Positions 1-64,000 of a DNA stretch of 64,000 nt are shown here, piece after piece (the stretch's first letter is position 1; every line of letters begins with the position of its first letter). Under the pieces are notes generated by a model. The model saw nothing but the letters and a program-made list of their open reading frames with translations. It did not search any database and was not told the DNA's origin. Made by a program: the position numbers and the translations under genes. Origin of the DNA: Paracoccaceae bacterium (GTDB taxonomy: Bacteria; Pseudomonadota; Alphaproteobacteria; Rhodobacterales; Rhodobacteraceae); contig CACDPP010000008.1 of NCBI GenBank assembly GCA_902554705.1, positions 1 through 64,000 of the forward strand, given 5' to 3'.

Positions 1-1
1 T

Positions 2-1834
2 CACGTTGATTTTACAATTGAAGTTGAGCGTTCTTTAGCAGTTTTGGATGGCGCAGTTTGTGTTTTGGATGCAAATGCGGGTGTTGAGCCTCAGACAGAG
101 ACGGTATGGAGACAGGCAGACAGATATAAAGTGCCTCGAATTGTTTTTGTTAACAAAATGGATAAAATTGGTGCGGATTTTTTCAATTGTGTAAATATGA
201 TCGAGGACAGAACTGGTGCAAAAGCTGTTCCTGTTGCATTGCCAATTGGTGCCGAAACCGAACTGGAGGGTCTTATAGATCTTGTCACGATGGAAGAGTG
301 GCTTTGGCAAGGCGAAGACCTTGGAGCTTCCTGGGTAAAAGCTCCCGTACGAGATGATTTAAAATCAGTAGCTGACGATTGGCGGAATAAAATGATTGAA
401 GCTGCCGTCGAAATGGATGACGACGCGATGATGATGTATCTGGAAGGCGAGGAGCCTGACGTTGCTACGTTAAGGTCTTTACTTCGAAAAGGCACACTTG
501 AAATGGCTTTTGTTCCAGTTTTAGGTGGTTCAGCTTTTAAAAATAAAGGCGTTCAGCCTTTATTAAACGCTGTCATTGATTATCTCCCCAGTCCCTTAGA
601 TGTCGCAGATTACATGGGTTTTAAGCCAGGTGATGAAAGCGAAGAGCGCAATATTCCAAGACGAGCTGATGACAATATGCCATTTGCCGGTTTGGCTTTT
701 AAAATTATGAACGATCCATTTGTCGGTTCTTTGACATTTACCCGGGTTTATTCTGGCGTGATGAATAAGGGAGACAGCGTTCAAAATTCAACCAAAGGTA
801 AGCGCGAACGAATTGGTAGAATGATGATGATGCATTCTAACAATCGGGAAGAAATAGATGAGGCCTTTGCTGGAGATATTATAGCATTGGCTGGTTTAAA
901 AGAAACAACAACCGGAGATACTCTTTGTGATGCAAAAGAGGCCGTAGTATTGGAAACGATGACTTTTCCAGATCCTGTTATTGAAATTGCTGTTGAGCCA
1001 AAAACTAAAGGCGATCAGGAAAAAATGTCTCAGGGGTTGGGACGTCTTGCTGCCGAGGACCCATCTTTTAGAGTAGAAACAGATCTTGAATCTGGGCAAA
1101 CAATCATGAAAGGAATGGGAGAACTGCACCTTGATATTTTGATTGATAGACTGAAAAGAGAATTTAAGGTTGAGGCAAATATAGGTGCACCCCAAGTGGC
1201 TTATCGTGAAACAATCTCACACGAAGTTGATCACACCTATACTCACAAAAAACAATCGGGCGGATCGGGTCAATTTGCTGAGGTTAAATTAATAATATCA
1301 CCGACTCAGCCTGGTGAGGGTTATTCATTCGAATCTCGTATTGTTGGCGGTGCCGTTCCTAAAGAATACATACCGGGTGTTGAAAAGGGTATAAAGTCTG
1401 TAATGGATAGTGGTCCACTGGCTGGGTTTCCGGTAATTGATTTCAAAGTGGCCTTAGTCGATGGAAAATTTCACGATGTGGACTCATCCGTTTTGGCGTT
1501 TGAAATTGCAGCCCGCATGGGTATGAGAGAAGGGATGCGCCAAGCTGGTGCAAAACTACTTGAGCCCATTATGAAAGTTGAAGTGGTTACTCCCGAAGAA
1601 TATACCGGTAATATAATTGGCGATTTGACTTCACGCAGAGGGCAAGTGCAGGGTCAAGAACCACGTGGCAATGCTATAGCAATAGATTCTTTTGTGCCAC
1701 TGGCAAATATGTTCGGATATATCAATAACCTGCGGTCTATGTCTTCGGGGCGGGCTAATTTTACTATGCAATTTGACCATTATGAGCCAGTACCGCAGAA
1801 CATATCTGACGAAATTCAAGCAAAGTTTGCTTGA
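2..1834 (+). CDS. fusA: Elongation factor G, 5' end outside window
   Basis: This is the translocation GTPase of protein synthesis. The reading frame is open from base 2, and its first residues ([11 protein letters not shown]) are the G3 region, so the P-loop and about 95 residues lie upstream of the window. The G4 motif NKMD follows about 50 residues later, then domains II to V run through to a normal stop. About 610 of roughly 705 residues are present. It lies 82 bases upstream of tuf in the usual str-operon order, so rpsL and rpsG probably lie before it. Identification is certain; only the start is missing. Confidence 0.97.
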
Positions 1835-1916
1835 TTTTAATGTGCTCATTGCGATTTGGTGCAGTGAGTTTTTTAACAAGGTGGAGAAAGTCTGCCGCTT
1901 AAAATAGGAGGCCATA

Positions 1917-3092
1917 ATGGCGAAGGAAAAATTTGACCGCAGTAAACCACACTGCAACATTGGTACGATTGGCCATGTGGACCATGGTAAGACCACATTG
2001 ACAGCGGCGATCACTAAATTTTTTGGTGAATTCAAGGCATATGATCAAATTGATGGTGCGCCTGAAGAGAAAGCACGGGGTATCACAATTTCAACAGCAC
2101 ACGTTGAGTATGAAACAGACGCGCGTCACTATGCACACGTGGACTGCCCAGGGCACGCTGACTATGTTAAGAATATGATTACTGGTGCGGCTCAGATGGA
2201 TGGAGCAATCTTGGTTGTGAATGCAGCGGATGGTCCTATGCCTCAAACACGTGAGCACATCTTATTGGGCCGACAGGTTGGTATCCCAGCGATGGTTGTC
2301 TTTATGAACAAAATTGATCAAGTGGATGATGATGAACTTCTTGAACTCGTTGAAATGGAGATCCGTGAGCTATTGTCTGAATATGATTTCCCGGGCGATG
2401 ATATCCCAATCATAGCAGGTTCTGCTTTGGCAGCCATGGAAGGCCGTGACGCCAACATTGGCGAAGAGAAAATCAGAGAACTTATGTCACAAGTCGATTC
2501 TTATATTCCACAGCCACCGCGTGCTATTGATGAACCGTTCTTGATGCCAATTGAAGACGTTTTCTCTATCTCTGGCCGTGGTACAGTTGTTACAGGTCGG
2601 GTTGAGCGTGGTGTAATTAACGTTGGCGACGAAATTGAAATCGTTGGAATTCGCGATACCTCAAAGACAACTTGTACAGGTGTTGAAATGTTCCGTAAGC
2701 TTCTTGATTCAGGTGAAGCAGGTGACAACATTGGTGCACTTCTTCGTGGCGTTGACCGAGAAGGTGTTGAGCGTGGCCAAGTTCTATGTAAGCCTGGTTC
2801 GGTTCAACCGCACACAAAATTTGAAGCAGAATGCTATATCTTGACTAAAGAAGAAGGTGGGCGTCATACTCCCTTTTTCGCAAATTACCGCCCTCAATTT
2901 TACTTCCGCACAACTGATGTAACAGGCACTGTTGTATTACCCACAGGCACAGAAATGGTGATGCCAGGTGATAACCTTAAGTTTAACGTTGAGTTAATTG
3001 CTCCAATTGCGATGGAAGAAAAACTACGATTTGCGATCCGCGAAGGTGGTCGTACTGTTGGTTCAGGTGTCGTATCCAAAATTGTAGAGTAA
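1917..3092 (+). CDS. tuf: Elongation factor Tu
   Basis: EF-Tu delivers aminoacyl-tRNA to the ribosomal A site. The 391-residue length is full size for alphaproteobacteria. The GTPase motifs are all visible: GHVDHGKT at residues 19-26, DCPGH at 76-80 and NKID at 131-134, followed by domains 2 and 3. The ATG is preceded by a strong AGGAGG site at 1906-1911. It sits between fusA and the S10 operon and is followed by a 10-bp perfect hairpin. Many alphaproteobacteria carry a second tuf copy; none is in this window. Confidence 0.98.
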
Positions 3093-3104
3093 CGAAAGCT
3101 TTTT

Positions 3105-3132
3105 AAGGGCAAACATTAATTTGTTTGCCCTT
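3105..3132 (+). terminator. Hairpin after tuf, probable terminator or attenuator
   Basis: A perfect 10-bp stem (AAGGGCAAAC at 3105-3114 with GTTTGCCCTT at 3123-3132) closes an 8-base loop 12 bases after the tuf stop. The following sequence is only moderately T-rich, so termination may be partial and let transcription pass into rpsJ. A second, smaller stem, GGCGC/GCGCC at 3140-3152, follows. Confidence 0.6.
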
Positions 3133-3233
3133 GTAATTTGGCGCTTGGCGCCTAATCAGGGTTCGACGAAGGTATTAGACAATCTACTACAGTCCTCTCA
3201 ACTCTAACGCGTAATGTATAAAGGCATATTAAA

Positions 3234-3542
3234 ATGCAAAGCCAAAATATACGCATCCGTTTAAAAGCGTTTGATTATCGTGTACTTGACGCGAGTACTC
3301 AGGAAATAGTCAATACCGCTAAACGTACTGGTGCTTCTGTTCGGGGTCCAATTCCGCTTCCGAACAAAATTGAAAAATTCACTGTTTTGCGTGGTCCTCA
3401 CGTAAACAAGAAATCTCGTGATCAATTCGAAATTCGTACCCATAAGCGTCTTTTGGATATTATAGATCCAACACCTCAAACAGTTGACGCTCTAATGAAG
3501 CTAGACTTGGCGGCTGGTGTTGATGTTCAGATTTCAGTGTGA
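3234..3542 (+). CDS. rpsJ: Small ribosomal subunit protein uS10 / NusE
   Basis: uS10 is a 30S head protein that also acts as NusE in antitermination with NusB. The 102-residue product begins [14 protein letters not shown], the standard N-terminus of the family, and ends at the normal position. It opens the S10 operon after a 141-base gap that separates it from tuf; that gap must hold the operon promoter, but I cannot choose one with confidence. No strong Shine-Dalgarno site precedes the ATG. Confidence 0.98.
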
Positions 3543-3552
3543 GGAGGGCAAA

Positions 3553-4329
3553 ATGCGCTCTGGTATAATTGCTAAAAAAGTGGGGATGACCCGATTATTT
3601 ATGGATAATGGTAAGCAAATTCCTGTGACCGTTCTTCATATGGAAAATCTTCAGGTTGTCGCACAAAGGACAAACGAAAAGCATGGTTACACCGCTGTTC
3701 AGCTTGGGGCTGGCCGGTCTAAAGCTAAAAATGTCTCGAAAGCTATGCGAGGGCATTTTGCTCTAGCAAAAGTGGAACCTAAAAGAAAAATAGCTGAATT
3801 TCGTGTCGCTCCTGAAAATTTGATAGATGTAGGCGCGGAAATTACCGCTGAACATTATGTGGAGGGCCAATTTGTAGATGTCTCCGGGACTTCAATTGGT
3901 AAAGGTTTTGCCGGTGCAATGAAAAGACATAATTTTAGCGGACTACGAGCTTCTCACGGAGTATCGATTTCTCACCGTTCGCATGGCTCGACGGGTCAAT
4001 GTCAAGGTCCAGGTAAAGTTTTCAAGGGAAAGAAAATGGCGGGCCACATGGGGGCTACGCGTGTAACAACCCAAAACCTGCAGGTCGTGAAAGTTGACTC
4101 GGAGCGTGGTTTAATAATGATTAAAGGCGCTGTTCCAGGTTCAAAAGGTGGATGGGTCACCGTAAAGGACGCCGTTAAAAAAGCCGCTATGGATGGAGTG
4201 CCTTATCCTGCCGCATTGAGAACCACTGCGGATGTTACTGCTAAGCAAGGAACAAAAGAAGAAACTTCTGAGCCAGCATCCGAACCGGTGGTATCCGAGG
4301 AAACACCTACTAACGGAGGCGAAGAATGA
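3553..4329 (+). CDS. rplC: Large ribosomal subunit protein uL3
   Basis: uL3 is an early-assembling 50S protein whose central loop reaches the peptidyl-transferase centre. I chose the ATG at 3553 because it is preceded by GAGGAGGG and gives the family N-terminus [14 protein letters not shown]; the in-frame upstream start at 3517 lies inside rpsJ. The 258-residue product is longer than E. coli L3 (about 209) because of an acidic C-terminal tail (from about residue 230, rich in E, S, P and T), a feature common in related alphaproteobacteria. It overlaps rplD by 4 bases. Confidence 0.97.
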
Positions 4330-4943
4330 AGCTTAAAGTTATTAAGATAGATGGGGCTTCAGCCGGATCAGTGGAGCTTGTGGATGAAATTTTTGGATTA
4401 GATCCACGCGTTGATATTTTGCACCGTGTCGTTCGGTGGCAGCGCAATAAGGCTCAAGCTGGAACTCACAAGGTAAAGACTAGATCCGAAACAAGTTACT
4501 CTAGAAAAAAGATTTATCGTCAAAAGGGTACTGGCGGGGCCCGTCATGGCGATAGAAACGCTCCTATTTTTAGAAAGGGTGGCGTGTATAAGGGCCCAAC
4601 TCCCCGCAGCCACGCACATGATCTTCCCAAGAAAGTAAGAACATTAGGGTTGAAGCATGCTTTGTCTGCAAAAGCTAAAGAGGGTGCTTTGGTGGTTTTG
4701 GACAAGGCAACAGCAAGTGGGAAGACATCCGAGTTGGCCAAACAGGTAAAACAACTAGGCTGGAAGAGGGCTTTAGTCATTGATGGTGTGGAAGTAAACG
4801 GAGAATTTGCTCAGGCTGCTCGAAATATAGAAGGTCTAGACATACTTCCAACAATTGGCGCGAATGTTTACGATATCTTAAAGCGTGATACTCTAGTCTT
4901 AACAAAGGCTGGTGTAGAGGCATTGGAGGCTCGATTGAAATGA
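4326..4943 (+). CDS. rplD: Large ribosomal subunit protein uL4
   Basis: uL4 lines the polypeptide exit tunnel with an extended loop; in E. coli it also represses the S10 operon, which is not known for this lineage. The 205-residue product contains the tunnel loop region ([18 protein letters not shown], residues about 76-93). The start overlaps the rplC stop (ATGA) and the stop overlaps rplW in the same way, so translation of the three genes is likely coupled. Confidence 0.97.
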
Positions 4944-5236
4944 GTGTGAAAGCTGAACATTATGATGTTATTCGCAAACCAATAATTACAGAAAAAGCCA
5001 CAATGGCGTCAGAATCTGGTGCGGTTGTTTTTGAAGTTGCGGTCGAAAGTAACAAACCTCAGATAAAAGAAGCAATTGAGGCTCTTTTTGGTGTTAAGGT
5101 TAAGGCAGTAAATACAACGATTACAAAAGGGAAGGTGAAGCGCTTTCGAGGCCAGTTAGGAAAGAGACGCGATGTCAAAAAAGCCTACGTCACCTTAGAA
5201 GAGGGCAACTCAATCGACGTTTCCACAGGTCTCTGA
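4940..5236 (+). CDS. rplW: Large ribosomal subunit protein uL23
   Basis: uL23 sits at the exit-tunnel mouth and is the docking site for trigger factor and SRP. The 98-residue product has the typical N-terminus ([14 protein letters not shown]) and the KVKRFRG segment. It overlaps rplD by 4 bases. Unlike most S10 operons, a 207-base space separates it from rplB; that space is described separately. Confidence 0.97.
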
Positions 5237-5294
5237 TCTTATAAAAACGGTTCATAGATTTTTAATTTCTCTTTTGTGTAAATTGAAATAATTT

Positions 5295-5327
5295 TAAAGG
5301 GGTGGACAGTTCTGATTTACCCCTTTA
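5295..5327 (+). promoter_or_regulatory. Hairpin in the rplW-rplB spacer
   Basis: A 9-bp perfect stem (TAAAGGGGT at 5295-5303 with ACCCCTTTA at 5319-5327) closes a 15-base loop. It lies in the 207-base space between rplW and rplB. It has no T tract, so it is more likely an mRNA processing, stability or regulatory element than a terminator. Its function is unknown. Confidence 0.45.
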
Positions 5328-5402
5328 TACGATCGAAATCCTGGGAACGCTCTATAAGAATTTCCAAGATTAAACTGGCCACCTTCGGGGGGCTTTACCA
5401 AA

Positions 5403-5417
5403 GGCGGTAAAACCGCC
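5403..5417 (+). promoter_or_regulatory. Small hairpin upstream of rplB start
   Basis: GGCGG at 5403-5407 pairs with CCGCC at 5413-5417, with an extra T-A pair and a three-A loop. It ends 26 bases before the rplB ATG. A purine-rich stretch (GGAAGACAGAAAGC) follows and supplies the ribosome binding site. The position suggests control of rplB translation, but there is no direct evidence. Confidence 0.35.
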
Positions 5418-5443
5418 GACATAGCAAACGGAAGACAGAAAGC

Positions 5444-6286
5444 ATGGCACTCAAGTCGTACAAACCAACGACGCCGGGCCAGCGCGGGCTGGTACTGATC
5501 GACCGTTCGGAGCTTTGGAAGGGTCGTCCCGTTAAATCCTTGACTGAGGGTTTGACCAAAACGGGTGGACGTAACAACACCGGACGGATTACATCTCGAC
5601 GCAGGGGCGGTGGAGCTAAGAGACTCTACAGGATAGTAGATTTCAAACGAAATAAAACGAATGTATCTGCTACAGTAGAACGAATAGAATACGATCCCAA
5701 TAGAACTGCTTTTATTGCATTGATTAATTATGACGACGGTGAGAAGGCCTACATTTTAGCACCTCAACGGTTGGCTATTGGAGATAAGGTTATTTCTGCG
5801 GATAAAGCGGATATTAAACCCGGAAACGCTATGCCATTTTCTGGTATGCCTATAGGAACAATCATACACAATATCGAACTTAAGCCTGGTAAAGGCGGTC
5901 AGATAGCGAGAGCCGCTGGCACATACGCACAGTTCGTTGGTCGAGATGGAGGATATGCCCAGATCCGATTAAGCTCTGGTGAGCTGCGTATGGTGCGTCA
6001 AGAATGCATAGCAACGATTGGGGCAGTTTCTAACCCTGATAATTCAAACCAAAACTTTGGTAAAGCTGGCCGTATGCGTCACAAAGGTATAAGGCCATCA
6101 GTCCGTGGTGTAGTTATGAACCCAATCGATCACCCCCATGGCGGTGGTGAGGGTAGAACCTCAGGTGGCCGGCATCCGGTTACACCGTGGGGCAAGCCTA
6201 CAAAAGGTAAGAAAACAAGAAACAAAAACAAAGCGTCACAAAAGCTTATCATCCGCTCGCGTCACGCCAAAAAGAAAGGGCGTTAA
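5444..6286 (+). CDS. rplB: Large ribosomal subunit protein uL2
   Basis: uL2 is needed for subunit joining and peptidyl-transferase activity. The 280-residue product starts [15 protein letters not shown] and carries the conserved histidine- and glycine-rich segment [17 protein letters not shown] near residue 225, which contains the functionally important histidine. The basic C-terminal tail is normal. It begins the second half of the S10 operon after an unusually long leader and is followed 2 bases later by rpsS. Confidence 0.98.
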
Positions 6287-6288
6287 TC

Positions 6289-6567
6289 ATGGGTCGCTCT
6301 GTATGGAAAGGTCCTTTTGTGGATGCCTACGTGCTTAAAAAAGCAGAGGCGGCTCGCGAGAGTGGTCGAAATGAGGTTATAAAAATTTGGTCACGTAGAT
6401 CGACTATCTTGCCTCAGTTCGTTGGATTAACTTTCGGTGTTTACAATGGGCGCAAGCATATTCCTGTGTCAGTGTCCGAAGATATGATCGGTCAAAAGTT
6501 TGGAGAGTATTCTCCAACTCGAACTTATTATGGTCATGGAGCTGATAAGAAAGCGAAGAGGAAATAG
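6289..6567 (+). CDS. rpsS: Small ribosomal subunit protein uS19
   Basis: uS19 forms a heterodimer with uS13 in the 30S head near the A-site tRNA. The 92-residue product begins [18 protein letters not shown] and contains the conserved [15 protein letters not shown] ending, both family hallmarks. It sits 2 bases after rplB and 5 bases before rplV, so it is plainly co-transcribed and probably translationally coupled. Confidence 0.98.
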
Positions 6568-6572
6568 TAGTT

Positions 6573-6953
6573 ATGGGAAAAGATACTAATCCTCGTAGAG
6601 TTGCAGAAAACGAAGCCATGGCAAAATTGCGTATGCTTAGAACCAGCCCCCAAAAACTTAACTTGGTGGCAGCTATGATCCGTGGTAAAAAAGTTGATAA
6701 AGCACTAACAGACTTGGCTTTTAGTAAAAAAAGAGTAGCCATAGATGTTAAAAAATGTTTGCAATCAGCTATTGCGAACGCTGAAAACAATCATAACCTT
6801 GACGTGGATGAATTAATTGTTGCCGAAGCTTATGTGGGCAAGAATTTAATTATGAAGCGCGGGCGTCCACGTGCACGAGGTCGTTATGGCCGCATTATTA
6901 AGCCATTTTCCGAACTTACAATCAAAGTTCGTCAGACAGGGGAGCAAGCGTAA
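6573..6953 (+). CDS. rplV: Large ribosomal subunit protein uL22
   Basis: uL22 contributes a beta-hairpin to the narrowest part of the exit tunnel. In the 126-residue product this hairpin is the basic segment [15 protein letters not shown] near residues 94-108. The gene starts 5 bases after rpsS, and its last base is the first base of the rpsC start (TAATG arrangement). Confidence 0.98.
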
Positions 6954-7663
6954 TGGGTCAGAAAGTAAATCCAATCGGGATGCGTCTTCAGGTAAACCGC
7001 ACATGGGACAGTCGATGGTATGCTGATACAAAAGAGTACGGTGATCTTTTGCTGGAAGATTTGCGTATGCGTGAATTTATTAAGAAAGACTGTGCGCAAG
7101 CTGGTGTTTCTAAAATAATAATTGAACGACCGCATAAAAAGTGTCGTGTAACAATTCACACTGCTCGCCCAGGCGTAATAATTGGGAAGAAAGGTGCGGA
7201 TATCGAAACTTTGCGAAAAAAACTTGCAAACATGACGGGTTCCGAACTCCACTTGAATATAATTGAAGTTCGTAAGCCTGAATTGGATGCTCAACTCGTT
7301 GGGGAAAGCATTGCCCAACAGTTGGAGCGCCGTGTTTCGTTCAGGCGCGCGATGAAACGTGCAGTTCAAAATGCTATGCGAATGGGCGCATTGGGTATTC
7401 GTGTAAATGTAGCAGGCCGCCTTGGAGGCGCAGAGATTGCCCGTACTGAATGGTACAGAGAGGGACGAGTACCTCTTCACACTCTTCGCGCTGATATTGA
7501 CTACTCAAACGTAGAAGCACAAACGCCTTATGGAATTATTGGTATTAAAGTTTGGATTTTCAAAGGTGAGATTATGGAGCACGACCCACAAGCTCGCGAT
7601 AGACGCTCTCAGGAGTTACAAGATGGTCCTGCACCTCGTGGTGTAGCAGGCAATAGACGGTAA
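6953..7663 (+). CDS. rpsC: Small ribosomal subunit protein uS3
   Basis: uS3 guards the mRNA entry channel together with uS4 and uS5. The 236-residue product begins [12 protein letters not shown], and its N-terminal KH domain carries the GxxG loop as GKKG at residues 78-81. The C-terminal S3 domain is complete and has a short basic tail. The start overlaps the rplV stop by one base; rplP follows after 11 bases. Confidence 0.98.
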
Positions 7664-7674
7664 GAGGTGGAAGA

Positions 7675-8088
7675 ATGTTACAACCAAAACGTACAAAATT
7701 CCGCAAATTACACAAAGGCCGCATTAGGGGTTTTGCAAAAGGTGGTTCAGATTTAAACTTTGGGACCTACGGCTTAAAAGCTACGACACCTGAACGAGTG
7801 ACAGCTAGACAAATAGAGGCTGCTCGGCGTGCAATGACCCGTCATATGAAACGACAGGGTAGGGTTTGGATTAGAATTTTCCCAGACACCCCCGTTACAT
7901 CAAAGCCTGTAGAGGTTCGTATGGGGAAGGGTAAAGGCTCAGTTGATTTTTGGGCTTGTAAAGTAAAGCCTGGGCGAATGATGTTTGAAATAGATGGCGT
8001 GAACGACGATATCGCTCGTGAAGCTCTAAGGTTAGCGGCTATGAAACTTCCAGTTAAAACTCGGGTGGTAGTTCGCGAGGACTGGTAA
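7675..8088 (+). CDS. rplP: Large ribosomal subunit protein uL16
   Basis: uL16 organises the A-site and the central protuberance of the 50S subunit. The 137-residue product begins [11 protein letters not shown]. Arginine 82, in the segment VRMGKGKG, aligns with E. coli L16 Arg81, the residue hydroxylated by the oxygenase RoxA (YcfD). A strong terminator 25 bases after the stop closes this part of the S10 operon. The next gene, on the opposite strand, encodes a putative Fe(II)/2-oxoglutarate oxygenase, which is a notable neighbour for this protein. Confidence 0.98.
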
Positions 8089-8113
8089 TTATGTCAAAAA
8101 ACGACTAATTCAG

Positions 8114-8139
8114 CCCCCTGTTAACAAGGGGGTTTTTTT
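8114..8139 (+). terminator. Rho-independent terminator after rplP
   Basis: CCCCCT at 8114-8119 pairs with AGGGGG at 8127-8132 around a 7-base loop and is followed directly by seven T. This is a textbook terminator on the plus strand. It splits the S10/spc block here, so rpmC and the genes after it need their own promoter. Confidence 0.88.
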
Positions 8140-8141
8140 AT

Positions 8142-8756
8142 TCACCAGCTATAGTTAAAACTAATAGATATCCGCTCTTCTGACGACACGTTCGTTGGGA
8201 CTTCGTGGCGTAACCAGCTTTCCCAAAGCAAGATTTCCCCAGCCAAAGGATTTATGTATATAAAGGGTTTCAAATATTCTTTCGCAGTCACAAGTCTTGA
8301 AGGTGCGGCCATCATCATGGGGTGTCTGGGATCTTCAAATTTAATTGCGCTAGTTTCGGGTGGCATAGAGATGTAAATTGTTCCCGAGATTACCGAATTA
8401 GGATGGAGATGAGAGGAATGGTTGCCTCCCCCAGCTAATATATTGATCCAAATGTCTTCTAGTTTTAAACTGCGACCCTCTAAATTAAAGTCTAAATCTC
8501 CTGAAAAATGTTCAATGTGCAAGTCTAAAAGATTTTTCAGATCTTCAAAAATTGGTGAACGCCAAGTGAGATCACTTAAAGATGCATAACTCGTGTAGCC
8601 TGGGTAATTGTTTTCTTCACACCACTTTTGTCCTGCTTCGTCGTCTTGAGCGATGGACCAGCACGATTTTTCGATTTCAAGCATGTCGATTTTTCCAACT
8701 TCAGATAACCTTGCTTGGTAAATGGGCGTACTAAATAATAGTTTTGTTTTACTCAT
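8142..8756 (-). CDS. Putative 2-oxoglutarate/Fe(II) oxygenase (TIGR02466-like)
   Basis: The 204-residue product looks like the TIGR02466 / PF13759 family of putative 2-oxoglutarate- and Fe(II)-dependent oxygenases. What is visible: a histidine-rich segment (H113, H116, H118) followed by SG at 124-125, a PLAGE turn at 170-174, RHE with H184, and RISISFN with R195. In the double-stranded beta-helix fold these would be the N-terminal iron ligands, the distal iron histidine and the 2-oxoglutarate-binding arginine. The second ligand is not a clear HxD, so the metal site is inferred. No signal peptide or membrane segment is seen. It is a single minus-strand gene inserted between rplP and rpmC, converging on the rplP terminator. 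Its substrate is unknown; uL16 or another ribosomal protein is a tempting but unproven target. Confidence 0.75.
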   Translation of the reverse strand: MSKTKLLFSTPIYQARLSEVGKIDMLEIEKSCWSIAQDDEAGQKWCEENNYPGYTSYASLSDLTWRSPIFEDLKNLLDLHIEHFSGDLDFNLEGRSLKLEDIWINILAGGGNHSSHLHPNSVISGTIYISMPPETSAIKFEDPRHPMMMAAPSRLVTAKEYLKPFIYINPLAGEILLWESWLRHEVPTNVSSEERISISFNYSW

Positions 8757-8812
8757 GATAGTCTTTAATTATTATTCTAAATATGGGCTTAAAAATAAAT
8801 CTAGGCTAAGTC

Positions 8813-8841
8813 TTGCGTATCATCAATGATTTGCTTATACA
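8813..8841 (+). promoter_or_regulatory. Predicted promoter for the rpmC-onward spc operon
   Basis: A -35 box TTGCGT (8813-8818) and a -10 box TATACA (8836-8841) are separated by exactly 17 bases. They lie upstream of rpmC and downstream of the rplP terminator, where a new promoter is needed. A short stem (ACGATT at 8858-8863 with AATCGT at 8869-8874) lies in the predicted leader. Confidence 0.55.
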
Positions 8842-8945
8842 GCGCCAATCTTAGTGCACGATTATCAGAATCGTAATTTAAAATCATCCACTAGGTTAAA
8901 GGTTACCCAAATAGGGGCCTTCTAGTGTTAGAGAGGTGAATGGCA

Positions 8946-9143
8946 ATGAAAGCCGGTGAACTGCGTGAAAAAACGCCAGACCAACTTCGTGAAGAGCTAG
9001 CTTCTTTAAAAAAAGAATCCTTCAATCTTCGTTTTCAGCAGGCCACAGGTCAGCTAGAAAATACTTCGCGTATGAGAAGTGCCAAGCGTGATGCCGCAAG
9101 AGTATTGACGATATTGAACGAAAAATCCAAGGCTAGCGAGTAG
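8946..9143 (+). CDS. rpmC: Large ribosomal subunit protein uL29
   Basis: uL29 sits beside uL23 at the tunnel exit. The product is 65 residues from the ATG at 8946 ([17 protein letters not shown]); an in-frame ATG at 8940 would add two residues. I prefer 8946 because GAGAGG at 8931-8936 is then 9 bases away, whereas it is only 3 bases from 8940. The [15 protein letters not shown] segment is the family signature. This is the first gene after the inserted oxygenase. Confidence 0.96.
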
Positions 9144-9154
9144 GGGAGCGAGGA

Positions 9155-9385
9155 ATGCCAAAACGAATTCTTCAAGGTGTAGTTACTTCCGATAAAAACG
9201 ACCAAACGATCACTGTATCTGTTGAAAGGCGGTTTAAGCACCCAGTTCTTCAGAAAACTATTCGGAAATCTAAGAAATACAGAGCTCACGACGAGAAAAA
9301 CTCTTTTAAAGCAGGCGACTCAGTTAGAATAATCGAGTGCGCTCCAAGGTCTAAAACGAAACGTTGGGAGGTTTTGGAAGCCTAG
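9155..9385 (+). CDS. rpsQ: Small ribosomal subunit protein uS17
   Basis: uS17 is a primary 16S rRNA-binding protein with an OB fold. The 76-residue product starts [21 protein letters not shown] and contains the basic segment [18 protein letters not shown]. It is 11 bases after rpmC and is followed by a 73-base space before rplN. Confidence 0.97.
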
Positions 9386-9458
9386 TCTTCTATTACACCT
9401 CATTAAAGTGAAACCCTGGGGAACAAAATTGGGTGCCCCAAAGGTCAGGAGAAATTAA

Positions 9459-9827
9459 ATGATCCAGATGCAAACTAACCTGGATGTTGCTGATAACTCA
9501 GGCGCTCGACGAGTTCAGTGTATTAAAGTCCTAGGTGGATCTAAACGTAAATACGCATCCGTAGGCGATGTTATCGTTGTTTCGGTAAAAGAAGCGATCC
9601 CTCGTGGTAGAGTCAAAAAGGGCGACGTAAGAAAAGCTGTCGTAGTTCGTACGGCAAAAGAGGTTCGCCGGGATGATGGAACGGCTATCCGTTTTGATAG
9701 TAATGCTGCGGTTATTTTGAGTAATTCAGGAGAACCAATTGGTACTCGAATTTTTGGCCCTGTTGTTCGTGAGTTGCGTGCCAAAAATTTTATGAAAATT
9801 ATTTCTCTTGCTCCGGAGGTGCTGTAA
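9459..9827 (+). CDS. rplN: Large ribosomal subunit protein uL14
   Basis: uL14 lies at the subunit interface and binds the silencing factor RsfS. The 122-residue product begins [24 protein letters not shown] and is full length. The ATG is preceded by AGGAGA. Its final base is shared with the rplX start (TAATG), which implies coupled translation. Confidence 0.98.
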
Positions 9828-10138
9828 TGGCTGCAAAGCTTCGTAAAGGTGATAAAGTTGTCGTCCTTGCTGGGAAAGACAAAGGTAAAGAGGGAACGAT
9901 TTCGTCTGTGGACCCAAAGTCAAATAAAGCTGTGGTTGATGGTATAAACATGGCAATTCGGCATACTCGTCAAAGCCAAACATCCCAAGGTGGGAGATTG
10001 CCTAAGGCAATGCCAATGGAACTATCAAATCTTTCATATGTGGATGCAAATGGAAAGGCCACTAGAGTTGGTTTTAAGATTGAAAATGATAAAAAAGTTA
10101 GAATAGCTAAATCTACGGGGGATGTAATTGATGCTTGA
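9827..10138 (+). CDS. rplX: Large ribosomal subunit protein uL24
   Basis: uL24 is an assembly initiator of the 50S subunit with a KOW domain. In the 103-residue product the KOW motif is [19 protein letters not shown] at residues 7-25. It starts on the last base of rplN and overlaps the start of rplE by 8 bases. Confidence 0.98.
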
Positions 10139-10694
10139 CACCGAAAATTATATTCCACGACTTCGGGCTGATTACGATGATCGTATAAAAGCTGCCATGA
10201 AGGAAGAGTTTGGATATAAAAACAATATGATGATCCCGCGAATAGATAAGATAGTTCTTAACATAGGTTGTGGTGCGGAAGCGGTTAAAGATAGCAAAAA
10301 AGCCAAGTCAGCTCAGGCTGATCTGTCTGCTATAGCAGGCCAAAACGCAGTGATAACAAAAGCAAAAAAATCAATTGCTGGCTTTCGTGTAAGAGAGGGC
10401 ATGCCTTTAGGGGCAAAAGCTACTTTGCGTGGAGCTAGAATGTATGAATTTTTGGATAGATTGATCACGATAGCAATGCCTCGTATTCGCGATTTTAGAG
10501 GTGTTTCTTCTAAGTCGTTTGATGGTCGAGGTAATTACGCTTTGGGTATAAAAGAGCACATCGTGTTCCCTGAAATTGATTTTGATAAAATTGATGAACC
10601 GTGGGGGATGGATATCGTGATAACAACCACCGCAAACACAGATGCGGAAGCCAAGGCTTTGTTGACTTATTTCAACATGCCGTTCAACAGCTGA
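10131..10694 (+). CDS. rplE: Large ribosomal subunit protein uL5
   Basis: uL5 binds 5S rRNA and contacts P-site tRNA. I take the ATG at 10131 ([11 protein letters not shown], 187 residues); an in-frame TTG one codon upstream is less likely. Conserved segments such as [19 protein letters not shown] and [15 protein letters not shown] are present. The gene overlaps rplX by 8 bases and is followed by rpsN after 19 bases. Confidence 0.97.
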
Positions 10695-10713
10695 TCGCGG
10701 AAAGGATTGATAG

Positions 10714-11019
10714 ATGGCTAAAAAAGCAATGATCGAACGCGAAAAAAAGCGTGAACGTCTTGTAAAAAGGTTTGCAGCAAAGCGAGCCGAACTGAAAGAG
10801 ATTGCAAAGGACGAGTCGCTTCCGATGGAAGAACGGTTCAAAGCTAGGTTAAAGTTAGCTAAATTACCAAGAAACTCCGCTCCAAATCGAGTGCATAACA
10901 GGTGTCAACTAACCGGTCGCCCTCATGCATATTATAGAAAGCTGAAAGTTTCTCGTATCGCTCTTCGTGAGTTGGGTTCATCGGGTTTGATACCCGGTTT
11001 AGTGAAGTCTAGTTGGTAG
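10714..11019 (+). CDS. rpsN: Small ribosomal subunit protein uS14 (zinc-free type)
   Basis: uS14 is a 30S head protein. The 101-residue product is the long, zinc-independent form: it lacks the CxxC pairs of the short type and ends with the conserved [18 protein letters not shown]. The family core [16 protein letters not shown] is clear. It lies in the usual spc-operon position between rplE and rpsH. Confidence 0.97.
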
Positions 11020-11031
11020 AGGGGAATAAAT

Positions 11032-11424
11032 ATGAATGATCCTATCGGCGATATGCTCACTCGAATTCGAAACGCTCAAATGCGTGGAAAATCGACTGTA
11101 TTGACACCATCATCAAAATTGAGAGCATGGGTATTAGATGTTTTAGCTGATGAGGGCTATATCCGTGGTTATGAAAAAACATCTTCTACTGACGGACATG
11201 ATGCTATCGAAATAAGTTTGAAATATTTTGATGGTGTTCCGGTGATTAAAGAGTTGAAGCGTATATCCAAGCCAGGACGACGAGTATATCTCGGTGTGAA
11301 AGATATTCCTCAGGTGCGTCAGGGGTTGGGAGTTTCAATCGTTTCTACGCCTCAGGGCGTAATGTCAGATGCAAATGCTCGCGCCAAAAACGTTGGTGGC
11401 GAAGTGATTTGCACGGTATTCTAA
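11032..11424 (+). CDS. rpsH: Small ribosomal subunit protein uS8
   Basis: uS8 is a primary binder of the 16S central domain; in E. coli it represses the spc operon through a site in rplE mRNA, which I could not confirm here. The 130-residue product begins [15 protein letters not shown] and ends with the conserved [10 protein letters not shown]. It is 12 bases after rpsN. Confidence 0.98.
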
Positions 11425-11437
11425 GGGGGGATAACTG

Positions 11438-11971
11438 ATGTCTAGAATTGGTAAGAAACCCGTAGAACTTCCCTCCGGTGTCAGTGCGTCAGTTTCTGGT
11501 CAGACTATTGAGGTGAAGGGACCTAAAGGTACTCTGGAATTTAGTGCAACTGACGACGTTACAATAACGATGGCAGATAATTCTGTGGCTGTGGAACCAC
11601 GAGGGCAGTCCAAGCGTGCCCGTCAACAGTGGGGGATGAGCCGTACTATGGTCGCCAATATGGTTAAAGGTGTATCTGAAGGCTTTAAAAAAGAATTAGA
11701 AATAAATGGTGTTGGTTACAGAGCGCAATTGCAGGGTAACACGCTGAAGTTGAATCTTGGCTTATCTCATGACGTGGATTTTCTAATTCCTTCAGATGTT
11801 ACAGTGTCGGCTCCCAAACCTACTCAAATCATTATTGAAGGTATTGACCCCCAAAGAGTTGGACAGGTCGCTGCTAATATTCGTGAATGGAGAAAGCCAG
11901 AGCCTTACAAAGGCAAGGGTATAAAATACATTGATGAGTACATTTTCCGCAAAGAAGGCAAGAAGAAGTGA
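11438..11971 (+). CDS. rplF: Large ribosomal subunit protein uL6
   Basis: uL6 lies near the GTPase-associated centre. The 177-residue product begins [15 protein letters not shown] and carries the family C-terminal signature [16 protein letters not shown]. Both halves of the duplicated L6 fold are present. It is 13 bases after rpsH and 12 bases before rplR. Confidence 0.98.
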
Positions 11972-11983
11972 GGACGTAAAATA

Positions 11984-12343
11984 ATGGCAAATAGCAAAAG
12001 ACATTTGTTCTTGAAGCGCCGCATGCGCGTTCGGAACAAGCTTCGAAAAGTAAACGCTGGCCGAGTAAGATTATCTGTTCATCGCAGTAATAAAAATATT
12101 AGCTGTCAGCTAATTGATGATGTGCAAGGCCTCACTCTAGCAGCAGCATCCTCTATGGAAAACGATTTAGGTGTTGTTGGTAAAAATAATATAGAAGCCT
12201 GTACAAAAGTCGGAGCTGAGCTTGCTAAGAGAGCGAAGTCTGCAGGTATTTCAGAGTGTTATTTCGATCGCGGTGGATTTCTCTTTCACGGAGGCATAAA
12301 AGCTTTAGCTGAAGCCGCTCGTGAAGGTGGGTTAAAGTTTTAA
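11984..12343 (+). CDS. rplR: Large ribosomal subunit protein uL18
   Basis: uL18 binds 5S rRNA with uL5. The 119-residue product carries a basic N-terminus, the [17 protein letters not shown] segment and the conserved end [24 protein letters not shown]. It is placed normally between rplF and rpsE. Confidence 0.98.
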
Positions 12344-12356
12344 GGAGACGATAGAA

Positions 12357-12914
12357 ATGGCTAAAGAACCAAATCAAAAGGGACGAAACCGTGACGAAGC
12401 GGCTCCCGAGCTTGCAGATCGTCTTGTTGCGATCAATAGGGTTTCCAAAACAGTAAAAGGCGGAAAGCGTTTTGGCTTTGCAGCTTTAGTTGTTGTTGGT
12501 GATCAAAAAGGTCGCGTGGGTTTCGGTAAGGGTAAAGCTAAAGAGGTTCCAGAAGCGATACGTAAAGCTACTGAACAAGCTAAAAGACAAATGGTAAGAG
12601 TTCCTCTGCGTGAAGGAAGAACTTTACATCATGATATTGACGGACGCCATGGCGCAGGTAAAGTTGTGATGAGGACCGCGCCTACTGGTACTGGTATTAT
12701 CGCTGGTGGTCCGATGCGTGCGGTGTTTGAAATGCTAGGTGTTCAAGATGTTGTTGCAAAATCGATAGGATCGCAAAACCCATATAACATGATCCGAGCA
12801 ACTCTTAATGGACTTGGCCGACAAGCAAGCCCAAGAATGGTAGCGCAACGGCGAGGAAAAAAAGTGGCTGAAATAATTCGCCGCGATGAAGCCCCTGCTG
12901 CGGAAACCGCTTGA
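12357..12914 (+). CDS. rpsE: Small ribosomal subunit protein uS5
   Basis: uS5 helps decoding accuracy and lines the mRNA entry. The 185-residue product has the dsRNA-binding S5 core ([20 protein letters not shown] near residues 29-48) and the C-terminal domain with [30 protein letters not shown] precedes the ATG. The stop is close to the rpmD start. Confidence 0.98.
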
Positions 12915-12931
12915 TATTAGAGGACAATTCG

Positions 12932-13120
12932 ATGGGAAAAACGATAGTAGTACAACAAGTTGGGTCACCAATCCGTCGTCCGGAAAAGCAGCGTAAGACT
13001 TTGATCGGGCTCGGATTGAATAAGATGCACAAAACACGTGAACTAGAAGACACACCTTCTGTTCGAGGAATGGTAAATAAAATACCACATTTGGTAAAAA
13101 TTATAGAAGAACGAGGATAG
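12932..13120 (+). CDS. rpmD: Large ribosomal subunit protein uL30
   Basis: uL30 is a small 50S protein. I chose the ATG at 12932, which has AGAGGA at 12919-12924 and gives a 62-residue protein starting [17 protein letters not shown]; an in-frame start at 12911 would add seven residues unrelated to the family. The [19 protein letters not shown] signature is present. Confidence 0.97.
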
Positions 13121-13204
13121 TTTAAGTTCTCAGTAAAATTAGAAGCCGTGTTTGCCCCTTTCGTCGCGTAATCGGGGGATTATTCCGGTAAAAGGAGAAG
13201 CGAC

Positions 13205-13669
13205 ATGAAATTACATGAACTAAATGACAATGAAGGCGCAAATCGTAAGAAAAAGCGAATTGGACGTGGCCCTGGTTCCGGTAAAGGTAAAACTGGCGGC
13301 AGAGGTATAAAGGGTCAGAAATCAAGGTCAGGTGTAGCTATAAACGGTTACGAAGGCGGTCAGATGCCTTTGTATCAAAGGTTGCCAAAGCGTGGTTTTA
13401 ATAATCCAAATCGGAAATCATATGCCATTGTTAACCTTAGTTTGATAGAAAAGTTTATTGATGCTGGTAAATTAGATACTAAAGCCGAAATAACTGAAGA
13501 TACATTAGTTGCTTCTGGTCTTGTTCGGAGAAAGCGTGATGGTGTCCGAATTTTAGCCAAAGGTGAACTTAAATCAAAGGTAAAGCTCAATGTAACTGGA
13601 GCATCAAAGGCAGCGATAGACGCTGTTGCTAAGGCTGGTGGATCTCTCACGATAGCAAGTTCTGCTTAA
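13205..13669 (+). CDS. rplO: Large ribosomal subunit protein uL15
   Basis: uL15 is a late-assembling 50S protein. The 154-residue product has the long glycine- and basic-rich N-terminal arm ([20 protein letters not shown], residues 22-41) that threads into 23S rRNA, then the globular domain. It follows rpmD after 84 bases and has AAGGAGAAG as its ribosome binding site. A hairpin separates it from secY. Confidence 0.98.
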
Positions 13670-13723
13670 TAAATACTTGTGAAAGATAGTCTGTGTGCTT
13701 AGATAATATCTAAATTTTAATTT

Positions 13724-13757
13724 ACGCCGCTGAAGGATGACCTATTAGCGGCGTTTT
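13724..13757 (+). terminator. Attenuator-like hairpin between rplO and secY
   Basis: ACGCCGCT at 13724-13731 pairs perfectly with AGCGGCGT at 13747-13754, with a 15-base loop, and is followed by TTT. The T run is short, so it probably reduces rather than stops transcription into secY, which starts 17 bases downstream. Confidence 0.55.
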
Positions 13758-13774
13758 CGCTAGGTGAGAACCAA

Positions 13775-15136
13775 ATGGTATCTGCAGTTGAACAAATGGC
13801 CGCTAACACGAGTTGGTCTGCTTTAGGCAAAGCAAAAGATCTAAGAAATCGTATTCTTTTTACATTGGGTTTGCTTTGCGTATATCGTTTAGGTACTTTT
13901 ATTCCAGTACCTGGAATTGACGGCGCGGCTTTAAGGGAATTTATGGAGCAAGCTCAAACGGGTATTGGTGGTATGCTCTCAATGTTTACTGGTGGCGCGC
14001 TGGGTAGGATGGGCATATTTGCTCTTGGCATAATGCCATATATCTCGGCCTCAATCATTGTTCAGTTATTAACATCAATGGTGCCGTCTCTTGAACAATT
14101 GAAGAAAGAGGGGGAACAGGGCCGTAAAAAAATTAACCAATACACGCGTTATGGTACGGTTCTATTAGCAACTTTCCAGGCATATGGTCTTGCTGTCAGC
14201 CTTGAAAGTGGAGATCTCGTTACAGATCCAGGAGTATTTTTTAGGACGGCTTGCGTAATAACGCTTGTAGGCGGAACAATGTTTTTGATGTGGCTTGGTG
14301 AGCAGATAACTGCACGAGGCATTGGGAATGGAATTTCATTAATTATATTTGTTGGGATCATTGCTGAAATACCTGCAGCTCTAGCACAGTTTTTTGCATC
14401 AGGTAGATCTGGCGCAATTAATCCTGCAGTCATTGTTGGTGTGATTGTTATGGTGGTGGTAACTATAGCATTCGTTGTTTTTATGGAGCGGGCGCTTAGA
14501 AAAATAATGATACAATACCCAAGAAGACAGGTAGGTATGAAGGTAATGGAGGGTCAAAACTCTCACTTACCTGTGAAGGTAAATCCGGCGGGCGTAATTC
14601 CGGCAATATTTGCCTCATCACTATTATTACTACCCACTACTGTTAGTACATTTTCTGGCTCCCAGACCGGGCCTGTTATGTCGACGATCTTAGCCTATTT
14701 TGGGCCTGGTCAGCCGGCATATTTAATCTTTTTCGCGGCAATGATTATTTTCTTCACCTATTTTTACACTTTTAATGTCTCTTTCAAAGTTGAAGATGTG
14801 GCAGATAATTTGAAGAACCAAAATGGATTTATCCCAGGTGTTCGTCCTGGTCAGAGGACAGCTGAGCAGTTGGAATATGTCGTGAACCGAATTTTGGTTC
14901 TAGGTGCTTCTTACTTGGCACTTGTATGCCTTCTCCCTGAAGTTTTAAGAGGTCAATTAAACATTCCTTTTTATTTTGGAGGAACTTCCGTTTTGATTGT
15001 CGTGTCGGTGACTATGGATACCATACAGCAGGTCCAGTCACATCTTCTGGCACATCAGTACGAAAGTCTTATCCAAAAATCCCAACTTAGAGGTAAAGGG
15101 AAAGGTCGTAGAAAAAAGGGAACTGCGCGTAAATGA
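13775..15136 (+). CDS. secY: Protein translocase subunit SecY
   Basis: SecY forms the protein-conducting channel of the inner membrane with SecE and SecG. The 453-residue product has the ten expected hydrophobic segments. Family signatures are visible, among them [11 protein letters not shown]-like [13 protein letters not shown] near residue 42, the plug region and [15 protein letters not shown] in the cytosolic loop. The C-terminus is basic. It overlaps adk by 4 bases. Confidence 0.98.
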
Positions 15137-15777
15137 ATATTATATTACTTGGTCCACCTGGAGCGGGTAAAGGTACTCAGGCCCGCCACCTTGTAGAAAA
15201 AAGAAATATGATACAGCTGTCTACTGGCGATATGCTAAGAGAAGCTAAGAATTCGGGAAGTGAAATGGGAAACCTAGTCGCCGAAGTTATGGCGCGAGGT
15301 GATTTAGTGACGGATGAGATCGTTATTGGGTTGATAAAAGAAAAAATTTCTGGCGAGAAAGGTGGGGGCTTTATTTTTGATGGATTTCCTAGAACACTTA
15401 AGCAGGCAGACGCATTAGGTAGACTTTTAGAAGAGTGTAGAGAAAACCTAGACCTTGTCGTTGAGATGAAGGTTGATGATGATGCTCTTGTCTCGAGGAT
15501 AAGTGGTCGATCTTCTTGTGGTAACTGTGGTGAAGTTTTTCACGATGTAACAAATCCATGGCCAGCTTCTGGCGAATGCCCAAAATGCTTCAGCACGGAA
15601 GTAGTGAGGCGAGCTGATGACAATGAAGATAGTCTACGCCAACGTTTGATGGAATATTACAAAAAAACCTCGTCACTAATAGGGTATTATTATGCAAAAG
15701 GTGATCATGTATCCGTGAATGGTCTTGCGTCAGTAGAAGAAGTTGAAAAGTCGATTGCTGCAGTCTTAGATGGATAA
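15133..15777 (+). CDS. adk: Adenylate kinase, zinc-lid type
   Basis: Adenylate kinase interconverts ATP, ADP and AMP. The 214-residue product has the P-loop GPPGAGKGT at residues 7-15 and the FDGFPRT motif at 82-88. The long LID domain holds four cysteines (C129, C132, C149, C152) arranged as two CxxC pairs, so this is a zinc-binding long form. It overlaps secY by 4 bases, the usual secY-adk pairing. Confidence 0.98.
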
Positions 15778-15800
15778 ATAGAATTTTATGATTCTAACTC

Positions 15801-15860
15801 TTGACCATTCCTTCTAGACCAAATAGACGGCAGGTCTCTAGTAATAGAATCGATGGTCAA
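15801..15860 (+). promoter_or_regulatory. Structured leader or operator upstream of rpsM
   Basis: TTGACCAT at 15801-15808 is perfectly complementary to ATGGTCAA at 15853-15860. Inside this pair AGACC (15816-15820) pairs with GGTCT (15833-15837). Together they could form a two-part stem in the 172-base adk-rpsM space. TTGACC may also serve as a -35 box, since a weak TAGACG lies 17 bases downstream. Whether this acts as RNA or as DNA operator cannot be decided from sequence alone. Confidence 0.4.
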
Positions 15861-15949
15861 CTGATCAGCTTAAACTCAGAAACAATACTTGGGTTTAATC
15901 TTGTGAAAAAAGGTTCTGGAGTTACGGAACCGCAACGAAAGGAAGTAAC

Positions 15950-16318
15950 GTGGCACGAATAGCCGGCGTAAACATCCCTACCGGGAAAAGAGTACCAATA
16001 GCACTCACCTATATAACAGGAATTGGTCGGTCAACGGCCGAAGAGATATGTTCTGCTGTAAAAATTGATGCAACGCGAAGGGTTAATGAACTTTCTGATG
16101 CTGAAGTTTTAGCAATAAGAGAGCATATAGACGCAAATTGTTCTGTTGAGGGTGATCTGCGACGAGACGTTCAGATGAATATCAAACGAATGATGGACAT
16201 GGGTTCTTACCGAGGTCTCCGTCATCGTCGAAACCTCCCTGTTCGTGGCCAGCGCACGCATACAAATGCTCGCACACGAAAAGGCCCAGCAAAAGCAATT
16301 GCTGGTAAGAAGAAGTAG
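15950..16318 (+). CDS. rpsM: Small ribosomal subunit protein uS13
   Basis: uS13 is in the 30S head and forms intersubunit bridges. The 122-residue product starts with GTG after AAAGGAAG and reads [15 protein letters not shown]. The segment [21 protein letters not shown] is the family signature. It opens the alpha operon after a 172-base leader. Confidence 0.98.
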
Positions 16319-16329
16319 GGAGATACGGT

Positions 16330-16722
16330 ATGGCCAAAGAAGCAAGACGCGCAACTAAAAAAAAGGCTTTCAAAAATATTGCCTCGGGAGTTGCTCACGT
16401 TAATTCATCATTTAACAACACGAAAATTTTAATTTCTGATGTTCAAGGCAATGCCATTGCTTGGTCGTCAGCTGGGACAATGGGATTTAAGGGTTCTCGT
16501 AAGTCAACGCCATATGCTGCCCAAATGGCTGCTGAGGATGCTGGTCGTAAGGCTCAGGATCATGGCGTAAAAACATTAGAAGTTGAAGTTCAGGGTCCTG
16601 GTTCGGGTCGTGAAAGTGCATTGCGTGCACTTGCAGCAATCGGGTTCAACATAACTTCAATTCGCGATGTTACACCAATAGCACATAACGGCTGTCGCCC
16701 ACCAAAGCGCCGCCGCGTATAG
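16330..16722 (+). CDS. rpsK: Small ribosomal subunit protein uS11
   Basis: uS11 lies on the 30S platform near the E-site mRNA. The 130-residue product contains the signatures [18 protein letters not shown] and, at the end, [18 protein letters not shown]. It is 11 bases after rpsM. A long hairpin separates it from rpoA. rpsD, often placed here in other phyla, is absent. Confidence 0.98.
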
Positions 16723-16730
16723 CATAAGCC

Positions 16731-16757
16731 GCAGAGCATAGTTTCCCTGTGCTCTGC
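16731..16757 (+). promoter_or_regulatory. Intercistronic hairpin between rpsK and rpoA
   Basis: Bases 16731-16741 pair with 16747-16757 over 11 bp, with one T-G wobble and a five-base loop. There is no T tract. It could stabilise or cleave the mRNA and so set the ratio of ribosomal protein to RNA polymerase alpha subunit. This role is inferred. Confidence 0.5.
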
Positions 16758-16825
16758 ATAGTCGAATTTAACCTCGGGCGCGACCATCTTTTGGACATGG
16801 GGTGGTAGCAAGAATGGAGGGACAT

Positions 16826-17842
16826 ATGATCCACAAAAATTGGGCTGAATTAATCAAACCCGCACAACTAGAAGTTAAACAGTCAAATGATCCTGCTCGC
16901 CAAGGTATCGTTATTGCAGAACCTTTGGAACGTGGGTTCGGACTAACAATTGGAAACGCACTCAGAAGAATTTTGATGAGTAGTCTGCAAGGTGCTGCCA
17001 TAACAAGTGTACAGATTGATAATGTATTACATGAATTTTCATCAGTGGCTGGTGTCAGAGAGGATGTAACAGACATTGTTCTAAATCTTAAAGGCGTATC
17101 GCTAAGTATGGAAGTTGAGGGACCAAAGCGACTTACTGTCTCATCAAAGGGCCCTGGCGTAGTGACAGCTGGCGATATTGAGGAAACTGCTGGTATTGAA
17201 ATATTGAACAAAGATCACGTTATTTGTCACCTGGATGACGGGGCCGATCTTAGTATGGAGCTAACTGTTAATACTGGAAACGGCTATGTTGCTGCAGAAA
17301 AAAATAAGCCTGAAGATGCGCCGATAGGGTTGATCCCAATTGATGCAATTTATTCTCCAGTCAAAAAGGTATCCTACGACGTACAACCAACTAGAGAAGG
17401 TCAAGTTTTAGATTATGATAAACTGACTATGAATATCGAAACTGATGGATCAGTTTCGCCTGACGATGCGCTTGCGTTCGCGGCCAGAATACTACAGGAT
17501 CAACTGTCTATATTCGTCAACTTTGATGAACCGGAAGCTGCAAGTCAAAACGATGAAGACGAGGGATTAGAATTCAACCCATTACTACTTAAGAAAGTAG
17601 ATGAACTTGAACTATCAGTTCGATCTGCAAACTGCCTTAAGAACGACAATCTTGTATATATAGGAGATTTGATACAAAAAACTGAAGCTGAAATGTTGCG
17701 AACACCAAACTTTGGTAGAAAGTCGCTCAATGAGATAAAAGAAGTGCTATCCGGTATGGGTTTACATCTTGGTATGGATGTCGAGGATTGGCCGCCTGAT
17801 AACATTGAAGAGCTTGCAAAAAAGTTTGAGGATAATTTTTAG
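16826..17842 (+). CDS. rpoA: RNA polymerase alpha subunit
   Basis: The alpha subunit dimerises to start RNA polymerase assembly, and its C-terminal domain contacts activators and UP elements. I chose the ATG at 16826, which has GGAGGG just upstream and gives the roseobacter-type start [12 protein letters not shown] (338 residues); in-frame starts at 16802 and 16814 are possible. The N-terminal domain occupies about residues 1-230, and the C-terminal helix-hairpin-helix domain lies from about 250, including [18 protein letters not shown]. Confidence 0.97.
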
Positions 17843-17966
17843 GTAATTGGAATTAGAGCTATATTTAATGCCTGCTTTGTGTAGGGAAAAATGGGCAAAT
17901 GCCCCAAGGTGAGCAACCAACAACGCTATTGGTAGCCGGACAAAGTATAAAAATAGGAGATTTAAA

Positions 17967-18386
17967 ATGCGTCACGCAAAAGGCTATCGCCGGTTGAATC
18001 GTACTCATGAGCACCGTAAGGCGCTTTGGGCAAATATGGCAGGCTCTTTAATAGAGCACGAACAAATAAAAACTACTTTGCCAAAGGCAAAAGAGCTCAG
18101 GCCGATTGTAGAGAAGCTGATAACTTTGGCAAAAAAAGGAGATTTGCATGCTCGGAGGCAGGTCCGCTCGCAGCTAAAAGAAGACCAATATTTAACTAAG
18201 CTTTTTGACGTTTTAGGCCCACGTTATGCTGATCGTAAAGGTGGGTACACACGTGTATTAAAAGCTGGTTTCAGATATGGAGATATGGCTCCGATGGCAA
18301 TAATCGAATTTGTTGACCGTGATGTCGATGCCAAAGGGGCAGCTGACAAAGCTCGTGTTGAGTTAGAAGAAGCGGCAGAAGAATAA
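17967..18386 (+). CDS. rplQ: Large ribosomal subunit protein bL17
   Basis: bL17 sits near the tunnel exit. The 139-residue product begins [20 protein letters not shown] and has an alpha-proteobacterial C-terminal extension rich in alanine and glutamate. It follows rpoA after 124 bases with AGGAG as its binding site. A hairpin terminator ends the alpha operon after it. Confidence 0.98.
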
Positions 18387-18397
18387 TATCAAAAAGG

Positions 18398-18424
18398 GGG
18401 CCTTAATTACAACTTTTAAGGCCC
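18398..18424 (+). terminator. Terminator hairpin after rplQ
   Basis: GGGCCTTAA at 18398-18406 pairs perfectly with TTAAGGCCC at 18416-18424 around a nine-base loop, with AAA...TTT extending it after a small bulge. A short T run follows. The position, 12 bases after the rplQ stop, fits the end of the ribosomal block. Confidence 0.75.
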
Positions 18425-18549
18425 TTTAGTCAACGGCTTTGTTCAGGTATTAATTGGTTTATTGAATTTTAGGAAAAATTAAACTTTTTAAAGAATAATT
18501 TAGGTGTTTCATTTAATACCGTACATGTAAATCTACATGGTAAAAAACA

Positions 18550-19926
18550 ATGATCCGAATTTTTGCATTAATATTTTTTAGTTTTTCGTCGATTGTTTTT
18601 GCTAAAGACACTGTTCCACAGTCTCAAATAGAAATAAAGCTAAGCTTTGTTCCGCTTGTAAAGCAGGCAGCACCAGCCGTGGTTAATATTTATGCTCAAA
18701 GAATTATTGAGGAGAGACGAAGTCCTTTTTCTAGAGATCCTTTTTTTCGGGATTTTTTTCAAAACTTTGGACAATTACAACCTAGGGTTCAGAATTCGCT
18801 AGGATCAGGAGTGATTTTATCGGCAGATGGTTACGTTGTTTCCAATTATCATGTAGTTGGAGGTGCTACCGACATAAGAGTAGTCTTACATGATGGACGA
18901 GAAATCTCTGGTGACGTAATTTTGGCAGATGAAGATAGTGATCTGGCTGTCCTTAAAATTAATACAGATGAGATACTCCCTCATCTTGATTTGCGAAAAA
19001 GTGATACTGTTGAAGTTGGGGAGTTAGTGCTTGCTATAGGAAACCCCTTTGGTGTTGGCCAAACTGTCACAAATGGAATTATTTCTGGATTAGCACGAAC
19101 TGGTATAGCTTCTGGTTCAGCAAAAGGATATTTTTTGCAAACAGATGCTCCCATAAATCCAGGAAATTCTGGTGGTGCACTGATAGATATTTCTGGTTCG
19201 TTAGTTGGAGTAAATACGTCTATCTTGTCCCGATCTGGTGGGTCTAATGGAATTGGTTTTGCTATACCTGCTGATTTGGTAGGACAGTTTTTAATCCAAG
19301 CTAAAGCAGAACGCTCAAGCTTTATTCGCCCATGGGCAGGTATGCGGGGTCAGCCAATTACATTTGAAATGGCAGCTTCTCTGAACCTTCCTGCCATGTC
19401 GGGTATGATAATATCGGAACTTCACGAACTAAGCCCATTTTCAAAGGTTGGAATTGGGGTTGGAGATATTATAACAAAAGTTGACGGTTTGGACATTAAT
19501 AGCCCAGCCGAAATGCTTTATAGAATGTCAGTTGTGGGAATTGGCACTGCAGTTGATGTTTCTTATTTATCTCAGGGCATTTTAAAATCTTCAAAAATTG
19601 ACTTGGTTGAAATGCCAAACTGGGAAGCTAAACAAGTTACTCTAGGCCCAGAATTTATTTTTATGGATCTACATATCTCCGAATTGACTCCAAAATTTCA
19701 GTCGGAATTTGGATTATCTTTCTCCTCTAATGGCTTAATTATTTTAGATCCTGGTCGAATTGCTTCTCGATTAGGTTTGAGAAGAGGCGATCTTTTGCGA
19801 GAAGTAAATAGAAAGCCAATAGTTACAATAGAAGATGCAATTTCTGCCATTAGTTCTATTAAAAGCAGTGGGAGCATAACAATTATCAGATCTGGTAGGC
19901 GGATTTCTTTGAGGTTTAGACTTTGA
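18550..19926 (+). CDS. DegP/HtrA-type periplasmic serine protease
   Basis: This is a Do-family protease for envelope protein quality control. The 458-residue product has a signal peptide (hydrophobic residues 3-17, ending VFAKD), a trypsin-like domain with catalytic H101 (SNYHVV), D131 (DSDLAV) and S207 (GNSGGA), and two PDZ domains from about residue 260. A flexible Q-linker-like loop rich in F and R (residues 58-72) is typical of DegP/DegQ LA loops. It overlaps rarA by 4 bases. degP versus degQ cannot be decided. Confidence 0.92.
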   Translation: MIRIFALIFFSFSSIVFAKDTVPQSQIEIKLSFVPLVKQAAPAVVNIYAQRIIEERRSPFSRDPFFRDFFQNFGQLQPRVQNSLGSGVILSADGYVVSNYHVVGGATDIRVVLHDGREISGDVILADEDSDLAVLKINTDEILPHLDLRKSDTVEVGELVLAIGNPFGVGQTVTNGIISGLARTGIASGSAKGYFLQTDAPINPGNSGGALIDISGSLVGVNTSILSRSGGSNGIGFAIPADLVGQFLIQAKAERSSFIRPWAGMRGQPITFEMAASLNLPAMSGMIISELHELSPFSKVGIGVGDIITKVDGLDINSPAEMLYRMSVVGIGTAVDVSYLSQGILKSSKIDLVEMPNWEAKQVTLGPEFIFMDLHISELTPKFQSEFGLSFSSNGLIILDPGRIASRLGLRRGDLLREVNRKPIVTIEDAISAISSIKSSGSITIIRSGRRISLRFRL

Positions 19927-21230
19927 GCGACTTATTTAATAATAAAAATAGCTTGGATGATTTGGAGGCCCCCTTAGCTGATAGAATGCGCCCTCAATCT
20001 TTGGATGAAGTAATTGGCCAAAATCATTTGCTTGGGGAGAAAGGGCCACTTCAAAATATGATAACTTCGGGTATTTTCAGTTCGATTATATTATGGGGCC
20101 CACCTGGTGTTGGTAAAACTACGATTGCCCGATTATTAGCGGATCAGAGTAATAGTCATTTTGAACAGATAAGTGCAATTTTTACTGGTGTTGGTGACTT
20201 AAAAAAAATTTTTGAAGCAGCTAAGTTTCGGCGCACGAATAGCCATAAAACCGTCATTTTTGTTGATGAAATTCATCGTTTTAATAAATCTCAGCAGGAT
20301 AGTTTTTTACCTTTTTTAGAGGATGGCACAATAATTTTAATTGGTGCAACAACTGAGAACCCATCTTTTGAACTTAACCCAGCTATTTTATCCAGGGTGC
20401 AAGTGTTGGTCTTAGAAAGACTAAATAATACAGATCTTAAGAAATTATTAGAGCGAGCAGAAGGTATTTTAGGGTCGAAAATTAATTTAGATTTGGATGC
20501 AAAAATAGAGTTGCTGAAAGTAGCAGATGGCGATGGTCGAGCTTTATTGAATTTAATTGAAAATATTATTTCGTGGGAAATTTCTAACCCTTTAACTGTA
20601 AAAGATCTGTCGGTCCGTTTATCAAAACGATTAAAAAAATATGATAAAAAAGGTGAAGAGCATTACAATTTAATTTCGGCACTACATAAATCTATCCGCG
20701 GTTCAGATCCTAATGCAGCATTGTACTGGCTTGCTAGGATACTCGATGGAGGTGAAGACCCCAGATTTATTGCCCGCAGGCTTTTGCGAATGGCTTTAGA
20801 AGACGTTGGATTGGCTGATCCTCAAGCCCAATCTATCTGTCTGCATGCGTGGCAAAGTTTTGAAAGGCTGGGAAGTCCAGAAGGAGAGCTTGCCTTGGCT
20901 CAGGCAGCACTCTACTTGGCACTGGCTCCAAAATCTAATGCCTCCTATAAAGGCTTTAATTTGAGCTTGGATTTGGTAAAAAAGACAGGCTCAGAACCGC
21001 CACCAAAGCATATTTTGAATGCGCCAACTGATTTAATGAAGGACCAGGGATATGGCGCGGGTTATGAGTATGACCATGATAGTGCAGATGGTTTTTCTGG
21101 GCAGAATTATTTCCCCGAGAAAATTGATCGATTATCTGCATATCAGCCCGTTGAGCGGGGTTTTGAACGCGAACTTAAAAAAAGAATTAGTTACTTTAAA
21201 AATTTGCGTGAAAAAAGAAAATCAATTTAA
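19923..21230 (+). CDS. rarA: Replication-associated recombination protein A
   Basis: RarA (MgsA) is a AAA+ ATPase related to clamp loaders that acts at stalled replication forks. The 435-residue product has Walker A GPPGVGKT at 59-66, Walker B with FVDEIHRF at 113-120, and sensor 1 within IGATTENPSF. The C-terminal tetramerisation region includes SIRGSDPNAALYWLARIL. The start codon is TTG, overlapping the protease stop, so translation is probably coupled. Confidence 0.95.
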   Translation: MSDLFNNKNSLDDLEAPLADRMRPQSLDEVIGQNHLLGEKGPLQNMITSGIFSSIILWGPPGVGKTTIARLLADQSNSHFEQISAIFTGVGDLKKIFEAAKFRRTNSHKTVIFVDEIHRFNKSQQDSFLPFLEDGTIILIGATTENPSFELNPAILSRVQVLVLERLNNTDLKKLLERAEGILGSKINLDLDAKIELLKVADGDGRALLNLIENIISWEISNPLTVKDLSVRLSKRLKKYDKKGEEHYNLISALHKSIRGSDPNAALYWLARILDGGEDPRFIARRLLRMALEDVGLADPQAQSICLHAWQSFERLGSPEGELALAQAALYLALAPKSNASYKGFNLSLDLVKKTGSEPPPKHILNAPTDLMKDQGYGAGYEYDHDSADGFSGQNYFPEKIDRLSAYQPVERGFERELKKRISYFKNLREKRKSI

Positions 21231-21277
21231 GTGTCTCTCTACTTGACTTGTTGAAAATAAGCTAACTAAAGAGAGCG

Positions 21278-21631
21278 ATGAATTACTTATTGGTAGCATT
21301 AGGTGGCGCGTTTGGTTCAGTTTTACGCTATTGGGCTGGCTTTATTTTTTCATTTCCGTTTGGAACTCTGACTGTAAACATTTTAGGTTCCCTTGCTATG
21401 GGACTAGCGTACGGTCTTCTTTCGGAAAAAGGACTTGAAAGAGCTAGCTTATTACTCATGGTGGGTTTTCTGGGCGGATTTACAACTTTTTCTGCATTTT
21501 CTTTAGATGTAATGAAGCTGGTCTCAGATGAGAGAATTTTACATGCACTAATGTATATTTTTACATCGTTTTTGGGAGCAATTCTTGCTGTCTGGGTTGG
21601 GTTTTTAATAGCAAAAGGCTTGAGTTCATGA
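21278..21631 (+). CDS. crcB: Fluoride efflux channel CrcB/Fluc
   Basis: CrcB (Fluc) exports fluoride as a dual-topology dimer. The 117-residue product has four membrane segments and the family motifs GGAFGSVLRY at 9-18, GTLTVN at 29-34 and GFLGGFTTFSAF at 63-74. The 47-base space upstream is too short for a fluoride riboswitch. It overlaps the following pseudouridine synthase by 4 bases. Confidence 0.95.
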   Translation: MNYLLVALGGAFGSVLRYWAGFIFSFPFGTLTVNILGSLAMGLAYGLLSEKGLERASLLLMVGFLGGFTTFSAFSLDVMKLVSDERILHALMYIFTSFLGAILAVWVGFLIAKGLSS

Positions 21632-22683
21632 AGCTTGTACAACATATAATGATTCAAAGCATTGACGCAGACCAGAGGTTAGATCGATTTTTAAAAAGAA
21701 AATTCCCTCTACTTAAACAAAGTCAAATTGAAAAAATTTGCCGAAAAGGTGAAGTTCGTATTGATGGTGGCCGATGCAAACCTGCAACTCGCTTGGTTCA
21801 AGGAAATGAGGTGCGTATCCCCCCATTAAAATCTGATGATATTTCATTGAATAAGCCTCGCATAAGTAAAAGCTGTATTTCCGAAAAGAACGCAAAATTG
21901 ATACGAGATGCCATTATTTACAAAGATGATGACTTAATAATCATCAATAAGCCCGCTGGGCTACCCAGCCAGGGCGGCAGTAAACAGTCTATTCATGTTG
22001 ATGGACTTTCGGATGCGATCATTTTCGAAAAGAAAGAACGGCCGCGCTTAGTTCATAGACTAGATAAAGACACTTCTGGTGTCATGGTTCTTGCTCGAAC
22101 GAGACAAGCTGCGAAAGGTTTGTCTGAGGCGTTAAGGCATAAAGAAGCCAGAAAAGTATACTGGGCAGCTGTTGCGGGAGTTCCTAATCCAACCGCTGGT
22201 ACGATTAACTATGGATTAGTAAAACGATCAGGTCATGGAAGACAGGGTGAAGGTGAAAAAATGCAATGCATACACCCTGACGCAGTTTCTTCAACCGAAG
22301 GTGCGAAGAGAGCGGTTTCGGATTTTATGGTATTGAGTAGACTTGCTAATAGGGGCGCATGGCTTGCACTGGTGCCCATCACTGGTAGAACTCATCAGCT
22401 TCGAGCTCACATGGCAGAAATTGGAAATCCAATAATTGGCGATGGTAAATATGGAGGATCGAGCCAGCAAAATTTAGGAGACGGTTGGGGAGCTCAATTT
22501 GGTGGAGTTATTAGTAAAAAGCTACACTTACACGCAAGGTATTTGAAAATTGAGCATCCATTTGAAAAACGAATTATTGAAATAAAAGCGGATTTACCAA
22601 GTCATATGGCAAGAACATGGAAAACTTTTCAGTGGGATTTGGATGAGAGTCCTAATGATCCATTTATTGATGAAGGTCTTTAA
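21628..22683 (+). CDS. rluC: RluC/RluD-family 23S rRNA pseudouridine synthase
   Basis: Enzymes of this family isomerise uridines in 23S rRNA to pseudouridine. The 351-residue product has an N-terminal S4 RNA-binding domain (residues about 15-65) and a catalytic domain with HRLDKDTSG, in which D146 is the catalytic aspartate. It overlaps crcB by 4 bases. The crcB-rluC-atp12 order is seen in other Rhodobacterales. The exact target uridines (RluC type or RluD type) are inferred. Confidence 0.9.
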   Translation: MKLVQHIMIQSIDADQRLDRFLKRKFPLLKQSQIEKICRKGEVRIDGGRCKPATRLVQGNEVRIPPLKSDDISLNKPRISKSCISEKNAKLIRDAIIYKDDDLIIINKPAGLPSQGGSKQSIHVDGLSDAIIFEKKERPRLVHRLDKDTSGVMVLARTRQAAKGLSEALRHKEARKVYWAAVAGVPNPTAGTINYGLVKRSGHGRQGEGEKMQCIHPDAVSSTEGAKRAVSDFMVLSRLANRGAWLALVPITGRTHQLRAHMAEIGNPIIGDGKYGGSSQQNLGDGWGAQFGGVISKKLHLHARYLKIEHPFEKRIIEIKADLPSHMARTWKTFQWDLDESPNDPFIDEGL

Positions 22684-22714
22684 GTTTTGAATTGGTGTTT
22701 ACAAAGTACTTACG

Positions 22715-23443
22715 ATGTCTGAGTGGAAACAAAAGCGGTTCTGGAAAAATGTTCATGTAGTTTCATCAGAGGCTGGGTATTTTATAAAACTTGATGATAA
22801 AATTTTAAAGTCTCCAGCCAAGAGGCAAATGATGCTTCCTACTGAGGCACTGGCAAAAAAAATTGCTTCAGAGTGGGAGAAACAAATTGAGGAAATAGAT
22901 CCGACTACAATGCCGTTCACAAAATCCGCCAATGCAGCCTTAGATAAGGTTTCTGAACAGTATGAGGAAGTAAGTTCATTACTTGGTGAATATGGGGAGA
23001 CAGATTTATTGTGTTATCGTGCTGATTCTCCGCCGGAACTTCAAAAGCGGCAAAAAACTGGATGGGATCCGATTATAAATTGGGCTGAAAATACTTTTAA
23101 GGTTCAAATAAACTGCGGAACAGGAATTGTTTACATACCTCAAAATGAGAAGCTATTTTCCGAAACACGTAAAAAAATCAATAATTTAAGTATATTTGAG
23201 TTAACGGCCCTTTATGACATGGTTTCGATAACTGGCTCTCTTATCTTGGGTTTAGCAATAATCAATGGACGACTATCGGCCGAAGAAGCTTATCAACTCT
23301 CTCGAATTGATGAGCAGTGGCAATTAGAGCAGTGGGGAGAAGATGAGGAGTCTCAGGTTGCATCTAACCTAAAAAATATAGCAATTTTGCATTCCGAGGA
23401 GTTTTTCGCATTAAGTAATGGAAATAAAAGTACTATTTTTTAG
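22715..23443 (+). CDS. ATP12-family F1-ATPase assembly chaperone
   Basis: ATP12 proteins bind free F1 alpha subunit during ATP synthase assembly; they occur in mitochondria and alphaproteobacteria. The 242-residue product begins with the family pattern RFWKNVHV and contains LKSPAKRQMMLPTEALA, then EWEKQ and the conserved MPFTKSANAALDKV. No membrane segment is seen. It ends the crcB-rluC-atp12 group and is followed by the regulatory region of aapJ. Confidence 0.9.
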   Translation: MSEWKQKRFWKNVHVVSSEAGYFIKLDDKILKSPAKRQMMLPTEALAKKIASEWEKQIEEIDPTTMPFTKSANAALDKVSEQYEEVSSLLGEYGETDLLCYRADSPPELQKRQKTGWDPIINWAENTFKVQINCGTGIVYIPQNEKLFSETRKKINNLSIFELTALYDMVSITGSLILGLAIINGRLSAEEAYQLSRIDEQWQLEQWGEDEESQVASNLKNIAILHSEEFFALSNGNKSTIF

Positions 23444-23494
23444 TTTTTTTCATTTTTTCTGTTAAAAAGTATGCAAATATTTGATGAAAACCCT

Positions 23495-23508
23495 TGACCA
23501 AGTGGTCA
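23495..23508 (+). promoter_or_regulatory. Palindrome upstream of aapJ, possible operator
   Basis: TGACCA at 23495-23500 and TGGTCA at 23503-23508 form a perfect inverted repeat with a two-base centre, 118 bases before the aapJ ATG. It overlaps a possible -35 box, TTGACC. The form resembles operators of several dimeric regulators, but no regulator gene is adjacent. Control by nitrogen or amino-acid supply is only a guess. Confidence 0.4.
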
Positions 23509-23625
23509 GAATTTGAACATGGTTGCCTATTAAATTGGGGGATTTCCTACTTTGGCATTTGAGGTGGGTTCATCGCCCGTGTGAACGGCTTTGAATTCTC
23601 AAGGCTAAATCAGGAAGAGGTAAAT

Positions 23626-24642
23626 ATGAAAAAATCCGTTATTATTAGCGCAGTGACCGTAGCCGGTCTCACTGCAGGTGCTGCTTTCGCAGGCACACTC
23701 GATGATGTTCAAGCGCGAGGCAAATTGAATTGCGGCGTTTCAACTGGTGTTCCAGGTTTCGCAGAACCTGATGCAAACGGCGTTTGGCAAGGCTTTGACG
23801 TGGCCGTATGTCGTGCTGTTGCAGCAGCAGTTCTTAATGATTCTGACGCCATCGAATTTGTTCCAACCACAGGTAAAACACGTTTTACCGCGTTGGCTTC
23901 AGGTGAAATCGACATGTTGGCACGAAATACAACTTGGACTTTCAGCCGTGATGTTGATCTTAAGTTCGAATTTGTAGGTGTGAACTATTACGATGGTCAG
24001 GGCTTTATGGCTAAAGCTGATCTTGGGGTAAGCTCAGCGACTGAGTTAGACGGCGCGACAGTGTGTATCCAAACTGGTACTACAACAGAATTAAACTTGG
24101 CGGATTTTTTCCGTTCAAACAACATGTCGTATGAGCCAGTTCCAGTAGAAACTGGTTCTGAGGCTGTAACTAACTACATGGCTGGAGCATGTGATGTTTT
24201 CACAACTGACAGATCTGCTCTCGCCGCACGACGAGCGAATATGGAAAACCCTGATGAGCACGTTGTGCTGCCAGAAATCGTATCAAAAGAACCTCTTGGT
24301 CCTCTTGTGCGCCATGGTGATAACAACTGGGGCGACGTAGTACGCTGGACATTGAATGCATTGATCACTGCAGAAGAGCTAGGCGTTACTCAAGCTAACC
24401 TTGACGAAATGTCAAAAGGTACCAACAATCCTGAGATGAACCGTCTTTTAGGTAGTGAAGGGACACTAGGTGAAATGCTTGGCCTTGATGCAGAATGGGC
24501 AAAAAGAGCTATTGCTGTTTCAGGAAACTACGGTGAAATTTTCGAAAATAACATTGGCGAAAGTACAAACATTGGATTGGCTCGCGGTGTTAATGCGAAA
24601 TGGACAGACGGTGGCTTGATTTATTCACCACCTTTCCGTTAA
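23626..24642 (+). CDS. aapJ: General L-amino-acid ABC transporter, binding protein
   Basis: AapJ/BztA is the periplasmic receptor of a broad L-amino-acid uptake system. I chose the ATG at 23626, preceded by AGGAAGAGGT; it gives a classic signal peptide MKKSVIISAVTVAGLTAGAAFA with cleavage near residue 22, while the in-frame start at 23581 would hide it. The mature protein has the family 3 solute-binding fold. The 338-residue length is typical. A strong hairpin after the gene separates it from the permeases, consistent with its higher expression. Confidence 0.95.
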   Translation: MKKSVIISAVTVAGLTAGAAFAGTLDDVQARGKLNCGVSTGVPGFAEPDANGVWQGFDVAVCRAVAAAVLNDSDAIEFVPTTGKTRFTALASGEIDMLARNTTWTFSRDVDLKFEFVGVNYYDGQGFMAKADLGVSSATELDGATVCIQTGTTTELNLADFFRSNNMSYEPVPVETGSEAVTNYMAGACDVFTTDRSALAARRANMENPDEHVVLPEIVSKEPLGPLVRHGDNNWGDVVRWTLNALITAEELGVTQANLDEMSKGTNNPEMNRLLGSEGTLGEMLGLDAEWAKRAIAVSGNYGEIFENNIGESTNIGLARGVNAKWTDGGLIYSPPFR

Positions 24643-24659
24643 TAGTTAATTAAATTTCA

Positions 24660-24685
24660 AAAGGGCGCATTATTGCGCCCTTTTT
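24660..24685 (+). terminator. Terminator-like hairpin between aapJ and aapQ
   Basis: AAAGGGCGCA at 24660-24669 pairs perfectly with TGCGCCCTTT at 24674-24683 around a four-base loop and runs into five T. It has every feature of an intrinsic terminator but lies inside the aap operon. Partial read-through would give much binding protein and less permease. Confidence 0.85.
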
Positions 24686-24753
24686 ATTGCGTAAATGCTT
24701 TAAAACGTTTAGCTTGCCGCAATTAACTTTGGCATTTCCAGGTTTAGTTTTAC

Positions 24754-25968
24754 ATGAATACATCTGAGTTAGCGAGACGTGACAAATTTCAGTTTTCTAT
24801 GCTGCTGAATGATAAGCGTTATCGGTCATATACATTCCAGTTTTTTGCTTTATTCATACTGATATGCGCGATGGCATATTTGGGGAAGAATTTACTAGAA
24901 AACTTAGCTGCAGCTGGTTTGAATATTTCTTACAGTTTTCTAGGTGAACCTTCTGGTTATGACATTAACCAACGCTTAATTGAGTATAACAGTCAATCAA
25001 CCCATTTAAGAGCATCAATCGTTGGAGTGCTCAACACTCTTTTGGTAGCTTTTTTGGGTTGTATTGCAGCAACCTTTTTTGGTGTGACTGCTGGTATTTT
25101 AAGGCTATCAAACAACTGGATTGTTGCAAAACTGATGATGATTTATGTTGAAATTTTTAGAAATGTACCAGTTCTTATTTGGATATTGATTATTCATTCT
25201 GTATTTCTAGCTTTCTTGCCTCAGCCAAAAGCTTTCCGCGGAGAGAACCCAGAAGCAACTATGTTATGGGATGCTTTCGCTTTTACTGGTAGAGGATTTT
25301 ATATACCTAAACCTATATTCAATGATGGCTCTTTAATAGTAATTATTACATTTATTCTTTCCATTATCGGTGTTTTTGCATTTCGTTACTATGCACGACA
25401 AAAACTGTACTCAGAGGGTAAGTTACTAGAGACTCGCTGGACTAGCGTCGCAATATTTTTTATTCCAACAATATTGATCTACTTTGCGCTGGGAAACCCT
25501 ATTACTCTCGAATACCCTGAATTAAAAGGCTTTAATTTCAAAGGTGGAATACATGCCAGGGGATCTTTGATTTCACTATGGTTTGCGCTTTCGATCTACA
25601 CAGGTGCTTTTATCGCAGAGGTTGTGAGAGCTGGTATCCAGTCTGTAGACAAAGGTCAGAGTGAAGCAGCAGGGGCTCTCGGAATGAGGCCCAATTTTAT
25701 TATGAATTTGGTTATTTTGCCCCAAGCTCTTAGGGTCATCGTTCCGCCGCTAATTTCGTTTTACCTAAACATCACCAAGAATAGTTCTTTAGCATTAGCT
25801 GTTGGCTATATGGATATCACAGGTACACTTGGCGGTATAACTTTGAACCAGACTGGCCGCGCGATTGAGGCTGTGTTGCTATTAATGCTGTTCTATTTAG
25901 TCATCAGTCTAAGCATATCTGCGATCATGAACGTTTATAATCGCAGTATTATGCTGAAGGAGCGCTAG
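24754..25968 (+). CDS. aapQ: General L-amino-acid ABC transporter, permease AapQ
   Basis: AapQ/BztB is one of two membrane subunits of the system. The 404-residue product has about eight hydrophobic segments, a long periplasmic/loop region in the middle and, near the C-terminus, the EAA coupling motif (QSEAAGALGMRPNFIMNLVILP). The long N-terminal half is typical of Aap/Bzt permeases compared with short HisQ-type ones. It lies two bases before aapM. Confidence 0.93.
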   Translation: MNTSELARRDKFQFSMLLNDKRYRSYTFQFFALFILICAMAYLGKNLLENLAAAGLNISYSFLGEPSGYDINQRLIEYNSQSTHLRASIVGVLNTLLVAFLGCIAATFFGVTAGILRLSNNWIVAKLMMIYVEIFRNVPVLIWILIIHSVFLAFLPQPKAFRGENPEATMLWDAFAFTGRGFYIPKPIFNDGSLIVIITFILSIIGVFAFRYYARQKLYSEGKLLETRWTSVAIFFIPTILIYFALGNPITLEYPELKGFNFKGGIHARGSLISLWFALSIYTGAFIAEVVRAGIQSVDKGQSEAAGALGMRPNFIMNLVILPQALRVIVPPLISFYLNITKNSSLALAVGYMDITGTLGGITLNQTGRAIEAVLLLMLFYLVISLSISAIMNVYNRSIMLKER

Positions 25969-25970
25969 AT

Positions 25971-27257
25971 ATGTCTGGGGATAATAATTCATTTGTTCGC
26001 AAGGAAATGATATCAGAACGTATCCCTCCTACAACTGAGAGGGGTTTGGTTAAGTGGGTCCGGGAAAATTTATTTTCGTCAGCATTTAACGCAATTATGA
26101 CATTTGTCTCACTGTGGTTCATATACTCGTTAGTTGTAGCTGCCGCTCCATGGTTTTTAAATGGTATTTGGGATGCGGAAACTGTTCGAGAATGCTACGA
26201 CTTATTAGATGGAAAAAGCGGAGCTTGTTTTGCTGTTCTGAATGAAAGATTTCCGCAGCTGATTTACGGTTTTAAATACCCATCATCGGAATATTGGAGG
26301 CCAAATTTAGCCTCAGTATTGCTACTTGTTGCCTTGGCTCCGATTTTGTTTCGGAAACTGCCGCGCCGGCTTCTAGCTTTTAGTGCTGTTTATCCATTTT
26401 TAGCATTTTGGCTGATTTGGGGAGGCTCTATATTAACTTCAGTATCTGCTTTTTTAGGATGTGTGATTGCTATCGTTTGCTATAGCAGGTTTTCTAGTCG
26501 ATCATTTGCAATAGCAGTTTTGATTAGCCTTATTGCTGCTAACGTCTGGTGGATTATTGGGGGTTATATTGTTGATTTAAACGATAGCATTCTTGCATTG
26601 AAAGATGTTCCTTCACGAGACTTGGGTGGTTTTATGCTCAATCTTTTATTGGGTACAATTGCAGTTTGTCTTTCTATTCCGCTTGGAATAGCCTTGGCGT
26701 TGGGTCGTCAATCGGACATGCCTATAATTAAATGGATTTGTGTGTTTTTCATTGAATTTATTAGAGGTGTCCCGCTTATAACTCTTTTATTTGTTGCAAA
26801 TGTTATTTTAGCATTTTTCTTTCCGCCCGGTACCTCCCTCGACCTAATATTAAGGGTCCTAATTATGATGACATTCTTCAACGCGGCTTATATTGCTGAG
26901 GTTGTCAGAGGCGGATTAGCGGCACTTTCTAAAGGGCAATACGAGGCGGCAGATAGCATCGGCCTTGATTATACCCAATCCATGAGGTTCATAATACTTC
27001 CTCAGGCGTTAAAAATTTCGATACCAGGTATTGTAAATGTGTCAGTTGGGATGTTGAAGGATACAACTTTGGTATCGATTATATCTATGTTTGACCTGGT
27101 TGGGATGATACGAGGGCCAATTTTGTCCTCAACTGATTGGAACGGAGTATATTGGGAGCTATTTGGGGCTGCTGCTGCAATTTTCTTTGTAATATGTTTT
27201 AGCGTATCGAAATATTCTCAATGGTTAGAACGCCAGCTTGAAACTGATAGACGTTAG
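25971..27257 (+). CDS. aapM: General L-amino-acid ABC transporter, permease AapM
   Basis: AapM/BztC is the second membrane subunit. The 428-residue product has a cytosolic N-terminus, multiple membrane segments and the EAA motif QYEAADSIGLDYTQSMRFIILP. A periplasmic region between the first segments contains two cysteines (in ECYDLLDGKSGACF) that might form a disulfide. It is followed by aapP after 15 bases. Confidence 0.93.
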   Translation: MSGDNNSFVRKEMISERIPPTTERGLVKWVRENLFSSAFNAIMTFVSLWFIYSLVVAAAPWFLNGIWDAETVRECYDLLDGKSGACFAVLNERFPQLIYGFKYPSSEYWRPNLASVLLLVALAPILFRKLPRRLLAFSAVYPFLAFWLIWGGSILTSVSAFLGCVIAIVCYSRFSSRSFAIAVLISLIAANVWWIIGGYIVDLNDSILALKDVPSRDLGGFMLNLLLGTIAVCLSIPLGIALALGRQSDMPIIKWICVFFIEFIRGVPLITLLFVANVILAFFFPPGTSLDLILRVLIMMTFFNAAYIAEVVRGGLAALSKGQYEAADSIGLDYTQSMRFIILPQALKISIPGIVNVSVGMLKDTTLVSIISMFDLVGMIRGPILSSTDWNGVYWELFGAAAAIFFVICFSVSKYSQWLERQLETDRR

Positions 27258-27272
27258 AAAAGGGATAGCTAA

Positions 27273-28040
27273 ATGGCTGAGAAATTAAAACTTGAAGTCT
27301 CTGATGAAATTGCAATTAAGGTTGAGAGCATGAATAAGTGGTTTGGCTCTTTTCATGTGTTGCGCGACATCGATCTAACTGTGAACAGAGGCGAGCGCAT
27401 CGTCGTTTGCGGCCCGTCAGGTTCTGGAAAATCAACTCTTATTCGCTGCATTAACGCGCTTGAGGAGCATCAGACTGGTCAAATCATTGTCGATGGCACT
27501 GAATTAACATCTGATATAAAGAATATTGATAGAATTAGATCTGAAGTTGGAATGGTTTTTCAACATTTCAATCTATTTCCGCACCTAAGTATTCTAGAGA
27601 ACTGTACTCTAGCACCTATTTGGGTGAGAAAAATTCCAAAAAAAGAAGCTGAGGAAACCGCGATGCACTTTTTAGAGAAAGTGAAGATTCCTGAGCAGGC
27701 GGATAAGTATCCAGGTCAGTTGTCCGGCGGTCAACAGCAGCGTGTTGCAATTGCACGATCACTTTGCATGCGTCCTCGGATTATGCTTTTTGATGAGCCT
27801 ACTTCTGCGCTTGATCCTGAGATGATCAAAGAGGTGCTTGACACCATGATTGAGCTGGCTGAAGACGGCATGACAATGATTTGTGTCACTCACGAAATGG
27901 GATTTGCCCGACAGGTAGCTAACCGAGTTATTTTTATGGATGACGGACAAATCGTTGAGCAAAATGAGCCTGAACAATTTTTCAGAAATCCTCAGTCAGA
28001 TCGTACAAAATTGTTTTTAAGTCAGATATTAGGTCACTAG
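27273..28040 (+). CDS. aapP: General L-amino-acid ABC transporter, ATPase
   Basis: AapP/BztD powers the transporter. The 255-residue product has Walker [10 protein letters not shown] at 47-55, the Q-loop in [10 protein letters not shown], the signature LSGGQQQR at 150-157 and Walker B MLFDEP at 171-176, followed by the D-loop SALD and the switch histidine in VTHEMGFA. It closes the aapJQMP operon; the next gene converges on it. Confidence 0.96.
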
Positions 28041-28074
28041 TATTCTGGATCTGCATTTACTCTTTTAAAAGGTG

Positions 28075-28566
28075 TCAGAAAACTCCTAAGTCTCTTGGAG
28101 TTATAAACTTTTTAATTTTACCGCTTTCAAACTTCAGACTAGACCAGTCAGTTAAATCAAAATCAATAATGCATGTCGAACAAGTTGGGAAGCTTTCAAA
28201 TTGAGGATGTATTGACCATTGTGATAGAATTTCTTGAGAAAACTCTGAAATACCGGGGTTATGGCAAATTAGGAGTAATCTGTTTGCATTCACTTGCTTG
28301 AGTTGATGGAATATTTCTTCTGAAGGAGCTAGATAAAGTTTTTTCTTTTTTTCGAATGGGCAATTTATCTTTAATTCGTCAAATGTTTCTAAAGTGCGTT
28401 TGGCCGCAGAAACTAAGGCAAAATCGGGAAGTAAGTCATTTGACCTCAGCCAATTTCCTAACGCTCTCGCCGAACTGATGCCACGTGGATTAAGTGGACG
28501 ATCAAAATCAGATAAGTCTCCGGACCAATTTGACTTTGCATGCCTCATTAACACCAAGGTTTTCAT
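28075..28566 (-). CDS. SixA-type histidine phosphatase
   Basis: The 163-residue product belongs to the histidine phosphatase superfamily, SixA branch. The catalytic LMRHAKSNW motif places the nucleophile at H9, with R8; the second core histidine is H102 in LLICHNPGIS. In E. coli SixA dephosphorylates a histidine-containing phosphocarrier domain; the substrate here is not known. It overlaps the upstream Fe-S protein gene by 4 bases, so the two are co-transcribed. Confidence 0.88.
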   Translation of the reverse strand: MKTLVLMRHAKSNWSGDLSDFDRPLNPRGISSARALGNWLRSNDLLPDFALVSAAKRTLETFDELKINCPFEKKKKLYLAPSEEIFHQLKQVNANRLLLICHNPGISEFSQEILSQWSIHPQFESFPTCSTCIIDFDLTDWSSLKFESGKIKKFITPRDLGVF

Positions 28567-29207
28567 CTTAGAAAGTTCTCCATATGGAATGAGGACTGTT
28601 CAAAATTACGCAAATTGGCACCAACTGGGCAAGCCCGGCGAGTGTTGCAACCTAAACTCTTGCAGTTGCTGCTGTCTGAACCACTTATATGTTCTTTGCA
28701 TTTCACTACATCATACCCGGCTTCAGTAAACGCATCTACTGGACACGCGCTTAAACACGGTGCTGGACACTTTGTACATGGATTTTCAAAACTCTGGTTA
28801 ATTTTTTTTGTCTGATTGATTGCTAGAGCGCCTCGAAACGAAACAAAAAGGCCTCTATCTTTGTGAACGGCTAAGTTCACCGGTGATGACCAGACTGTGC
28901 CAGATCTAAGTGCCCAAGAAAAAAATGGCTTATATGGTTTTGCACCAAAAGGATAAAGCGCAGTGCAGTTATTTTGCATCGCAATATCGTCAATTACTCT
29001 TTTTGACCAGCGGTCTAAAGGGTTGGCGTCCAGGTCGTTAAACTCTTCGCTTTCTTTAAAAATTTCCCAGAAATTAGGCTCATCAGGACCAAGCAGCAAA
29101 ATAGACAGTGCTTCTTTCGGTACTGGGTCATTATCGGTAACTTGTAGTTCACCCAAAATAATTAACCCAGCTGAGTGAATATCTTTTTCTAAAGCTAAAT
29201 TATCCAT
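28563..29207 (-). CDS. Cysteine-rich 4Fe-4S protein, function unknown
   Basis: From the ATG at 29207 the product has 214 residues; a TTG start at 29228 is also possible. The C-terminal third carries two cysteine groups, C144-C147-C151-C155 and C170-C182-C187-C193, fitting one or two 4Fe-4S clusters. The middle (SGTVWSSPVNLAVHKDRGLF and FRGALA) is weakly reminiscent of the cobalamin-binding part of QueG-like reductases, but the protein is shorter. It overlaps the sterol-desaturase gene by 8 bases and the phosphatase gene by 4. I do not recognise a specific function. Confidence 0.75.
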   Translation of the reverse strand: MDNLALEKDIHSAGLIILGELQVTDNDPVPKEALSILLLGPDEPNFWEIFKESEEFNDLDANPLDRWSKRVIDDIAMQNNCTALYPFGAKPYKPFFSWALRSGTVWSSPVNLAVHKDRGLFVSFRGALAINQTKKINQSFENPCTKCPAPCLSACPVDAFTEAGYDVVKCKEHISGSDSSNCKSLGCNTRRACPVGANLRNFEQSSFHMENFLR

Positions 29208-29997
29208 TTTTTTTGAAAGGAAGACCAAGGCTCCAGCCTAATTCCTGAGGCTTTTCATCTTGCCAGTTTAGCCCAATTTCCATCTCTTTGTGATCTCTTT
29301 CAGGACGATATTTGTAGGTTTGGAACATATGATCCCAAATAGAAAGAGCGAAACCAAAATTGGTATCGTGCTCAATACGGTCACTAGAATGGTGTATTCT
29401 ATGCATATCAGGGGTCACTATTAAAAATCTCACGATTTTATCAACTCTATTTGGGATATTGATATTTGCGTGATTAAAGATCGAACTTCCATTCAGTAAT
29501 ATTTCAAAAATTAAGACGGACAGTGGATCTGCGCCTAGGGCATAAACTAAACTAATTTTTAAGGCCATCGATAAAGCTATTTCGAGAGGATGAAATCTAA
29601 TAGCAGTCGAAACGTCCATTTCTGTGTCAGAATGGTGAACTCTATGAATACGCCATAAAAACTCAATCTTGTGAGTGAGTAAATGTTGTAACCATATAAA
29701 GAAATCCAAAATCAGGATAACCAATATAAACTCAACCCAAAAGGGCAAACTAAGTCGGTTAAACAAGCCAATACCCAAATTTTGAGCGTCAAACGCGGCT
29801 CCAATTGCGAGTAAAGGCAAAGCAAATGAAAATAATCGTAAAGTTAGAACATTAAACACGCTTACTGACCAGTTTGTAATCCATCTTCTAGTCTTACTTT
29901 TGGCGACTATCCTCCGGGGAAATATAAATTCTATGGCTGCAAAAACGACAAACAGCCCAAAAAATATGGATAAACGTATTATTCCTTCTTGCTCCAT
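29200..29997 (-). CDS. Sterol desaturase / fatty acid hydroxylase family protein
   Basis: The 265-residue membrane protein has the diiron histidine clusters of the fatty acid hydroxylase superfamily: H105 and H109 (HLLTH), H118 with H121-H122 (HRVHH), and H199 with H202-H203 (HRIHH). Four to five hydrophobic segments flank them. In bacteria such proteins hydroxylate or desaturate lipids, including ornithine lipids and sterol-like molecules; the substrate is unknown. It is first in a three-gene minus-strand group with the Fe-S protein, which could in principle supply electrons. Confidence 0.88.
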   Translation of the reverse strand: MEQEGIIRLSIFFGLFVVFAAIEFIFPRRIVAKSKTRRWITNWSVSVFNVLTLRLFSFALPLLAIGAAFDAQNLGIGLFNRLSLPFWVEFILVILILDFFIWLQHLLTHKIEFLWRIHRVHHSDTEMDVSTAIRFHPLEIALSMALKISLVYALGADPLSVLIFEILLNGSSIFNHANINIPNRVDKIVRFLIVTPDMHRIHHSSDRIEHDTNFGFALSIWDHMFQTYKYRPERDHKEMEIGLNWQDEKPQELGWSLGLPFKKNG

Positions 29998-30052
29998 TTT
30001 GTCTCCCTTACAAAATAGTTAGGTAAGAATTCTCAATTGGCAATGAAGTTTG

Positions 30053-30913
30053 CTAATTTCTAATTAAAGAGCCAGCACCATGTTCTGTAAATAGCTCTAA
30101 GAGGCATGCATTCGGCACTCTGCCATCCAATATAACTACTGCTCTTACTCCACCATCTAAAGCATAAAGAGCAGTTTCGGTTTTCGGTATCATACCGTCA
30201 GAAATAATTCCTTCTTTTATCATATCTTTGATTTTTTGAGCCGATAGTTCAGTTATCACTTCGCCATCGCTATTTTTTACCCCAGATACGTCTGTTAATA
30301 GCAGTAATCTGTCAGCTTTTAATGCCGCTGCAATGGCTCCAGCGGCTGTATCAGCATTTATATTAAATGTTTCACCATTTGGACCATATCCTAGGGGTGC
30401 GATTACTGGAATGGTATCATTTTCAGTCAGCGTATTGATAACAGAAGGGTTAATCTTTGAGGGCGAACCGACCATTCCCAAATCTTTATCTGCCTGCTCG
30501 CATTCAATTAGTTTGGCGTCTTTTCCTGATAAACCGACAGCGCGTCCACCTTGATCGTTAATGGCTTGAACAATTTTTTTATTAACACTACCGCTAAGAA
30601 CCATTTCGACAACTTCCATCGTTGCTTCGTCTGTAACCCTTTTACCCTTTATGAATTTAGACTCTATCTTTAGCTTTTTAAGCATTGCATTGATCATGGG
30701 GCCACCACCATGAACAATAATTGGGTTAATCCCAACTTGTCGCATCAATGCCACATCCCTCGCAAAAGTTTCCATACCCTGATCACTGGTCATAGCATGT
30801 CCACCAAGCTTAATTACAACGATGGCTTCAGTATATCTCTGTAAATATGGAAGTGCTTCGGAAAGAGTACGCGCAGTAGCAATCCAGTCACGGTTCATAT
30901 CTTGTTTCTTCAT
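30053..30913 (-). CDS. argB: Acetylglutamate kinase
   Basis: ArgB phosphorylates N-acetyl-L-glutamate in arginine synthesis. From the ATG at 30913 ([10 protein letters not shown], preceded by GGGAAG) the product has 286 residues; a GTG two codons upstream lies too close to that site. The glycine-rich segments VIKLGGHAM and [13 protein letters not shown] are the nucleotide and acetylglutamate binding parts. The arginine-sensitive N-terminal helix seems present. It ends the rpmH-to-argB minus-strand block. Confidence 0.96.
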
Positions 30914-30972
30914 TTTCACTTCCCAAAGCTTTGTGCTTTTTCACCTATACTATAAAAGGGCGCAAGCTAAAA

Positions 30973-31623
30973 TTAGACTAACATGGCAATAACAGATCTA
31001 AGGGTTTGAATTCCCCAACCTTTCTCTGAAGATGTCAAAATGATTTCTGGAAAAGCGGCTGGGTGGTTTTGCAGGCTGCTTCTAACCTGTTCCAGTATGT
31101 TTTCGCGATCTTTTTCTTTAACTTTATCCAACTTGGTTAGAACTACTTGGAACGTGACTGCTGAGCTATCGAGCATAGACATTATCTCTGTATCCACTTT
31201 TTTGACGCCATGCCTACCATCAACCAGCACGAAAGCTCTGCGTAGAGATTGTCGTCCAGCTAGATATTGCTTCAGTAGATTTTGCCATTGCTCGACAATC
31301 TTAACTGGTGCGTTAGCGTATCCATATCCAGGAAGGTCAACCAAATAGTGGTTCTCTGGAATAGAAAAAAAATTTATTTCCTGTGTGCGCCCGGGCGTAT
31401 TGGATGCCCTTGCTAGGCCTTTTCTACCGGTTAGTGCATTAATTAGACTAGATTTTCCAACATTAGAACGACCTGAAAAACAAACTTCTATTTTGTCCGG
31501 ATTTGGTAACCCTTGCATGTCGACAACACCTTTAACAAAGCTTATCTCCTTAGAGAATAATAGGCGGCCCAGTTCTTTTTTGCTTTCGTCCAACTCCTCA
31601 TAAACAGGAAATGAAAGTTTCAA
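30973..31623 (-). CDS. engB: Ribosome biogenesis GTPase EngB/YsxC
   Basis: EngB (YihA) is an essential GTPase for 50S assembly. The 216-residue product starts with TTG overlapping the stop of the MOSC gene and has G1 GRSNVGKSS at 51-59, G3 DLPGYG, and G4 TKLD. The length and single G domain are typical. It is co-transcribed with yidC and the MOSC gene, a common alphaproteobacterial arrangement. Confidence 0.96.
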   Translation of the reverse strand: MKLSFPVYEELDESKKELGRLLFSKEISFVKGVVDMQGLPNPDKIEVCFSGRSNVGKSSLINALTGRKGLARASNTPGRTQEINFFSIPENHYLVDLPGYGYANAPVKIVEQWQNLLKQYLAGRQSLRRAFVLVDGRHGVKKVDTEIMSMLDSSAVTFQVVLTKLDKVKEKDRENILEQVRSSLQNHPAAFPEIILTSSEKGWGIQTLRSVIAMLV

Positions 31624-32357
31624 CTTATAACCTCCACTAAGTCACCGGATTTTATGTGCCCACTAGAAGTAGCTATCGCCGCCACGGTGAAGTCCTCTTG
31701 CCCCATAATTTCTAAGGTGCCAAGGGTATCGACATCTCGCTCACCTGACATTGGATTTGCTGTTGTGGCGAGGCATCTGACGATCTCCTCCTTTATTTTA
31801 AAAGTGACATCACCAATCTTTAGATTTTTGCCAATCCATTTGTGTTCATCCCAAGGTTTACAACCGTCTATCCATAAATTGCATCTCCAACGTAACAAAG
31901 ATAGTTTTTCGCCAACTTTTTTTTCAATTTCCCGATGGCTAGCTAGGTTTCCAATACTAATTGAAGGAAAATCAGTATCAGTCATTCCTGTCTGAACTGA
32001 CCTTACCAACTTGATTGATGCCGCTCGGTTTTCTGGCATTAAAGGGCTAACCCAATTTATAAATTTAGAAGATTCAAAATCAGGATCGATACAGATTGTT
32101 CCAATTGAGGGATGCCTTAATTCTAGTTTCTTTTCTGATGTCCAGGTCGTTGAGATTGCAGCCAGTTGAGGTGCTTTGGCAACACGTGAAAAATTCCTAC
32201 AGGGTACCCAGCTTGAGCCGTCTGCATCGCTTTGATCATGTACTACCGCCCAATTACGGTCTAGTGGCAATGTTTTTCCACTGTATATATCTATAGAGTT
32301 AAGGTTTTCGGAGCCATGAGATTTGATAGGGTATCTCCAAATCTGGGCTAAATTCAC
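31620..32357 (-). CDS. MOSC domain protein
   Basis: The 245-residue product starts with GTG inside the yidC stop and begins with an MOSC N-terminal beta-barrel (LAQIWRYPIKSHG), then an MOSC domain. MOSC proteins often act on molybdenum-cofactor-linked reductions, as in YcbX and mARC, but this one may lack the full mARC-type cysteine: C174-like CRWRCNLWIDG and VRCLATTANP are the visible candidates. It sits between yidC and engB with 4-base overlaps on both sides; a link to membrane insertion is not evident. Confidence 0.85.
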   Translation of the reverse strand: MNLAQIWRYPIKSHGSENLNSIDIYSGKTLPLDRNWAVVHDQSDADGSSWVPCRNFSRVAKAPQLAAISTTWTSEKKLELRHPSIGTICIDPDFESSKFINWVSPLMPENRAASIKLVRSVQTGMTDTDFPSISIGNLASHREIEKKVGEKLSLLRWRCNLWIDGCKPWDEHKWIGKNLKIGDVTFKIKEEIVRCLATTANPMSGERDVDTLGTLEIMGQEDFTVAAIATSSGHIKSGDLVEVIS

Positions 32358-34153
32358 TCTACACCTTTTTTCTTCTTAAAACTGGCTAGAATATTGCCAA
32401 AAACATCTGGTTTGTATCCTTGCCGTCGCATAATCAGATATTGTTGAATAAAAGTTATCGTGTTGTTTGCGATCCAATATATAACGAGGCCACTAGCAAA
32501 AGTACCAAGCATGAACATAAATACCCACGGCATCCAAGCAAAAATCATTGCTTGAGTTTTATCAGTTGGGGCAGGATTGAGCTTTTGTTGTAGCCACATC
32601 GAAACACCCAATAAAATTGGAAGAATTCCTAATGATATAATTGCTGCAATTGACCCGGGAGTCGTTGGATTGGCCCAGGGTAACAAACCAAAAAGGTTTA
32701 AGATTGTTGATGGATCTGGTGCGGATAAATCTCTAATCCAGCCAAACCATGGCTCGTGCCTTAGTTCAAGTGTAACAAATATCACTTTATAAAGAGAAAA
32801 GAAAATTGGGATCTGGATCAATATAGGTAAACAACCGCTTGCTGGATTAACTTTTTCTTTCTTGTATAAACCCATCATTTCTTGTTGAAGTTTTTGGCGA
32901 TCATCACCGACCCGCTCTTTAATTTTTTCCATTTCAGGCTGCAGTTCTTTCATCTTAGCCATCGAAGCGTAGGATTTATACGCCAATGGAAAAAGTACGG
33001 CTTTTATGATTAATGTTAGCCCAATGATGGCCCAACCCATGTTTCCTATGATCACATTTAACCAGTGAAGAACAGCAAACATAGGTTTTGTCAGAAAGAA
33101 AAACCATCCCCAATCTATACTGTCAAGAAACCCTGTAACACCAGCCTGCTCATATTTGCGTATCGTATCCCATTCTTTTGCTCCAGCAAAAAGCTGGGTA
33201 CTAATAGATGTTGAGGTGCCATCAGCTATCACTGTGGAAGGCATTACTGCTTCGACTTGATAGATATCCTGCGCTGCAAAATATTTGGTTGTTGATCTGA
33301 AAGATGATGACTGATCTGGAATAAGCGTCGTCATCCAGTAATGGTCGGTAAAGCCTGTCCATCCGCTGTTTTGGACTTCAACGCGCTCGGCATGTGTTCC
33401 TTCTTTTTCTAAGATTGGGAGATCAGCAATATCCCCATAATCTTCCTCGGACAATTCGCCGTCTGACATACGGATTATACCTTCATGCAAGATGAAAAAG
33501 TTTTTCATATCTTTTGGTTCGCCATGGCGACGCAATAGCCCATATGGTCTTAAAGAAATTTCAGAACCAGAATTGTTTTCAATACCCTGTTCCACGGTGA
33601 ACATATATTTTTCATCAATAGATATTTTGCGCATAAATTTGACACCATTTCCATTATCCCACAACAAAGATATTGGAGATGAAGGTGTTAAAATATTATT
33701 GCCCACAACTGTCCAAATTGTATTGGGGTTAGGTACTTGATCTGGTTTAATTCCTACGGCTGGTGCCCATCCAAATGCTGCATAGTAAGCTTCAGGTTTG
33801 CCCACGGGGCTCAGCAGAGTGACGATGTCGGAGTCTTGTGAAATAGTATTTCGATATTTTTTCAAGGAAAGCTGATCAATCCTGCCACCTTGCGTAGAAA
33901 TAGCACCAGTCAAGAGTTCGTTTTCAATCTGAATTCGCTCGGCTTCAATAGCAATTTCAGTTTCACCAGTTTCAATCAACGGTGACTTTGCTGTGTCTGC
34001 ATTAGGGGCTAGGTCACTTTCTTCTGATTGCTGCTGAGCACTTTCTATATCCCTCGTAACAGGTTCAGGCGGCGGGAATAAAATAAACCATGTGATTATC
34101 ACTATAAAACTCAGAACTGAGGCTAAAATCAGGTTTTTATTTTGATCGTTCAT
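32354..34153 (-). CDS. yidC: Membrane protein insertase YidC
   Basis: YidC inserts and folds inner-membrane proteins, alone or with SecYEG. The 599-residue product has an N-terminal membrane anchor (residues about 8-27), an acidic linker, a large periplasmic domain and then the conserved five-helix core from about residue 350, with the hydrophilic-groove region and the MKELQPEMEKIKERVGDD coiled-coil. It is a full-length Gram-negative type. It overlaps the MOSC gene by 4 bases. Confidence 0.97.
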   Translation of the reverse strand: MNDQNKNLILASVLSFIVIITWFILFPPPEPVTRDIESAQQQSEESDLAPNADTAKSPLIETGETEIAIEAERIQIENELLTGAISTQGGRIDQLSLKKYRNTISQDSDIVTLLSPVGKPEAYYAAFGWAPAVGIKPDQVPNPNTIWTVVGNNILTPSSPISLLWDNGNGVKFMRKISIDEKYMFTVEQGIENNSGSEISLRPYGLLRRHGEPKDMKNFFILHEGIIRMSDGELSEEDYGDIADLPILEKEGTHAERVEVQNSGWTGFTDHYWMTTLIPDQSSSFRSTTKYFAAQDIYQVEAVMPSTVIADGTSTSISTQLFAGAKEWDTIRKYEQAGVTGFLDSIDWGWFFFLTKPMFAVLHWLNVIIGNMGWAIIGLTLIIKAVLFPLAYKSYASMAKMKELQPEMEKIKERVGDDRQKLQQEMMGLYKKEKVNPASGCLPILIQIPIFFSLYKVIFVTLELRHEPWFGWIRDLSAPDPSTILNLFGLLPWANPTTPGSIAAIISLGILPILLGVSMWLQQKLNPAPTDKTQAMIFAWMPWVFMFMLGTFASGLVIYWIANNTITFIQQYLIMRRQGYKPDVFGNILASFKKKKGVE

Positions 34154-34270
34154 TAAGCAAGCTACCTATTCAAAATACTTATTAGGTTTCAACAGAGTAT
34201 GTAACAAAAGGTCAAGTGCAAATCTTTGGATTTTTAATCTGTATTTCCAATTTATTTAATCTACCAATCC

Positions 34271-35098
34271 CTATTTTTTCAATGTTAAGCCCTCAAAATC
34301 AAACAGCTGAGGATCAAGCAGATGTGATGGCCTAGTATTCATAAGAGCCTTAAACATGACTTGCCTCCGTCCAGGATAGTTTTTTTCCCATCCATCCAAA
34401 ATTTGCTTTACTTGTTGTCGCTGTAATCCATCTTGCGAACCGCATAAGTCGCAAGGGATAATTGGATAATTGAGTGCACTTGAAAATCTGTAGCAGTCTT
34501 TTTCCGCCACATGCGCTAATGGACGGTAAACAAATAAGTCGCCTTCTTCATTTACTAGTTTGGGGGGCATTGTTGCTAGTCTTCCACCATGAAATATGTT
34601 CATGAAAAAAGTTTCCAAAATATCATCTCTGTGATGCCCTAGAACGACGGCACTGCAATTTTCTTCGCGAGCTATCCTGTAAAGATGCCCTCTGCGCAAT
34701 CTGGAGCAAAGAGCACAATACGTTCTGCCGGCAGGAACTTTATCCTTCACTACAGAATAAGTATCTTGAAACTCTATACGATGAGGTATTTCCATTTCTG
34801 CCAAAAAATTTGGAAGAGTAGTTGCTGGAAAACCAGGCTGCCCCTGATCTAAATTGCATGCCAATATCTCTACCGGTAATAAGCCGCGCCATTTTAGTTC
34901 ATATAATGCAGCCAATAGGGTGTAACTATCCTTTCCTCCAGACATACATACAAGCCAACGTGCTCCGGGTTCAATCATTCCATATTGTTCAATAGCTTCA
35001 CGGGTATTTTTAATTATGCGCTTCCGAAGTTTCTTGAATTCCGTAGTTGTTGGAGCATTTTTAAAAAGTGGGTGAATTTCGTTTATTTCGTCGAGCAT
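34271..35098 (-). CDS. ttcA: tRNA 2-thiocytidine synthetase TtcA
   Basis: TtcA thiolates cytidine 32 of some tRNAs using ATP and a 4Fe-4S cluster. From the ATG at 35098 the product has 275 residues; a TTG three codons upstream is also possible. Numbered from that TTG, the PP-loop SGGKDS lies at 56-61 and the cluster cysteines are C131-C134 (CALC) and C219-C222 (CDLC). It lies between yidD and yidC, interrupting the usual rnpA-yidD-yidC run. Confidence 0.93.
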
Positions 35099-35170
35099 AG
35101 TGATCAATAACCCTTAATCTCGCAAAGTGGCGATAATTTCTCTTTTTCAATTTTGAGAACAAAAGCGAGG

Positions 35171-35392
35171 TCAATCTGGTACATTATCAATTCCTGAACC
35201 TCCTAAGGGGTGACACTTAATTATTCGCTTTACAGCAAGGCGCCCACCCTTTATTGCCCCATGCTTTTCGAGTGCCTCTAGTGCATAAGAACTGCAAGTT
35301 GGATGATAACGACAATTTGATCCGATTAGAGGTGAGATAACTAAGCGGTAAAAGCGTACTGGAATTGAAACAATATATGCTGTTGGTCGCAT
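35171..35392 (-). CDS. yidD: Membrane protein insertion efficiency factor YidD
   Basis: YidD helps YidC insert membrane proteins. The 73-residue product has the full family core: an amphipathic N-terminus ([20 protein letters not shown]) and [19 protein letters not shown], then [17 protein letters not shown]. The gene overlaps the rnpA stop by one base, as in most bacteria. Confidence 0.96.
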
Positions 35393-35796
35393 TAAGCTTC
35401 TCCGGTTGAATTAAGATGTAACGCTTCCAAAGCTGATATGAAATCGTTTTTTAAGGTTTTGAATTCTGATGAAACTGTAGAGCCGTAGCGGCCAATTAAG
35501 ACGTAATCAAAACCAGCGCGGCCTAAATTTGGTAATGCTTCGCGCGCTATAGCTCGTAAACGCCTTTTGGCGCGATTTCTAACAACTGCATTTCCAACTT
35601 TCTTTGAACAGGTGAATCCAACTCGAATTATCCCTAAGTCATTTTGGTTTATTTGGACAATCATAGTTTCGCAAGAGTGCTTTAGGCCACGAGACGCCAA
35701 AATGAAATCTTGTCTTTTGGTTAATGTTTGTAAATCAGCCTTGGAGGTATTCAAACTAGCTCTTGTATTCTCAGCGTTATCTAACTGCTGGGCCAT
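35392..35796 (-). CDS. rnpA: Ribonuclease P protein component
   Basis: RnpA is the protein subunit of RNase P, which matures tRNA 5' ends. The 134-residue product contains the signature [14 protein letters not shown] (residues about 74-87) preceded by the [12 protein letters not shown] strand. The first ~20 residues are extra compared with short forms, so a downstream start is possible. It is 32 bases after rpmH and overlaps yidD by one base. Confidence 0.94.
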
Positions 35797-35828
35797 AACT
35801 TGCCGTTTTCATCCCTGAAGGAGAGAAT

Positions 35829-35963
35829 TTAAGCGCTTAAAGATTTTCGGCCGCGAACGCGCCGTGCGTTTAAAATTTTACGACCTGCTTTTGTCGCCAT
35901 CCGCGCACGAAAACCGTGACGGCGTTTTCTTACTAGATTAGATGGTTGAAATGTGCGCTTCAT
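35829..35963 (-). CDS. rpmH: Large ribosomal subunit protein bL34
   Basis: bL34 is one of the smallest 50S proteins. Translating the minus strand from the ATG ending at 35963 gives 44 residues, [20 protein letters not shown] onward, ending with RGRKSLSA and a TAA stop. This is an exact family match in length and composition. It leads the rpmH-rnpA-yidD operon and has a good promoter upstream. Confidence 0.98.
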
Positions 35964-36029
35964 CGCTTCAACTCCGTTAAAATTAGGTACTAACCACCGG
36001 ATTCGTACCGGGTAATTCTTGAAGCCCTG

Positions 36030-36058
36030 CTAATAAGCTGATCGAGACGATAAGTCAA
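36030..36058 (-). promoter_or_regulatory. Predicted promoter for rpmH-rnpA
   Basis: On the minus strand TTGACT (36058-36053) and TATTAG (36035-36030) are separated by exactly 17 bases. They lie 67 bases before the rpmH start, in the 255-base space shared with the divergent TVP38-family gene. Nothing else that I can name is in that space. Confidence 0.6.
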
Positions 36059-36218
36059 ATCGATGTTTTGAATTAAGATAAATTTATCTTCAAAGTGATT
36101 TATTATGCAAAAAAGATGGTAAAGTTCTGATTTTCCATGGTTTTGGACTATATTTCCAGTAGGGACCTAAGTTGTTTCCTGGAAAAGCCTCACAAGTAGA
36201 TAACCTTAATAGACATTA

Positions 36219-36911
36219 ATGAAAAAATTTATTCCAGTTATAGTAATCGCTTCGGCTTTTTTATTAGCATTTCTTTTGGGTGCTAAAGCTATTACATTTG
36301 ATGACTTCATCTCAAATCGTGATCAAATTTTAATATTTCGCGATAGCAATCTTACTTTTTCTGTCATGATTTTCATGCTCATTTATATTTCTGTCGTCAC
36401 CTTTTCAATTCCAGGTGCTACTGTTCTGTCTGTGACAGGCGGTTTTATATTTGGGCTAGAGGTGGGGCTAATTTTAAATATTGTATCTGCTTCGATCGGC
36501 GCCACATTTTTATTTTTGGCAGTTAGACTAGGGTTTGGAAATCTTCTTACGAGGTTCGAAAAAGTTTCTGATAAGTTCAGCAATTTGATTGAACGGCTCA
36601 AAGTTAATGAAATAAATATTCTATTACTTTTAAGATTAATTCCTGTTGTGCCCTTTTTTGTCGCTAATATTTTGCCTGCTATTGCCGGTGTAAGTTTGAA
36701 AAACTTTTTTTGGACAACATTTTTAGGAATTATTCCTGGTGGATTTGTTTTTACTTTGATCGGTGCTAACGCGGGGAATTTCTTTGATCAAGGTGAGGCT
36801 CCAGACTTAACAGTTTTTTGGTCATTCGAATTCTTGGGGCCATTAGTTTGCCTGATAATTCTTGTCGCATTCCCAATGTTTTTCAGGGTTGCAAAGTATA
36901 ATCATGACTAA
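36219..36911 (+). CDS. TVP38/TMEM64-family membrane protein
   Basis: The 230-residue protein has about six membrane segments and the SNARE-associated/VTT domain of the DedA superfamily; the segment FSIPGATVLSVTGGFIFG followed by GASIGATFLF-like residues and RLIPVVPFFVANILPAIAGV are the family motifs. Such proteins are proposed lipid scramblases or transporters. It overlaps the next flavoprotein gene by 8 bases; this pairing with a mercuric-reductase-like enzyme recurs in many proteobacteria, so a joint function is likely but unknown. Confidence 0.88.
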   Translation: MKKFIPVIVIASAFLLAFLLGAKAITFDDFISNRDQILIFRDSNLTFSVMIFMLIYISVVTFSIPGATVLSVTGGFIFGLEVGLILNIVSASIGATFLFLAVRLGFGNLLTRFEKVSDKFSNLIERLKVNEINILLLLRLIPVVPFFVANILPAIAGVSLKNFFWTTFLGIIPGGFVFTLIGANAGNFFDQGEAPDLTVFWSFEFLGPLVCLIILVAFPMFFRVAKYNHD

Positions 36912-38280
36912 AAAAATTAAAACAGACTTGTTGGTAATAGGAGCTGGGGCGGGAGGTTTATCCATTTCCGCTGGCGCGGCCCAACTTGGAGTTAAAGTTG
37001 TTCTGCTAGAAGGTGATAAGATGGGCGGTGACTGCCTAAATTATGGCTGCGTTCCGTCCAAAGCATTAATAGCTTTCAGTAATCAGAAAAAACCAAGGCA
37101 TTTTATTGAGGCAATGAGTTTTGTAAGAGAGGCAATCAAAGAGATTGAGCCTCACGATAGTGAGGAAAGATTTCGCTCCCTTGGGGTCAATGTGATCCGA
37201 GAATATGGACGTTTTGTAAACGCAAAAACTGTAGCTGCTGGAGACTATGAAATTCAATCTCGTAGGATAGTAATTGCCACAGGCGTTCATACGTCAATTC
37301 CCGAAGTTAGCGGTTTGTCGGATATTTCATACCACACAAATCAAACTATTTTTGATTTAGCACAGAAACCTGAACACTTGCTTGTTTTAGGTGGTGGCCC
37401 TGTTGGCGTTGAATTAGCCCAAGCCTTTACCCGAATTGGAGTAAAAGTGACAATTTTAGAAAAACAAAAGATTTTATCAAACTTCAATAGTGAGCAGGTA
37501 GAGATTCTAAGAAGTAATTTATCGGCTGACGGCGTTGTCTTGAAAGAAGGTGTTTCCATTGAAGAATTCTCTCAAGTTGGTAATAAATTAATCGTTCAGC
37601 TTGAAGGTGGCGAAAAAATAACTGGAAGTGATCTTCTAGTCGCAACAGGAAAAAAGCCAAACTTGCGAAGACTCAATTTGAATGTCGCTGGAATTCGTTT
37701 TTCCGATAATGGAATTGAAACCGATCAATACCTACGCACAAGCAATAAAAAAATTTATGCAATCGGTGACGTTGCCCAATTTGAAAACTTTACGAACGTA
37801 GCAAATTATCATGCTGGAATAGTTCTAAAGTCAATTACCATTGGGTTAAAAACTAAAGTGCAAAAAGAAGTTCAACCTCGAGTGATTTACACGACGCCAG
37901 AAATCGGTTCAGTTGGTCTTTCAAAAGTCCAAGCTACAAAAAAATATGGGGACAAATTGAAAATTAGCCGAGTCAATTTTTCTGAAAATGACAGAGCAAT
38001 TACCGACGATAAAAAACTGGGTTGGATAGAAATATATATTTACAGAAACCTAGTGGTTGGGGCATGTGTTATTGGTATAGGTGCTGGCGAATTGTTAAAT
38101 TTTTGGTCCTTTATGATTTCCAACCGTATTTCGATATATAAAGTTGCAAAAACAGGTTTTGCCTATCCGACGCTGGGAGAAGTAAATAAAAAGTTAGTTA
38201 CAAATTATATTAGCCCAAAGATTTTTAAAAATCGTGGGATACGAAATTTGGTATGGCTTGCCCAAAGGTATTTACCCTGA
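36904..38280 (+). CDS. Mercuric-reductase-like pyridine nucleotide-disulfide oxidoreductase
   Basis: The 458-residue flavoprotein starts at the ATG at 36904, inside the end of the TVP38-family gene. The FAD-binding motif GAGAGG lies at 13-18 and the redox disulfide C44-C49 in GGDCLNYGCVPSK. A NAD(P)-binding domain with GGGPVGVELAQAF follows, then the dimerisation domain ending YPTLGE in place of the HPT motif of lipoamide dehydrogenases. No MerA heavy-metal domain or C-terminal cysteine pair is seen, so mercury reduction is unlikely. The substrate is unknown. Confidence 0.88.
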   Translation: MTKKIKTDLLVIGAGAGGLSISAGAAQLGVKVVLLEGDKMGGDCLNYGCVPSKALIAFSNQKKPRHFIEAMSFVREAIKEIEPHDSEERFRSLGVNVIREYGRFVNAKTVAAGDYEIQSRRIVIATGVHTSIPEVSGLSDISYHTNQTIFDLAQKPEHLLVLGGGPVGVELAQAFTRIGVKVTILEKQKILSNFNSEQVEILRSNLSADGVVLKEGVSIEEFSQVGNKLIVQLEGGEKITGSDLLVATGKKPNLRRLNLNVAGIRFSDNGIETDQYLRTSNKKIYAIGDVAQFENFTNVANYHAGIVLKSITIGLKTKVQKEVQPRVIYTTPEIGSVGLSKVQATKKYGDKLKISRVNFSENDRAITDDKKLGWIEIYIYRNLVVGACVIGIGAGELLNFWSFMISNRISIYKVAKTGFAYPTLGEVNKKLVTNYISPKIFKNRGIRNLVWLAQRYLP

Positions 38281-38391
38281 AATAGATCAAAAAGTTAAAT
38301 CAAACACTTTTATACATTCATTTTATTTCTTTATGTCGAATAAAATTTGCTCTTGCATTAAGGCATTGCAAACCTTAATCCCTTTCGGAGT

Positions 38392-38468
38392 GGACCGATA
38401 GCTCAGCTGGATAGAGTACTTGACTACGAATCAAGGGGTCGGGGGTTCGAATCCTCCTCGGTCCGCCA
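38392..38468 (+). tRNA. tRNA-Arg (anticodon ACG)
   Basis: The 77-base sequence folds as a cloverleaf: acceptor arm GGACCGA with TCGGTCC, D-arm GCTCAGCTGGATAGAGT, anticodon stem CTTGA/TCAAG around loop CTACGAA, and T-arm with GGTTCGAATCC. The anticodon ACG (to inosine) reads CGU/CGC/CGA arginine codons. CCA is encoded at 38466-38468. The GC-rich island starts just downstream. Confidence 0.97.
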
Positions 38469-38634
38469 TATAAATCAATGACTTAGTAGAAAATAAGAAT
38501 AGCAAGCGGTAAAGTTTATAAAGCTAAACAAGATCGCTGTTATACGCAAATTTCACAGTGATTTTGCCAGAATCGGTTCATGTGTTAATCTCCAATTCCT
38601 AGCCAGCAGAAGACTGGTAAAAACAGGTAGATCA

Positions 38635-39183
38635 ATGCAAAATGTGACACCACCATACGGGAATAAAACGACAATTGTTGATCGCATCGTTAGCGTTTTT
38701 TCCAGCTTTGCAATGCTTCTAATCCTAATAGGCGTCTCGATAACCTTGTACGAAATTGTGCTGCGTTATATTTTTGAAAGCGCAACGTCTTGGGTGTACA
38801 AAACTACCCTTTGGCTCGCTGCCGTCACCTACCTGGTCTCCGGCATATTCGCGATGCAGCGGCGTGAGCACATTCGGGTGACTGTCATCTACGATGCGGT
38901 CTCTCCCACGCTACGTTTGATCTTTGATTACTTAGCTCTCTACGTTCTCATTGTTTATGCGACACTGATGTTGGTTGGCGGAGCCGATCAGGTTTGGGTG
39001 GTTTTTTCGCATGCCGTCAAAACAGGCGCTATTTCGAGCCTCCCGTTTGGACCAACGATCAAACCTCTCGTGCTCTTGGCAACTGTAGCGGTTGTGATAG
39101 TTGCGATTAACAATTTTCTACTCGATCACCTGAACATTGGTCGATCCAATAATTCCATCTTGCCGGACAAAAGTACTGAATGA
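38635..39183 (+). CDS. TRAP transporter small permease (DctQ type)
   Basis: The 182-residue product has four hydrophobic segments, as expected for the DctQ subunit of tripartite ATP-independent periplasmic transporters, and the pattern YIFESATSWVYKTTLWLA typical of the family. It overlaps the large permease gene by 4 bases. No periplasmic DctP-type binding protein is encoded in the window, so the set looks incomplete or uses a receptor encoded elsewhere. Organic acids are usual substrates; the one here is unknown. Confidence 0.9.
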   Translation: MQNVTPPYGNKTTIVDRIVSVFSSFAMLLILIGVSITLYEIVLRYIFESATSWVYKTTLWLAAVTYLVSGIFAMQRREHIRVTVIYDAVSPTLRLIFDYLALYVLIVYATLMLVGGADQVWVVFSHAVKTGAISSLPFGPTIKPLVLLATVAVVIVAINNFLLDHLNIGRSNNSILPDKSTE

Positions 39184-40751
39184 CCTGGAAACTGGCATTC
39201 ATGCTGATCGTTATCATTGGCGGAGTTCTGACAGGACTGGCACCACTATTCTTGTTTACGGATTTTCGCGCCGAGTTGGGTATTGGAACGATGCTTCTCG
39301 GGTTGTTTGTCGGTATCTTGATTTTGTTGAGCGCAGGCGTGCATATTGGGTTTGCATCCGGTGTATTGGGGGCCGTGGTCATATGGTTGAACTTCGGTCT
39401 GCCAGGGCTCGGCCTAGTGATGATCAGGGTTTCCGACTTGACCAGTACTGCTTCATTAGTCGCAATCCCGTTTTTCATATTGATGGCTTCCTTATTAGAA
39501 CGGTCTGGAATTGCGCAAGATATCTTTGACGCTTTGAGCCACTTGTTGAGGCGTGCTCGTGGAGGTGTTGCCGTTGCAACTGCTTTTCTGGCAGTCATCC
39601 TAGCTTCGATGTCAGGTATAATTGGAGGCGAGATTGTATTGCTAGGATTGGTGGCGCTACCTCAATTACTGCGCTTGGGCTACGACAAATACCTTGCCAT
39701 AGGTACGATATGTGCGGGAGGTTCGTTGGGGGCAATCATACCTCCATCAATCGTCATAATTATCTATGGCCTGATTGCCGATACATCAATTATAAAGCTG
39801 TTCACGGCATTGATTGTTCCCGGCTTCATGCTGGCTGGGTCTTATGTGGCGTACATCATTATCAGAACTCAGCTAAACACGACGCTTGCACCACTTCCAG
39901 CAAATTTAGCAAAGAATGGATCAGAGATTGACAAGGAACTATGGGGCGACTTGTTGATCTTGCTGTCACCATTTGCAATGGGGGCCGTTGGCGTAGCAGT
40001 AGCGAGCAAACTCGGTGCAGGGGCGGTTGAACAGACCGCCGCTTTCGTGTTTTCCAGCACATTTGCAATGCTCGGAATAATCGCTTTACTCAGAGCCCGC
40101 CAAACCAACCCGGTCGCTAGGGGATTGCTTCCGCTGCTGTTGATCATTGATCTGGTGCTTGGCTCGATTTATGGCGGCGTGGCAACCATTTCTGAAGCAG
40201 CTGCAATGGGCGTTGTCGCATCATTGATTGTCATATTCCTGCGTCGTGAACTGGAAGTTGTCACCATCATGGGTGCCCTTGAGCAGATGTTCCGTTCTGT
40301 CGGTGCTATTTTGTGGGTAACCTTTGGTGCAACCGTTCTGGCTGGTGCATTTACGCTATCCGGAGGTGCCCAGTATGTATCCACCGCAATCCTCAATCTG
40401 AACGCGCCACCAACTGTAGTTATCCTGATGATGTTGCTGGTCTTCTTTATTCTGGGATTGTTTATAGACTGGATTGGGATCATTCTCATGACAATGCCAG
40501 TGTTCCTTCCGATCGTGCTTCAACTCGGTTATGATCCGATTTGGTTCGGGGTCTTGTTCTGTGTTAGTATGCAGATAGCTTTTTTGACGCCACCTTTCGG
40601 ATCAGCGGCCTTTTATCTCAAAAGTGTGGCCCCGCCAGATATTGATTTGGTAACAATTTACCGTTCCTTCGGTCCATTCATACTTTTGCAAATCGCCATA
40701 TTGACAGTGTTGGTAGCCTTCCCAGAAATTTCGCTGTTTTTGGTTCGTTGA
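39180..40751 (+). CDS. TRAP transporter large permease (DctM type)
   Basis: The 523-residue product has a dozen or more hydrophobic segments and DctM-family features such as GSLGAIIPPSIVIIIYGLIA and the TPPFGSAAFYLKS region near the end. It is longer than the common 425-residue DctM because of extra sequence in the middle (about residues 230-330), a form seen in some TRAP large permeases. It is coupled to dctQ by a 4-base overlap and converges on the SDR gene. Confidence 0.92.
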   Translation: MTWKLAFMLIVIIGGVLTGLAPLFLFTDFRAELGIGTMLLGLFVGILILLSAGVHIGFASGVLGAVVIWLNFGLPGLGLVMIRVSDLTSTASLVAIPFFILMASLLERSGIAQDIFDALSHLLRRARGGVAVATAFLAVILASMSGIIGGEIVLLGLVALPQLLRLGYDKYLAIGTICAGGSLGAIIPPSIVIIIYGLIADTSIIKLFTALIVPGFMLAGSYVAYIIIRTQLNTTLAPLPANLAKNGSEIDKELWGDLLILLSPFAMGAVGVAVASKLGAGAVEQTAAFVFSSTFAMLGIIALLRARQTNPVARGLLPLLLIIDLVLGSIYGGVATISEAAAMGVVASLIVIFLRRELEVVTIMGALEQMFRSVGAILWVTFGATVLAGAFTLSGGAQYVSTAILNLNAPPTVVILMMLLVFFILGLFIDWIGIILMTMPVFLPIVLQLGYDPIWFGVLFCVSMQIAFLTPPFGSAAFYLKSVAPPDIDLVTIYRSFGPFILLQIAILTVLVAFPEISLFLVR

Positions 40752-40827
40752 GAACAATTAGGGTCGCGAATTATTCTCGCAGGGGTAGGTATTTACTCGT
40801 TGTGCCAATATCCAAAATGTGAGATTT

Positions 40828-41601
40828 CTAAAACCGGCCGCAGTCGACTTTCATTTTGTCACCGGTGATGGCTGAGCTTAGATCAGACGCATAATAAAGC
40901 GCCGCGCGGCCGACCTCTTCTGGTGATACCCATCGTTTAAGTGCGGCTACATCTGTGTAGTTCTCGCGTTCAATCTCGTCAGCATGGCGACCCTCAGCCT
41001 CTGCTCGGTGAGCCACAATACGGTCCATGTTTTTGCCAGAGACAGCGCCGGGCATCAAAGCGTTCACACGGACGTTTAATGGTCCAAGCTCGCGGGCCAT
41101 TGTTTCGGTGACCCCGATTAAAGCGAATTTACTGGCGACATAAGCGGATCGCATTGGATAGCCTTGAATGCCCATCAGAGAAGACATATTGATGATTGAG
41201 CCAGACTTCTGTGCCCCCATAACCTGCGCGGCTTCTTGCAGGCAATACATCGCGCCCACTAGGTTGATGTTCATGCATTGGATCCAGGCCTCCATATCCA
41301 CCTCTGCCACGGGTGCAATTGGCCCTGGCCCGCCTGCATTGTTGAGCAGAATGTCTATCTGGCCAGTGATCTGAAGGGCCTGGGCGAACATCGTCCGCAC
41401 CTGCGCTTGATCTGATACGTCACAGGCCATGGCATGGCCATCTATTTCTTTTGCCACCCGTTCCAGCTGCTCAGGCCGCCGTCCGGTGACGACCACAGTT
41501 GCACCGGCTTCTGAGAATACTTTGGCCGTTGCTTCACCAATTCCGCTACCACCGCCGGTTACGATGGCCAATTTTCCTTCCAAACGTGCTGGATCGTTCA
41601 T
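40828..41601 (-). CDS. Short-chain dehydrogenase/reductase
   Basis: The 257-residue SDR has the cofactor motif TGGGSGIG at 15-22, NNAG at 87-90 and the catalytic S141, Y154 and K158 (YVASK). R41-R42 after the second strand (VTGRRP) favours NADP(H). It is the last gene of the seven-gene minus-strand operon, 3 bases after the DAO-type subunit. It probably oxidises or reduces a hydroxy/keto intermediate of the pathway. Confidence 0.92.
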   Translation of the reverse strand: MNDPARLEGKLAIVTGGGSGIGEATAKVFSEAGATVVVTGRRPEQLERVAKEIDGHAMACDVSDQAQVRTMFAQALQITGQIDILLNNAGGPGPIAPVAEVDMEAWIQCMNINLVGAMYCLQEAAQVMGAQKSGSIINMSSLMGIQGYPMRSAYVASKFALIGVTETMARELGPLNVRVNALMPGAVSGKNMDRIVAHRAEAEGRHADEIERENYTDVAALKRWVSPEEVGRAALYYASDLSSAITGDKMKVDCGRF

Positions 41602-41604
41602 GTT

Positions 41605-42699
41605 CTAATCCTCTTTAAAGTTTCGCCCCGGATCGAAAAGGGGCAGTTCGGGTTCTCGGTCTAAGATGAAATCACCCATCAATTTACTGATATAGGGCCC
41701 AATGGTGTAACCACCACGTACACAGCCCAACACAAATGCGCCCTCAACCCCTGGAAGTGCGCCTACCAAAGGGTAAAAGTCAGGCACATTTGCTTCAAAT
41801 CCGGTCCAGCTGCGTATGATGCGGGCATTTTCTAAGGCGGGGAGTGCGAATTGTGCTAAGGCCAGATTGGGTTGAAGAGAGCCGGCGGTGACCTGACCGC
41901 GCCCCTCTTGTGGCGTACCGCGCCCCTGCCAGCCACCGCCAATCAGAACTGTTCCGTTTGTCTTCTGCTTCATCGTCAAGAGGCCTGTTGCGTGGCCAAT
42001 CACAGTTGAGGTCAGGGGTTTCAAGCGTTCAGTCACTGAAACAGTGTTGATACGAGCATTAACGGGCAAATCCACATCTAGCATCGCTGCTGTGGGTTTA
42101 AGCCAGGCGCCTGTCGCCATAAGGATGCGGCTTGCTGTGATTTCGCCTTGGGGTGTGTCGAGCGCAAACCCTGCACCATCTTGCGCGATGGCGGTCACAG
42201 GACATCTCTCACGGTAGGGAATGCCCTGATCGCGCAGACGTCCACGATAGTACTGCCCCGTCAGCGAGGAATTGGCATAGCCATCCTCAGGGCAATAGCT
42301 GGCCGAGATAACCTTTTGGGTCAAATTGGGCTCCGCGTTGCGAATGTGATTGTTAGAGACAAATTCAATGGGCGCGCCCGCCTCGGCTTTGAGTGTTTGG
42401 CGTTCATGCAAAAGCTCCGACTCGCGTTCAGTGAAGGCCAGTGTATAGCCACCAGTTTTTCGAAAGCCTACGGCGTCACCCATGGCTTTCCACTCGTGAT
42501 GGCCCTTAAGCGCATAAGGCATTAGTTTCACGCGCTTGATTTGTAGGCTAAGCGTGCCAGCGTTAACGCCTGAGGCGCCTTGTCCAAGATCGCCTTGATC
42601 CAAAACAGTGGCGCGCATTCCGCCTTCGGCCATCCGAAGTGCTGTGGCACACCCCATGATACCGCCGCCAATAACGGCTATATCATATCGGGCGGTCAT
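41605..42699 (-). CDS. FAD-dependent amino/imino-acid dehydrogenase, DAO-type subunit
   Basis: The 364-residue product belongs to the DAO family (D-amino acid and sarcosine oxidases), with the FAD motif GGGIMG at 11-16. Neighbouring genes supply a second FAD/NAD-type subunit with a BFD-like 2Fe-2S domain and a small plant-type 2Fe-2S subunit. This set matches three-component dehydrogenases such as hydrogen cyanide synthase HcnABC, opine oxidases and D-hydroxyproline dehydrogenase. This subunit would be the catalytic one. The substrate is not known. It overlaps the next upstream gene by 4 bases. Confidence 0.88.
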   Translation of the reverse strand: MTARYDIAVIGGGIMGCATALRMAEGGMRATVLDQGDLGQGASGVNAGTLSLQIKRVKLMPYALKGHHEWKAMGDAVGFRKTGGYTLAFTERESELLHERQTLKAEAGAPIEFVSNNHIRNAEPNLTQKVISASYCPEDGYANSSLTGQYYRGRLRDQGIPYRERCPVTAIAQDGAGFALDTPQGEITASRILMATGAWLKPTAAMLDVDLPVNARINTVSVTERLKPLTSTVIGHATGLLTMKQKTNGTVLIGGGWQGRGTPQEGRGQVTAGSLQPNLALAQFALPALENARIIRSWTGFEANVPDFYPLVGALPGVEGAFVLGCVRGGYTIGPYISKLMGDFILDREPELPLFDPGRNFKED

Positions 42700-44117
42700 A
42701 GCGGCGCAGGCTTGGGAATTGGAAGGTCATCGTAGTCAAAGTCAGCTGACAACGCAGACACCGGAACTGGGCGTAATGGTGGACGGGGCGCAGAGGGTGG
42801 AATTTCCGCTTCGGGTCGATTTTCATGCATTGCGATAAAGCGCGCGATGGCAGTTTGACAGTATTTGCCGCCACATGGTCCCATTCCTGCACGTAGGCCT
42901 GATTTGACTGCATTGGTGCTTGCAGCGCCGACTTCGACTTCCTGCGCGATGCGGGTTTGGGTAAGACTTTCACACCGGCAGACTATCGTGTCTGGCTTGG
43001 TCAGCATGGCAAGGCCTGGACGTGGGGTGCTGAGCGCTGTCATTGCTAAACCGAAGCGCGCCGCGCGGTTGAAGCGTGAGCGCAAGGTTGCACGTTCTTT
43101 TGCTGTGCGCGCGCCGAGGTGTTCTGCTGCACTAAGCCCAGCAAGTGTGCCATGCAGTTCCGCTGCAGCAGCCCCACGAATACCAGTCCCATCACCGCAA
43201 AGGAACACACCCTCGACGGATGTTGCGCCATCTTCGCCTATGTCTGGCACCCATCCACCCAAGTCTGAGCGATAGGAAATCGTAACGCCAGAAAGTTGAG
43301 GGGCTTCAATCGACGGGATTAGCCCGTGACCCAAACACAGGCTATCCGCGTCTATGCTCCAAGTCTCACCTTTGGGAGCCCAATTGGCATCCAGTTTCTG
43401 TATCTCAGCACTTTCAACTCGAGCCACGCCTTCGACCGAGACAACAGAACAACCCCAAAAAATTGGGATGCGGTCCATCATAAGATGGACTATCCAAAGG
43501 GCGCCCCGCAAAGCCAAATCGACACGTCTCGCCAAGGCTGGTAATTTTGCAACCCAATCACGCCTTGTATTTGGAGTGACCACTGCTGCCACCGTACCAC
43601 CCAAACGACAGATTTCCGAAGCGACAAAGAAAACCAATGGCCCCGTCCCAGAAACGATGGTGCGCTGCCCTGGTGGGCTTAAGTTTTGTTTAAAAAGTGC
43701 GGTTGCGCCTGCCAAGCCGAAAACGCCAGGTTTTGTCCAACCTGGAATTGGTTGCACAAACTCGTGCGCGCCGGTTGCCAACACCAGCGTCTTGGTGGTC
43801 AGCCGCTCCACCTGGCCATCCCTCAGGACATGAACGTCCCAACCTTCGGTTTGCCGCTCGATTTGCCAAATACGGGTGCTGCCGCGGTGGTCAATCTGTG
43901 CTTTTGTGATCTGCGCGCGTAAGGCATCTCCGGCAGAGCTTTCTGGCGTTTGTGGCGCCGACAGAATCGAGCTGTCTTTGGCCCGCCAGATCTGACCGCC
44001 AGGTTTTACTTGTTCGTCCAATAAAACCACATGTTTGCCGTGACGTGCTGCCGCTAGAGCCGCATTGCCCCCAGCCGGGCCTGCGCCAACCACCAGAATG
44101 TCAATCAGATCAGCCAT
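42696..44117 (-). CDS. FAD/NAD-type dehydrogenase subunit with BFD-like 2Fe-2S domain
   Basis: I start the gene at the ATG at 44117 (MADLIDILVVGAGPAGG, 473 residues); the in-frame start at 44147 lies inside the preceding gene. The FAD motif GAGPAGG is at 11-17, a second nucleotide-binding region lies near 155-180, and a BFD-like 2Fe-2S domain has C380, C382, C415 and C420. This is the HcnB/OoxA-type subunit that relays electrons. It overlaps the 2Fe-2S gene by 8 bases and the DAO-type gene by 4. Confidence 0.9.
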   Translation of the reverse strand: MADLIDILVVGAGPAGGNAALAAARHGKHVVLLDEQVKPGGQIWRAKDSSILSAPQTPESSAGDALRAQITKAQIDHRGSTRIWQIERQTEGWDVHVLRDGQVERLTTKTLVLATGAHEFVQPIPGWTKPGVFGLAGATALFKQNLSPPGQRTIVSGTGPLVFFVASEICRLGGTVAAVVTPNTRRDWVAKLPALARRVDLALRGALWIVHLMMDRIPIFWGCSVVSVEGVARVESAEIQKLDANWAPKGETWSIDADSLCLGHGLIPSIEAPQLSGVTISYRSDLGGWVPDIGEDGATSVEGVFLCGDGTGIRGAAAAELHGTLAGLSAAEHLGARTAKERATLRSRFNRAARFGLAMTALSTPRPGLAMLTKPDTIVCRCESLTQTRIAQEVEVGAASTNAVKSGLRAGMGPCGGKYCQTAIARFIAMHENRPEAEIPPSAPRPPLRPVPVSALSADFDYDDLPIPKPAPL

Positions 44118-44412
44118 CTGCGCCGTACCGCAAAGAAGTAACATCAATGCCTGGCTGTAATTCTATACGGCAGCTCTCGACTGTTTGCCCCTCCAGCACA
44201 ACCAGACATTCTTGGCAAAGGCCCATCAAACAAAACGCGCCGCGCGGGTCAGTATCTTCGGGCGCGTCGCGCAGGTGTAAGCGCCCTGACCGGATCAAAG
44301 CTGCAGCAAGGCTTTCCCCTGCATGCCCCCAGATAGCTGTACCATCAAAGGTGAATTCTACCTTTTCAGTGCGCCTGATTTGCGCGGATTGGTCTGGTGC
44401 AAGTCGGATCAT
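44110..44412 (-). CDS. Small 2Fe-2S dehydrogenase subunit (HcnA type)
   Basis: The 100-residue product has a plant-type ferredoxin pattern, C61-C66-C69 and C81 (CLMGLCQEC...C), in the context GAFCLMGLCQECLV that is typical of HcnA/OoxX-type gamma subunits. With the two FAD subunits it should form an electron-transferring dehydrogenase complex. It overlaps the DapA-family gene by 4 bases, so the lyase and the dehydrogenase are produced together. Confidence 0.9.
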   Translation of the reverse strand: MIRLAPDQSAQIRRTEKVEFTFDGTAIWGHAGESLAAALIRSGRLHLRDAPEDTDPRGAFCLMGLCQECLVVLEGQTVESCRIELQPGIDVTSLRYGADG

Positions 44413-45308
44413 ATGTAGCTTATACCCAACCGGTCAAAGCAGCGCTTGATCTTGTCGATATCGGCCTGGGTCGCTTGCAACACTGGATCCCTTGGCACTC
44501 CGGCTGGCTGGCCGATGAGGTTTAGCGCCGCTTTAAAGGCGGCAGGCCATGTCGCTGTGCTCATTAGCATCTCGTAGAGTACTGTCAGCTGATAATGCGC
44601 TTTGCGATACGTTTCATCCGGCACGCCCGCACCAACCGCGGCCATCTTGGAGGGTTTTAGATCGGTGAATTCAGGCCCTGTGGCGATAAAGCCTTTGGCG
44701 CCTAGTGCAAAAGCAGGCATAATATAGTGGCAAGGGCCAGTCATGATGGACATCTTTTGGCCAAGCCGCTCCAGCAGATGTGTGTGATAGAAGAAATCGC
44801 GCTGACTTTCTTTAATCCCGATTATGTTGTGGTTATTCATAAGGGTTTCAGTCTGATCTACGTTCAAGGAAAAGCCCATACGGCGAGGTGAGTTGTAGAG
44901 TACGAGCGGCTTGTTCGTCGCGGCAGAAACCTTATCGAAGCGTGCCATCAGTTCGGCCTCGGAGGCTTTGAGCACATAAGTCTGAGGCATGGACAGAAGA
45001 ACATCTGCTCCGTTTTCTTCAGCGGTTCTTACGTAAGCAAGCGACGCATCAATCGTAGGCGCTGAAATCCCCATCATCACCTTAACACGGTCTTTGGCAA
45101 TATCTTTCGCAAGGCGCACCAGATAACCGCGTTCAGCGGCATTCAACGCCCAGCTTTCGCCGTTGTCTCCTGCAATGCAAATCGTGGTGGCACCACGGTT
45201 GATCAGGAATTCAAACAGTTCGGTAAAGGCATCGTCCATGATTTTGCCCTTCTGGTTGAAGGGGGTTGCAATGGCTGGCACATAGCCGTGAAGATCTTCT
45301 TTTTTCAT
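44409..45308 (-). CDS. DapA/NAL-family lyase or deaminase
   Basis: The 299-residue TIM-barrel enzyme belongs to the dihydrodipicolinate synthase/N-acetylneuraminate lyase family. Y138 (VLYNSP) and the Schiff-base K166 (IGIKES) are in place; the usual GTTGE loop is replaced by AGDNGE at 46-51. It is not expected to be the housekeeping DapA. Family members next to HcnABC-like dehydrogenases include pyrroline-4-hydroxy-2-carboxylate deaminase of hydroxyproline breakdown, so a deaminase or aldolase acting on the dehydrogenase product is plausible. Confidence 0.88.
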   Translation of the reverse strand: MKKEDLHGYVPAIATPFNQKGKIMDDAFTELFEFLINRGATTICIAGDNGESWALNAAERGYLVRLAKDIAKDRVKVMMGISAPTIDASLAYVRTAEENGADVLLSMPQTYVLKASEAELMARFDKVSAATNKPLVLYNSPRRMGFSLNVDQTETLMNNHNIIGIKESQRDFFYHTHLLERLGQKMSIMTGPCHYIMPAFALGAKGFIATGPEFTDLKPSKMAAVGAGVPDETYRKAHYQLTVLYEMLMSTATWPAAFKAALNLIGQPAGVPRDPVLQATQADIDKIKRCFDRLGISYI

Positions 45309-45319
45309 GGGTTAATCCA

Positions 45320-46198
45320 TTATTGAGGAATGTTAGCGACAAATATGGTGCCGGTTTGGGCATCGACGATATAAAGTTTGGACTGGTCGTCCGGGTGGAA
45401 GGTCACGGAGGTGGTCCAGAGCCCCTCGGGCAAGCGTACCTCTGCGATTGGATCGCCAAGTGCATCGAACACATAGGCCCGTCCAGCCTGCGCCTGCGCA
45501 ACTGTCAACCAGCCTTGCTCATTAGTGGCAAGCCCGTCGGGGCCTAGTCCTCCAGACAATTGTAAAAATACGCCAACCATGGGTTGGCCGGTAGTTGGCA
45601 GATTTGATGAAAGCCGCCAAACCTGATTGGCCCGGGTAGCTGCCACATAGACCCAAGCGCCATCAGGCGAGAAACAAATTCCATTGGAATAAGGCAAACA
45701 GTCAAGCACCAACCGCAACACGCCACCCGGTGACAGGCAATAGACGCGGCCCTTGGGGTCGCTGAGTGAGGTGCGACCACTGTCGGTAAACCAAAGCGCG
45801 CCATCGGGTGCATAGGCCATGTCCGAGAGCCCCAAATAGGGTTGGGATCCAAGGCCAGTGCTCAGCACTTTGAAATCACTTTGCCCAGTCAACTCGATCA
45901 GACCATGACGATAATCAACTGCAATGTGCCTCCCATCTGGCGCAATACGCATGGCATGCGGTTCTCCATCGATCTGATGGGCCAATGACCAATCCCCTTC
46001 TGGGGAAACTTTAAATACTCGACCATAAGGGACGTCTGATAGCCACAGGTTGCCGTCCGCGTCAAAGAAAGCAGCCTCAAGGAATGAGTGCATGGATTGG
46101 CCGGGGCGGGTCATCTTAGCCCAGGCCGATGGTTCGCCCATGTGGCGGTATTCTTCTGGAAGACGAAAGGCTGGAACCGCAGTCAGCTTAAAGGTCAT
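45320..46198 (-). CDS. SMP-30/gluconolactonase-family protein
   Basis: The 292-residue product has the six-bladed beta-propeller pattern of the SMP-30/gluconolactonase/LRE family, with metal-site candidates early (EAAFFDADGNLWLSD) and in GLSDMAYAPDGALWFTDSG and SNGICFSPDG. Such enzymes open lactones. No signal peptide is seen, so it should be cytosolic. It overlaps the CoA-transferase gene by 4 bases and is 11 bases from the lyase gene, which places a lactone in the pathway. Confidence 0.88.
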   Translation of the reverse strand: MTFKLTAVPAFRLPEEYRHMGEPSAWAKMTRPGQSMHSFLEAAFFDADGNLWLSDVPYGRVFKVSPEGDWSLAHQIDGEPHAMRIAPDGRHIAVDYRHGLIELTGQSDFKVLSTGLGSQPYLGLSDMAYAPDGALWFTDSGRTSLSDPKGRVYCLSPGGVLRLVLDCLPYSNGICFSPDGAWVYVAATRANQVWRLSSNLPTTGQPMVGVFLQLSGGLGPDGLATNEQGWLTVAQAQAGRAYVFDALGDPIAEVRLPEGLWTTSVTFHPDDQSKLYIVDAQTGTIFVANIPQ

Positions 46199-47361
46199 AC
46201 CACCACTCCCTCTGCGAATAGTCTGTCAATCTCAGCTGGGCTAAGCCCTGCACTTTCCAAGATGTTCCGGCTGTGCTGTCCCAACACTGGCGGTGCAATA
46301 GTTAATTTTGGGCCACCTTGGCTCATGTGATATGCCGCAAGTGGCAAGGTAATATCTGCATCAACCGGTGAAGGCTTAAAGTAACCACGGGCCAAGGTTT
46401 GGTTCGCAGAAACGGCCTCTTCTAAGGTGGCAACGCGCTCGGCAGGAATATCGCTGAGTTCAAAGTGCTTTTGCCAAGTCGCCGCACTTTTTTGCATCAA
46501 CACTTCGCTCATCTCCGAACGCATTGTATCGGAGTGCATCCAAACATCCTCCCAAGTCTGTATGTCAGCTAGGAGAGGTATATCATACCCAAGATCTTTG
46601 AAACAAGTCCCCAGCTTGCGGTATTGGGACGGCTTAAAGGCCCCTAAAATCAAAGTACCTTCGGCGGTTTCATAGGTCTGAAGACCAGCTTCAAAACGTT
46701 TAGGTGCATCTGGCGCCACCTGTTTAGCCGCGGCCTCGGGGGCCATTAGGCTCAAAGCCACCTCTAGCATAGAGGCGCTTATAAAACAGCCCTCGCCAGT
46801 CCGCTGGCGTTGCAAGAGTGCTGCGGCAATTGCAAAGGCGGCTGAGTACCCAGCCGCATAATCCACAAACGATAACCCTGGCTTCACGCCATTGCATTGC
46901 GCGACCGTACCAGAGGCGGCTTGAATAGTATTGTCATAAGCTCCCTTGGACGCCTTGGGACCTTCATCACCATAGCCTGTCATCGCGCAATAAATTATTT
47001 TGGGATTGTGGGTCCTGATATCGTCGTAACCCAATCCAAGGTTTTGCAATGTGCCGGTTGCATAGTTTTCTATGAAGACATCCGCGTCCTTCACGATATG
47101 CAACAGTGCTTCGCGTCCCCGTTCTGTGCGAATATCCAGTGCTAGGGATTTCTTGTTGCTGGCCTGAACTTGATAGGTCAGTCCAACACCTTTATCATTG
47201 AGCGTTGAAAGTGGGCCGCGACCTCGTGCGCAATCTGGCAAATCTGGGATCTCCACCTTGATCACATCAGCGCCAAGCAAGGCAAATTGATAACCGCAGA
47301 ATGGGGCTGCGAGAACCTGTGAAACCTCAATGATCTTTATGCCATGCAATGCGCCGTTCAA
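46195..47361 (-). CDS. CaiB/BaiF-type (class III) CoA-transferase
   Basis: I start the gene at a TTG at 47361 because AGGAG lies just before it and it gives a family-type N-terminus (LNGALHGIKIIEVSQVLAAP); the product has 388 residues. An in-frame ATG at 47430 lies on top of the operator and is unlikely. The motif AYDNTIQAASG carries the expected catalytic aspartate (D143). The enzyme moves CoA between carboxylic acids. It is the first gene of the seven-gene operon and is divergent from the aminotransferase. Confidence 0.87.
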   Translation of the reverse strand: MNGALHGIKIIEVSQVLAAPFCGYQFALLGADVIKVEIPDLPDCARGRGPLSTLNDKGVGLTYQVQASNKKSLALDIRTERGREALLHIVKDADVFIENYATGTLQNLGLGYDDIRTHNPKIIYCAMTGYGDEGPKASKGAYDNTIQAASGTVAQCNGVKPGLSFVDYAAGYSAAFAIAAALLQRQRTGEGCFISASMLEVALSLMAPEAAAKQVAPDAPKRFEAGLQTYETAEGTLILGAFKPSQYRKLGTCFKDLGYDIPLLADIQTWEDVWMHSDTMRSEMSEVLMQKSAATWQKHFELSDIPAERVATLEEAVSANQTLARGYFKPSPVDADITLPLAAYHMSQGGPKLTIAPPVLGQHSRNILESAGLSPAEIDRLFAEGVVV

Positions 47362-47417
47362 AGGTAGTCTCCTGACGAGTGAACTTACCAAGAAATAGAC
47401 TTGAGTTCTGCCCTGTT

Positions 47418-47433
47418 GTTTTATATACAAAAC
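47418..47433. promoter_or_regulatory. Predicted IclR operator, site 1
   Basis: GTTTTATATACAAAAC is a near-palindrome (14 of 16 positions symmetric). The identical 16 bases occur at 49657-49672, beside the IclR gene. Here it lies between the divergent CoA-transferase and aminotransferase genes, 31 bases before the aminotransferase ATG. Confidence 0.7.
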
Positions 47434-47513
47434 TTAGTTCAGCATGCAAGACGGAATATGAGTAATGTCCAGCATACTACATCGGACCTTAGAATTAACT
47501 CCACCCACTGCTG

Positions 47514-48797
47514 TTGGGGGGGGAGGGCAACTATTTAATTGATGATGCTGGAAAGCGCTATTTGGATGCATGCGGTGGAGCTGCTGTATCCTGTCTGGGG
47601 CATGATAATGCAAAGGTGCGCGGAGCGTTAAAGGCTGAATTGGATAATATAGCCTTTGCCCATAGTGGTTTCTTTACCAACCAACCAGCAGAAGAGCTGG
47701 CACAGTTTCTAATCGATCGCGCACCTAAAGGAACCGGACTGGGTCGCATTATGTATCTGGGAAGCGGGTCCGAAGCGATGGAGGCGGCGCTTAAACTGGC
47801 CCGCCAGTACCATTTAGAACGCGGCGAACCCAAACGGAGCAATATCATTGCCCGTGCGCCATCCTATCACGGTAACACACTTGGTGCTTTGGCTACTGGT
47901 GGGCACGCAGGTCGGCGTGAACCGTTTCAGCCACTACTTATGAATGTCAGTCATATCGACGCGGCTTATGAGTACCGTATGCAGCGCGAAGGAGAGGCAG
48001 AAGCGGATTTTGCCCTGCGTATGGCGAACCTTTTGGAAGAGGAAATCCAGAGGCTGGGCGCTGAGACTGTCATGGCATTTGTGGCAGAACCTGTCGTCGG
48101 TGCGTCACTCGGAACGCAGCCCGCGCCTATGGGATACTTCAAACGCATCCGCGAGATTTGTGACACTTATGGCATCCTTTTTATTGCGGATGAGGTGATG
48201 TGTGGCATGGGCCGGACTGGCAGCCTATTTGCATTACAGCAAGAAGGCATCGCCGCAGATATTACTACCTTGGCAAAGGGCCTTGGGGCTGGCTATCAGC
48301 CGATTGCAGCCGTCATGGCGGCGGAAAATGTCATTCGCACTATAAAGGATGGCAGCGGAACGCTTTGGAACGGTCATACTTATATGTCCCACGCCATCGC
48401 CACCGCCGGTGCATTGGCCGTGCAACAAGTGATTGAAGAAGATAACCTGTTGTCAAATGTCCGTATGCGCGGCGAGCAGTTGCGCGAGGGCCTGCAAACC
48501 CGGCTTGGCCAAAACCCTCATGTTGGAGATATTCGCGGACGTGGCCTTTTCTGGACTGCAGAACTAGTGGAGGACAGCGCAACCAAAAAGCCGTTTGATG
48601 CGACTCTTGGCCTTGCCCCAAAGATACAAAAAATAGCGCTTGATCTGGGCTTAATGTGCTACCCCTCTCAAGGGTGTGCCGATGGAACGCAAGGCGATCA
48701 TGTGTTACTTGCCCCTGCCTATACCTCAACACGTGAAGAGATAGAGACCATCTGCGATCTGATCACTCAGGCAATAGAGACAGCGCTCGCCTTATGA
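47514..48797 (+). CDS. Class III aminotransferase, apparent 5' frameshift
   Basis: The open frame encodes 427 residues of a PLP-dependent class III aminotransferase, with the cofactor lysine K255 (LAKG), D226 (FIADEVMCG) and SGSEAMEAALK. It lacks the usual N-terminal arm, which is encoded upstream from an ATG at 47465 with a GGAA site at 47453-47456, but in a different frame: the run of eight G at 47516-47523 holds one G too many. Translation from the TTG at 47514 is possible but lacks a binding site. So the gene may be inactive, phase-variable, or the base may be a sequencing error. It is divergent from the CoA-transferase and probably under IclR control. Confidence 0.85.
   Translation: MGGEGNYLIDDAGKRYLDACGGAAVSCLGHDNAKVRGALKAELDNIAFAHSGFFTNQPAEELAQFLIDRAPKGTGLGRIMYLGSGSEAMEAALKLARQYHLERGEPKRSNIIARAPSYHGNTLGALATGGHAGRREPFQPLLMNVSHIDAAYEYRMQREGEAEADFALRMANLLEEEIQRLGAETVMAFVAEPVVGASLGTQPAPMGYFKRIREICDTYGILFIADEVMCGMGRTGSLFALQQEGIAADITTLAKGLGAGYQPIAAVMAAENVIRTIKDGSGTLWNGHTYMSHAIATAGALAVQQVIEEDNLLSNVRMRGEQLREGLQTRLGQNPHVGDIRGRGLFWTAELVEDSATKKPFDATLGLAPKIQKIALDLGLMCYPSQGCADGTQGDHVLLAPAYTSTREEIETICDLITQAIETALAL
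47516..47523 (+). repeat. Run of eight G within the aminotransferase 5' coding region
   Basis: Eight consecutive G interrupt the reading frame. With seven G the ATG at 47465 would read MSSILHRTLELTPPTAVGGEG straight into the aminotransferase. With eight the two parts are out of frame. Confidence 0.9.
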
Positions 48798-48828
48798 GGA
48801 ACGTAGCATTCTTGGGCTGTGCTGCATG

Positions 48829-49620
48829 TCAGTTGGAGCCTTCATATCCTAACTCGCGCGAGATACGCAGTGCTGTTGCCTTGGTCTCGGGCAAGTAAAA
48901 GCTCTTGAGTTTATCAAAATCAAAACCGCTATCTGGGCCAGACAGATTTACACAGGCCACAACCTTGCCCGCTTGATCCCAAACTGGAACCGCAATGCTG
49001 GAACCTCCAGGTTCTCGGAATCCATGGGAGACTACGAAGCCATCTGTCCGCATCTGATCGACCCGGGCCTTAAGCATCTGGAAACTTGTGGGCGTGTGTT
49101 TGGTGATTGGGGGCATATCCAGACCTTTGCAAAAAGCTGCTAGTTCGGCTTCGCTTTTCCCCGACAAAAGGCACCAACCGATTGCGGTGGCATAGGCTTC
49201 TACCCGCGTACCCGTGACCATGTTTGAGACAAAACCTGTACGAGCCTGATGGCTGCCAAGATATAGCACATTATGCCCCTCAAGAACGCTCAAATGAGTG
49301 CTGACACCCGTCGTATCCCGCAACTGTGCCAGCAAAGGGCGCGCAATCTTGGTAATTGGCTGGTTGCTCAGATAGGCAAAGCCAAGGTTAAGTACCTTTG
49401 CCCCCAAGGTATAGGTATTCTTTTGCTCGCCGTCTTTAAGAAACTCCATTTGCCTCAGTGTATATACCAGACGAAAGGCCGAAGAGCGGCTCAAGTCCAT
49501 AGCGCGGGCAATTTCGCTCAGCGACATAGGAGTCTTGGCCGCACCAAGAATTTCAAGTATACGTAGACCGCGATGCAGCCCAGGGACGAAGTAGATATCA
49601 TGGTTGGCAGATTCACTCAC
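48829..49620 (-). CDS. IclR-family transcriptional regulator
   Basis: The 263-residue product starts with GTG and has an N-terminal winged helix-turn-helix (residues about 12-72: MSLSEIARAMDLSRSSAFRL) and a C-terminal effector domain (about 85-255) of the IclR type. It is divergent from the intradiol dioxygenase genes, with an identical palindrome here and upstream of the CoA-transferase. It is therefore the likely regulator of the whole catabolic set, as IclR proteins such as PcaU, PobR or KdgR do elsewhere. Confidence 0.92.
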   Translation of the reverse strand: MSESANHDIYFVPGLHRGLRILEILGAAKTPMSLSEIARAMDLSRSSAFRLVYTLRQMEFLKDGEQKNTYTLGAKVLNLGFAYLSNQPITKIARPLLAQLRDTTGVSTHLSVLEGHNVLYLGSHQARTGFVSNMVTGTRVEAYATAIGWCLLSGKSEAELAAFCKGLDMPPITKHTPTSFQMLKARVDQMRTDGFVVSHGFREPGGSSIAVPVWDQAGKVVACVNLSGPDSGFDFDKLKSFYLPETKATALRISRELGYEGSN

Positions 49621-49656
49621 AAAATTCGTCAGACTTTCAATTTACCGATTATTGAT

Positions 49657-49672
49657 GTTTTATATACAAAAC
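49657..49672. promoter_or_regulatory. Predicted IclR operator, site 2
   Basis: GTTTTATATACAAAAC, identical over 16 bases to site 1 at 47418-47433. It lies between the divergent IclR gene (37 bases away) and the dioxygenase alpha gene (33 bases away), where it could control both. Confidence 0.72.
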
Positions 49673-49705
49673 AATTGGCATTCAATAAGGAAACGGAGAA
49701 ACCGC

Positions 49706-50311
49706 ATGACGCAAGATAATGGGTCCAACCTGCTGAAAGCAACCAATGAAGATACAAGCGGGCCGTTTTTTCCAATCTATTTTCAAGACGAGAGCCTTGA
49801 GGATCTCACGGTTCTCGGGCCGGGCATCGTTGGGGCTCCAAGCGGTCAGCATATTATTTTGTGCGGGCGCGTTTTGGACCGCCACGGTAATCTGGCCAAT
49901 GGGGTTCTAATGGAGTTTTGGCAGGCGAATGCAAAGGGCATCTACAACTCGCCTGATAATTTAGGGCATCCAGATCTTGATCCTTGGTTCAACGGCTATG
50001 GCCGCCTGCGCAGCGCCAGTGGAGAGTATAAGTTCTGCACCATCATGCCAGGCGCGTCTGATAATCGTGCACCTAACATCACCATTACATTGTTTTCCGA
50101 CGGTATCAGCCGCATCGTTACGCAGGTTTTCTTTGAGGGTCATAAGGCCAATGAGACTGACCCTGTGCTGAAGTCTTTGGGCACTGACGATCAAGCGCGC
50201 CTTATTGCGCGCCACGGTGGGCATACGGATGGTGGGGCCGAAATTTACCTTTTAGATATCGTTATGGCTGGGGCAAATGAGACGCCCTTCTTTGACGATT
50301 TCGAGAGCTGA
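49706..50311 (+). CDS. Intradiol ring-cleavage dioxygenase, alpha-type subunit
   Basis: From the ATG at 49706 (GGAG site upstream) the product has 201 residues and resembles protocatechuate 3,4-dioxygenase alpha chain (PcaG): LCGRVLDRHGNLANGVLMEFWQANAKGIY, then GYGRL and the TIMPG strand. It lacks the iron ligands of the beta chain, as expected for the structural subunit. It comes before the beta subunit, the reverse of the classic pcaHG order, and no pcaB, pcaC or pcaD lies nearby. The in-frame start at 49604 overlaps the IclR gene and operator and is rejected. Confidence 0.87.
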   Translation: MTQDNGSNLLKATNEDTSGPFFPIYFQDESLEDLTVLGPGIVGAPSGQHIILCGRVLDRHGNLANGVLMEFWQANAKGIYNSPDNLGHPDLDPWFNGYGRLRSASGEYKFCTIMPGASDNRAPNITITLFSDGISRIVTQVFFEGHKANETDPVLKSLGTDDQARLIARHGGHTDGGAEIYLLDIVMAGANETPFFDDFES

Positions 50312-50324
50312 AAGGACAAGAGAG

Positions 50325-50993
50325 ATGACCCAATTTGGACGCCAACTTGGCATTGGCCCAACTGACAACACCTCGGATCAGCGGACCCCGCGCAAACCTC
50401 TGCGCCTGATCCCAAGCGTGGCGAGAGAGAGCTTTGTTCCTGTTGTGCCAGCTCGCTATGTCATGCGGACCCATGAGTGGGACATGACCCGCATCGCCCC
50501 CGGTCGTCCCCGTGGCGATGGAACGCCCATCGAGGTGAAAGGAACGCTGCGAAATGAAAACGGAACGCCCATCCGTGATGCGCTTATCGAAATTTGGAAC
50601 GCCAACCACCATGGCCGGTATCGCCATGTTGAGGACGCCTCTGGGCTGCAGCTAGATGAAAACTTTTTTGGCATGGGTCGCGTGGTGACTGACGAAGACG
50701 GTAATTACTGCTTTTGGACCATTAGTCCCGGCGCTTATCTGGCACGGCCAGACATTGGACGCTGGCGGCCTAAGCATATTCACCTCTCGGTCAGCGGTGG
50801 CTCTGCGCGGCTGATTACACAAATGTATTTTCCCGACGAACCCAATAATGCATCGGATCCGATGGCGATTCTAATGGGAGATGGGTTTGAAAACAACATT
50901 GGAAAACCCTATGAAACATCAGATTTGGACGTCGATGAAGGGTACCGGTTCGACATCGTGGTGGGTGGTCGCAACGCCACCTTCTTTGAATAG
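50325..50993 (+). CDS. Intradiol ring-cleavage dioxygenase, beta-type subunit
   Basis: The 222-residue product starts at the ATG at 50325. It has the non-heme iron(III) ligands of protocatechuate 3,4-dioxygenase beta chain: Y99 (HHGRYR), Y138 (GAY), H151 and H153 (KHIHLS). So it should cleave a catechol-type ring between the hydroxyls. The second-tyrosine region reads GAYLARPD rather than the usual GPYPW, so the ring substrate may differ from protocatechuate. It follows the alpha gene after 13 bases. Confidence 0.88.
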   Translation: MTQFGRQLGIGPTDNTSDQRTPRKPLRLIPSVARESFVPVVPARYVMRTHEWDMTRIAPGRPRGDGTPIEVKGTLRNENGTPIRDALIEIWNANHHGRYRHVEDASGLQLDENFFGMGRVVTDEDGNYCFWTISPGAYLARPDIGRWRPKHIHLSVSGGSARLITQMYFPDEPNNASDPMAILMGDGFENNIGKPYETSDLDVDEGYRFDIVVGGRNATFFE

Positions 50994-51196
50994 CCCAAGT
51001 CTTAATTCATCTCTATAAAAAATACCGTGTTCGAAGATTAAAATGTTCGAAAACTCGACAAATTGCCTCTCTGTAGATTTTTTATTTTGATATAAAAACG
51101 ATATTTTCTATACTACACAAAACTAGGTTATCCAGTGACATCTGGACTGCGAAAGTTACCCCGCTTTGTCGGCTAAATTCATGAGGTAAGCCACTG

Positions 51197-52807
51197 ATGC
51201 CCCAAAAGATTCTGTTTATAATGTGTGATCAATTGCGGTACGACTATCTTGGTTGCACAGGGCATCCCCACATCCGCACACCAAATATTGATGCCTTGGC
51301 AGCACGTGGCGTTCGTTTCGACCGCACTTATGTGCAATCCCCGATTTGTGGCCCCAGTCGGGCGAGCTTTTATACAGGCCGCTATACACGCTCGCATGGA
51401 TCGTTGTGGAACGAACATCCTTTGCGCGTGGGCGAAATGACATTGGGCGATCATCTGCGTCCTTTGGGTATGCGCACCGTTTTGTGTGGGAAGTCCCACG
51501 CCACGCCTGACTGGGAAGGCATGAAACGGCTGGGCATTGAAGCCACAACCGCTATTGGCGCGTTGCTCGTGGAAGGCGGGTTTGAGGTTTGGGATCGCTG
51601 TGATGGGGTCGTCCCCGACGGAGCCAAGAAACAGCCAAGCCACTACAACCATCATTTGGCCAATAAAGGCTATGACGGAGAAAACCCTTGGCATCATTGG
51701 GCCAATTCTGGGCGTGGTGAAGATGGGGAAATCCTTTCTGGCTGGCTATTGAAACATGCTTCTGAACCGTCGGCAGTGGAGAATGAAGATAGTGAAACGC
51801 CCTATACCACCACTCGTGCGATTGAATTCATGGAACAGGCAAAAGACGAGAGCTGGTGCCTGCATCTGTCTTACATCAAACCCCATTGGCCCTATATCGT
51901 GCCAGCGCCTTATCACGACATGTACGGACCTGAGCACATCATTCCGGTAAACCGCTCACACCTAGAGCGTCAGGATCCTCACCCTTTGATGGCTGCCTAT
52001 TACGATTATCGCTATGGCCGCGCGTTCAGCCGAGATGATGTACGCGAGGCGGTAATTCCAGCCTATATGGGGCTGATCACGCAAATTGACGATCAAATCG
52101 GGCGTTTGATGTCCTATCTTAAAGAAAGCGGTCAGATAAACGATACGATGATTGTGTTCACTTCTGACCACGGTGATTACCTTGGCGATCATTGGATGGG
52201 AGAGAAAGAACTGTTCCACGACGCTTCTGCTCGAATCCCGTTAATTATTGTCGACCCGTCAGAGGAGGCAGATGCGACACGCGGCTCTATTAGCCAATCT
52301 CTTACTGAGTCGATTGACCTTGTTCCAACCTTTTTGGAGTTTGCGGGTGGCGAGGTGCCTGATCATATTCTCGAAGGGCATTCGCTGCTGCCCGAGATAT
52401 ATGATACCGGGCAAACGCCCCGAGCTTTTGTGATCTCGGAATACGACTATTCTGCTCGCCCGTATTTGCGGCAACTGTCCAAAGACGCCAAGTCTTGCGG
52501 CCTTACCATGGTTTTTGATGGAAGATGGAAATTCATCTGGGTCGAAGGACACCGCCCTATGCTTTATGATTTAGAAACCGATCCAGAAGAGGTGGTGGAC
52601 CTCGGCGAGAGCAAAAAACATCAAAAACAGATTGAGCGGATGCGTGAGATGATGTTTGCGTGGGCACGGCAGCAACACACGAGGGTTACCATATCGGACG
52701 AGGAGATTGAAACAGGCCGGTGTCACGATGATGCCGAAGACGGTGTCTATCTGGGCTTTTGGGACGAAACTGAACTGAATGCCTGGCGGCAAAATCAGCC
52801 GGAATAG
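51197..52807 (+). CDS. Sulfatase-family hydrolase (Cys-type)
   Basis: The 536-residue product is an alkaline phosphatase-superfamily sulfatase. The metal-binding start IMCDQLRYD and the formylglycine motif CGPSR (C51) are present, so it needs formylglycine-generating enzyme, not seen in this window. The C-terminal pattern HDASARIPLI is typical of choline-sulfatase and phosphonate monoester hydrolase-like members. There is no signal peptide, so it acts in the cytosol. GAGGTAA precedes the ATG. It follows the dioxygenase genes after a 203-base AT-rich space that may hold its own promoter. Confidence 0.9.
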   Translation: MPQKILFIMCDQLRYDYLGCTGHPHIRTPNIDALAARGVRFDRTYVQSPICGPSRASFYTGRYTRSHGSLWNEHPLRVGEMTLGDHLRPLGMRTVLCGKSHATPDWEGMKRLGIEATTAIGALLVEGGFEVWDRCDGVVPDGAKKQPSHYNHHLANKGYDGENPWHHWANSGRGEDGEILSGWLLKHASEPSAVENEDSETPYTTTRAIEFMEQAKDESWCLHLSYIKPHWPYIVPAPYHDMYGPEHIIPVNRSHLERQDPHPLMAAYYDYRYGRAFSRDDVREAVIPAYMGLITQIDDQIGRLMSYLKESGQINDTMIVFTSDHGDYLGDHWMGEKELFHDASARIPLIIVDPSEEADATRGSISQSLTESIDLVPTFLEFAGGEVPDHILEGHSLLPEIYDTGQTPRAFVISEYDYSARPYLRQLSKDAKSCGLTMVFDGRWKFIWVEGHRPMLYDLETDPEEVVDLGESKKHQKQIERMREMMFAWARQQHTRVTISDEEIETGRCHDDAEDGVYLGFWDETELNAWRQNQPE

Positions 52808-52848
52808 GTCGCGAAACAGCTTACCATTTTAAAGAGGGATGACGTATA

Positions 52849-53871
52849 TCACTTTGCGACTTCAGTGGGCCCAACTGAGCTTCTTATTATCAATTCGGGA
52901 TTATTAAAGTATGTGATTTGTGGGTGTTCAGTCTCATTTATTCGCTTGAGTATTGTTTCTGCCAGAATTTGACCCATTCTGTAAGGATTTACTGCCATTG
53001 TTGTAAGGCTTGGTGTAACGAGTTTTGCATCCATAACATTGTCAAAGCCTATAACTGATACATCCTTACCTGGTTGCAGGCCTTTAGATTGCAGCGCTAG
53101 GCAGGCGCCTAGGGCGACCATATCCCCATTGCAGACTAAAGCTGTAACGTCGGGGTGTGCAGATAACAAATCATGCAATCTTCCCACACCAGACTGCTTT
53201 GTATCCTCAGAAGCCCAAATTACTTTCCAAGCAATACTATGTTTTTTTAAAGAAAGTTCATATCCTTGCACCCGATCTTGTCTGACATCAGAATTTGTAT
53301 CACCTCCAAAATAAGCAATTTTAGTATGGCCTAAATTAATCAAGTAATCCGTTGCTATCTCTGTTCCCTCTGTATTTTTTATCCCAATATGATCAAAATC
53401 GGCCCCTTTAATTTGGCGCAGAAACGTTATCGTTGGGATACTGTAATTTCGAAGAAGTTCGACGGTTTTTGAGGGTGTGTTATGGGCTGGAACCCAAATA
53501 AGTCCTCCGCGAGCGCTTCTAATAAAGGCTTCAATATTTCGTTTTTGCCGTTCTATATCATTTCGCGCATCTAGCACGGAAACAAAATACCCATGCCCCT
53601 CTAGGTAATCACTAACACCGCTGACAACTTCTGCATTAAAAGGATTTGCAAGTTCCTGAATAATCATGCCAATTTCAGGTCGCTCACCTGAGCGCATAGA
53701 TATTGCACGGCCGTCGGGAATATAGTTCATTTTTTCAGCTGTAGACAACACCCGCTTCCGTGTGTGTTCTGAAATTCTACCTACACCACGAATAACTTGG
53801 CTTGCTGTTGCCACAGACACTCCAGATGCTTTCGCTAGAGTTTTTAATGTTGTTCGTCCTTTAATTTTCAT
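52849..53871 (-). CDS. LacI-family transcriptional regulator
   Basis: The 340-residue product has a LacI helix-turn-helix (TLKTLAKASGVSVATASQVI, residues about 8-27), the hinge region and a periplasmic-binding-protein-like effector domain. It is divergent from the sugar ABC transporter operon, and an 18-bp near-palindrome of LacI type lies between them. It most likely represses that operon until its substrate, or a breakdown product, is present. Its low GC content places it outside the island. Confidence 0.92.
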   Translation of the reverse strand: MKIKGRTTLKTLAKASGVSVATASQVIRGVGRISEHTRKRVLSTAEKMNYIPDGRAISMRSGERPEIGMIIQELANPFNAEVVSGVSDYLEGHGYFVSVLDARNDIERQKRNIEAFIRSARGGLIWVPAHNTPSKTVELLRNYSIPTITFLRQIKGADFDHIGIKNTEGTEIATDYLINLGHTKIAYFGGDTNSDVRQDRVQGYELSLKKHSIAWKVIWASEDTKQSGVGRLHDLLSAHPDVTALVCNGDMVALGACLALQSKGLQPGKDVSVIGFDNVMDAKLVTPSLTTMAVNPYRMGQILAETILKRINETEHPQITYFNNPELIIRSSVGPTEVAK

Positions 53872-53962
53872 TTCGAAGCTATTTTTTTACCTATTCATTT
53901 GTCTTTATTCATTTGATTTATTTAATCTATTTACGTTCAGACACAATGCTCCAAAAAAAATG

Positions 53963-53988
53963 TTGACATGTGGTATAACGTTATATCA
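53963..53988 (+). promoter_or_regulatory. LacI-type operator with overlapping -35 box
   Basis: TGGTATAACGTTATATCA at 53971-53988 is a near-perfect palindrome (16 of 18 symmetric) with the central CG step typical of LacI-family operators. TTGACA at 53963-53968 lies immediately upstream, so the operator overlaps the promoter spacer of the ABC operon. The -10 box is unclear. The site is also upstream of the LacI gene. Confidence 0.75.
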
Positions 53989-54077
53989 ACATAAATAGTA
54001 CATTTTGCAAATTTAATTTCAAATTTTGAGGTGATTAATTCGTTAATTGACAATTTCTAACCAAAGGGGAGAAAGTT

Positions 54078-55427
54078 ATGAACTTGAGACTAAAAATAGC
54101 CGGGGCTGTCTCAACGATCGCACTGCTTGCAACTGCGACATCAGCCATTGCGCAAGAAATACGCGTTTGGACAACTGAGACTCAGCCAGCACGCCTTGAG
54201 CGCCAACAAAAGATGGCAGCAGATTACGAGGCTTCAACAGGTGTCAAAGTGCAAATGATACCAGTAGAGGAAAGTGATTACGGTACCCGTGCAACGGCGG
54301 CCTTCGCAGCTGGGGATCTACCTGACGTAATATATTATCCACTTTCATTCGCATTGCCTTGGGCCGAGGCGGGTATTTTGGACGCAGAAGCTGCACAAGA
54401 AGTACTTGATGATCTTGGTGCGGATACATTTGCTCCTGGGCCGATAAGTATGGCAGCCACGCCGAATGGCATAGCTGGCGTTCCAGTGGATGGATGGACC
54501 CAGATGGTAGTTTATCGAAAAGATTTGTTCGAAGCTGAGGGACTGGCAGCACCAACAAGCTATTCGAGCGTTGTTACAGCTTTGGAAAAACTACACAATC
54601 CACCAGAAATGTATGGTTTTGTGGCAGCAACAAAAGTTGACGAAAACTTTATGAGCCAAGTTTTAGAGCATGTTCTTTTGGCGAATGGAGCAACACCAGT
54701 AGATGCAAATGGTTTTTCAGGTTTTGATGAGAAGAAAACTATTGAAGCTCTGGAATTTTATAAAACGATAGCCAAAGCATCTCCAGCGGGTGAGCTATTC
54801 TGGAAACAATCACGCGAACTTTACTTTGCCGGTAAAGCTGCAATGATTATCTGGTCTCCTTTTATCATGGATGAGTTGGCTGGTTTAAGAGACTCTGCTC
54901 CACCTACCGTGAATGATGATCCAACGTCTCGAGAGCTTGCAAAGGCTACGGGTTTTATCACCAACTTTTCAGGTCCATCTAATCCTGAAGGCGCAGCATG
55001 GGCTGCCTCAAGCTATTTTGGCATTACTTCTGATGCGGATACAGAAGCTGCACAGGATTTTGTCAAATTTGCGGTAAGTGATGGATATATGTCTACGTTG
55101 GCGATTGCGCCTGAAGGTAAATTCCCAAGCCGAAATGGAACATCCGCTAACCCGTCTGAGTTTATAGATGGCTGGTCTAAGTTAGATGTTGGGGTTGATC
55201 GTCGCGCACCACTTTCTGATCTCTATGATGCAGATGTAATTGAAAACATAGTAGCTGGTTTAGGAGTTGCTCAAAGGTGGGGTGTTTCTGAGGGTCAACT
55301 AGGATTGGCTTCAAAAATAATCAACAGTCAAGTTATCAACCGCATTGTGCGTCAGCATATTGATGGAGAAATTGATGCCGCAACTGCTGTTGCTAATATG
55401 AATGCTGAATTGGCGAAGATTGAGTAA
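54078..55427 (+). CDS. Sugar-type ABC transporter, binding protein
   Basis: The 449-residue product is a family 1 (MalE/UgpB-like) extracellular solute-binding protein with a clear signal peptide (MNLRLKIAGAVSTIALLATA, cleavage near SAIAQ at residue 26). GGGGAG lies before the ATG. It is the first gene of the operon and is followed by a strong hairpin. The ligand is not fixed by sequence; the neighbouring hydrolase suggests a glycosylated compatible solute. Confidence 0.92.
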   Translation: MNLRLKIAGAVSTIALLATATSAIAQEIRVWTTETQPARLERQQKMAADYEASTGVKVQMIPVEESDYGTRATAAFAAGDLPDVIYYPLSFALPWAEAGILDAEAAQEVLDDLGADTFAPGPISMAATPNGIAGVPVDGWTQMVVYRKDLFEAEGLAAPTSYSSVVTALEKLHNPPEMYGFVAATKVDENFMSQVLEHVLLANGATPVDANGFSGFDEKKTIEALEFYKTIAKASPAGELFWKQSRELYFAGKAAMIIWSPFIMDELAGLRDSAPPTVNDDPTSRELAKATGFITNFSGPSNPEGAAWAASSYFGITSDADTEAAQDFVKFAVSDGYMSTLAIAPEGKFPSRNGTSANPSEFIDGWSKLDVGVDRRAPLSDLYDADVIENIVAGLGVAQRWGVSEGQLGLASKIINSQVINRIVRQHIDGEIDAATAVANMNAELAKIE

Positions 55428-55450
55428 TTGAGTTCAATTCAATAATATAA

Positions 55451-55475
55451 TAGGTAGCACTGTTAGTGCTACCTA
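55451..55475 (+). promoter_or_regulatory. Strong intercistronic hairpin after the binding-protein gene
   Basis: TAGGTAGCACT at 55451-55461 pairs perfectly over 11 bp with AGTGCTACCTA at 55465-55475, with a three-base loop. There is no T tract, so mRNA 3' protection is more likely than termination. This would raise binding-protein levels relative to the permeases, as for aapJ. Confidence 0.7.
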
Positions 55476-55520
55476 AACCTACCTTTCTATTCAATAAAAT
55501 AAATTCTGTGTGGATCTTAA

Positions 55521-56762
55521 ATGCAAAATGCTGCACCTAAAACTCTAGGGCCGCTTTCTAGACGAGAGGCTAGATTTGCCTGGACGCTTTTGCTTCCAAC
55601 AATTTTGTCAGTGGCACTCGTTATTGTTTTGCCGCTGATGGCGATATTTTGGATTAGTTTTAAACCAATTGCTCTCGAAGATCTGCGCCCGGCAAGTGCT
55701 CTGGTGCGAGAACAACTTAGAGGAAAGCCAAAGCAATCAGGCGACGCTGCTATAATTCGTTACAAAATTCGGAACTCAAGCCAAAAGGATCCTATTTTTG
55801 GAGTAACATTGGCGGATGAAATCCCGTCAAGTCTTGAAGTTATTGCGGTAGACAAACGTTGTTCCTTAAAAGGAAAGAATTTAAATTGCAGTCTTGGCGC
55901 ATTTGAAGGAGGTCAACGTGAAACTCTCGAGATCAGAGTCATAGCAAAACAAGATTATTTCAGTAATAATTTAAAAATCACTGACAGTATTGCTAAGGTA
56001 ACTGGTCGAGGAGAAAATATCCTCACAAATTTTAACTTTACTCTAAAAAACTTTGTACATGTATTTGACTCTGCTGAATTTTGGACAGTCATATACGCTA
56101 CATTGTTTTATACCGTTTTTGGAACAATTGGTGCTTTAGTGGTGGGTTTGTTTACAGCCTTGCTGCTGAATATAGATTTTCGGGGAAAAGGTTTGATCCG
56201 AGGGCTGTACTTATTCCCATATGTCGCGCCAGTGATTGCAGTGGCTTTTGCTTGGGTTATACTTTTTGATCCATTTTCTGGCTCAATTAATGCGTTGTTG
56301 GTGCAAATGGGAGTTGTAGACACCCCAATTAATTTTTTTGGGCAAAAGCCCTATGCACTGATTATGGTTACAGTATTTGAAATCTGGCGCTATTTTCCAC
56401 TTTCCTTCTTATTTATTCTTGCAAGAATGCAGGCCATTGATGTTGAAATGTACGAAGCCGCAGACATGGATGGGGCCAGTCCCTTTCAGATTTTTTGGTA
56501 TCTTAGCCTTCCAACCCTTATGGGGATTTTGAGCATTTTATTTTTGTTGCGTTTTATTTGGACGTTCAACAAATTTGATGACATTTTTCTTCTGACCGGA
56601 GGGTCAGCAGATACTAGGACCCTCACTGTCAACGTTTACGAACAGGCCTTTGCAGTTTCAAATATAGGTGCCGGTGCTGCAGTGGCCGTTGTGATTTTTA
56701 TCTTTCTACTTTTCTTTTCAATTTTTTTCTTTCGTTTTTTCAATCGGGAGGAGGGCCTTTGA
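55521..56762 (+). CDS. Sugar-type ABC transporter permease with DUF11-like insert
   Basis: This MalF/UgpA-type permease is 413 residues, about 110 longer than usual. After the first membrane segment (about residues 20-46) there is an insert whose residues 77-142 read like a DUF11 repeat: a strand-rich Ig-like domain with LADEIPSSLEV, a C114-C123 pair and SLGAFEGGQRETLEI. It would sit in the periplasm. The remaining segments and the EAA motif (YEAADMDGASPFQIFWYLSL, residues 311-330) are normal. It overlaps the second permease gene by 4 bases. Confidence 0.9.
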   Translation: MQNAAPKTLGPLSRREARFAWTLLLPTILSVALVIVLPLMAIFWISFKPIALEDLRPASALVREQLRGKPKQSGDAAIIRYKIRNSSQKDPIFGVTLADEIPSSLEVIAVDKRCSLKGKNLNCSLGAFEGGQRETLEIRVIAKQDYFSNNLKITDSIAKVTGRGENILTNFNFTLKNFVHVFDSAEFWTVIYATLFYTVFGTIGALVVGLFTALLLNIDFRGKGLIRGLYLFPYVAPVIAVAFAWVILFDPFSGSINALLVQMGVVDTPINFFGQKPYALIMVTVFEIWRYFPLSFLFILARMQAIDVEMYEAADMDGASPFQIFWYLSLPTLMGILSILFLLRFIWTFNKFDDIFLLTGGSADTRTLTVNVYEQAFAVSNIGAGAAVAVVIFIFLLFFSIFFFRFFNREEGL

Positions 56763-57973
56763 ATTTGAGTAGAAACAGTTATGTTCTTGCGCTCTGCCTT
56801 GGTGGAATGTGGAGTATAGTAATATCAGTTTTAGTTTCGGTGGCTATGTCATTTTTGACTGGAATGGCGTTTAAACCGAATTTAACCAATTCTGCTGCTT
56901 TAGGGGTGATAGCAGGCTTATTAATTTTGTACTTTAAAAGTAAGTCTACAATTATTCTTTTTACGATATTTGCGTGCTTTTTACTTGAGTTTCCGAATAA
57001 AGAAATAATCTGGATTTCAGAGGATGCAACAAGACTGCAAAAAATACTGACCTACACAATTTTCTCGATGGTTCTAGTGCTCCCTTTAGCAACTATGTTG
57101 AAAGGCTTAGAACCTGGAAAGGTTGATAGGTTTGACTTCGAAACTTCCATTATAAGGTTCCTTACTGGTGTGGGCTTTATAATTTTCACTGTTGCAGTCT
57201 TTATTCCATTTTACGTAATGATAATGACCAGCTTGAAGAGCCAGCAAGAACTACTTTTAAACCCATTGAATTTTGGGATTGATTTTTCAAAAGGTTTGGG
57301 ACTTTTCAGGAGTTATTACGAGTTGTTTACTGATTTCAACTTTGGTACTTATCTTTGGACTAGTCTCTTTGTTTCCGTACTAACTGTTATAATAACTTTG
57401 GCATTTGCAATCCCAGGTGCTTATGCTGTTGCTCGACTTAAATTCAAAGGCCGTTCAGTTTTCAGTCAAACGATTTTACTAATCTATATGGTGCCGATGA
57501 TTGTTCTCGCCTTACCTATCTACATAGGTTTTTCAATGGCAGGTCTGCGCAATACTTTGATAGGTATCGTACTGATCTACCCCGTAACCACAATACCCGT
57601 TGCTCTGTACATGTTACAGGGATATTTCCGGGGTCTACCAGCCGAGATTGAAGAGGCAGGCTTGATGGATGGCCTTTCCCGTTTCTCGGTAATCAGGCGC
57701 ATTACTTTACCATTAGCTTTACCTGCTCTTGCTTCTGTTAGCTTGTATGTTTTTATGATTGCTTGGAATGAGTTTCTACTGGCACTGATGCTCTTGGATG
57801 ATCCTGCTATATTTACTCTTACTAGAGGTGTTGCATCACTAGACTCCTCTGAAGTGCCCAGGCAACATCTTATGGCGGGAGCTGTAATTTCCACTCTGCC
57901 AATTTTAGTCCTGTTCTTGGCATTGGAGCGTTTTATGACCAAAGGCTTGGCTGTGGGGGGTGTGAAAGGATAA
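56759..57973 (+). CDS. Sugar-type ABC transporter permease with N-terminal extension
   Basis: This MalG/UgpE-type permease is 404 residues and starts with TTG after GGAGGAGGG. Its first ~120 residues add about four hydrophobic segments before the standard six-segment permease core, which begins near FIIFTVAVFIPFYVMIMTSL. The EAA motif is EEAGLMDGLSRFSVIRRITL. It overlaps the hydrolase gene by one base. The extension is unusual and may partner the DUF11-like insert of the other permease. Confidence 0.9.
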   Translation: MNLSRNSYVLALCLGGMWSIVISVLVSVAMSFLTGMAFKPNLTNSAALGVIAGLLILYFKSKSTIILFTIFACFLLEFPNKEIIWISEDATRLQKILTYTIFSMVLVLPLATMLKGLEPGKVDRFDFETSIIRFLTGVGFIIFTVAVFIPFYVMIMTSLKSQQELLLNPLNFGIDFSKGLGLFRSYYELFTDFNFGTYLWTSLFVSVLTVIITLAFAIPGAYAVARLKFKGRSVFSQTILLIYMVPMIVLALPIYIGFSMAGLRNTLIGIVLIYPVTTIPVALYMLQGYFRGLPAEIEEAGLMDGLSRFSVIRRITLPLALPALASVSLYVFMIAWNEFLLALMLLDDPAIFTLTRGVASLDSSEVPRQHLMAGAVISTLPILVLFLALERFMTKGLAVGGVKG

Positions 57974-59241
57974 TGAGAAAAGAAAAGATCTTTCTTGACC
58001 AAAAGGCCCAAGAAGTTTTGGAGGGAAACGATAAAGGTGGTTATACGATACCTACGGCTGGCCTTTACCCTTATCAGTGGAACTGGGATAGTGCTTTTGC
58101 TGCTTGGGGCTTTTCGGTTTTTGATACCAAAAGAGCTTGGCGAGAAATTGAAACACTCTTCGCTGGGCAATGGCCTAACGGGATGCTACCTCATATACTT
58201 TTTCGCCAAGATGATCCAGATTATTTCCCGGGACCAAAGGTTTGGGGTACGGAAGGAATTGGACCAATTTCTTCCAGTGGCATAAGCCAGCCACCTGTTG
58301 CAGCGACTTTTATTAGAGCAATCTGGGAAAAAGATCAGCAAATTGGTACGGATCATTTACTATCACTGCTACCGAAAATCAAAGCATGGCATAAGTGGTT
58401 TATGGATTGGCGTTTGTCTCCAAAAGGAGCAGTTGTCGTTACACATCCATGGGAGGCTGGTAGAGACAATAGCGCAGACTGGGATAGTGCTATGGCTATG
58501 ATTATTCCAAAAGGTATAGGGGAATATAAACGACGTGATACCAGTCACGTAGATCCTTCTATGAGGCCCACGAAGGAAGATTATGACCGCTATCTCTGGC
58601 TTGTACAGAGGGGAAATCGATTAGGTTGGGATGAGGCGCGTATGGTTGAGGAACAACCATTTGCAGTTGCAGATCCAACACTAACTTTTATACTGTTGAG
58701 AGCTAATAAAGATTTGGCTTTTATGAATAAATCTCTCGGTTTGCCTGCCGAGGAAATCGATCGTTGGAGCACAACATTAGAAATGGGCTGTGAGTCTCTT
58801 CGCCACCCAGAAACTAAACATTTTAATGCCATTAATCTGAAAAGTGGAGAACACACTGGATACCTTACGAGTGCATCGTTTCTATGTTGGTATGCTGGTA
58901 TAAGTGACGAAAAAATGTTGGATATTTTAAAAAGAACTTTAGTTGATAATCTTTATCCAATTCCAAGCCTCGATAGTAGATCTAATAAATTTGATGGATT
59001 AAGATATTGGCGTGGACCTACTTGGCCCGTTTTGAATGCGCTGATTGGTTTAGGTTTGTCTGATATGGGTTATGAAAAAGAGGCTGAAATATTGCGATCG
59101 AAAACGAGGGACTTAATCAGCCAGAATGGGTTTGCTGAATATTTTCATCCAAAGACAGGTGCACCCGGTGGTGGAGAGGCTTTTTCTTGGACAGCGGCTG
59201 TTTGGCTGGCTTGGGCTTCACCAAGTGTTGGAGAAAAGTGA
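57973..59241 (+). CDS. GH63-like glycoside hydrolase
   Basis: The 422-residue product looks like a cytosolic (alpha/alpha)6-barrel enzyme of GH63, close to mannosylglycerate and glucosylglycerate hydrolases: GLYPYQWNWDSAF at 30-42, HPWEAGRDNSADWD at 158-171, YWRGPTWPVLNALI near 345-358 and GGGEAFSWTAAVWLAW at 399-414. Acidic residues in the second segment (E161, D165, D169) and E402 are catalytic candidates. It has no signal peptide, so it would cleave an imported solute. It lies within the ABC operon, sharing one base with each neighbour. The exact substrate is inferred. Confidence 0.85.
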   Translation: MRKEKIFLDQKAQEVLEGNDKGGYTIPTAGLYPYQWNWDSAFAAWGFSVFDTKRAWREIETLFAGQWPNGMLPHILFRQDDPDYFPGPKVWGTEGIGPISSSGISQPPVAATFIRAIWEKDQQIGTDHLLSLLPKIKAWHKWFMDWRLSPKGAVVVTHPWEAGRDNSADWDSAMAMIIPKGIGEYKRRDTSHVDPSMRPTKEDYDRYLWLVQRGNRLGWDEARMVEEQPFAVADPTLTFILLRANKDLAFMNKSLGLPAEEIDRWSTTLEMGCESLRHPETKHFNAINLKSGEHTGYLTSASFLCWYAGISDEKMLDILKRTLVDNLYPIPSLDSRSNKFDGLRYWRGPTWPVLNALIGLGLSDMGYEKEAEILRSKTRDLISQNGFAEYFHPKTGAPGGGEAFSWTAAVWLAWASPSVGEK

Positions 59242-60284
59242 TGGGTTCCATAAAACTCAACTCCATCGAAAAGTGGTTTGATGAATTACAGGTTATTAAG
59301 GGAATTGATCTAGAAATAATGGACGGTGAGTTCATTATTTTAGTCGGACCTTCGGGTTGTGGTAAGTCCACACTTCTGAGAATGATTGGTGGTTTGGAAG
59401 AAACCTCTCGTGGCTCTATTATTCTAGATGGTAATGATGTAACCGACCAACCCCCATCAAAACGTGGATTGTCTATGGTCTTTCAGTCATACGCCCTTTA
59501 TCCACACATGACTGTTCGTGAGAACATGGGTTTCAGTCTAAAGGTCGCGGGAACTCAAAAGGAAGTGATAGATGATAAAGTTGGCCAAGCTGCACAAATA
59601 TTGAAACTTGAAGATTTTCTTGATCGTCGACCCAAGGATCTTTCTGGTGGGCAAAGGCAACGCGTTGCTATTGGTCGGTCTATTGTTAGAGCGCCCACTG
59701 CTTTTCTTTTTGATGAACCACTTTCAAATCTTGATGCCTCTCTTCGAGTGGAAATGCGTTTGGAGTTAGCAAGGCTACATCAGACTTTGAAGACCACTAT
59801 GGTTTATGTAACTCATGACCAAGTCGAGGCTATGACTCTTGCAGACAGAATAGTAGTACTAGAATCTGGAAAAATAGCGCAGATTGGGACACCAAAACAA
59901 TTATACGAGCAACCGGCTAATCTATTCGTAGCGCAATTTGTTGGCTCCCCGAAAATGAACATTATTTCCAGACAAGTAGCAGAAAGTGTCATAAAAAACG
60001 ACAAGTTTTTGGAGGTTTTAATCAAAAACAAGCAGGCTGCAAATATTGGAGTTAGGCCTGAACACTTTACTCTTCAGCGTGCTCAAAAAAAAGGCTTTTT
60101 GGGAAGTGTATCAGTTATCGAATATTTAGGTGCTGATTGTTTTATTTTTGTCAATTGTGGAGATCTAGGAACAATAAATGTTCGTGTGGAAGGTTCAGAG
60201 CAATATATGATTGATGAAAAAGTGTCAGTTAACCCAATACTTGAACATGTGCATTTTTTTGATCAGCAGGGTCATCGTCTATAA
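59241..60284 (+). CDS. Sugar-type ABC transporter ATPase (MalK/UgpC type)
   Basis: I chose the ATG at 59241, overlapping the hydrolase stop (TGATG); the product has 347 residues. Walker A GPSGCGKST, signature LSGGQRQR and Walker B FLFDEP are present, followed by a C-terminal OB-fold regulatory domain from about residue 240, as in MalK/UgpC. It closes the operon. The in-frame start at 59187 lies inside the hydrolase gene. Confidence 0.95.
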   Translation: MGSIKLNSIEKWFDELQVIKGIDLEIMDGEFIILVGPSGCGKSTLLRMIGGLEETSRGSIILDGNDVTDQPPSKRGLSMVFQSYALYPHMTVRENMGFSLKVAGTQKEVIDDKVGQAAQILKLEDFLDRRPKDLSGGQRQRVAIGRSIVRAPTAFLFDEPLSNLDASLRVEMRLELARLHQTLKTTMVYVTHDQVEAMTLADRIVVLESGKIAQIGTPKQLYEQPANLFVAQFVGSPKMNIISRQVAESVIKNDKFLEVLIKNKQAANIGVRPEHFTLQRAQKKGFLGSVSVIEYLGADCFIFVNCGDLGTINVRVEGSEQYMIDEKVSVNPILEHVHFFDQQGHRL

Positions 60285-60396
60285 TGTTCAGTTCCACTTT
60301 CGTTGTTTTGGCTTCCCGAAGATAAATTTATTTTATAACTGGAATTTGACATTTAAAAAATAATATTTGAGTAGGTGGCATTGCGGGAGATGTAGA

Positions 60397-60990
60397 ATGG
60401 ATTGGGACGAGCGGTATTCAATCGATGACTATTTGTTTGGTCAAAAGCCAGCTCAAGCGCTGTTGCGAAATGAGGAATACTTAGTTCCGCGCGGTGAAAC
60501 GTTATTAATTGCAGATGGCGAGGGACGAAATTCAGTTTACCTTGCGAAAAAAGGGTTCAAAGTTACATCTTCGGATAGCTCGATAGTTGCTCAGCAAAAG
60601 GCTAAAGCATTGGCAGATAGTCACAATTTAAAAGTACATTTCAAGTTGGAAAACTTTTTTGATATTGATTGGTCAAAAAAACAGTATGACAATATTATCG
60701 GCATATGTTTTCAATTTATCCCACCTGACTTAATTGAAGAAGCATTTATGGGATTCCGCTCAGCGACGAAAAAAGGTGGGACGATATTGATCCATGGATA
60801 TACTCCGGAGCAAATACATTATGGAACTGGTGGGCCAAAGGACGTATCTTTAATGTATACAGAAGCAACTTTTACTCGTTCGTTTGCTAATTCAGAAATT
60901 CATTTACTAGAAAAATATGAGGCTACAATATCAGAAGGTCCTGGTCACAATGGAAAGTCGGCGATGATCGATTTCGTTGCAAAGTTATAA
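60397..60990 (+). CDS. Class I SAM-dependent methyltransferase
   Basis: From the ATG at 60397 (GGGAGATG upstream) the product has 197 residues beginning MDWDERYSIDDYLFG, a start typical of TehB/TPMT-like methyltransferases. Motif I reads LLIADGEGR at 36-44, an aspartate/glycine variant. It is cytosolic and stands alone, 112 bases after the ABC operon. Substrate unknown; tellurite or thiol methylation are possibilities only. Confidence 0.85.
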   Translation: MDWDERYSIDDYLFGQKPAQALLRNEEYLVPRGETLLIADGEGRNSVYLAKKGFKVTSSDSSIVAQQKAKALADSHNLKVHFKLENFFDIDWSKKQYDNIIGICFQFIPPDLIEEAFMGFRSATKKGGTILIHGYTPEQIHYGTGGPKDVSLMYTEATFTRSFANSEIHLLEKYEATISEGPGHNGKSAMIDFVAKL

Positions 60991-61061
60991 GCTAAATGAT
61001 GGTTCATTGGCTCATTTTTATGAAGTTACTTATTAGCCTCGAAAAATAATAGGGTTTCGTT

Positions 61062-61412
61062 TTGTCTTGGATTATAACTAAATACCTTACCACAGTACTG
61101 GTCGTTGTGATAATATCAGAAGTAGCAAAAAGAAATGATAAGCTTGGCGGATTAATTGGTGCATTGCCTTTAATTACCATAATGGCACTGGTTTGGCTGT
61201 ATTTTGAACGGCAAAGTGATGAAAAAATAGCTAATCACGCCTGGTACACATTTTGGTATGTTATTCCCACACTCCCGATGTTTTTAGCTTTTCCCTTTAT
61301 TTACAAATTCACTGGGTTTTGGCCGTCATTGTTGATTTGTATTGCAATCACTGGGCTAAGTTTTGTTTTGCTGGCTTTCATTGTAAAACCTTTCGGGATC
61401 AATCTTCTGTAA
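61062..61412 (+). CDS. Small DUF3147-like membrane protein
   Basis: The 116-residue product starts with TTG and has four hydrophobic segments, with the pattern VVIISEVAKRNDKLGGLIGALPLI that matches the DUF3147 family of uncharacterised inner-membrane proteins. A weak AGGGTT lies upstream. The next gene converges on it only 4 bases away. Function unknown. Confidence 0.8.
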   Translation: MSWIITKYLTTVLVVVIISEVAKRNDKLGGLIGALPLITIMALVWLYFERQSDEKIANHAWYTFWYVIPTLPMFLAFPFIYKFTGFWPSLLICIAITGLSFVLLAFIVKPFGINLL

Positions 61413-61416
61413 AATT

Positions 61417-62202
61417 TTAAGCCTCTGTTAAAATTTTATGGATAATGGGGTTTACAGTGTTTGGATGGGTCAAGGGTGCCATATGTGTTCCTTCACCGTA
61501 TGAGTGAAATATCCAATTCGGCATTGTTTTTTCGAAAATAGTTACGATTTTTCTAATGGAGTTTACCGTTTTCTCACTAAATAAAATATGAGTATTTAGT
61601 GGGAGAACGTCTCTCCATTCTTCAAGTGTAGTTCTTTCATTTATAACGCAATCAAATTCATGAAAATTAGGTTTTAAGGCTTCTGCGAATTTTTCTCTTC
61701 GTATTTGATCCATTTTTTTCCAAGTCCCAGATCCATTCCAATAATCAGCAAACTGTTCTGCAGCTTGTACCCATGTTTCCTTAGCCGCATTAGTTTTTAT
61801 AATGTCTCGCAGGGTTAGTGCTTCTTGGTAGCTGTCACGATCTGAGTGATGTTCCAACAAATAAAAAGGGTTTGGTTCAATCAGCACAAGTTTTTTTATC
61901 TTTTCAGGATATTTTTTTGCAGCCATCATGGCCACGCTTCCTCCAAAGGAATGCCCGACTATCGATACACTTTCGTTTTGCTCGAAAAAACTTCTAAATA
62001 AATCCACTTGGTCACTCAAAGTTTGAGCTCGTTCTTTATTCCATTTAATAGTAGATCCGTATCCAAATAGATTTGGTGCCACAATGCGATAGTGTGGAGA
62101 TAAATACTCTATTAATTTACGCCATTGCTTATTTCCTGCTACGGTCGAGTGGATAAGTAAAACGGCACTACCTTGACCTTGTTCAATAAAGTCTAATTTC
62201 AT
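61417..62202 (-). CDS. Alpha/beta hydrolase
   Basis: From the ATG at 62202 (AAGGAA site; 261 residues) the product shows the alpha/beta hydrolase fold: oxyanion region LLIHSTVAGNKQW, nucleophile elbow GHSFGG at 83-88 with S85, and a catalytic histidine candidate in GEGTHMAPLTHP. The in-frame start at 62223 is less likely. No signal peptide. Substrate unknown. It is divergent from the metallophosphoesterase gene, with a 161-base AT-rich space between. Confidence 0.87.
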   Translation of the reverse strand: MKLDFIEQGQGSAVLLIHSTVAGNKQWRKLIEYLSPHYRIVAPNLFGYGSTIKWNKERAQTLSDQVDLFRSFFEQNESVSIVGHSFGGSVAMMAAKKYPEKIKKLVLIEPNPFYLLEHHSDRDSYQEALTLRDIIKTNAAKETWVQAAEQFADYWNGSGTWKKMDQIRREKFAEALKPNFHEFDCVINERTTLEEWRDVLPLNTHILFSEKTVNSIRKIVTIFEKTMPNWIFHSYGEGTHMAPLTHPNTVNPIIHKILTEA

Positions 62203-62363
62203 TTGGTTCTGTTCCTTACACAAGTATAGTAAACAAATTTGTCGAGACTAAATATTCAGTCTTAGCATGCGATTTCCGCTGGATGATTGACTGCCATTAA
62301 CAAAAGTCAATAAGGTTTGATTATTACTTTACGTATATTGGGGTTTGAAAAGTTTTAAAAAGC

Positions 62364-63158
62364 ATGAAGTTTGTACAAGTTTCTGACATACATCTTGGAG
62401 CTCCCAAGGCATTGATTAACGGGTGTTTCCCAACTGAACGCCTGTACGCTTGTTTTAAAGATATTACTTCTTGGCACAGTGATGCTGAGTTTTGTGTTAT
62501 AACAGGAGATTTGACCGAATTTGCTGAACCTGCTGCTTACAGACATCTCAAGGAAATACTACGTGAGTTTCCGTTACCTTGCTACTTAATGCTAGGAAAC
62601 CATGACGACAGAAAAGTTTTTCAAAGCATATTTGTTGATTATTGGCAGGACGAAAATGGTTTTGTGCAATATAGCCGCAGAACCGCAAATGGTATTTTTC
62701 TGTTTTTAGATACCAAAAAGGAGGGGTTGGAGGCGCATGAAGGTCAAATGTGTAGCCTTCGATTAAAGTGGTTACAGGAAGAATTAATAAGTGCTGGCAA
62801 TCAACCAGTTTATATTTTTATGCACCATCCTCCTTTCGATATAGGATTGCCTTATGTAGATAAGATTAAGCTTTTTGAGTTTGAGGATTTTGGAGAAACG
62901 CTCAAGCATGGTCACAATATTAAACATATTTTCTTTGGCCATGTACATCGAATGACGTCAGTAATCTGGAAGGGAATACCTTTTACGAGTTTGCCAAGTT
63001 TGAACCATCAGATTCCATTAGTTTCAGACAGCGTGAATAGTGAGTTTTGTGATGAACCGCCAGCTTATGGCGTAGTAACTATAAATAGGGAACAACTGAC
63101 TATTCATTTTAATACTTTCATGCAGCGCAATGAATTACATCAGACTGATATTTTATAG
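62364..63158 (+). CDS. Metallophosphoesterase (CpdA/GpdQ-like)
   Basis: The 264-residue product has all calcineurin-like dimetal motifs: DIHLG (D8, H10), GDLTE, GNHDD, HHPP and GHVH. The overall pattern, including the HHPPFDIGLPYVDKIKLFE stretch, is close to CpdA (cAMP phosphodiesterase) and GpdQ (glycerophosphodiesterase). Because a glycerophosphodiester phosphodiesterase gene faces it downstream, a role in phosphodiester recycling is plausible. No signal peptide. Confidence 0.88.
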   Translation: MKFVQVSDIHLGAPKALINGCFPTERLYACFKDITSWHSDAEFCVITGDLTEFAEPAAYRHLKEILREFPLPCYLMLGNHDDRKVFQSIFVDYWQDENGFVQYSRRTANGIFLFLDTKKEGLEAHEGQMCSLRLKWLQEELISAGNQPVYIFMHHPPFDIGLPYVDKIKLFEFEDFGETLKHGHNIKHIFFGHVHRMTSVIWKGIPFTSLPSLNHQIPLVSDSVNSEFCDEPPAYGVVTINREQLTIHFNTFMQRNELHQTDIL

Positions 63159-63202
63159 CTCTCTATAGTGCATTTTTGTTTAGAATTTATTTTAGAAAGT
63201 TG

Positions 63203-64000
63203 TTATCCGCTTATGCCTCGACTTCTAAAAACACCTTGTACCCGATCAGGATAATCGGTGACAATCCCGTCTACCCCAATGTCAATCATATTTTCTATGT
63301 CTTCAATTTCGTTAACAGTCCAAGTGCATACAAGCAGACCTAAGGCGTGAGCTTCCTTCAAAAGTTCAGAAGTTAAGTCTTTAAAATAAGGACACCACAT
63401 CTGTCCGTTTTGATCGGCAATGGCTTTCGGTATAGAACTTTTAAAAGAACAAAAATCTGGTGTAACTTCTTCAGAAGTATTATCGAAAGTGTCTTCTGAG
63501 TTTTCTGGTAACTCAGATAAAAAAGAACGCGGAATTTCTGGCGCCACTTTATAGCACTCTTTCAGTAAATCCCAATCAAAACTATGTAAAACTGTTCGAT
63601 TGCCAAGTTTTTTTTCACGAACTTCATGTACTATTTGTTTCACAATATTTGCTTTATTGAGCGACGGTTCAGATTTTATTTCAAGTAATAGATATAGTTT
63701 TTGGTTTTTGGCTAAGCAAGCTAGGTTTAAAAGTTCTGATAGAGTTGGTATCCGAACTCCAGATAAGAATTTTTGCTCGGGGTAGCATTCTCGATAAGAT
63801 GAGTGCTCATCTAAACCACCCACATCGTACTGCTTCAACTCGGACAAAGTAAGTTCGCTAATATTAGGCCCCCTTTTTTTGAGCCAATTTCCTTTATTAT
63901 CTCTTGTTGAGGCTCCTGAAAGATAATTGTCATGAGTAATTACTGGAATATTGTCTTTTGAGACTAGCACATCAAATTCTAATGCCGTCACGCCCATATC
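63203..64000 (-). CDS. Glycerophosphodiester phosphodiesterase, 5' end outside window
   Basis: The open frame runs to the window edge, so the N-terminal HRG motif is missing. What remains shows the GDPD TIM-barrel: LEFDVLVSKDNIPVITHD (metal E and D, catalytic H), LLEIKSEP (metal E/K pair) and the C-terminal VCTWTVNE and GVDGIVTDYPDRV. The enzyme releases glycerol-3-phosphate from glycerophosphodiesters. About 266 residues are visible of a usual 270-330. It converges with the metallophosphoesterase gene, 44 bases apart. Confidence 0.9.
   Translation of the reverse strand, partial: DMGVTALEFDVLVSKDNIPVITHDNYLSGASTRDNKGNWLKKRGPNISELTLSELKQYDVGGLDEHSSYRECYPEQKFLSGVRIPTLSELLNLACLAKNQKLYLLLEIKSEPSLNKANIVKQIVHEVREKKLGNRTVLHSFDWDLLKECYKVAPEIPRSFLSELPENSEDTFDNTSEEVTPDFCSFKSSIPKAIADQNGQMWCPYFKDLTSELLKEAHALGLLVCTWTVNEIEDIENMIDIGVDGIVTDYPDRVQGVFRSRGISG

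Follow-up and report, generated by a model that had tools for sequence, protein, structure and literature searches.

A putative Fe(II)/2-oxoglutarate oxygenase gene in the gap between rplP and rpmC of Rhodobacteraceae, at an apparent boundary within the S10/spc ribosomal gene cluster

The window analysed here is the whole stretch of 64,000 nucleotides, and its first part holds four ribosomal clusters of a Rhodobacteraceae genome: str, S10, spc and alpha (gene names were assigned by eye). Within this block, the genes and signals that matter for what follows are these:

5377-5441, plus strand: L2-Alphaproteobacteria ribosomal leader (RF03142, 73.1 bits), 5′ of rplB
7675-8088, plus strand: rplP (uL16, 137 aa; PF00252), from the open reading frame and a profile match
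8112-8134, plus strand: intrinsic terminator 3′ of rplP (stem AGCCCCC...GGGGGTT, followed by a T run)
8142-8756, minus strand: TIGR02466 family Fe(II)/2OG oxygenase gene, 204 aa, from the open reading frame, profiles and fold
8812-8841, plus strand: promoter-like site of the rpmC unit, CTTGCG (8812-8817), 18 nt, TATACA (8836-8841)
8884-8941, plus strand (covariance model match): structured RNA leader candidate of rpmC, 13 bp, outer stem CACTAG/CTAGTG
8940-9143, plus strand: rpmC (uL29), which leads the unit rpmC-rpsQ-rplN-rplX and on

An earlier note on this DNA had placed a TIGR02466-like oxygenase gene on the opposite strand directly after rplP, and this holds. The encoded protein scores 262 bits with TIGR02466 against a cut-off of 62.5, over model positions 1-200 of 201, and 114 bits with PF13759 (2OG-FeII_Oxy_5) against a gathering cut-off of 27. 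Among the oxygenase matches listed, the closest named relative is that of Rhodobacteraceae bacterium AG-343-P20, with 97% identity. Relatives have the same gene at the same place, so neither chance nor an assembly artefact accounts for it, and the neighbourhood is not confined to this one genome. The oxygenase gene in the rplP-rpmC gap is a real observation.

The protein is predicted with a mean pLDDT of 91.7, and the model displays the double-stranded beta-helix fold of the Fe(II)/2OG oxygenase superfamily. Foldseek returned 334 PDB matches at E <= 0.001, the top 50 of which were considered. The best are 3bvc and 2rg4, with a TM of 0.97, and ranks 3-50 are 2OG-dependent enzymes, all but a few of them so titled, with TM values of 0.37-0.65 by query length. 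This fits the 2OG oxygenase that the earlier note had proposed. The first neighbours after 3bvc and 2rg4 include prolyl hydroxylases, namely a Dictyostelium PHD, human PHD2 and the P4H of P. putida, solved together with EF-Tu; mixed in among the neighbours are enzymes that act on small molecules (PolD, SnoN, MysH). Between them, 37 relatives matched 9 families at E up to 10, and PF08007 (JmjC_2) was none of these, which bears out the statement that the protein is not of the RoxA/JmjC type.

With respect to the active site, H116, H118, H184 and R195 are invariant in 37 aligned rows with identities down to 26% (residue numbers in this alignment run one lower than the protein numbering), and H113 is likewise invariant in these rows. 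H116, H118 and H184 are thus candidate iron ligands, and R195 is a candidate for binding 2OG. The replacement of the customary HxD/E by HxH in the putative first metal motif is unusual. An hhalign comparison with a PF13640 protein of the same genome gave a probability of 0.5%, a match too weak to place ligands, and a literature search on three-histidine triads in 2OG enzymes gave nothing on the TIGR02466 family by title. The genome of the window encodes a second PF13759 protein (L002, G000:C15:23805-24083), a long one that also has HxH and carries, as judged by eye, TPR-like repeats N-terminal to the oxygenase domain.

The location of the gene was determined for the best 80 of 576 confirmed relatives, all from named genomes, a choice that makes the sample favour close kin. 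In this sample of the best 80 of 576, the gene lies between rplP and rpmC at 63 loci, so that the comparison of rplP-rpmC spacers suggested earlier speaks for retention at this place. At 7 loci, one of the two genes is visible before the contig or flank ends, and at 10 neither was seen nearby (for four of these ten, L050, L056, L067 and L101, the contig is short or its end close, and the location changes on the tree were counted without them). The strand is variable: the gene is read like the ribosomal genes at 40 of the 63 loci and in the opposite direction at 23. The spacer between rplP and rpmC measures 0.85-7.3 kb at these 63 loci of the best 80, and the distance from the oxygenase to rplP reaches 4.3 kb.

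What else lies in the spacer turns over quickly. Reading frames of at least 70 aa, picked mechanically and hence not gene calls, fall into 140 clusters at the 63 loci (best 80 of 576), 122 of them singletons, and apart from the oxygenase and apparent shadow frames on it, the most widespread frame is found at 5 of the 63; none is retained as the oxygenase is. By eye, the frames in these spacers (63 of L037-L116) include chemoreceptor, transporter and thioesterase-like ones. The gap thus appears to tolerate insertions, with the oxygenase kept by most lineages while other genes come and go.

An oxygenase match was obtained in 230 of 292 sampled Rhodobacterales, a figure that takes in a few distant homologues (e.g., in G117, G169, G192 and G286), and 62 were without a match. 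Of 82 genomes in which both the oxygenase and the rpmC leader described below are listed, 79 have the two on one contig and no more than 10 kb apart; among the remaining three, the distance is 11.7 kb in one and the two lie on different contigs in the others. This count draws on 83 oxygenase rows, those with handles up to G206 among the best-scoring places listed. The window's genus itself has two groups of the oxygenase, one with 79-97% identity to the window protein (L004-L008), the other with about 60% (L017, L018, L020-L022), and both sit at the same place. At a further locus (L012, G024), the order is rpmC on the minus strand, then the oxygenase and rplB on the plus strand; here, an inversion or relocation of the S10 half seems to have broken the cluster within the gap.

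In a quick gene tree of 106 proteins (41 of 103 inner branches weakly supported), the Rhodobacteraceae sequences fall into one starred group of 89; on this tree, strand must have changed at least 10 times and location at least 6 times. The group includes five rows labelled as outside Rhodobacteraceae: L055, L085 and L193-L195. The last three (G550, G449, G612) are distant from ribosomal genes, and either transfer or wrong labels could account for them. Nine S10/spc genes were sought within about 5 kb of 20 homologous loci whose genomes are labelled as belonging elsewhere (17 of these loci fall outside the group of 89, with 39-53% identity), and not one of the genes was found at any of the 20. 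The lodging of the gene in the ribosomal cluster is therefore a feature of Rhodobacteraceae, as far as sampled, and a ribosomal link beyond the family is not supported. We also looked for neighbours recurring in at least 3 loci among these 20 and the ten family loci lacking ribosomal neighbours, which the search for the nine genes covered too. Frames overlapping the oxygenase aside, recurring neighbours turned up only at L177, L187 and L188, three loci of one other family. Homologues are also present in 197 phage records, mainly of phages of cyanobacteria, where the best listed have 28-30% identity.

The genomes that lack the oxygenase are informative in two ways. Thirty of them were checked for uL16, a subset of such genomes that includes five incomplete members of the genus, and it was found in 25. 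With rpmC in sight at 20 loci, the rplP-rpmC spacer measures 94-518 bp at 18 and 927 and 1187 bp at the other two; at four further loci, rpmC was not seen within 1.5 kb of rplP, and at one the contig ends. Because the spacer is mostly short without the oxygenase (18 of 20 at <= 518 bp), the large and variable spacer goes with the gene. In one such genome (G145), rplP (L199, G145:C14) and the leader with rpmC (L117, G145:C16) lie on different contigs, with room 3′ of rplP, and the S10/spc cluster may be fully split here.

The second point concerns uL16 itself, whose R82 had been offered as evidence for a modification by the oxygenase. This residue, which, following the earlier note, we take to be the equivalent of E. 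coli Arg81, is found at 76 of 76 loci with the oxygenase at which the position is covered, and at 25 of 25 without it (some rows in this count, as in those for terminator and promoter below, come from the same or nearly identical genomes, e.g., L004 and L037). Being invariant with and without the gene, R82 is uninformative on uL16 modification. Residue frequencies of uL16 do differ between loci with and without the oxygenase, by a statistic that ignores relatedness, and for that reason these differences were set aside. The RoxA domain (PF08007) was detected in 3 of 61 genomes and in 1 of the 37 of Rhodobacteraceae, and this sole genome (G026) also carries the oxygenase. For uL16, hydroxylation by RoxA (PMC5862935) and thioamidation by YcaO (PMC13063428) are reported. 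The idea that the oxygenase replaces RoxA or is linked to YcaO was dropped, because the RoxA domain is rare in the family and YcaO was not found in the window's own genome, which is 69% complete.

It had further been claimed that the insertion of the oxygenase required a terminator and a new promoter, both visible in the sequence. The terminator is indeed there: the scan found 2 overlapping sites at 8112-8134 against a shuffled mean of 0.8, and within the genus it is also present in L004, L005, L006 and L008, while it was not detected in L007. For the promoter, the sole match of a consensus scan, at 8748-8775, is not above chance (1 found, shuffled mean 2.4). A better-supported site is the CTTGCG-18 nt-TATACA block at 8812-8841, which is nearly unchanged across six members of the genus. 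The corresponding motif, [CGA]TTG[CA][ACG], 17-18 nt, TAT[AG], a pattern chosen after viewing the sequences, occurs upstream of rpmC at 67 of 100 loci (shuffled mean 0.8).

Neither signal depends on the oxygenase. Terminator-like hairpins follow rplP at 66 of 77 loci with the gene (shuffled mean 5.2) and at 20 of 24 without it (0.8), and the promoter-like motif precedes rpmC at 56 of 78 loci with the gene and 11 of 22 without it, the latter class including L146 and L148, whose genomes have the oxygenase elsewhere. As terminator and promoter are also present without the oxygenase, the insertion is not what requires the boundary, and we rejected the notion that it created them. Judged from these signals, the oxygenase occupies a putative operon boundary that exists independently of it, and the S10/spc cluster of Rhodobacteraceae looks like two units, one on the rplP side and one on the rpmC side.

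The rpmC side carries an additional element. In an alignment of 50 leaders out of 98 distinct regions, with rows picked for showing the element and some of them cut at the 5′ end, 97.4% of the cells at the 13 pairs are standard pairs, a figure that drops to 52.3% and 55.4% when the partner is slid by one column. Double-change cells number 59, compared with 15.4 in shuffles, and 7 pairs have changes on both sides. Four regions (L129, L135, L140, L148) lack the element by eye and are not in the model. In 145 of 149 Rhodobacterales genomes, the covariance model, whose E-values are rough, finds a single copy of the leader, with genome searches run under stricter filters that lose weak matches; one of the four genomes without a match (G185) carries the oxygenase. 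It is present in 19 of the 20 oxygenase-lacking genomes listed by handle. In a class-wide sample, 3 of 240 genomes have it, all three Rhodobacteraceae, and these filters returned none in the other 237.

In 20 of 20 genomes checked, chosen to include the weakest matches and several without the oxygenase, the leader is no more than 10 bases away from rpmC and runs in the same direction. Its unpaired parts are conserved as well as its pairing, and an SD-like GGA lies outside the hairpin. Rfam 15 gave no match at curated scores, and a permissive search yielded one chance-level snoRNA match on the other strand. The idea of rRNA mimicry by the leader was dropped after no 16S match was obtained in G062. 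A literature search on an rpmC leader returned nothing on such an element by title, and a ribosomal leader survey from 2020 (PMC7247131) makes no mention of rpmC in its main text. On its covarying secondary structure and its lineage-wide position directly 5′ of a ribosomal protein gene, the hairpin at 8884-8941 is a candidate for a new ribosomal leader.

How can these observations be put together? Our preferred explanation, which we regard as moderately probable, is that a TIGR02466-type enzyme of the 2OG family sits in a boundary that is independent of it, with its substrate left open. The oxygenase would be an Fe(II)/2-oxoglutarate enzyme of prolyl-hydroxylase-like fold, in which H116, H118 and H184 would bind iron and R195 the co-substrate, and it would most likely couple the decarboxylation of 2-oxoglutarate to the hydroxylation of a substrate that sequence alone does not reveal. 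The boundary in Rhodobacteraceae would consist of a terminator after rplP, a spacer with gene turnover, and a promoter and structured leader before rpmC. It presumably lets rpmC and the following genes be transcribed separately, and by analogy with known ribosomal leaders, a protein of the rpmC unit may bind the hairpin and control the unit. The oxygenase appears to have been inherited largely vertically and may have been kept because the enzyme is useful. It would stay in place mainly because both of its flanks are anchored ribosomal genes, while small inversions within the spacer could flip its strand: conserved gene order on both sides makes a trapped gene hard to move out but allows local inversions, and this accounts for a constant place and a variable strand with no need of a functional tie. 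At the same time, retention in 79 of 82 genomes amid the turnover of neighbours is high for inertia alone, which leaves room for a functional link.

Such a link is what the earlier note had in mind. On this view, the protein would be a ribosomal oxygenase of non-RoxA type that hydroxylates R82 of uL16 or another S10/spc protein, and its gene would for that reason stay beside the genes of its substrates. The conservation of the neighbourhood (63 of 80 loci among the best 80 of 576, and the 79 of 82 genomes) fits this view, as do the rarity of RoxA/JmjC_2, seen in only 1 of 37 genomes of the family, and the presence of protein prolyl hydroxylases among the fold neighbours, one of them solved with EF-Tu. 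However, the strand varies by lineage and rplP may be as far as 4.3 kb away, so that there is no general co-transcription; none of the 20 homologous loci outside the family is near S10/spc genes; R82 is unchanged in genomes without the gene; G026 has both the oxygenase and a JmjC_2 protein; and 62 of 292 Rhodobacterales show no match. We thus consider a ribosomal substrate unlikely, and the position of the gene only hints at ribosome modification. A higher probability, though one short of even, goes to hydroxylation of a small molecule or free amino acid with no role in translation, by an enzyme whose gene an ancestor of the family acquired at the boundary, perhaps by way of a phage or another mobile source. 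Small-molecule oxygenases among the fold neighbours, the 197 phage records with homologues and a spacer that collects unrelated genes are all in keeping with this scenario, which is compatible with our preferred explanation because the latter leaves the substrate open. A phage source in particular is not supported, since homologues from other alphaproteobacterial families, with 39-53% identity, are closer than the listed phage ones, with 28-30%.

For the hairpin before rpmC, we see it as rather unlikely that it is a 5′ element of a different sort, for example one that stabilises the RNA or is a site of processing, instead of a protein-binding leader. The SD-like GGA outside the hairpin would suit such an element, and protein binding by the leader is proposed by analogy; but the conserved unpaired parts, the single copy per genome and the position before rpmC in 20 of 20 genomes are as in known ribosomal leaders, and there is an L2-Alphaproteobacteria leader in this cluster as well, in front of rplB. 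The most far-reaching proposal joins the two subjects: the TIGR02466 proteins of Rhodobacteraceae would form a second, non-JmjC class of bacterial ribosomal oxygenases, encoded between the genes of their substrates; the S10/spc cluster would be split, and a new rpmC leader would govern its downstream half. We regard this as improbable. Taken as a whole, the interpretation from which we started is partly supported.

Crystal structures of TIGR02466 proteins have existed since 2007-2008, and our literature search found no function for the family. As the gene lies in a cluster that is among the most highly conserved in bacteria, a ribosomal substrate can be tested cheaply in cultured roseobacters. 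Furthermore, S10/spc appears to be cut into two transcription units family-wide, with a terminator on one side and a promoter and new RNA leader candidate on the other, such that the balance of the two halves becomes a direct experimental question.

With regard to known systems, the rpmC element resembles the L2-Alphaproteobacteria leader and other ribosomal leaders, as described in PMC7247131, in being a structured 5′ element of a ribosomal gene that is conserved in a lineage. Unlike the L2-Alphaproteobacteria leader, which is in Rfam, it is without a family in Rfam 15. The oxygenase, for its part, shares with RoxA (YcfD) of E. coli and R. marinus, a JmjC-type hydroxylase of uL16 Arg81/82, the class of bacterial Fe(II)/2OG enzymes, but the RoxA-type triad is H-x-D...H (PMC5862935), and the putative one of the window oxygenase H-x-H...H. 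RoxA is moreover a JmjC_2 protein, a domain without a match in the 37 TIGR02466 relatives. By title, the literature searched contained nothing on the rplP-rpmC arrangement of Rhodobacteraceae or on an oxygenase in the ribosomal operon of Rhodobacterales, and no function for TIGR02466, PF13759, 3BVC or 2RG4; TIGR02466 is named in a cyanophage genome report. The PHD-type prolyl hydroxylases (6t8m, human PHD2, and 4iw3, the P4H with EF-Tu) share the fold, with Foldseek E values of about 1e-6 to 4e-5 and a TM of about 0.5-0.65, at 10-17% identity to the window oxygenase, and their first motif is HxD, in contrast to the HxH seen here. The closest likeness is to 3bvc (Roseovarius nubinhibens ISM_01780) and 2rg4 (Oceanicola granulosus), which belong to the same family over their full length, with 63% and 60% identity. 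Both are labelled uncharacterised, hence no function can be taken from them. In R. nubinhibens ISM (L048), where the translation agrees with 3bvc, the gene likewise sits in the rplP-rpmC gap and is read against the ribosomal genes.
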